The notes under the pieces were generated by a model. It saw nothing but the letters and a program-made list of their open reading frames with translations, made no database searches and was not told the DNA's origin. The position numbers and the translations under genes were made by a program. This document shows positions 1 to 22,231 of a stretch of DNA of 22,231 nt, one piece after another (position 1 is the stretch's first letter; each line of letters starts with the position of its first letter). Source of the stretch: a virus; the IMG/VR virus record IMGVR_UViG_3300028027_000260, positions 1 through 22,231 of that record; one strand, given 5' to 3'.

Positions 1-305
1 TGATTTACCAGCGTCACTACTGTGAGCACAAGCCATCAGTCACTATCTCTGTCTTAGAGAATGAGTGGATGGAAGTAGGGGCATGGGTGTACAAGCACTT
101 CGATGAGGTTACTGGTGTGTCTTTCCTTCCAATGGATGGAGGAACATATCGACAAGCACCATATGAAGAGTGTACTGAAGAGGATTACAAGAAGCTACTT
201 GATCAGCAGCCTACTGGCATTGATTGGGATAACTTCCAGGAGTATGACGATAATGTCGAAGGAGCACAAATGCTAAGCTGCACAGCAGGAGGATGTACAA
301 TATGA
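1..305 (+). CDS. Class II (B12-dependent) ribonucleotide reductase, C-terminal end (5' partial)
   Basis: The reading frame is open from the window edge (first full codon at position 3) to a TGA at 303-305, so only about the last 100 residues are present. The enzyme would reduce ribonucleotides to deoxyribonucleotides with adenosylcobalamin, supplying precursors for phage DNA synthesis in the cytoplasm. Visible signatures are HYCEHKPSVTISV, the segment GVSFLPMDGGTY followed by QAPYEE, and the tail GAQMLSCTAGGCTI. The tail carries a CX4C cysteine pair, the spacing known for the C-terminal redox cysteines of monomeric class II reductases. It is the only clear metabolic gene here and lies on the opposite strand from the structural operon. 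The active-site barrel lies outside the window, so class II is inferred from the C-terminal conserved segments. Confidence 0.88.
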   Translation, partial: IYQRHYCEHKPSVTISVLENEWMEVGAWVYKHFDEVTGVSFLPMDGGTYRQAPYEECTEEDYKKLLDQQPTGIDWDNFQEYDDNVEGAQMLSCTAGGCTI

Positions 306-430
306 TTTTAGAACTACACTTTATATGCGGTTTGATGTTTGGTTTTGAGTATGTAGATCAGGAAGAAGCAAACTATTATGTTCTTGATCTAGGTATTATT
401 CGTTTGATGTTAGCCTCTCCCAAAGACTAA
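302..430 (+). CDS. Small hypothetical protein, translationally coupled to the reductase
   Basis: A 42-codon frame starts at an ATG that overlaps the reductase stop codon (ATGA at 302-305) and ends with TAA at 428-430. The product begins MILELHFICGLMFGFEYVD and continues through an acidic patch to YYVLDLGIIRLML near its end. It is amphipathic with hydrophobic stretches at both ends and has no catalytic motif. The 4-base overlap suggests translation by re-initiation from the upstream gene. A strong terminator follows 9 bases after the stop, so this is the last gene of the plus-strand operon. Similar tiny proteins occur in other phages, but I know of no function. The overlap, frame and position support a real gene; the role is unknown. 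Confidence 0.6.
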   Translation: MILELHFICGLMFGFEYVDQEEANYYVLDLGIIRLMLASPKD

Positions 431-438
431 CTCTTTAT

Positions 439-466
439 GGCAGCCCCTTCGGGGGTTGTCTTTTTA
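439..466 (+). terminator. Rho-independent terminator ending the plus-strand operon
   Basis: A 9-pair stem (439-447 with 452-460, including G-T wobbles) closes on a TTCG tetraloop at 448-451, a classic very stable C(TTCG)G hairpin. A run of T's follows at 461-465. It lies 9 bases after the stop of the 42-codon gene. Read on the minus strand the hairpin is followed by ATAAAGAG, not a T tract, so it should stop only rightward transcription efficiently. Confidence 0.85.
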
Positions 467-545
467 TCCTACTATCCTAGGATATACTTAGTGTTTTGTT
501 TGTACTGTGTAGAAAAGACTAAGATTCTAGGATTAATATACAACA

Positions 546-980
546 CTACTGATAAGGACGAGTCCCTTTTCTATCAATGATTAGGGCTTGTTTCCTTGGA
601 GGTGTACTAGGAGTTAATGGTACACTGATATGCACCCAGCTATCGAACTCTCTGATGAGCTGGTCGTAAGGTAAACCCTTCATAATTAATGTAGCTACAA
701 CCTGATCAGGGGTCATCCCCGATACACGAATATCTGCAGCACATCCTACTCGATGCTGACTAGAATCCTTAGATCCAATAGCATCATTCACCTGCTTAGA
801 TCTGTACCCACTAGTAACAGTGATAGACCTACCTAGCTCAGACCGTACAGTCTCTAGGAACTGACACAACCTCACCAGGTTTTGGAACTCTATGTCAGTA
901 GGCTTATTAAGCCAGCCATTACGAGCAGCTGTCTGCGATGCAGTCATCTCTTCATAGGTGAAGTGAGGTGTTATCTTCAT
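546..980 (-). CDS. M15-family peptidase endolysin (D-Ala-D-Ala carboxypeptidase-like)
   Basis: This 144-aa protein matches phage peptidoglycan peptidases of the M15 group, which cut peptide cross-links in the cell wall at the end of infection. The zinc-site pattern is visible: SSQHRVGCAADI supplies His76 and Asp83, and SWVHIS supplies His117, with Glu111 just before it as the likely catalytic base. TVTSGYRS at about 54-61 is also typical. There is no signal peptide, so export depends on the holin encoded just upstream, whose stop overlaps this start by 4 bases (ATGA). It is the last gene of the leftward operon. Length fits a single-domain enzyme; no separate cell-wall-binding domain is seen. 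Confidence 0.9.
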   Translation of the reverse strand: MKITPHFTYEEMTASQTAARNGWLNKPTDIEFQNLVRLCQFLETVRSELGRSITVTSGYRSKQVNDAIGSKDSSQHRVGCAADIRVSGMTPDQVVATLIMKGLPYDQLIREFDSWVHISVPLTPSTPPRKQALIIDRKGTRPYQ

Positions 981-1378
981 TCCTTCCTAGTCTTCATATC
1001 CATAATCTTCTCTAGTGTACGACCACCAAAGTAGAAGGACATAATAAGCATACCCCATTGACCTAGTAGCTCTACATAAGCTTGATGTGCATTCATGCCA
1101 TAGGCAGACATCAGAGCAAACATGAAGTACCCTGTTAGGATCGCTATAAGGGTCATAGGACGGATGTTCTTAGACAACCAAGAGTCAGACATCATATCTG
1201 CTTCTTGACGCTTAGTAAGCTCCTGAGCCTCTACAATGTCAGCTTCCATCTTCTTGAAGTCACCTTCTTGCTGCATCTTCAATAGCTCTAGCTGAGCCTT
1301 AGCTTTGTCTTCAGGATTAGGAAAGAACTTATCTACCAGCTTCATGCCTACATTAAGGATTGTGTCTAGTGGAAACAT
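977..1378 (-). CDS. Holin, 3TM / GTA-type holin family
   Basis: This 133-aa protein has a charged helical N-terminal half (about residues 20-65, coiled-coil-like). After SWLSKNIRP come two hydrophobic segments at about 75-92 and 104-119, then a short basic tail. This layout matches the phage holin family first described in gene transfer agents. It would sit in the inner membrane and make the lesions that let the endolysin reach the cell wall. Its position directly before the M15 peptidase, with a 4-base overlap, supports a lysis role. Its own start overlaps the stop of the 1057-aa protein by one base (TAATG). Only two membrane segments are obvious to me; the family name implies three. Confidence 0.8.
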   Translation of the reverse strand: MFPLDTILNVGMKLVDKFFPNPEDKAKAQLELLKMQQEGDFKKMEADIVEAQELTKRQEADMMSDSWLSKNIRPMTLIAILTGYFMFALMSAYGMNAHQAYVELLGQWGMLIMSFYFGGRTLEKIMDMKTRKE

Positions 1379-4300
1379 TATTCTTCTACTCCCTTTTTCT
1401 TAAGCTTAGCTCTAATGTACTGCTGTACAAACTCAGGGTCTTGACGCTTCTCAGCAAACATAAGATTAGTAGCTATCTTGCGTGAACGCTGCAGTGCTTT
1501 CTCAAGCAGTATCTTCTTCATAGGATCAGAAGCATTCTGATATACAGGAGATGCAATCATATTCTCTAGCATTGGATCAGCATACTGACTAGAGATAGCT
1601 TGGTATCTAGCTTGATCAGCACCTTCTAGTTCTACACCTTTAAGCTTTTTACCTGGCAAGTCATAGTCTACCTTGACACGAGCTACTTCTCTCTGTACTT
1701 CAGTCTGAACAGCAGGTGCAGTTTGAATACCAGTGAATGCAGCTTGTCCAGTAGCAGGGTTACGACGCTCACCACCGAATAACATAGACTGTACAGGTAA
1801 CTCTTGACGAGCTGGTACAGGCAGACCTAAGCCAAAGTCAGGTATACGATTCTGTACTGCTTCACCGAAGCCAGTGACGACACGCTGATAAGGATCAGCA
1901 CTACGAGCAGGAGCAGCTACGAATGAAGGCACAACTAAACCAGCAAAGCTGTTAATGAAGCTACCACCGTAACGCTCAGGATCATGAATAGCCTGGAGCA
2001 CACCAGAGATACCCTCTAAGAAGGTCTTCGATGCAATGTTCTTAGTGATACCACCAACTACGTCCAGTACTAAGTCTTTAGCTTTACGGTCATAGGGATT
2101 CTTATCAGTGTAGTTCTTAACAGCATTGATACCATCTACTGTAGAACCCATGATTGTAGCTACAGGCTCAAGACGAGCATAGGAATACCATGTATCACCA
2201 ATCCTCATGCTGTACTCAGGGATACCTGCAGCAATCATAGAGTTACGCTTAGCAGCATCTTTAGGATAACTACCAGTAATCTCTCCACTACCTACTAACT
2301 GAGATATACCAACAGCAATACCAGTACCAATAGCTACACGAGCAATCTTAACATCGTTAGGTGTATTCTTAGAGAAGATACCTAAAGGAGTATAAGACAA
2401 TGCATCCTTCATGATGTTGATAGGAGTCTTAACAAATGGAACAACCCATGCTAGTTCAGGATGTTGTGATCTGAATCGTAGGATGTTGTTACCAAACTTA
2501 CCTAGATCAGCCTGGAATGTAGCAGACTTAGCAAAGTCACCCACCTCTTGAATGAACTTAGCACGAATACCATCAGGCAATCCAGCTAAGCCAGGTACTT
2601 CTAGTACTTGATCTCGCCAGTTAGCAGACTTAGTATTGACATTACGCAGTGCATTGTATACTGCATCTTGATCACCATACTTACCACTAGAGGCTAGACG
2701 ATATGCTTGTGCGTTGTACTCCATCTTACGAAAGATAGCTTTGAAGAACTCGTCAGTAGCTACTCCAATCTTACCAGGTATACGAACTCCTTTACCTATT
2801 AGTTGTTCTGCACGACTAGCACCTTCTTGCATACCAATAGCACCACGAATCTCAGGCATTGATGTATCTAAAGGACTACCACGCAAGAATCCTTCCTTAG
2901 CAAAGTAAGCACCTTCCAGCATACCATCCATCATTCCTCTGAATGCAGGAATAACTTCACCCAGCTTTACTTTACTAGCTGGATTTACAGCCTGTAGTAC
3001 ACGCTCTACGCTAAGTAGACCTAGCTTAGCTATACCAGAGGCAGCGTTAACGAATGGAGTAGCGAGACCAGAGATGTAGGAGTTAACAACATACTCACCA
3101 AACTTATCATTCCACTTAGGCTGCTTCAGTGCATCACGAGTCAATGCACGAATAGCAATCTCTTTATCGAATGACGAACCAGGAGCATCCTTGATCTGAC
3201 GCACAGCATCCATCAAGTCCATCAGCGATTCTGTCTCAGTCTTACCTTGGTTACTATCTAAGTACTTACGAACCTGTGCAGGAGATAGACCACCTAAAGA
3301 CTTCTTGATTTGCTTTTGTGCTTGTAGTGCTTTACCTGCATTACGAGCTGAGCCAAGAGGAGATGTTAAGAACGGCTTGATAGCTTCGATGTCTGCTTTA
3401 AACATAGCAGTTAACTCAGCAGGAGATAAACCTTCTGACCTACCTATCTGCATTAGTTCAGATATAGTATTGAATTTCTTCCATGAATCTTCTACGATAG
3501 GAGTGAATGCTCTAAGGATCTCAGCAGGAGCTACTTCTTCTAAGCCACGCATACGCATGAACTCAGCAGCTTGCTCAGGTGTGAATGCCTTGAACTCTGT
3601 GGTTAAGCCTAGCTCAGAGCGCAGCTGTGGAGCATAAGCACTAACTAGTTCTTTGAGTGCATCTTCTGACTGACCTAGACGAGACTGACCAGCCTTGATA
3701 AAAGAATCAATGTTCTCTTGTCTTAGTGGATTGTCTGGGTTGAATGCATCTGAGTAACGGAAGTCTGGTGTCTCAGTGAAACGGAATGGAGCTTCAGTAA
3801 AGAAGGTTCTGTAGTCTCCGTTAGCAATCTGTGTACCTAACTCAGCACGAGTCTCAGCATCTTCAATACTCTTAATCCAAGGAACTACACTCTCTTGTAG
3901 ATTAGTAGGAGGAGGAACAGACTCTTCAGGAATAACAACCTGTGTTTCAGTATCAATCTTATTGACTGGTACTTCTTCTATCTTGTTGGTAAGCTTATTA
4001 AATATCTTAGCTATGCCACGACCGCCACCAACTAAAGCACCTGCAATGGCTGCACCACCAGCGATACCAAGACCAGCAGTAGCTAGTCTACCTAGATCTT
4101 CTTCTTCATACTTAGGTTGTAGTGCTCCGCTGATACCACCAGCTACAGCACCACCAGCGATTAAGCCTTTAGCACCTTTAAAGAATACAGCACCAGGAAG
4201 TAAAGAAGATGGGTTTACTAAGCCACCAGCAAGTGTACCTAAGACACCAGCTACTGGGTTCTCTGCTTCCATCTGACGACGGAGAGACTCCTCTGCAGTA

Positions 4301-4551
4301 TCGGTAGGTTCTTGACCTAGCAACTGACGAGCACCAGTAATCTCAGAACCCATCTCTTGACGAGCAGACTGCTTGAAGGTCTCTAAAGGAGTAGCACCTG
4401 TTTTATTCAGGTGAGTGAGAATTTCTTTAGGCTTGTAGCCTTCAGACAAAGCAGCTGAGTAATCAAACCCAGACTGCTGTGCTAGATACTGAGCAATCTC
4501 ATCTTCCGAGTAGCCTTCTTTCTTTGCAGCAATAACATCAAAGATAGCCAT
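1378..4551 (-). CDS. Large internal virion / DNA ejection protein (polyvalent-type, T7 gp16 position)
   Basis: This is the largest protein in the window at 1057 aa. Its place after two medium-sized internal-virion candidates and before the lysis genes matches the T7 layout, where such proteins are stored in the head and ejected with the DNA to form a conduit through the envelope. The N-terminus has short GYSEDEI and GYKPKEI helical repeats (about 13-45), then two Gly/Ala-rich hydrophobic stretches (about 100-145 and 157-182) that could enter a membrane. The middle, around residues 670-725, carries the segment WVVPFVKTPINIMK. That segment, followed by DTWYSYARLEP near 787-797, recurs in phage polyvalent ejection proteins. 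I see no lysozyme or transglycosylase active site. The start codon follows directly on the upstream stop (TAAATG). The ejection role is inferred from order and these motifs. Confidence 0.75.
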   Translation of the reverse strand: MAIFDVIAAKKEGYSEDEIAQYLAQQSGFDYSAALSEGYKPKEILTHLNKTGATPLETFKQSARQEMGSEITGARQLLGQEPTDTAEESLRRQMEAENPVAGVLGTLAGGLVNPSSLLPGAVFFKGAKGLIAGGAVAGGISGALQPKYEEEDLGRLATAGLGIAGGAAIAGALVGGGRGIAKIFNKLTNKIEEVPVNKIDTETQVVIPEESVPPPTNLQESVVPWIKSIEDAETRAELGTQIANGDYRTFFTEAPFRFTETPDFRYSDAFNPDNPLRQENIDSFIKAGQSRLGQSEDALKELVSAYAPQLRSELGLTTEFKAFTPEQAAEFMRMRGLEEVAPAEILRAFTPIVEDSWKKFNTISELMQIGRSEGLSPAELTAMFKADIEAIKPFLTSPLGSARNAGKALQAQKQIKKSLGGLSPAQVRKYLDSNQGKTETESLMDLMDAVRQIKDAPGSSFDKEIAIRALTRDALKQPKWNDKFGEYVVNSYISGLATPFVNAASGIAKLGLLSVERVLQAVNPASKVKLGEVIPAFRGMMDGMLEGAYFAKEGFLRGSPLDTSMPEIRGAIGMQEGASRAEQLIGKGVRIPGKIGVATDEFFKAIFRKMEYNAQAYRLASSGKYGDQDAVYNALRNVNTKSANWRDQVLEVPGLAGLPDGIRAKFIQEVGDFAKSATFQADLGKFGNNILRFRSQHPELAWVVPFVKTPINIMKDALSYTPLGIFSKNTPNDVKIARVAIGTGIAVGISQLVGSGEITGSYPKDAAKRNSMIAAGIPEYSMRIGDTWYSYARLEPVATIMGSTVDGINAVKNYTDKNPYDRKAKDLVLDVVGGITKNIASKTFLEGISGVLQAIHDPERYGGSFINSFAGLVVPSFVAAPARSADPYQRVVTGFGEAVQNRIPDFGLGLPVPARQELPVQSMLFGGERRNPATGQAAFTGIQTAPAVQTEVQREVARVKVDYDLPGKKLKGVELEGADQARYQAISSQYADPMLENMIASPVYQNASDPMKKILLEKALQRSRKIATNLMFAEKRQDPEFVQQYIRAKLKKKGVEE

Positions 4552-5595
4552 TTATAATCCTAGTTGTGTAGCGATGATTTGCTTGTCTGCTTCCGATAGC
4601 GCACTGAGGTTTATGTTAGGATTGATTCTTAGGATAGCAGCATCTCTATTCTCTCTTGTATAGTTAGCTGGAGCGATAGCACCCATAGCAGCACTAGGAA
4701 GATTCAACAGTTGTTGAGCTGAAGACACAACTCGATCTGTCATAGATGGCTGAGCCGATACAGCAGCTGCAGGAGGCTGAACATTGCCAAAGCTTTCTAA
4801 TGGCTTACGCTCACCTTTAGGAGTATCTCCAGGCTTAGCAGCACCTCTGTTGACTATCTCTGGTGTTACGACAATACGGTTAACTTCTTTACCAGTCTTA
4901 TCAGCGTAGACAATAGTACCACCGCCTAGCCCATCAGAGATAGAGGTAACATTAATCTTACCTTGTTCAATCTCAGTTGCATACTTCTTAGCCAATGCTC
5001 TTTGAGCTTCAGTCTGAGCACCAAGCAAACCAAGCTGAGCCAGTTCTTTCTGACGATCAAGATCAACTTGTACTTGAATCTGACCACGCTGTTGAGCCAA
5101 CTGATTAGCAAGTTTATCATCACCAAGATCACGAGCTTTCGCAATCTGTGTATCAAGCAGTGCAGGATTCTTTTTATAGAGGTCTGTCTTAGCAGCTTCA
5201 GTCTTAATGCCCTGCTCTTCTACTTTCCTTAGTTCCTGCGTAGCCATCAGTGCTTGTTGACCTAAGCCAGCTTCTGCAAATCCAGTCTGTAAGTTCTTAT
5301 AGAAAGACATAGGATCGTTAGGATCTGAGTCTTGCATTACTCGGTTGTATACACTCTGAATGCTAGTTAGTTTCTGTAATACAGGATTAGTAACTTCAAA
5401 GAAGCCACGATCTTGTGCCACGTTAGAGATACCACGACCAAGTAATCCACCGAGTGTACCAGCTAATTGATTCTGTGCTGGCATAGCAGCAACACGAGCT
5501 TGCTCTTGCTGTAGTAACTGTTGACGATACAACTCTGGGTCTGCACCTAAGAGTCCTGCTTGACCGCCTAATAAATAGTTTGTTGGTTGTCCCAT
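4552..5595 (-). CDS. Internal virion protein candidate (347 aa, Gln-rich helical)
   Basis: This 347-aa protein is dominated by Gln-, Ala- and Leu-rich helix-forming sequence. Residues about 130-215 form a long stretch with many KARDLGDDKLANQLAQQ-like segments that look coiled-coil. The C-terminal third is Pro- and Ala-rich, then ends in a short helical domain. There is no enzyme motif. It sits between the 357-aa and 1057-aa proteins, equivalent to the T7 internal core proteins (gp14/gp15 positions), and its stop abuts the start of the 1057-aa gene. I infer that it is a core or ejectosome protein; sequence alone does not prove it. A tail-associated role is the main alternative. Confidence 0.6.
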   Translation of the reverse strand: MGQPTNYLLGGQAGLLGADPELYRQQLLQQEQARVAAMPAQNQLAGTLGGLLGRGISNVAQDRGFFEVTNPVLQKLTSIQSVYNRVMQDSDPNDPMSFYKNLQTGFAEAGLGQQALMATQELRKVEEQGIKTEAAKTDLYKKNPALLDTQIAKARDLGDDKLANQLAQQRGQIQVQVDLDRQKELAQLGLLGAQTEAQRALAKKYATEIEQGKINVTSISDGLGGGTIVYADKTGKEVNRIVVTPEIVNRGAAKPGDTPKGERKPLESFGNVQPPAAAVSAQPSMTDRVVSSAQQLLNLPSAAMGAIAPANYTRENRDAAILRINPNINLSALSEADKQIIATQLGL

Positions 5596-5596
5596 C

Positions 5597-6670
5597 TTAG
5601 AAACCTCTCATTTGATCTGCTAACATACGAGTCTGTTGTGAGCCGATATTAGTACCGTACTGCCACGCTGTCATTGGATTACCAAACATGTTACCTACTG
5701 AACCAAATAAACTAGACCCACCTCCGCCTCCACCGCCACCCATGCCCATCGTTGCAGCACCAATAGCAGATTGTAAGAACTGATTGTTCATCTGATTAGC
5801 AGCCATCGTAGCACCGTACTGAGTAGCAGCACCTTGTGCTTGTCCACCGTAGTACTGCTGTCCACTAGCCTGTTGACCTGGTATCTGAGCTGTGCCTAAT
5901 TGCATACCTAATTGATATGGTTGCTGAGCCATCTGTTCTACCTGACCAGATAAACCTAACTGAGTTTGTAGTGGTGAGTAAGCACCTACCTGACCAGCAG
6001 TCTGAGCACCTAGTAAGCTACCAGCAGTGCCTAATAAACCAGCACCATAAGTAGCTCTCTGCATACCAGCTTGAGTAGCTTGCGATGCCAAGGCTAAGTC
6101 TTGCTGAGCTAAGGCATTGTAGTAGGCTTGCATCTCAGGACTAGCAGGAGCAGTGCCAGTACCTGTTTGTACACCTAAGCCACCACGACCACGACCAAAC
6201 AAACCAGAGCGTGTCTGAGCTAACTGAGCAGAGCGACTAGGAGCTAACAATGCTTGCTGACTTGTCATGTAATCTTGAGCTGCTTGCTCAGGAGAAGTAG
6301 CTAAGTACTGTTGACCAAGACCAAATAGCTGTTGAGCACCTGCACCTAGTGGGGCATACTGCTGACCCATCTGTTCAGCTTGAGTAAGACCAGCACCAAA
6401 CTGACCGAACAGTCTATCCTGTAATCCAGCTAACTCAGGAGCAGCTGTATATCCAGCAGCAGAGATATAAGGAACACCAGTAGCTGGATCAATCTCACGA
6501 GTAAACTGAGATGTACCAAACCTGGTAGTCATTCCTACTGGACGGAAGGCAGAGATATTAGCAGCAGTAAGACCTGCTTGTCTTTGTTGATTAGCAGCAG
6601 CTTCACCAGCTCTACGAGTTTCTCCAGCCCCTGTAAAAGGATCTAGTACTTTACTTACTATACTACCCAT
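5597..6670 (-). CDS. Internal virion protein candidate (357 aa, Gln/Gly/Ala-rich)
   Basis: This 357-aa protein begins MGSIVSKVLDPFTGAGETRR and is very rich in Gln, Gly and Ala. Repeated GQQY- and LGTAGSLLG-like pieces run through it, with an eight-glycine run at about 311-318 before a hydrophobic C-terminal part. Proteins of this kind, with a hydrophobic GLLGTAGSLLG core and low complexity, are typical of small podovirus internal or ejection proteins (T7 gp14 position). The gene overlaps the 99-aa gene upstream by 13 bases and is separated from the 347-aa gene by one base, so all three are probably co-translated. The ejection role is inferred from position and composition; no catalytic motif is present. 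Confidence 0.6.
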   Translation of the reverse strand: MGSIVSKVLDPFTGAGETRRAGEAAANQQRQAGLTAANISAFRPVGMTTRFGTSQFTREIDPATGVPYISAAGYTAAPELAGLQDRLFGQFGAGLTQAEQMGQQYAPLGAGAQQLFGLGQQYLATSPEQAAQDYMTSQQALLAPSRSAQLAQTRSGLFGRGRGGLGVQTGTGTAPASPEMQAYYNALAQQDLALASQATQAGMQRATYGAGLLGTAGSLLGAQTAGQVGAYSPLQTQLGLSGQVEQMAQQPYQLGMQLGTAQIPGQQASGQQYYGGQAQGAATQYGATMAANQMNNQFLQSAIGAATMGMGGGGGGGGSSLFGSVGNMFGNPMTAWQYGTNIGSQQTRMLADQMRGF

Positions 6671-6957
6671 GATTTGCTCCTAGTATATACATCATATCTT
6701 TTATCATTCACTGTTAATCTATCAAACTTAGTCCAACCTGTAGATTCTCCAAACTTAGCTAATTTCTTGTCTGTCTCTTCTACTAGTGCTACTAAGGGTA
6801 CTGTTACTAAATGCTGTAGTACTTCTAAATCTTTAAGGTATTCTTTCTTTACTTCTGGTGTCCACTTAAATACATCTGTATGAAACCAAAGCATGTTACT
6901 GTATAGTTCTAGAAACATCGTATAATCTCTACGATTCACTACTGGTACTTTTACCAT
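6658..6957 (-). CDS. Conserved phage protein of unknown function (99 aa)
   Basis: This 99-aa protein begins MVKVPVVNRRDYTMFLELYS, contains MLWFHTDVFKWTPEVKK in its first half, and ends with DKRYDVYTRSKSWVV. It looks like a small mixed alpha/beta soluble domain rich in aromatic residues, without Cys pairs or membrane segments. Its start overlaps the last base of the collar-fibre gene and its end overlaps the 357-aa gene by 13 bases. T7-like phages often carry a small protein of this size between the tail and internal-virion genes, sometimes an assembly helper. I do not recognise the family with certainty, and the assembly idea rests only on position. Confidence 0.6.
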   Translation of the reverse strand: MVKVPVVNRRDYTMFLELYSNMLWFHTDVFKWTPEVKKEYLKDLEVLQHLVTVPLVALVEETDKKLAKFGESTGWTKFDRLTVNDKRYDVYTRSKSWVV

Positions 6958-7682
6958 TACAGCTTCATAATGTACGCTAGTGCCAAGTATGGTGGCAGGT
7001 TAGCGTTAGTAGCCGAAGAACCTTCTGTAGACACAGCAGTTGTAACTGTTAAGCTACCGCCAGCAGTGCTGGTTAAACCAATGTTACCTTCACTTGCATT
7101 CGATGCAAAATCGTAGCTATAATCGCCACCAAAAGTACCTCGTCTTACAATAGTATTTGAGTTGTTTAAAGAACCTTCATTGCCTTGTTCAGCATTAACT
7201 ACCGTAAAGTGTCGATGAGCAGCGTTAGCGAGTGTGTTAGTGGCGGTGTGTGTATGAGACACAAGCGTAGCATCCTTAGAGCCACCAGTAGCATTCACAG
7301 CATAGAGAGTACCAGCACCAATAACAAACCTATCTCGTAAGTCAGGAGTACCGCTAGAGCCGTTACACAAAGTCCAACCAGTAGGAATAGAAGCAATAGA
7401 ACCAGACCACATAATAATACCACCAGCAGGGAAAGCTGCAAGAGCTGCTGCAGTAGCAAAGGCTGTGGTAGCTAACTGAGTTGTGTTTGTTCCAGCAACA
7501 GCTGTAGGAGCAGCAGGAGTACCAGTAAATGTAGGACTATTGCTATCTGCTTTAGATGCAATAGCAGAAGAGATTGCAGTGAACTCAGTATCAATCTCAG
7601 TACCTTTAACGATACGAGCAGAGTCTCCAGTAGGAAGACTATCCTTAGCTGTGAAGTTAGTTGCTTTAGTGTAATTTGCCAT
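6957..7682 (-). CDS. Tail fibre protein with phage tail collar domain
   Basis: This 241-aa protein has an N-terminal attachment-like part, then the common fibre linker SPTFTGTPAAPTA with TTQLATTAFA (about 49-77). A tail collar domain follows: PAGGIIMWSGS, IPTGWTLCNGSSGTPDLRDRF (read in pieces at about 86-120), and then SHTHTATN (142-149). The HxH motif resembles the metal-binding histidines of T4 short-tail-fibre-type receptor proteins. The C-terminal NLPPYLALAYIMKL is characteristic of this domain. Such proteins form trimers at the tail and contact the host surface. The gene lies 8 bases after the tail nozzle gene with AAGGA as ribosome site. Domain call is strong; the receptor is unknown. 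Confidence 0.9.
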   Translation of the reverse strand: MANYTKATNFTAKDSLPTGDSARIVKGTEIDTEFTAISSAIASKADSNSPTFTGTPAAPTAVAGTNTTQLATTAFATAAALAAFPAGGIIMWSGSIASIPTGWTLCNGSSGTPDLRDRFVIGAGTLYAVNATGGSKDATLVSHTHTATNTLANAAHRHFTVVNAEQGNEGSLNNSNTIVRRGTFGGDYSYDFASNASEGNIGLTSTAGGSLTVTTAVSTEGSSATNANLPPYLALAYIMKL

Positions 7683-7690
7683 AGTGTTCC

Positions 7691-9331
7691 TTAAACTGTT
7701 TTACCTTGTTTGATGTATACATCGATACGCTGTACTGACAGAGGACTGTCATCAATGTCTGTTTCTAATCCAATCTGCATTACTGTACCTTGACCACCAG
7801 CATGTGTAATGAACTTATCTAATACAATACCTGAACTATATTCTGCATCATTGTACTCAGTAAACCCAGGAACAGTATCTACTTTAGTGTTGTTGTATTC
7901 AAAAGATACAGCAGCACCTAGTTGACGTGTAGCAGCAAAGTACTGATCTTTATAATCAAAGCCCCACTTAACAGCTACTGCTTGGTTAGAACCACCAATC
8001 ACAACCATGTTAATTTTCTTAAGAAGTTTTAACTTAGTGGGTGCATCAAAGTCAAAGTAGTTAGTATAGTACTGGAATCGATATGTAGTGGTATCGTCTT
8101 TGTATGTACCGTACTTACCGATGTATCCTGGCTTACCTATGAGTAGCTCTTTAGCCTGAGTAATACAGAAAGACTTAGGTTCAATATGATCCCAGATAGT
8201 AACCCTAGCTGATCCATCTTGCAATGCACCACGAGTATCAAAGCAATACACATACTTAGTAGTAGGTAGAGACAACAAATAGAATGCTTCTCTATCAAAG
8301 TAAATGCTTTTAATGTTTGCTACTGTTTCAGAGTCTACGTTAGCCATAAGGTCATCACGAACATTCTTAGACAAGTCACGCATAGGTAATGACTTCTCTT
8401 GGATGATACGCTGTAAGCTACGAACACCTGAATCAGACAAGAAGATAATATCTGTACCAATATTCTGTACTGAGTCACGAGCAATACAGCCTGTGTTATA
8501 GATAATATCCTGCAATACTAAGCTACTGGTGTCTATGGGGTTAGCATAGATAGCAATGTTCTTACGACCAAATATAATTAAAAATCCATTGTGCGCTGCC
8601 ATAGCAACGATAGGGTCTCCGTTAGGGAACACTTCTTGTAGGTTTAAGAAACCAGCAGAGCCAGTAGTAAAGTCTGAGCCACGAAGTAAGTCACTAAAGT
8701 ATACAGTCTGTGTATCACCAACAATATCACCCATCCAGATACGACCAAAAGCAGATAAGACTGTGTTTGGTTTAAAGGTAGAAGAGCTGTGATTAGCTGG
8801 TAATGTACCAATGTCTGCTACTTGTTGGAATCCAAATGTACCTGAGTCATGGTCATGAGGGTCTCCACCAGAGACAGGTAACTCATGATACACTAAAGCA
8901 GGATGTCCAGCCTGTACTAAGTAAGCATGAGGCTGGAAGTCATTAGCATCGCCATATGACATAGCTGCTGCTTGCCAGTTGTTAGCAGTAATGGTGTAAG
9001 TAATGTTAGCTGAGTTAGCAGCATTGCGAACTAGCTTCTGTGTTAATGTAGTACGACCAGTGAATAGCTTGTTGTTACCAGCAGAGATGATGGTATTAGC
9101 ACCGCCATCAACCAGTTCAAACATCAGTTCAACAGCAGCAGAACCTAAGTCAGTATTGACAGCATTAACCTTAGACCAACCCCTACGAGCACCGATACGA
9201 CCTGCCTTATCAATGATACAATTCTGAGCCTTGAGAGCAAAGCCAGAAGACAAGGTAACAGAGCTATCTTGTGTGTTTAAACCGTAGAAGCCAGGAGCTG
9301 CGATAGACGCAGTAGTCATTGGACTAGCCAT
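7691..9331 (-). CDS. Tail nozzle protein (tail tubular protein B-like)
   Basis: This 546-aa protein begins with GFYGLNTQDSSVTL and continues to RIGARRGWSKV at about 45-55, the pattern of podovirus tail nozzle proteins of the T7 gp12 type. The rest is long beta-rich sequence that fits a propeller-like nozzle. It is shorter than T7 gp12 but within the range seen in aquatic podophages. The nozzle docks below the adaptor ring and forms the distal tail channel. The gene directly follows the adaptor gene with a one-base overlap, the same order as T7 genes 11 and 12. Assignment rests on the N-terminal motif, size and order. Confidence 0.85.
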   Translation of the reverse strand: MASPMTTASIAAPGFYGLNTQDSSVTLSSGFALKAQNCIIDKAGRIGARRGWSKVNAVNTDLGSAAVELMFELVDGGANTIISAGNNKLFTGRTTLTQKLVRNAANSANITYTITANNWQAAAMSYGDANDFQPHAYLVQAGHPALVYHELPVSGGDPHDHDSGTFGFQQVADIGTLPANHSSSTFKPNTVLSAFGRIWMGDIVGDTQTVYFSDLLRGSDFTTGSAGFLNLQEVFPNGDPIVAMAAHNGFLIIFGRKNIAIYANPIDTSSLVLQDIIYNTGCIARDSVQNIGTDIIFLSDSGVRSLQRIIQEKSLPMRDLSKNVRDDLMANVDSETVANIKSIYFDREAFYLLSLPTTKYVYCFDTRGALQDGSARVTIWDHIEPKSFCITQAKELLIGKPGYIGKYGTYKDDTTTYRFQYYTNYFDFDAPTKLKLLKKINMVVIGGSNQAVAVKWGFDYKDQYFAATRQLGAAVSFEYNNTKVDTVPGFTEYNDAEYSSGIVLDKFITHAGGQGTVMQIGLETDIDDSPLSVQRIDVYIKQGKTV

Positions 9332-9978
9332 TAGACGCTAATCCATTGTGCTTCTTCTGGGTGGCGACTAGATTCATTAGCGATGTGGTCTCCTAATGAT
9401 TCCTTGTATAGGGTGTACATCTCAGCAGAAGCCATACCACCATCTTCTCCACGCTCAGCCAATGCCTTAGCAGTAGCTAAGAAGATAACTGGTTCATCAG
9501 GAACTAGGAGTTTATCACTATCAAATCGAAGAGGATCTTGAGGCTGTACGATGTTAAACCGTATGTCATATGCAGCGTCAGGGATAGGATAGATGTCTAC
9601 CTGAGTATCTCCTTCAGGACTAAAACCATTAAAGTTAAAGTACTTAGGAGCACCACGCTGAGCAGTAGAATTAAGGAACAGGTTGTTCATCTCAGATGTG
9701 CTACGATACTCCATGAAGCAGTTACTGGTATCGTTAATAACATCTAATACCCTGAAGCGTACACCTGCGCCTACAAGAACATAGTTGAATAACTGAGGGG
9801 AAGTTACAGCAGATAAGGTAACACACAGGCTATTCCAGTTGTAAGCATCTTCAACAGAACGCTGTGCATCAACAACATACTTAGCTATTAATTTAGAATA
9901 AGTTGTATCACCGACTGAGGTGACTTCATTCTCACGCAGTCTGATTAAAACATCGTTTACGATTTCTAGAAATGTCAT
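9331..9978 (-). CDS. Tail adaptor / gatekeeper (tail tubular protein A-like)
   Basis: This 215-aa protein begins MTFLEIVNDVLIRLREN, with a helical N-terminal half, DAQRSVEDAYNWNSL at about 37-51, and a beta-rich middle ending in DIYPIPDAAYDIRFN. The last third, with ATAKALAERGEDGG, is again helical. This matches the T7 gp11-type adaptor, a dodecameric ring that binds the portal after packaging and carries the nozzle. It has its own promoter 25 bases upstream (see 10003-10031) and AAGG about 8 bases before the ATG as ribosome site. It is the first gene of the tail block and overlaps the nozzle gene by one base. Confidence 0.88.
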   Translation of the reverse strand: MTFLEIVNDVLIRLRENEVTSVGDTTYSKLIAKYVVDAQRSVEDAYNWNSLCVTLSAVTSPQLFNYVLVGAGVRFRVLDVINDTSNCFMEYRSTSEMNNLFLNSTAQRGAPKYFNFNGFSPEGDTQVDIYPIPDAAYDIRFNIVQPQDPLRFDSDKLLVPDEPVIFLATAKALAERGEDGGMASAEMYTLYKESLGDHIANESSRHPEEAQWISV

Positions 9979-10002
9979 TATACAACCTTATAAGTATTAA
10001 AT

Positions 10003-10031
10003 ATTATACCACATATTGGTACAAAAGTCAA
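10003..10031 (-). promoter_or_regulatory. Sigma70-type promoter before the tail adaptor gene
   Basis: On the minus strand TTGACT (10026-10031) is followed by a 17-base spacer and a consensus TATAAT (10003-10008). Transcription would start near 9996, giving a leader of about 18 bases before the adaptor ATG. It shares the core TGTGGTATAATATTTA exactly with the promoter at 17556-17584. It would let host RNA polymerase transcribe the tail, internal-virion and lysis genes independently of the head genes. The boxes are seen directly; activity is inferred. Confidence 0.75.
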
Positions 10032-10040
10032 CTATTATTT

Positions 10041-10286
10041 TTAGCAATCCCACTTCTTGAGTGCCAGGGCTTTACGAGTTGGTCTTCCCTTCTCATCCTT
10101 CATAGCCCCTTTAACACCACTCATACGAGCACAGAAGGACTTACGACGACCAGCTGCTTTAGGGGATTTCTTAGCCTCAGCAGCAGACACAGGAGGCTTC
10201 AGGTTCGATCCAGTCTTCTTGTTATAGTAGTCTCTACCTTTCTGGTTAAGACCCCCTTCAGGGTTCTGGAATGCTTTCTTAGGCAT
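10041..10286 (-). CDS. Basic mini-protein (81 aa), conserved phage family (DUF6321-like)
   Basis: This 81-aa protein starts MPKKAFQNPEGGLNQKGRDY, contains SAAEAKKSPKAAGRRKSFCARM in the middle (about 34-55) and ends GRPTRKALALKKWDC. By my count it has 22 Lys/Arg against 6 Asp/Glu. The pattern NQKGRDYYN, KSFCARM and RPTRKALALKKWDC recurs in many phage small proteins of unknown function; the family number is from memory. It overlaps the preceding basic mini-gene by one base (TAATG). A nucleic-acid-associated or packaged role is plausible from charge but unproven. Two cysteines (about 52 and 81) are too few for a zinc site. Confidence 0.8.
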   Translation of the reverse strand: MPKKAFQNPEGGLNQKGRDYYNKKTGSNLKPPVSAAEAKKSPKAAGRRKSFCARMSGVKGAMKDEKGRPTRKALALKKWDC

Positions 10287-10441
10287 TACTTCCTCTTCTT
10301 TGCTGTCTTAGCAGCATCTTTAAAGTCCTTAGCACTAGGAGCACCTTTGCTACCTACCTTACGCATCTTCTCACCAGAGCCAGCCTTGATACGAGCTTTC
10401 TTGGCAGCGATGTTGGAATATAAACCTGGCTTAGTAGCCAC
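10286..10441 (-). CDS. Basic mini-protein (51 aa), GTG start
   Basis: This 51-codon frame starts at GTG (10439-10441) and ends with TAA at 10286-10288, whose last base is shared with the next gene's ATG. The product contains KPGLYSNIAAKKARIKAGSG, EKMRKVGSKGAPSAKDFKDA and a KTAKKRK tail, a pattern I recognise from small phage proteins of unknown function. It has about 16 basic and 3 acidic residues. No in-frame ATG precedes the conserved part; the only internal ATG (the M of EKMRK) would remove half of it, so GTG is the likely start. It overlaps the upstream mini-gene by 11 bases. The C-terminal coding stretch is certain; the exact start is less so. Confidence 0.7.
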   Translation of the reverse strand: MATKPGLYSNIAAKKARIKAGSGEKMRKVGSKGAPSAKDFKDAAKTAKKRK

Positions 10442-10574
10442 GCATTGACCCCATCTTCTTAGCTGGTTTAGCTTTAGGAGTAGTCATCTTTGCTCCTGTT
10501 TTCATAGCATACGACTTAGCTTCTTTCTTACCTTTAGCAGTGTAAGGGAACTTCTTGTCTTTGACCATTGGCAT
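10431..10574 (-). CDS. Basic mini-protein (47 aa), MPMVKDKKFPYTAKGK family
   Basis: This 47-codon gene starts at an ATG at 10572-10574 preceded by AAGGAAGTAATC, a good ribosome site, and ends with TAA at 10431-10433. The product starts MPMVKDKKFPYTAKGKKEAK, followed by SYAMKTGAKM and a Pro/Lys tail ending MRGY. It has about 14 basic and 2 acidic residues. The MPMVK-KFPYTAKGK opening is a recurrent small phage protein without known function. It lies 2 bases after the stop of the preceding mini-gene and overlaps the next one, consistent with a co-translated cassette. Confidence 0.75.
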   Translation of the reverse strand: MPMVKDKKFPYTAKGKKEAKSYAMKTGAKMTTPKAKPAKKMGSMRGY

Positions 10575-10576
10575 GA

Positions 10577-10723
10577 TTACTTCCTTTTCTTTGGTTGTGG
10601 TTTAGATTGTCCAGCCTTACTTAAAGCAATAGCGATGGCTTGTTTCTGAGGTTTGCCAGACTTCATCTCTTTACGGATGTTAGCTGAAATAACCTTGTCT
10701 GACTTACCTGATTTAAGTGGCAT
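10577..10723 (-). CDS. Basic mini-protein (48 aa), DUF6496-like
   Basis: This 48-codon gene starts at an ATG at 10721-10723 with TAAGGA 5-10 bases upstream and stops at 10577-10579. The product reads MPLKSGKSDKVISANIRKEM, then KSGKPQKQAIAIALSKAGQS and a KPQPKKRK tail. The sequence I-KEMK-GKPQKQA-AIAL is the hallmark of a widespread small phage and bacterial protein family (DUF6496 by memory) that has no established function. It has about 14 basic and 2 acidic residues. It is the first of four consecutive basic mini-genes between the head accessory genes and the tail adaptor. Confidence 0.78.
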   Translation of the reverse strand: MPLKSGKSDKVISANIRKEMKSGKPQKQAIAIALSKAGQSKPQPKKRK

Positions 10724-10731
10724 AGTTGTCC

Positions 10732-11082
10732 TTAATATTGTTGATACTGTACTGGCGAGGTTGTTTCTAATTCAAAGGTACAGATAGCTGAACAGTCTGC
10801 ACCTGCTTCAACCAATAACCGTATTTCATCACCTTCTTCAAGAGCGATATAAGCACCACCGTCAAACTTTAAGAATGTCTTAGCTGCTAACGGATAATCC
10901 TCAACAATAGACACTTCAGTGTTATTGCTTTTATCATACCAATACGCTGTAAAGTTCTTAGCAGAAGCGGTGTGATTTGACGCAAAGAGTAAATTAAACT
11001 TTGCTACTTGTCTTGTCGGAACAGTAAACACTGTTGTCTTGACAGTAGGAGTTAAATTAATACCGACGGATACTGGTCTCAT
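10732..11082 (-). CDS. Small beta-rich virion accessory protein (116 aa), unknown
   Basis: This 116-aa protein has the look of a single beta-sandwich: MRPVSVGINLTPTVKTTVFT, then AKFNLLFASNHTASAKNFTAYW, and EEGDEIRLLVEAGADCSAI near the end (pieces at about 1-20, 27-48 and 82-100). Alternating hydrophobic residues and absence of helical stretches support this. Similar short phage proteins near capsid or fibre genes are often virion components, for example decoration or fibre-tip proteins. No catalytic residues are seen. It follows the 68-aa membrane protein by 3 bases and precedes the basic cassette by 8. Function is not established. Confidence 0.65.
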   Translation of the reverse strand: MRPVSVGINLTPTVKTTVFTVPTRQVAKFNLLFASNHTASAKNFTAYWYDKSNNTEVSIVEDYPLAAKTFLKFDGGAYIALEEGDEIRLLVEAGADCSAICTFELETTSPVQYQQY

Positions 11083-11085
11083 AGT

Positions 11086-11292
11086 TTACTTTTTAAACAC
11101 TAACTCAGTCATGTAGCTGATGAACGCACCAGCAACAGAAGCAACTCCCATCAAAGCCCATAGAGAACCTTTACTGCGTTCAGCCATAGCAACTAGCTTT
11201 TTAATGTCTACTTCTAAAGCATCTACTTTACGCTCTAGGTTGTCTACGGACTGTACCAGCTTACCGTACTCTACAGGGTTGATGTCGTTCAT
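11086..11292 (-). CDS. Small coiled-coil plus C-terminal membrane-anchor protein (XhlA/holin-like)
   Basis: This 68-aa protein has a heptad-like N-terminal helix (about 9-38, with YGKLVQSVDNLERKVDALEV) followed by one hydrophobic segment at about 43-60 and a short basic tail, FKK. This matches the build of XhlA-type hemolysin or holin accessory proteins and of some phage spanin or superinfection proteins. It would be anchored in the inner membrane. It sits among virion accessory genes, 9.7 kb upstream of the holin-endolysin pair, so a lysis role is uncertain. Start is supported by short spacing to its neighbour (2 bases after the 158-aa gene). Confidence 0.65.
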   Translation of the reverse strand: MNDINPVEYGKLVQSVDNLERKVDALEVDIKKLVAMAERSKGSLWALMGVASVAGAFISYMTELVFKK

Positions 11293-11294
11293 AA

Positions 11295-11771
11295 TTAAGC
11301 AATTCTATAAGTGGTGAAAGTATTGGCAGCAGTCTTGCGAGTTCTGAAGGTGGCTGAGGTAGTAATAGCAAGCATCCCTGAGCCAACAAGAGTATTGCCT
11401 GTACCGCCAGAAACAGTAACAACTCCAACTGCTGAACCTGTATTAACAATGCTCCAGTCAAATGATTGGTCAACTAAAAGAAAACCACCCAAGACACCAG
11501 CGTCTGTTAATGTTCCTGTTGGCAAAGTAAATGCGACTGCCGTTGCGCTGTTGGTTGTAATGATTCCAGTTAATAACTGAGCAATAGTTAAAGTAGTAGA
11601 TGCGTTAATTGCTGACGGAGTCGGTTGAATTGCAAATACATTGCTTATGTTCTGCAAGTTAGAAACTGTACCGCCAGTAATAATTACAGCGTTAGCATCT
11701 TGAAATGCTAAAGTACCTAAGTCACCATTGCTAGGCACCTGATTCGGTTTGTTTCCAATTAAACTCGGCAT
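11295..11771 (-). CDS. Virion/fibre-associated beta-rich protein (158 aa)
   Basis: This 158-aa protein begins MPSLIGNKPNQVPSNGDLGT, followed by LAFQDANAVIITGGTVSNL, a segment commonly found in phage fibre and tail-spike proteins just before a receptor-facing head. The remainder (about 60-158) alternates Thr, Ser, Val and Gly with many TGS and VTVSGG steps, suggesting a beta-sandwich with no helices. It overlaps the 112-aa gene by one base (TAATG). I infer a structural role on the particle surface, probably working with the 837-aa fibre encoded upstream. Confidence 0.65.
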   Translation of the reverse strand: MPSLIGNKPNQVPSNGDLGTLAFQDANAVIITGGTVSNLQNISNVFAIQPTPSAINASTTLTIAQLLTGIITTNSATAVAFTLPTGTLTDAGVLGGFLLVDQSFDWSIVNTGSAVGVVTVSGGTGNTLVGSGMLAITTSATFRTRKTAANTFTTYRIA

Positions 11772-12109
11772 TATTTATCTCCAGCCCACACACGGCGGGG
11801 GTTTGTTGGTGTAACAGCGTAAGCATCCAGCTCTGGAGCTTGTGCGCTGTGTCGAATGTTTACATGGTAGCCATCGAGTGCAACCATGACTGGTACTTCC
11901 ATCTCATCAACTGTTTCTACTGCACCAGTTGGATTGTAGATAGTGCCGATGATGTCGATGTTGTCGTAGTTAGGCTTGTCCATCCACTCTGTAGCTACTG
12001 GTGGCTCATCCATTGCAACAACTTCACTCCACGCAGTAGGGACTTTGGTGTACAGAACAGAGTTGGCTTGTGCCTCGTCTGTGAATTTTAAGTATTTATC
12101 AAAGTACAT
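11771..12109 (-). CDS. Fibre-linked hypothetical protein (112 aa)
   Basis: This 112-aa protein begins MYFDKYLKFTDEAQANSVLY and ends with PVMVALDGYHVNIRHSA and PTNPRRVWAGDK. The LDGYHVN-R ending followed by PRRVWAG is a conserved pattern in short phage proteins encoded beside tail-fibre genes. It is soluble, mixed alpha/beta, with no signal or membrane segment. The gene follows the 837-aa fibre gene by 9 bases, with GGAACAG as its ribosome site. It could be a fibre-assembly or virion component; I cannot decide which. Confidence 0.65.
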   Translation of the reverse strand: MYFDKYLKFTDEAQANSVLYTKVPTAWSEVVAMDEPPVATEWMDKPNYDNIDIIGTIYNPTGAVETVDEMEVPVMVALDGYHVNIRHSAQAPELDAYAVTPTNPRRVWAGDK

Positions 12110-12118
12110 ATCTGTTCC

Positions 12119-14632
12119 TTAGATAGTGGTAAGCGATTGGATTTCGGCATTGGTAAGCTGCTTGGCATAATAGGCAATCTTACGAACTGTGCCGTTGACA
12201 GCGGTTGGGTTTGAGCCAGTATTGTATGTACCAATTAGCAACTGAGTATTAGCTGGTGCGTTGGTAAGTCCATTAGCAGTAACCACAGTTCCTCCATTGT
12301 TGACAACGGCATCTGTACCAGCTACTTTATATGAGAAACTAGCCTTTATATTTCCCGCTGTTCCCAATGAATTTGTACTAACAATAGTTGAACCAGCAAC
12401 CCCATTAAGCCTTCTAAGAGCTGCTATTCCAGTAGTTGATGCAAAAATACTAAACCATTGCTGTGATAGTGGGTTGTCTGTTAATGTTGCTAGTCCAGCA
12501 CTTACACTTGCAGATGCCTTATAGTTAGCTTCAGCATACAAAGTACCCTCATCAGCTCTATACCAGCTACTAAAGTTAGTACCAGTCATGCTTGCTGCAT
12601 CAGCACTACGAGTTACCTGAGAAGCCACAGTAGGAATATAGCTAGTAGCGAATGAGCCAGCCTCTAGTTGTGCGCCCCAGATGTAGATGCCTGAGTAGCC
12701 ATCGCCTGTGTATGAGCTAGAGTTATTACCAGTTGCAAGCAACAAGCTACCGCTTAGTGAACCGCCAACAGTCGTTGTAGCTGTAAAAGAACACCTATAC
12801 CACCCATTACCAACAAGAGTTATTGTTGCTGTTCCATTAGTTTGCGTTCCTAAACTTCCAGTTGATAAATCAAACCAAGCTCTTGTTGTTGTTCCAAAAG
12901 GAGTAGAAGTTAATTGAATATTAAGCCAACTTCTTTCTGATGCTTTAGCATAAACAGTAAAAGTGTATGCAGTTGTAGCAGATGATGTTATTGCAGTTAC
13001 AAAAGTAGTATGCGTATTAGTAGCTGTAGTATCTTCAACTAACTTATCACCATTTAAAGTGCCATCAGGAGAGATAATAGTATTTGATGTAATGCTTGCT
13101 CTGGTTTTAGTCCAAGCCGCATTTGCAAAATCATCAGAATAAATATTTAGATTAGTCCTCTGCTCCTCAATCTCTAACCCTAAACTCTCACCTGTAACTG
13201 GATTGTGTTCAAAGCGAGCTACTCCAGCAGCAGCAGTTTGCAGAGCTGGGATGTAGTTAGTGATAGGTGCAGTAGTGGTAACTGTGTATGCAGATACTGC
13301 GCTACGCTGTTCGAGCTGTGCGCCCCAGATAAATACATTTGCATCAACACTTCCTGCAAAAGATTCAACAAGTACTGCTGTACTTGTTGTAATACAGGTT
13401 ATAAAAACACTTCCTGATGCTGTACTGGTGGGGGTATCAAAAATAGCACATCTCCACCAACCATTACCAGCATCAGTAATAGAGGCTGATGATACTCCTG
13501 CTCCAGTTAAAGTGACAGAGCCTGTAGAGATGTTAAAGTTTGCATAAGCGTTTGAGCCAAATGGAGTTGCAGTAAAACCAAGCTGGATAAAATCTCTTGC
13601 TGATGCTCCTGTTCCTTTTTTTACATAAACTGAATAGATATAAGGAAGTCCAGAAGTAAAAGTAGAGTTTGTTTGAATGATATAGTGAGCAGCTGTTGTG
13701 GCAGTTTCAGTTAAAGTTTCAGCAGTGGTTGTGCCGTCTGGGGCTGTTGTAGAGTTTGCCGTGACTATGGCACTTACCTTTGGCCAAGCAGCATTGTCAA
13801 ACTCTTGTGAGTAGATAAACAAATTCTCCTCAGCCTTAGCTACAGTCTTGCCATCATAGTAAGTACCAGTAGATGCTCTTGTGAAAGTAATGCGTGGGTC
13901 TAAGGTCTTAGTGTTAGCAAAGTCTAAGAGTAGGCTTGGGCGAACTGAGTGACGAACTGGTTCGTTTCCTAGAGCTACAGCGGATGCAGCAGCAGCACTA
14001 GCGCTTGCTGAGGTAGCAGAGCCAGCAGCAGCGGTGGCACTACTCGCAGCAGCGGTAGCGTTAGCGGATGCGTTCTGAATCGCTACGATGTTGGCAGCGT
14101 TCTGGTTAATGTTTGCAATGTTTGTAGCGTTAGTGTTTACATTGGCTATCGAACCTGCAACGGTTGTCACATTGGCATTATTTGTAGCTACAGTCGTGAC
14201 ATTGCTAGAGATACCAGCAACAGTTGTGACATTAGCGGATATACCTGCTACGGTATTGATGTTAGCTTCGTTGGCGTTTACTGCGTTGACATTGGCAATG
14301 TTGTTACCGACTGCATTGACGTTAGCAATGTTAGTAGCAACTGTACCAATTGTGTCAGTGCCTTGTAAGTCAGCAGCAACAACAATAAATCCAGCGTCTG
14401 TAAGTACTGCTTCTGCTGCAGCTTCGGCAGTTTCAGCGTTAGTTTCTGCTAATTCAGCATTAGTCTCTGCAAGCTCTGCAGCTACTTTGGCTGCTAAGGC
14501 AGAGGCAGCACTGGCTGCTGCTTGACCTGCAGAAGCGTTGGCTGCGTCTGCAAAGCTATCTGCTAAGGCTGCTGCGTTGGAAGCGTCTGCTGTAGCATCA
14601 CCAGCTCCACCTTCACCTCGGTATATCGCCAT
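12119..14632 (-). CDS. Large fibre protein with duplicated carbohydrate-binding-like domains (837 aa)
   Basis: Domain order can be read directly. Residues 1-80 are Ala-rich helix with ELAETNAE repeats. Residues about 98-190 hold short Asn/Val repeats of the type NIANVNAV and NVTTVAGI, as in trimeric fibre shafts. Residues 190-222 are an Ala/Ser stalk. A beta-sandwich at about 268-446 starts NLFIYSQEFDNAAW and ends IWGAQLE, and a second copy at about 494-665 starts NLNIYSDDFANAAW and ends IWGAQLEAGS. A LamG-like C-terminal domain at about 686-837 ends YYAKQLTNAEIQSL. Such proteins form trimeric fibres or head spikes that bind host glycans. The gene follows the capsid gene and a terminator-like hairpin. 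The ribosome site is AAGGAG, 7 bases before the ATG. Confidence 0.82.
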   Translation of the reverse strand: MAIYRGEGGAGDATADASNAAALADSFADAANASAGQAAASAASALAAKVAAELAETNAELAETNAETAEAAAEAVLTDAGFIVVAADLQGTDTIGTVATNIANVNAVGNNIANVNAVNANEANINTVAGISANVTTVAGISSNVTTVATNNANVTTVAGSIANVNTNATNIANINQNAANIVAIQNASANATAAASSATAAAGSATSASASAAAASAVALGNEPVRHSVRPSLLLDFANTKTLDPRITFTRASTGTYYDGKTVAKAEENLFIYSQEFDNAAWPKVSAIVTANSTTAPDGTTTAETLTETATTAAHYIIQTNSTFTSGLPYIYSVYVKKGTGASARDFIQLGFTATPFGSNAYANFNISTGSVTLTGAGVSSASITDAGNGWWRCAIFDTPTSTASGSVFITCITTSTAVLVESFAGSVDANVFIWGAQLEQRSAVSAYTVTTTAPITNYIPALQTAAAGVARFEHNPVTGESLGLEIEEQRTNLNIYSDDFANAAWTKTRASITSNTIISPDGTLNGDKLVEDTTATNTHTTFVTAITSSATTAYTFTVYAKASERSWLNIQLTSTPFGTTTRAWFDLSTGSLGTQTNGTATITLVGNGWYRCSFTATTTVGGSLSGSLLLATGNNSSSYTGDGYSGIYIWGAQLEAGSFATSYIPTVASQVTRSADAASMTGTNFSSWYRADEGTLYAEANYKASASVSAGLATLTDNPLSQQWFSIFASTTGIAALRRLNGVAGSTIVSTNSLGTAGNIKASFSYKVAGTDAVVNNGGTVVTANGLTNAPANTQLLIGTYNTGSNPTAVNGTVRKIAYYAKQLTNAEIQSLTTI
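14063..14341 (-). repeat. Short in-frame repeats encoding the fibre shaft
   Basis: Within the 837-aa fibre gene this stretch repeats short units encoding NIANVN, NVTTVAG and related peptides about ten times. The DNA copies are similar but not identical, as expected for a trimeric shaft built from short repeats. Confidence 0.7.
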
Positions 14633-14647
14633 TCATTTTCTCCTTGA

Positions 14648-14685
14648 CTTGTTTAAAGACTCTTATTAAAGAACCCTTAAACAAG
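14648..14685. repeat. Inverted repeat after the capsid gene
   Basis: CTTGTTTAA at 14648-14656 and its exact reverse complement TTAAACAAG at 14677-14685 form a 9-base-pair stem around a 20-base centre. The centre itself contains TCTT...AAGA, which could form a small inner stem. It lies next to the hairpin at 14688-14705 and may be part of the same RNA structure. Confidence 0.6.
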
Positions 14686-14705
14686 ACAGCCCTAATTAAA
14701 GGGCT
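14676..14705 (-). terminator. Terminator-like hairpin downstream of the major capsid gene
   Basis: On the minus strand AGCCCT, a 6-base AT loop and AGGGCT form a perfect 6-pair stem (14688-14705), followed by GTCTTGTTT. The stop of the capsid gene is 19 bases before. The T tract is broken, so it may be a partial terminator that lowers expression of the fibre genes relative to capsid, or a 3' end that stabilises capsid mRNA. Confidence 0.6.
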
Positions 14706-14723
14706 ATCCTGGTTACTTACTTC

Positions 14724-15680
14724 TTAGCCGTTAACTGCTAATACAAAGCCAGTCTCTGGACGTACTACTTTAACACCGTACAGCGTGTCGGCAGTATACA
14801 GAGTTGAGAGGTACTCTTGCTTGTACTGAGTCTGTGAACGAACACCCATCTGCTCAGCCAACACCATTGTATCACGGTGAGCCAAGATAGCTGCTTTAAC
14901 ATCGCCACCAACGCTGTTGTTAGCATCAGTTTCGATTACAGGGCAGTTGCTCGATACATAGATATCGATACCATACAGCTGACCAATCATGCCGTTCTGA
15001 ACACCACGACCATCAACGAAGTCGCTAGAATTGTAGCGATCGATGCCCATGATAGCAGCACGGAGTGATGGAGGTACTGCGAAGAAACGACCATCCATTG
15101 GGGTATCAGCATCGTCCATGAGCTTGATCAAGGCACGGAAGCCAGCGTCAGTGAATACGTCGCCACTAACTACAGTGTCTTCTGCGTAAGCAGTTAAACC
15201 AGTAGAAGAGTCGATATAATAGCTGGTGCTGTGTGTCCAGTCAGAAGCGTCACCGTTACCGAAAGACTTACCTAATTGGAACAAGGTGTCGTCAATCTTT
15301 TTAGCCAATGCATAGCCAGCATCTTCTGTGTAGAAGCGACGGAGTGATGCAAGAGCTTGTACTTCAACGATGTCCTCAATGAAACGTGAGTACTCGAAGT
15401 GCTGGTCAACAGAAACTAGAACTTCAGTCTCGGTATCAGCTTGGATTGTTACTGCTGTGTTAGCTGCCTTAGCAGTTGCCACACCACGAGTTGGCTTAGG
15501 AATGTGAAGCGTGTCACCTTTCTTGCCCTTCATGGTCATCTTGTTAACGAGGTTTGCGAGAACCAAGTTTTTCTTATAAGCAGCTACTACTTCGTCACTC
15601 CAAATTTCTGGAATAAACTTATCTGCTTGTGTCTTTGCTACGATCGATCCCGATCCACCTGGGTATGCTGCTGTTGCCAT
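14724..15680 (-). CDS. Major capsid protein
   Basis: This 318-aa protein begins MATAAYPGGSGSIVAKTQAD with FIPEIWSDEVVAAYKKNLVL following, typical of the N-arm of T7-type HK97-fold capsid proteins. GKKGDTLHIPKPTRG at about 52-66 and a central ALAKKIDDTLFQLG helix fit the same family, as does the C-terminal half with VVPPS-like and YGIDIYVSSNCP segments. Hundreds of copies form the icosahedral shell. It lies just after the scaffold gene with the strong ribosome site AGGAGT 8 bases before ATG, and is followed by a hairpin, both fitting high expression. Length is close to T7 gp10A (about 345). No frameshift-made longer form is evident. Confidence 0.92.
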   Translation of the reverse strand: MATAAYPGGSGSIVAKTQADKFIPEIWSDEVVAAYKKNLVLANLVNKMTMKGKKGDTLHIPKPTRGVATAKAANTAVTIQADTETEVLVSVDQHFEYSRFIEDIVEVQALASLRRFYTEDAGYALAKKIDDTLFQLGKSFGNGDASDWTHSTSYYIDSSTGLTAYAEDTVVSGDVFTDAGFRALIKLMDDADTPMDGRFFAVPPSLRAAIMGIDRYNSSDFVDGRGVQNGMIGQLYGIDIYVSSNCPVIETDANNSVGGDVKAAILAHRDTMVLAEQMGVRSQTQYKQEYLSTLYTADTLYGVKVVRPETGFVLAVNG

Positions 15681-15714
15681 TTTTAATACTCCTAAATAAA
15701 ATTATAAATTAAAG

Positions 15715-16548
15715 TTACCGAACTCGTCCTTCTGCGTAGGCATTGAGAATCTCATCTGCCATACTTTCGTATCGAGCTGGGTCTTGCATTCTTAAGCGAA
15801 TTAAGTCTGCACGACGATAAATGTTTTTTGTCGATTCACCTGTACCACCTTGTTGGACGGAGGCTGCTTTAAGTGCTTTACCACGACTCTCTTCGTCAGT
15901 CTTCTTCAGTGATTCATCAGCAGCTTTAGTTGCTTCTGCCTTCTGTGCTTGTATTCCTCTAAGAGACTTGTAAGTTTCCAGGAGTTCTAAAGCTGAATCT
16001 ACATCATAGTTACTGGCTTGAGCGAATAGCTGTACTCTGACTTTAGAAGCTTGAATCCATGCTGCGAAATCATCAGACTGTGCTACACTTAAATAATCAG
16101 GATGAGCCTTCTCTATAGTTTGCTTTGCAACCAACTGAGCCTGTTGAGCTTGTTGTTCTTGTAGCTGCTTTAGAATAGGATTATTCTCTACTGCCTGATT
16201 AATTGCCTTTGCAGGATCTTCAAAATAATCAATCTCTTGTGCTTTACTTGGCGGTGCTTCTTGTTTAGATTCGAGTTGTTGCTTAATGAATTGATCAAGT
16301 AAACGACGGTTCTCACCTACTTCTTGTGCCTGACGACCGATAAGCTTTTCAGATTCTTGGTGCATGCGGACAACCTCTTCAAGAGATTTACCACGATACT
16401 TCTCAGGTACTTCAGGTTCTTTAGCAATCTCTTCAGGTTGTGCTGAGCTAGTATCTTCAGCTTCTGGGATTGTACTGTCACCTTGTTTTAATTCGGTGAT
16501 ATCTTCTTCTTGAGTCTCTTCTTGCAGTTCGATAAAATTAGCAGCCAT
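15715..16548 (-). CDS. Capsid scaffolding protein
   Basis: This 277-aa protein is acidic at the N-terminus (LQEETQEEDITE and similar), then almost entirely helical and Gln/Glu/Lys-rich. The central section has VPEKYRGKSLEEVVRMHQES (about 48-67), a motif common in podovirus scaffolds, and a long coiled-coil region. The C-terminus is basic and helical (NIYRRADLIRLRMQDPARYE), the part that usually binds the coat protein. It directs prohead assembly and leaves before or during packaging. The order portal, scaffold, capsid matches T7-like phages, although four genes and a short linker ORF intervene here between portal and scaffold. Ribosome site ACAGGAG precedes the ATG. Confidence 0.88.
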   Translation of the reverse strand: MAANFIELQEETQEEDITELKQGDSTIPEAEDTSSAQPEEIAKEPEVPEKYRGKSLEEVVRMHQESEKLIGRQAQEVGENRRLLDQFIKQQLESKQEAPPSKAQEIDYFEDPAKAINQAVENNPILKQLQEQQAQQAQLVAKQTIEKAHPDYLSVAQSDDFAAWIQASKVRVQLFAQASNYDVDSALELLETYKSLRGIQAQKAEATKAADESLKKTDEESRGKALKAASVQQGGTGESTKNIYRRADLIRLRMQDPARYESMADEILNAYAEGRVR

Positions 16549-16611
16549 GTATACTCCTGTCGCAATGCGATTTTAGGATAATTAAAAATAGCTCGGTGAT
16601 CAAGAGTTCAC

Positions 16612-16857
16612 TTATGAGCCGTGATTTGCTGTTGTTTTCCTCTCCACAGCCAGCTTCTCAGCTCTCATTTTGTGCCACTTCGATGTAGCTGAAGGGTACA
16701 ACCCACTGACTGGATCTAAAGAGATCGTCGCAGGGGAGATGATACGAGTAGCAACCTCGTCACAAACGCTACACTGAACTTCTTTTATGTCAACATCGAC
16801 GAAGGACTCAGTGATATGCGAATCTTTACATTTAAAATCGTACATCCTTCTAGGCAT
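16612..16857 (-). CDS. Small zinc-ribbon protein, FmdB-like
   Basis: The product, 81 aa from the start chosen here, reads MPRRMYDFKCKDSH at its N-terminus and VQCSVCDEVATRIIS at about 28-42. Cys10, His14, Cys29 and Cys32 make a likely zinc knuckle. In related FmdB-type proteins the second ligand is usually another Cys, so the His is a variation. The tail GLYPSATSKWHKMRAEKLAV matches phage members of this family. A longer frame opens at 16884, but the start at 16857 has AGAGGAAG right upstream and gives the family's usual N-terminus, so I prefer it. It overlaps the 81-aa gene upstream by 8 bases. The function of these phage zinc proteins is unknown; DNA or protein binding is a guess. Confidence 0.75.
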   Translation of the reverse strand: MPRRMYDFKCKDSHITESFVDVDIKEVQCSVCDEVATRIISPATISLDPVSGLYPSATSKWHKMRAEKLAVERKTTANHGS

Positions 16858-17095
16858 TGTCTTCCTCTTCAGAAAGTTGCTCATAGACTTCTGTACTAGA
16901 CTCTCTTAAAGTCTTAATCCAGTTCATGATGGACAGTTCGCCCTTCTTGAAGTGGAGTTGTTGTTCTGTTTCTAAACCGCCTATGCGGTCTGTAGCATCT
17001 ATCATTACTTGGATGTCTTCTACCAGGTCTTTCCAACCCTGAGTAGTCATCATAGCAAATCTATTCTCGTAATAATTTTGCAGCTCCCTGTTCAT
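16850..17095 (-). CDS. Conserved small phage protein (81 aa), unknown
   Basis: This 81-aa acidic helical protein begins MNRELQNYYENRFAMMTTQG, has WKDLVEDIQVMIDATDRIGG and FKKGELSIMNWIKTLRES, and ends in an acidic tail EEEDNA. The pattern of a Tyr/Glu start, GWKDL--D, and FKKGEL--MNWI is shared by short proteins located near portal and capsid genes in T7-like aquatic phages. It has AAGGAG 8 bases before the ATG, inside the end of the HNH gene, and overlaps that gene by 4 bases (ATGA). It may help head assembly; this is inferred only from location. Confidence 0.7.
   Translation of the reverse strand: MNRELQNYYENRFAMMTTQGWKDLVEDIQVMIDATDRIGGLETEQQLHFKKGELSIMNWIKTLRESSTEVYEQLSEEEDNA
16861..16868 (-). 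promoter_or_regulatory. Ribosome binding site deciding the FmdB-like start
   Basis: AGAGGAAG on the minus strand sits 3 bases before the ATG at 16855-16857, with its GAGG core 6 bases away. The upstream ATG at 16882-16884 has only ACAGAAG nearby, so this site favours the shorter product. Confidence 0.6.
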
Positions 17096-17508
17096 ATGCT
17101 GTCTCCTTCTAAGTAAGCTGCCATATTTCTAAGCAACTCAGGATTATCTTCTACTTTTCCTAAAGTAGTATTACAGCGATAGCACAGCAAACCTCTAATA
17201 ATACCTGTCTCGTGACAATGATCTATAGCTAATCTACGTGGTTTATCTTTCTTCCATGTATTAGGGGCTGTTTCTTCATTACCACAAATTGCACATCTGT
17301 TGTCCTGCTGTTCAACTAACCCTAAATAGTTCTCTTTAGAAATTCCGTATTTAGCCTTGATTTGATTAAAGAAATACTTTTCAGGATTTTCTTTATACCA
17401 AGTACGTGATCTTTCTACTGCACAAGGACTACATAGATGTCCTTTAGCCTCTGCTTTAGGGTGATCTAGCGTCTTACAAACTGGGCAATTCTTTAAAACT
17501 CGATTCAT
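17092..17508 (-). CDS. HNH / recombination endonuclease VII-type nuclease
   Basis: This 138-aa protein has two zinc motifs. The N-terminal pair is C8-C11 with C26-C29. The C-terminal pair is C72-C75 with C109-C112, which brackets AIDHCHETGIIRGLLCYRCN (94-113). This DHCH-TG-IRGLLC-CN signature is that of the endonuclease VII family, a beta-beta-alpha-metal nuclease fold; Asn113 is in the position of a known catalytic Asn. Such phage proteins are either Holliday-junction resolvases or free-standing homing nucleases. Its position between fibre and head genes, with its own promoter, suggests a mobile homing nuclease. The preceding basic sequence (KENPEKYFFNQIKAKYGIS) is common in that group. Target site unknown. 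Confidence 0.88.
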   Translation of the reverse strand: MNRVLKNCPVCKTLDHPKAEAKGHLCSPCAVERSRTWYKENPEKYFFNQIKAKYGISKENYLGLVEQQDNRCAICGNEETAPNTWKKDKPRRLAIDHCHETGIIRGLLCYRCNTTLGKVEDNPELLRNMAAYLEGDSI

Positions 17509-17555
17509 TGTAATCTTTTTCCTTGACTTTGGAGATTATTTGTGATATAGTAAAT

Positions 17556-17584
17556 ATTATACCACACTTTTACTAAAATGTCAA
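17556..17584 (-). promoter_or_regulatory. Consensus sigma70 promoter before the endonuclease gene
   Basis: On the minus strand TTGACA (17579-17584), a 17-base spacer and TATAAT (17556-17561) form an exact match to the sigma70 consensus. Transcription would begin about 7 bases downstream, near 17549, about 41 bases before the nuclease ATG. It occupies the 83-base gap between the collagen-like gene and the nuclease gene. It shares a 16-base core with the promoter at 10003-10031. Downstream genes include scaffold and capsid. Confidence 0.85.
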
Positions 17585-17591
17585 GTACTTT

Positions 17592-19022
17592 TTAAGCTAT
17601 TTTTACAGCAGTAATCTGAGTAGCATTATTTCCAGATCCGTTAGCTAATAGAGCTGCCTTCATTAGTACGCTGGTTGCTCCTGCATTTGAGGTGCTTTGT
17701 ATCTTAATTGTAGTTGTACTGGCTAGGGTGATAACTGCAGATAACCCTATACTGACTGTGTGGTTTGCTACCGAAGCCTGATACTGCGAGGAACTAGCAT
17801 GGTGATTTGTACCGTCTGTCAATCTATTAAAGTAAGTTAACGCAGTAGTAGCTGTTCTTGCTAGTGTGGTATGCGTATTAATTAACCATGTCCCTGCTGC
17901 TAGGGATACGCTAGGACCGTCATACCATGTGTTTGATGTAGGCATCTGAACATCAGTCGCTAATGAAGCCTCAGAACTGGTTAATGAGCCTCCACCGCCT
18001 GCAGCAGGTGTAATCCACTGTGTGTTGTAATCAGTAGCGTTTATCTTAGATAAGAATTGACCTGTAGTACCACCAACAGGAACACCAACTCCATTCGTAC
18101 CATTCGTTCCGTTAGTACCTGCGGTCCCTGTAGTACCCGCTGGTCCAGTATCTCCAGTGTCACCTTTAACACCTTGTATGCCTTGGATACCTTGTATGCC
18201 CTGTGTACCTGTATCTCCAGTATCTCCTTTGACACCTTGTATGCCTTGGATACCTTGAGAGCCTGTAGCGCCTTGTGGTCCAACTATTTGACCTACATCA
18301 AGCCACGAACTACCAGTCCATGTGTATAGATTACCGTCTGCTGTAACAATATATGCGTCACCAATGGCATTACCGCTAGAAGATAAAGCACCAACCGTTG
18401 CAGTTTCGCCTTTGATGTTTACAGATGTGCCAGGAGCACCTGTAGCGCCTGTGTCACCTGTGTCGCCTTTGATACCTTGGATGCCTTGTGAACCTGTAGG
18501 ACCAGCAACACCCTGAATACCTTGAATACCTTGCTCTCCTTGTGGTCCAGTTGTGCCTGTAGCACCTGCTGTTCCTTGGATACCTTGTTCACCCTGTGGA
18601 CCTTGTAATCCCATTGGTCCTTGAGCACCATTCATACCGCCTGGTCCTTTAGGTCCTACAATAGGATTGGTTGTTTTAATCTGAGAGCCATCAGAAAGAG
18701 TTAGTAGAAGAGCATCATCAAGTGCAATCTCAGCATTTACAATTGCAGGGGAATCTACTCCATCTTCACCGTCTTTGCCGTCTTTACCATCTTTTCCGTT
18801 AGTACCGTCTCTACCATTAGAACCATCTTTACCGTCTTTACCAGAAACACCTTGATCTCCCTTGTCTCCTTTGCTTCCCTTCTCTCCTTGTGGACCAATC
18901 TGTTTCTCAACAGTCTGGACATTAGAAGAAAGTTCTTCAATTACTTTGTCAAGGACTATTCCAAGAGTCTCTACCTTTGCTTCAGTAGAAACATCAGCTA
19001 AAGTTATGGTTTTAAAGTTCAT
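17592..19022 (-). CDS. Collagen-like fibre protein
   Basis: This 476-aa protein has three blocks of Gly-X-Y triplets at about 43-89, 123-199 and 248-312. The first is KDG-rich and the others have GIQGIQG and GDTGDTG units. They are separated by small globular insertions (about 90-122 and 200-247). After GQFLSKINATDYNTQWITP comes a beta-rich C-terminal head (about 346-476) that ends ATQITAVKIA, likely a trimeric jelly roll. The N-terminus (1-40) is helical and may trimerise or attach to the virion. Such phage proteins form collagen triple-helix fibres. No good ribosome site precedes its ATG, but a 30-codon frame ends on it by ATGA overlap. The triplets and C-terminal head are clear; where the protein sits on the particle is unknown. 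Confidence 0.85.
   Translation of the reverse strand: MNFKTITLADVSTEAKVETLGIVLDKVIEELSSNVQTVEKQIGPQGEKGSKGDKGDQGVSGKDGKDGSNGRDGTNGKDGKDGKDGEDGVDSPAIVNAEIALDDALLLTLSDGSQIKTTNPIVGPKGPGGMNGAQGPMGLQGPQGEQGIQGTAGATGTTGPQGEQGIQGIQGVAGPTGSQGIQGIKGDTGDTGATGAPGTSVNIKGETATVGALSSSGNAIGDAYIVTADGNLYTWTGSSWLDVGQIVGPQGATGSQGIQGIQGVKGDTGDTGTQGIQGIQGIQGVKGDTGDTGPAGTTGTAGTNGTNGTNGVGVPVGGTTGQFLSKINATDYNTQWITPAAGGGGSLTSSEASLATDVQMPTSNTWYDGPSVSLAAGTWLINTHTTLARTATTALTYFNRLTDGTNHHASSSQYQASVANHTVSIGLSAVITLASTTTIKIQSTSNAGATSVLMKAALLANGSGNNATQITAVKIA
18087..18281 (-). repeat. Tandem collagen-encoding DNA repeats
   Basis: Nearly identical units of about 60 bases encode GIQGIQGVKGDTGDTG-like peptides twice in this stretch, with a related unit near 18440-18540. 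They are in-frame coding repeats and could recombine to change fibre length. Confidence 0.7.
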
Positions 19023-19111
19023 GCGTATTTGGATTTAAATTCTAAGTCTTTTTGTTTCTGTATTTGTTTGTCAGCCATCTGAACTTCAACTACTCTTAGA
19101 TTGTTTTCCAT
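19019..19111 (-). CDS. Putative 30-codon linker ORF between portal and collagen-like gene
   Basis: A 30-codon frame starts at an ATG inside the last codons of the portal gene (19109-19111) and ends with TGA overlapping the start of the collagen-like gene (ATGA at 19019-19022). It fills the whole 73-base gap. The peptide starts MENNLRVVEVQMADKQIQKQ and is a charged helix. Only a weak AAAGAG lies immediately before the ATG. It could be a coupling peptide for translation of the collagen-like gene, which lacks its own ribosome site, or chance. No family recognised. Confidence 0.4.
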   Translation of the reverse strand: MENNLRVVEVQMADKQIQKQKDLEFKSKYA

Positions 19112-21009
19112 CTCTTTTTCTTTAAAGCAAGCTCAGCAATCTTTACAGTCTTCTCAAAGTCATTTCTTTCAGCTGCATCCTTGTTAAGAGCAGTCATAAC
19201 CTTTGCTTGAGTCTCAGTAGGTACTGCTGCAGCCTGTGCATCAGCCTTCTTAGCCTCTGCAAGAGCTTTAGCTGCCTCAGCTTGTACTTTTTGTAGCTGT
19301 GCCATCGCTGTTTCCATAGCAATCTGCTGCATTTGCTGCTGCATTGGGTCTGGTTGGCTCATTTCCTGGAGCTTAGCGATGATTTCTTCACGATTAGAGA
19401 TACTAGAACCCTGAATAATACCCTGCAACAGTACTGGAGTGATAGGAGACTGTCCTAAAGTAGACATTAAACCCATCATCTGCTGTTGTTCGTACTCACG
19501 AGCTACCATTCCCATAGTAGAAACAGGGATAAAGGTAAAGTCTTGTACTGGATAACGGTCTGGATCGAACTGCATGAAGCGATACGCAGCCTTAGTAATG
19601 AATGGAATCAGGAAATCTTCTTGGAAGTTGATCAAGGTACGCTTGTTCTTCTTCATTAGCCCTGAGAGAGCCATAGAGAGTCCTGCGCCAGAGGCTTCAC
19701 CACCTGCTACCTGACCTGGCATAGCAGTGCTATCGAGCGTTCCTGTGGCTTGCTGGAGCATTCCTTGGAAGTTCTGTGCTGTCTGGAAGTTAGCTGGATC
19801 AGTTGTGCCAAACTTGAATGGCATCATGATCTCATTAGGGTTACCGTTGACCAGCATGTTCTTACCTGGACGTACTTCGTACTTAGCACCACGAGGAAGC
19901 CTTGTAGCATCCATCGCCATCATTGGTGCTGTGGTTAAAGCTAAGGAGTCTAGGTGGCTACGGATCTGAGCATCGATAGCCTTCTGCATATTGTAGCCCT
20001 TCTCAGCAGTACCACGACCCCAGAAACGACCTGGCATCGAGTCAGCTTGATAAGCAACAATAGGACGATCCTTCATCATGTAAGGAGAAGCTTCAGCCTT
20101 GAGTAAGTACTGGTCATCCGCAATCACAACGATAGCCTCTACCATGTCTTGGTAGTCTTCACCTTTAGAACCTTCAGGGAAGAGGTCAACTACTTCAGCA
20201 CCTTCTTCTCTGTCTACATTCTCAAGGTACTCACGAGGAACTAAACCGTAGTAACGAGTAACACGAATACGATCATCCTGCTCATGGGTTACTTCTTGTA
20301 CTGGCTCTAACTCCATGTTGGAGTAGCTAGGCATGATGTTTACTTTACGGTATGTACCATCAGCAATGCTACGAACCACAGAGTGGTAAGAGACATACTC
20401 TTCAATAGCAACACCAAGAGAGTCTTCCACTGTACGAGCATTAGGCTCGATAAGGAAGTTACGAGGATTGACAGGATACAGATCAATCATGAACTGCTTT
20501 GTCTCTTGTACACCGATAGCTGCCATCTCAGTTCCAGGGATAGCCTGAGTAGCTGGAGACATCACTGTCTTTTCTTTAACTAGGATCTCACCGATACCAG
20601 TACCATAGAGTTCACCTAGTAAGATGATGTCATCTAAGGACTTCTTAATGCGTGAAGTCTTAAAGTCTTCGTGCATCTGTTTACGAACTAGAGCTACATC
20701 AGTAGGATCTTGATCGTTCCTATCGTCAGCGATATCGAAAAACTCTCCACGACCAAACACAGCTTCAGAGATCTCTGCTTGCTTGGACTCAATAGCTTGC
20801 TGCAGCGCAGGAGTAACTAAGCGACTACGCTCAGACTCACGAGTCTTATCTGCTGAATCCCAGATACCACGGAACAAACGCTCATACTCTTCCCACTTAT
20901 CCAGGTAGTTGACATCACGGTGATCTCGCCATGTATTACACTGATCAACGATAAAAGATACTAACTCTTTATCGTCTTCCGTCATCTTGTCTTCTTTAAA
21001 TTCAGCCAT
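19096..21009 (-). CDS. Portal protein
   Basis: This 637-aa protein matches podovirus head-tail connector (portal) proteins, the dodecameric ring through which DNA is packaged and ejected. Visible segments include LYGTGIGEI at about 134-142, NPRNFLIEPN at about 181-190, and PGRFWGRGTAEKGYNMQKAI at about 326-345. This last is a strongly conserved portal motif, followed by a stem-like region around 345-450. From about 550 to 605 the protein is Gln/Ala-rich coiled coil (QQIAMETAMAQLQKVQAEAA), consistent with a barrel extending into the head. It starts 3 bases before the end of the metallopeptidase-like gene's intergenic spacing, so the two are almost certainly co-translated. Size is slightly larger than T7 gp8 (about 536), mostly from the C-terminal helix. 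Confidence 0.92.
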   Translation of the reverse strand: MAEFKEDKMTEDDKELVSFIVDQCNTWRDHRDVNYLDKWEEYERLFRGIWDSADKTRESERSRLVTPALQQAIESKQAEISEAVFGRGEFFDIADDRNDQDPTDVALVRKQMHEDFKTSRIKKSLDDIILLGELYGTGIGEILVKEKTVMSPATQAIPGTEMAAIGVQETKQFMIDLYPVNPRNFLIEPNARTVEDSLGVAIEEYVSYHSVVRSIADGTYRKVNIMPSYSNMELEPVQEVTHEQDDRIRVTRYYGLVPREYLENVDREEGAEVVDLFPEGSKGEDYQDMVEAIVVIADDQYLLKAEASPYMMKDRPIVAYQADSMPGRFWGRGTAEKGYNMQKAIDAQIRSHLDSLALTTAPMMAMDATRLPRGAKYEVRPGKNMLVNGNPNEIMMPFKFGTTDPANFQTAQNFQGMLQQATGTLDSTAMPGQVAGGEASGAGLSMALSGLMKKNKRTLINFQEDFLIPFITKAAYRFMQFDPDRYPVQDFTFIPVSTMGMVAREYEQQQMMGLMSTLGQSPITPVLLQGIIQGSSISNREEIIAKLQEMSQPDPMQQQMQQIAMETAMAQLQKVQAEAAKALAEAKKADAQAAAVPTETQAKVMTALNKDAAERNDFEKTVKIAELALKKKRWKTI

Positions 21010-21011
21010 TA

Positions 21012-22211
21012 TTACATTCCTTCAGGGATTGTGGATTGTGGTACTTGCATAGCAAACGGATCAGCAAACGCTTCTTGCTGTGTTGCTTGTGTTCTAGGAG
21101 GAGTTAGATTGGTAGTATTAATGTTGTATAGTTTATTAATACGATCATCATCAATTGCTTGCATAGCAGGAGTTGCTAAACGCTCTTCAGGAGAAAGAAG
21201 CCTACGCTGCTCTGTTTGCCTAGCAAATGTCTCACCAGCTACTCGCATGTAATCTCCAGCTGCTGTGTTGTAGGCAGCAGAGTTAACATCTTTTAAAAAT
21301 AGAATATCGTTTAAGTTTTGAAACTTTAAAGATCCGTCATCATTCTTAGCGTCTACCATCTTCTTAAATTTAGTAGCTAATGATTTGCTATTAAAGCCAC
21401 GCTCTAATGCTTTCTCTATTGTTAAACCGTTTCGCTGTTTAAGAAACTGAGTGGCTTCAATAATTGAATCTACATCAAAACCAGAACGAGGATTCTGTTT
21501 TAAGAATCGAATGATGTCAGGAGAAGATTGATTAATCTTTTGTTCTAGTGTTTTATAAGTATCCGTAAACAAGGGATTACTATTCAACACACCTCTGAAG
21601 CTTTCGCCTCCAGTTAGTCCTTCTCTTTGCTGTACATAATGCTGTATTTCATGCAAAGTAGTTCCTAATGGATCAGAAGAATCCCAAGCAGGAGACTTTC
21701 TATTGAACTGAATGGTGTTGTTCTCAGGATCAAAAGCTGCTAGAGCAGTGTTCTGACTGTCGTCCTTCATTAGGATTTTTACATCCGCTATCTCAGGATA
21801 GCTTTTCTTTAGTGTAGGTGCTTTGAATATCTCATCAAAACCATAGTAGTTTTTGTTAGTGAGGGTATTAATATCGATTCCTTTTTGGAAATCAACATTA
21901 CGATCACTAATCTCAAACATTGCTTTTTCAGCTGTAGGATCATATGATAAGCCAACTGCTCCATACTCTTTGTCCCACTCAGCAGGAGACATTAAGCCTC
22001 TGTCTTGCTCTGCTCTTGCCATCGTCGCAGTCAAAGAATCAGCATCTACTAATCCTGCTTTGCCTAAATTGCTAACACCTTCTCCACCAATGAACATCTC
22101 AGGTGTCAGACTAGGAGTAGAACGACCAACTCCTCTAAACAAACCTTGAGCCTCTAGGTTATCAATTAACCCAGGAGCTACTTGTCTAAACAATCCAGCA
22201 ACTATACTCAT
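21012..22211 (-). CDS. HExxH metallopeptidase-like phage protein encoded before the portal
   Basis: This 399-aa protein carries a zinc-peptidase motif, HEIQH at 187-191 in TTLHEIQHYVQQREG, followed by GGESFRG. A second conserved block, YMRVAGETFARQTEQRRLLS (321-340), contains Glu327, a candidate third zinc ligand, and runs into PEERLATPAMQ. The HExxHYVQ-EG and AGE--AR-Q-R---PEER pairing is known to me from domains inside large polyvalent phage proteins; here it is free-standing. Residues 1-110 and the C-terminal 45 (Gln/Pro-rich) have no recognised motif. There is no signal peptide. The gene is 2 bases upstream of the portal gene and has AGGA 7 bases before its ATG. An upstream gene seems to end in TAA at 22212-22214. 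Substrate and role are unknown: capsid processing or injected protease are both possible. Confidence 0.72.
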   Translation of the reverse strand: MSIVAGLFRQVAPGLIDNLEAQGLFRGVGRSTPSLTPEMFIGGEGVSNLGKAGLVDADSLTATMARAEQDRGLMSPAEWDKEYGAVGLSYDPTAEKAMFEISDRNVDFQKGIDINTLTNKNYYGFDEIFKAPTLKKSYPEIADVKILMKDDSQNTALAAFDPENNTIQFNRKSPAWDSSDPLGTTLHEIQHYVQQREGLTGGESFRGVLNSNPLFTDTYKTLEQKINQSSPDIIRFLKQNPRSGFDVDSIIEATQFLKQRNGLTIEKALERGFNSKSLATKFKKMVDAKNDDGSLKFQNLNDILFLKDVNSAAYNTAAGDYMRVAGETFARQTEQRRLLSPEERLATPAMQAIDDDRINKLYNINTTNLTPPRTQATQQEAFADPFAMQVPQSTIPEGM

Positions 22212-22231
22212 TTAGTATCCTGATATAAAAT

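What the first reader, a model, noticed from the sequence alone, without database searches (positions are those of the whole stretch)
21012..22211. Free-standing HExxH metallopeptidase-like protein coupled to the portal gene
Directly seen: HEIQH at residues 187-191 and a conserved downstream block with Glu327, in a gene ending 2 bases before the portal. T7-like phages are not known for a prohead protease, and this motif pair is usually found as one domain of huge polyvalent phage proteins. Inference: it may be a particle-borne protease, acting on scaffold or core proteins, or on host targets after injection. This is the strongest candidate for a little-described activity in the window.
Basis: partly seen in the sequence, partly recalled or inferred. 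Interest (0 to 1): 0.6.

Follow-up and report, generated by a model that had tools for sequence, protein, structure and literature searches.

The report
Portal-slot zinc peptidase of podoviruses
A phage gene next to the DNA-entry portal encodes an intact zinc-peptidase domain otherwise mostly seen inside giant phage proteins; in related phages it always travels with one set of DNA-ejection proteins, and where it is absent an unrelated papain-like protease gene is present instead.

Summary
In detail: a 399-aa ORF on the minus strand (22211-21012) carries HEIQH at 187-191 and Glu327 and ends 2 bases before the portal. HExQH and GE are kept in all 58 complete homologues checked. The domain belongs to the LPD23-associated zincin module of giant polyvalent phage proteins, here free-standing. 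It sits in a variable slot between terminase and portal that also holds fusions, unrelated small proteins, or nothing. Several unrelated occupants share a conserved C-terminal tail, probably a docking tag. The new result is an association. In 22 long contigs the peptidase occurs only with one single-chain ejection-protein set (11/11), about 16 kb away, although intervening genes do not sort this way. In 24 contigs covering both loci it never coexists with a papain-like cysteine protease that is otherwise always present. The one phage with similar ejection proteins but no peptidase core encodes the large one as separate genes. I favour a virion-borne peptidase acting on the ejection proteins (about 0.4) over an injected host-directed effector (about 0.33). 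Catalysis, virion location and substrate are inferred.

The parts
21012..22211 (-). free-standing zincin-type peptidase gene (399 aa), the slot protein between terminase and portal
22032..22211 (-). residues 1-60, conserved N-terminal segment (MSIVxxLFR...); its first residues are kept in the core-less slot protein of G099
21177..21965 (-). residues 83-345, predicted zincin domain with an LPD23-like lead-in (around 88-112) and a helical insert (about 204-320)
   Evidence: AF2 pLDDT mostly above 90 there; fold alignments; polyvalent homologues
21639..21653 (-). codons of HEIQH, residues 187-191, predicted zinc site
21231..21233 (-). codon of Glu327, predicted third zinc ligand (GExxAR motif of polyvalent relatives)
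21015..21068 (-). residues 382-399, C-terminal tail FADPFAMQVPQSTIPEGM shared with unrelated slot proteins; the probable portal ribosome-binding site (GAAGGA) overlaps its end
19096..21009 (-). portal protein, directly downstream
1378..4551 (-). 1057-aa internal virion (ejection) protein, 'type I', found unsplit in 11/11 peptidase-bearing genomes
4552..5595 (-). 347-aa neighbour of the ejection protein, co-occurring with the peptidase
5597..6670 (-). 357-aa protein next to the ejection block; among shared genes, one of the two whose alleles sort best with the peptidase (2 label changes)

Best explanation
The gene encodes a zinc peptidase that is packaged in the head near the portal, anchored by its C-terminal tail, and acts on the type I ejection proteins (most likely the 1057-aa chain), either trimming them in the head or releasing domains during ejection. 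Shown: intact conserved motif, zincin-like predicted fold, polyvalent kinship, slot position, tail shared by unrelated slot proteins and conserved as a peptide, strict co-occurrence with the unsplit type I ejection protein, and mutual exclusion with a papain-like protease gene. Inferred: catalysis, virion location, tail function and substrate. The papain-like protease would cover an equivalent need in phages with other ejection proteins.
For: Unsplit type I ejection protein in 11/11 peptidase-bearing and 0/11 peptidase-less long contigs, although the two loci are about 16 kb apart and 26 shared families show 2-7 label changes on their own trees. G099 has related ejection proteins but no peptidase core: it encodes N- and C-terminal parts as separate genes (ORF A = residues 1-275, E 2e-15; ORF C = 474-1070, E 5e-37) with a third ORF between, joined by ATGA/TAATG overlaps; its slot protein keeps the outer ends but not the HExxH domain. 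Peptidase and papain-like protease are mutually exclusive and exhaustive in 24 contigs covering both loci (13 versus 11, none violating); the protease's predicted fold aligns with C39/papain peptidases, ComA Z 8.2, rmsd 3.1, 108 residues. Polyvalent MPTase domains are proposed to process their own polyproteins (PMC5512222). T7 ejection proteins are stacked on the portal (PMC8954989).
Against: No cleavage or virion data. The split example is a single phage. That phage still has the papain-like gene although its protein is already split, and that gene lies in the opposite-strand replication gene block, which suits an early host-directed role. The type I C-terminal region has relatives in other phages called internal virion protein D; whether those phages carry such a peptidase was not tested. 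Independent switches are few: 6 on the best TerL tree, 3 on well supported branches. Distance-matrix correlation did not single out the ejection proteins.
Confidence: 0.4

Rival explanations
1. It is an injected effector: the peptidase rides in the head, passes through the type I ejection channel and cuts a host protein (defence or takeover) at the start of infection. Phages lacking it make an early papain-like protease for the same purpose.
For: The domain family is typical of injected polyvalent proteins. Some versions are fused to a methyltransferase-like domain whose relatives sit in head-gene polyvalent-type proteins or beside a portal. Slot content is accessory and changes at least 16 times on the portal tree. 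The papain-like gene lies in the opposite-strand replication block.
Against: Does not by itself explain the tie to one ejection-protein set unless that channel is needed for delivery. No host target known. No relation to a known anti-defence protein was tested.
Confidence: 0.33
2. No functional link: two old lineages carried peptidase plus type I, and papain-like plus type II; recombination mixed the other genes and the association is left over by chance.
For: Few independent switches; the conservative count on supported branches is 3. Contigs are metagenomic.
Against: Backbone genes next to and between the loci are mixed (2-7 changes); the loci are far apart; no violation in 24 contigs for mutual exclusion.
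Confidence: 0.15
3. A true prohead protease acting on scaffold or capsid.
For: Head-gene location; predicted peptidase.
Against: Scaffold, capsid and portal homologues are present in all the genomes without it.
Confidence: 0.05

Closest known systems
Zincin-like MPTase domains of phage polyvalent proteins (Iyer et al. 2017, PMC5512222), with Pfam LPD23 (PF18838) upstream
   Same: HExQH plus GExxA motif, three strands then HExxH helix then Glu helix; detectable homology to MT836673 (E 1e-30 with a profile that excludes it) and to EBPR podovirus 3 gp3 (1.5e-21)
   Different: Free-standing, about 400 aa, in the terminase-portal slot with a shared C-terminal tail; LPD23 not detected directly in the window protein
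EBPR podovirus 3 gp3 (JF412296)
   Same: Free-standing LPD23-like plus HEIQH protein, directly before terminase (gp4) and portal (gp5)
   Different: Order is peptidase-terminase-portal, not terminase-peptidase-portal; no shared tail seen
N4 virion RNA polymerase C1 domain
   Same: HExxH domain in an ejected virion protein (PMC12633501; PMC5512222)
   Different: Part of a 3500-aa chain reported to be packaged unprocessed
T4 internal head proteins with capsid targeting sequence
   Same: Idea of a short signal that brings variable cargo into the head
   Different: T4 signal is N-terminal and removed by gp21 (own knowledge); here C-terminal, function untested

Membership tests
Polyvalent-protein zincin-like MPTase | HExxH motif | tested here: met
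   58/58 complete homologues
Polyvalent-protein zincin-like MPTase | conserved Glu in a following helix as third ligand | tested here: met
   E327 invariant in 37 sequences including polyvalent slices; helix 325-338; distances not measured
Polyvalent-protein zincin-like MPTase | three-stranded core followed by the HExxH helix, zincin fold | tested here: inconclusive
   E145-148, E158-161, E166-169, H181-197; selecase Z 5.3, IrrE Z 5.0, lethal factor Z 4.5, all weak
Polyvalent-protein zincin-like MPTase | sequence homology to the family | tested here: met
   tblastn and profile matches to giant ORFs; BFVD matches named large polyvalent protein; Pfam models themselves stay below cut-off
Polyvalent protein (whole-protein class) | several distinct domains in one large chain | tested here: not met
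   399 aa, one domain; some relatives have one extra domain
LPD23 (PF18838) | Pfam match | tested here: inconclusive
   no match in the window protein; sub-threshold in EBPR gp3, above threshold in MT836673, L193, L194
Zinc peptidase | zinc binding and proteolysis | not testable with these tools
   needs protein
Prohead protease | present wherever its scaffold/capsid set is | tested here: not met
   absent from 11 relatives with homologous scaffold and capsid

The most novel reading that the evidence does not exclude
Podoviruses use interchangeable, unrelated peptidases (a virion-borne zincin or an early papain-like enzyme) to mature or activate their DNA-ejection proteins, and load the zincin through a short C-terminal docking tag in a swappable cargo slot beside the portal.
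Probability: 0.25. Interest if true: 0.8.

Novelty: new variant of a known kind. Interest (0 to 1): 0.6.

Why it matters
A free-standing version of the commonest polyvalent-protein domain, tied to a defined ejection-protein set, makes an open question testable in a roughly 40-kb phage: what do these peptidases cut, and when? If ejection proteins are the substrate, short-tailed phages would have an unrecognised proteolytic step in DNA delivery. The shared C-terminal tail, if it is a packaging tag, would give a simple handle for finding virion cargo proteins.

Tried and rejected
Tail explained as DNA-level conservation around the portal ribosome-binding site: rejected for most of the tail, since codons vary synonymously (pN/pS 0.11 versus 0.55 in a body stretch); the last three residues (EGM) may be constrained by that site. 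Fusion ('Rosetta stone') of the peptidase with type I ejection protein in giant proteins: none found. Homology of type II to type I large ejection proteins: none by profile comparison. Middle ORF B of G099 against type I: no match. Two contigs with type I but no peptidase (G086, G087): they end before the slot, so uninformative. Distance-matrix correlation: high for several other genes, not specific. PDB sequence search: nothing significant. Foldseek against PDB gave no significant match for either model; VIA-align values are a second look only. The extra ~95-aa domain of L009/L041 has no relatives in the phage collection and no family. Host search in GTDB genomes: no relatives, so host unknown. 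Profile scores for L193-L195, L197, L199, L200 with alignment A3 are circular (slices of them are in A3) and are not used as evidence; their tblastn and BLAST matches are.

Full report
Observation. The ORF lies on the minus strand, 22211 to 21012, 399 aa, ATG start. HEIQH is residues 187-191 and Glu327 sits in VAGETFARQTEQRR. The portal begins at 21009, two bases after the stop. The record is a 22,231-base virus contig. No tRNA or known RNA family is present.

Conservation. Fifteen first relatives were 45-92% identical, and all complete ones carry HE[IVL]QH. With more distant relatives and slices of giant proteins, the invariant columns are P139, H187, E188, Q190, H191, G202, Y321, G326 and E327. 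In 58 of 58 complete distinct ORFs the HExQH and GE motifs are kept; four fragments lack one because they are truncated. This argues for a maintained catalytic site.

Family. Single-sequence searches are weak: Pfam DUF6782 'putative metallopeptidase' E 0.003, below cut-off, PHROG 13543 E 1.6e-4, nothing significant in PDB by sequence. Relatives settle it: the same module, LPD23-like lead-in, HExQH, variable insert, GExEAR, occurs in ORFs of about 2,700-3,900 aa. A profile from the slot proteins and some slices finds, outside its own members, MT836673 (E 1e-30), L196 (1.5e-26) and EBPR podovirus 3 gp3 (1.5e-21). MT836673 carries InPase, LPD3 and LPD23 domains, so it is a polyvalent protein. The AlphaFold model (mean pLDDT 83.6, pTM 0.77) matches viral predicted structures, most of them named large polyvalent protein (14 with E below 1e-3). 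Among solved structures the best zincin alignments are modest: selecase Z 5.3, IrrE Z 5.0, jannalysin Z 4.7, anthrax lethal factor Z 4.5. Unrelated helical proteins score as high because of the helical insert.

Slot. In 80 portal loci from IMG/VR the space between terminase and portal is variable: the peptidase alone; the peptidase plus a methyltransferase-like domain (Methyltransf_23 E 3e-4); the peptidase plus a ~95-aa domain; a 145-aa or ~84-aa small protein; a 164-aa Cys-rich protein; or nothing. On a tree of 76 portals the content changes at least 16 times, and two identical portals (L035, L037) differ in having the methyltransferase fusion. Relatives of that methyltransferase domain lie in CRP-738 gp40, Myrna gp97 and a protein directly downstream of an SU10-type portal in Microcystis phage MJing1.

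Tail. The peptidase, its fusions and the 145-aa protein end in [DN]PFxM[QA]VPQSTIP(EGM|GI). A degenerate DNA search of IMG/VR found 54 contigs with this tail, each with one match; apart from L141, where the contig ends inside the tail, all lie at the C-terminus of a slot protein. Distant slot peptidases end in diverged versions such as YTNPMESSIQSSIPKGL, and the small and Cys-rich proteins often end in a different tail, (L/P)FxSSIDDTTEED. The codons of the tail vary synonymously (pN/pS 0.11, against 0.55 for residues upstream of the motif), so selection is on the peptide. A docking or packaging signal is the simplest reading but is inference.

Association with ejection proteins. Long contigs were compared gene by gene. 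In 22 of them, 11 have the peptidase and all 11 encode the single-chain type I ejection protein (1057 aa in the window). Of the 11 without it, ten have instead a 310-437-aa protein family (type II), usually followed by an unrelated 816-991-aa protein. Portal, scaffold, capsid and tail genes are shared, and on their own trees the peptidase label changes 2-7 times (26 families), so the backbone is well mixed. The peptidase and ejection genes are about 16 kb apart.

Exception that fits. G099 lacks the peptidase core but has a type I-like ejection protein. It is encoded as separate ORFs: 538 aa (type I residues 1-275, E 2e-15), about 210 aa (no match), and 691 aa (residues 474-1070, E 5e-37), overlapping by ATGA and TAATG. 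Its slot protein, about 139 aa, starts MSIVSKLFG and ends QFSDVSQSTIPQPFEGM: the outer ends are kept while the HExxH domain is absent. This is one phage only.

Papain-like alternative. A 128-149-aa protein (PHROG 3754, unknown function) is present in peptidase-less genomes and absent from peptidase-bearing ones. In contigs that cover both loci there are 33 records, 24 distinct contigs by my own deduplication: 13 with the peptidase only, 11 with this gene only, none with both or neither. The window itself ends before this locus and cannot be scored. On the TerL tree the state switches 6 times, 3 on well supported branches; a sign test on 3 pairs cannot reach significance. Cys18 and His112 are invariant in 48 homologues. 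Its model (pLDDT 87.8) aligns best with the C39 peptidase domain of ComA (Z 8.2, rmsd 3.1, 108 residues), then PCAT1 and many other papain-like enzymes; Foldseek alone gave no significant match. Homologues occur in many other phages.

Interpretation. The data say that the peptidase is accessory to head assembly as such but coupled to one type of ejection proteins, and exchangeable with another predicted protease. Two mechanisms remain. Processing of the ejection proteins explains the tie to the unsplit chain and the split genes in G099, and agrees with the proposal that polyvalent MPTases process polyproteins (PMC5512222). Injection of a host-directed effector explains the polyvalent kinship, the methyltransferase fusions and the position of the papain-like gene in the replication gene block, and needs only that the type I channel delivers it. 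I put 0.4 on the first and 0.33 on the second. A review of ejection proteins holds none of the proteolysis terms searched for, so the first would be new for T7-like systems as far as I could check.

Relation to known systems. It belongs by sequence to the polyvalent MPTase group but is not a polyvalent protein. EBPR podovirus 3 has a free-standing relative directly before its terminase and portal, so the arrangement is not confined to this lineage. No relative was found in 84,980 bacterial and archaeal genomes with the patterns used; the host is unknown.

Noticed in passing
L199 (IMG/VR contig, ORF from 592): A giant polyvalent ORF carries two copies of the LPD23/HExQH-type module (HExQH at residues 1804 and 2612).
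   Followed up: partly
G008:C1:33158-33580 and relatives (L290-L368): Small papain-like (C39-like) predicted protease family, PHROG 3754, unknown function, spread over many phages.
   Followed up: yes
L034, L035, L044-L046, L052: Methyltransferase-like domain inserted between the peptidase and the conserved tail; relatives in other phages lie in head-gene proteins or next to a portal.
   Followed up: partly
L009 2068-2355; L041 3075-3362: About 95-aa domain of unknown kind fused before the tail; no relatives in the phage collection.
   Followed up: partly
window 17592-19022 (-): 476-aa protein with collagen-like Gly-X-Y repeats between the portal and the capsid genes.
   Followed up: no
window 17092-17508 (-): 138-aa protein with a Cys/His pattern resembling an HNH endonuclease (by eye) inserted in the structural block; homologues in only some relatives.
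   Followed up: no
window 546-980 (-): Peptidase M15 family protein (Pfam E 1e-22), probable endolysin.
   Followed up: no
L183 6001-6690: Peptidase ORF interrupted by one stop codon near the contig end; sequencing error or decaying copy.
   Followed up: no
window 5597-6670 (-): Gene next to the ejection block whose alleles sort almost with the peptidase (2 changes), possibly a third ejection protein.
   Followed up: no
L061, L054, L084, L085, L091: Cys-rich 163-164-aa slot protein of unknown function.
   Followed up: no
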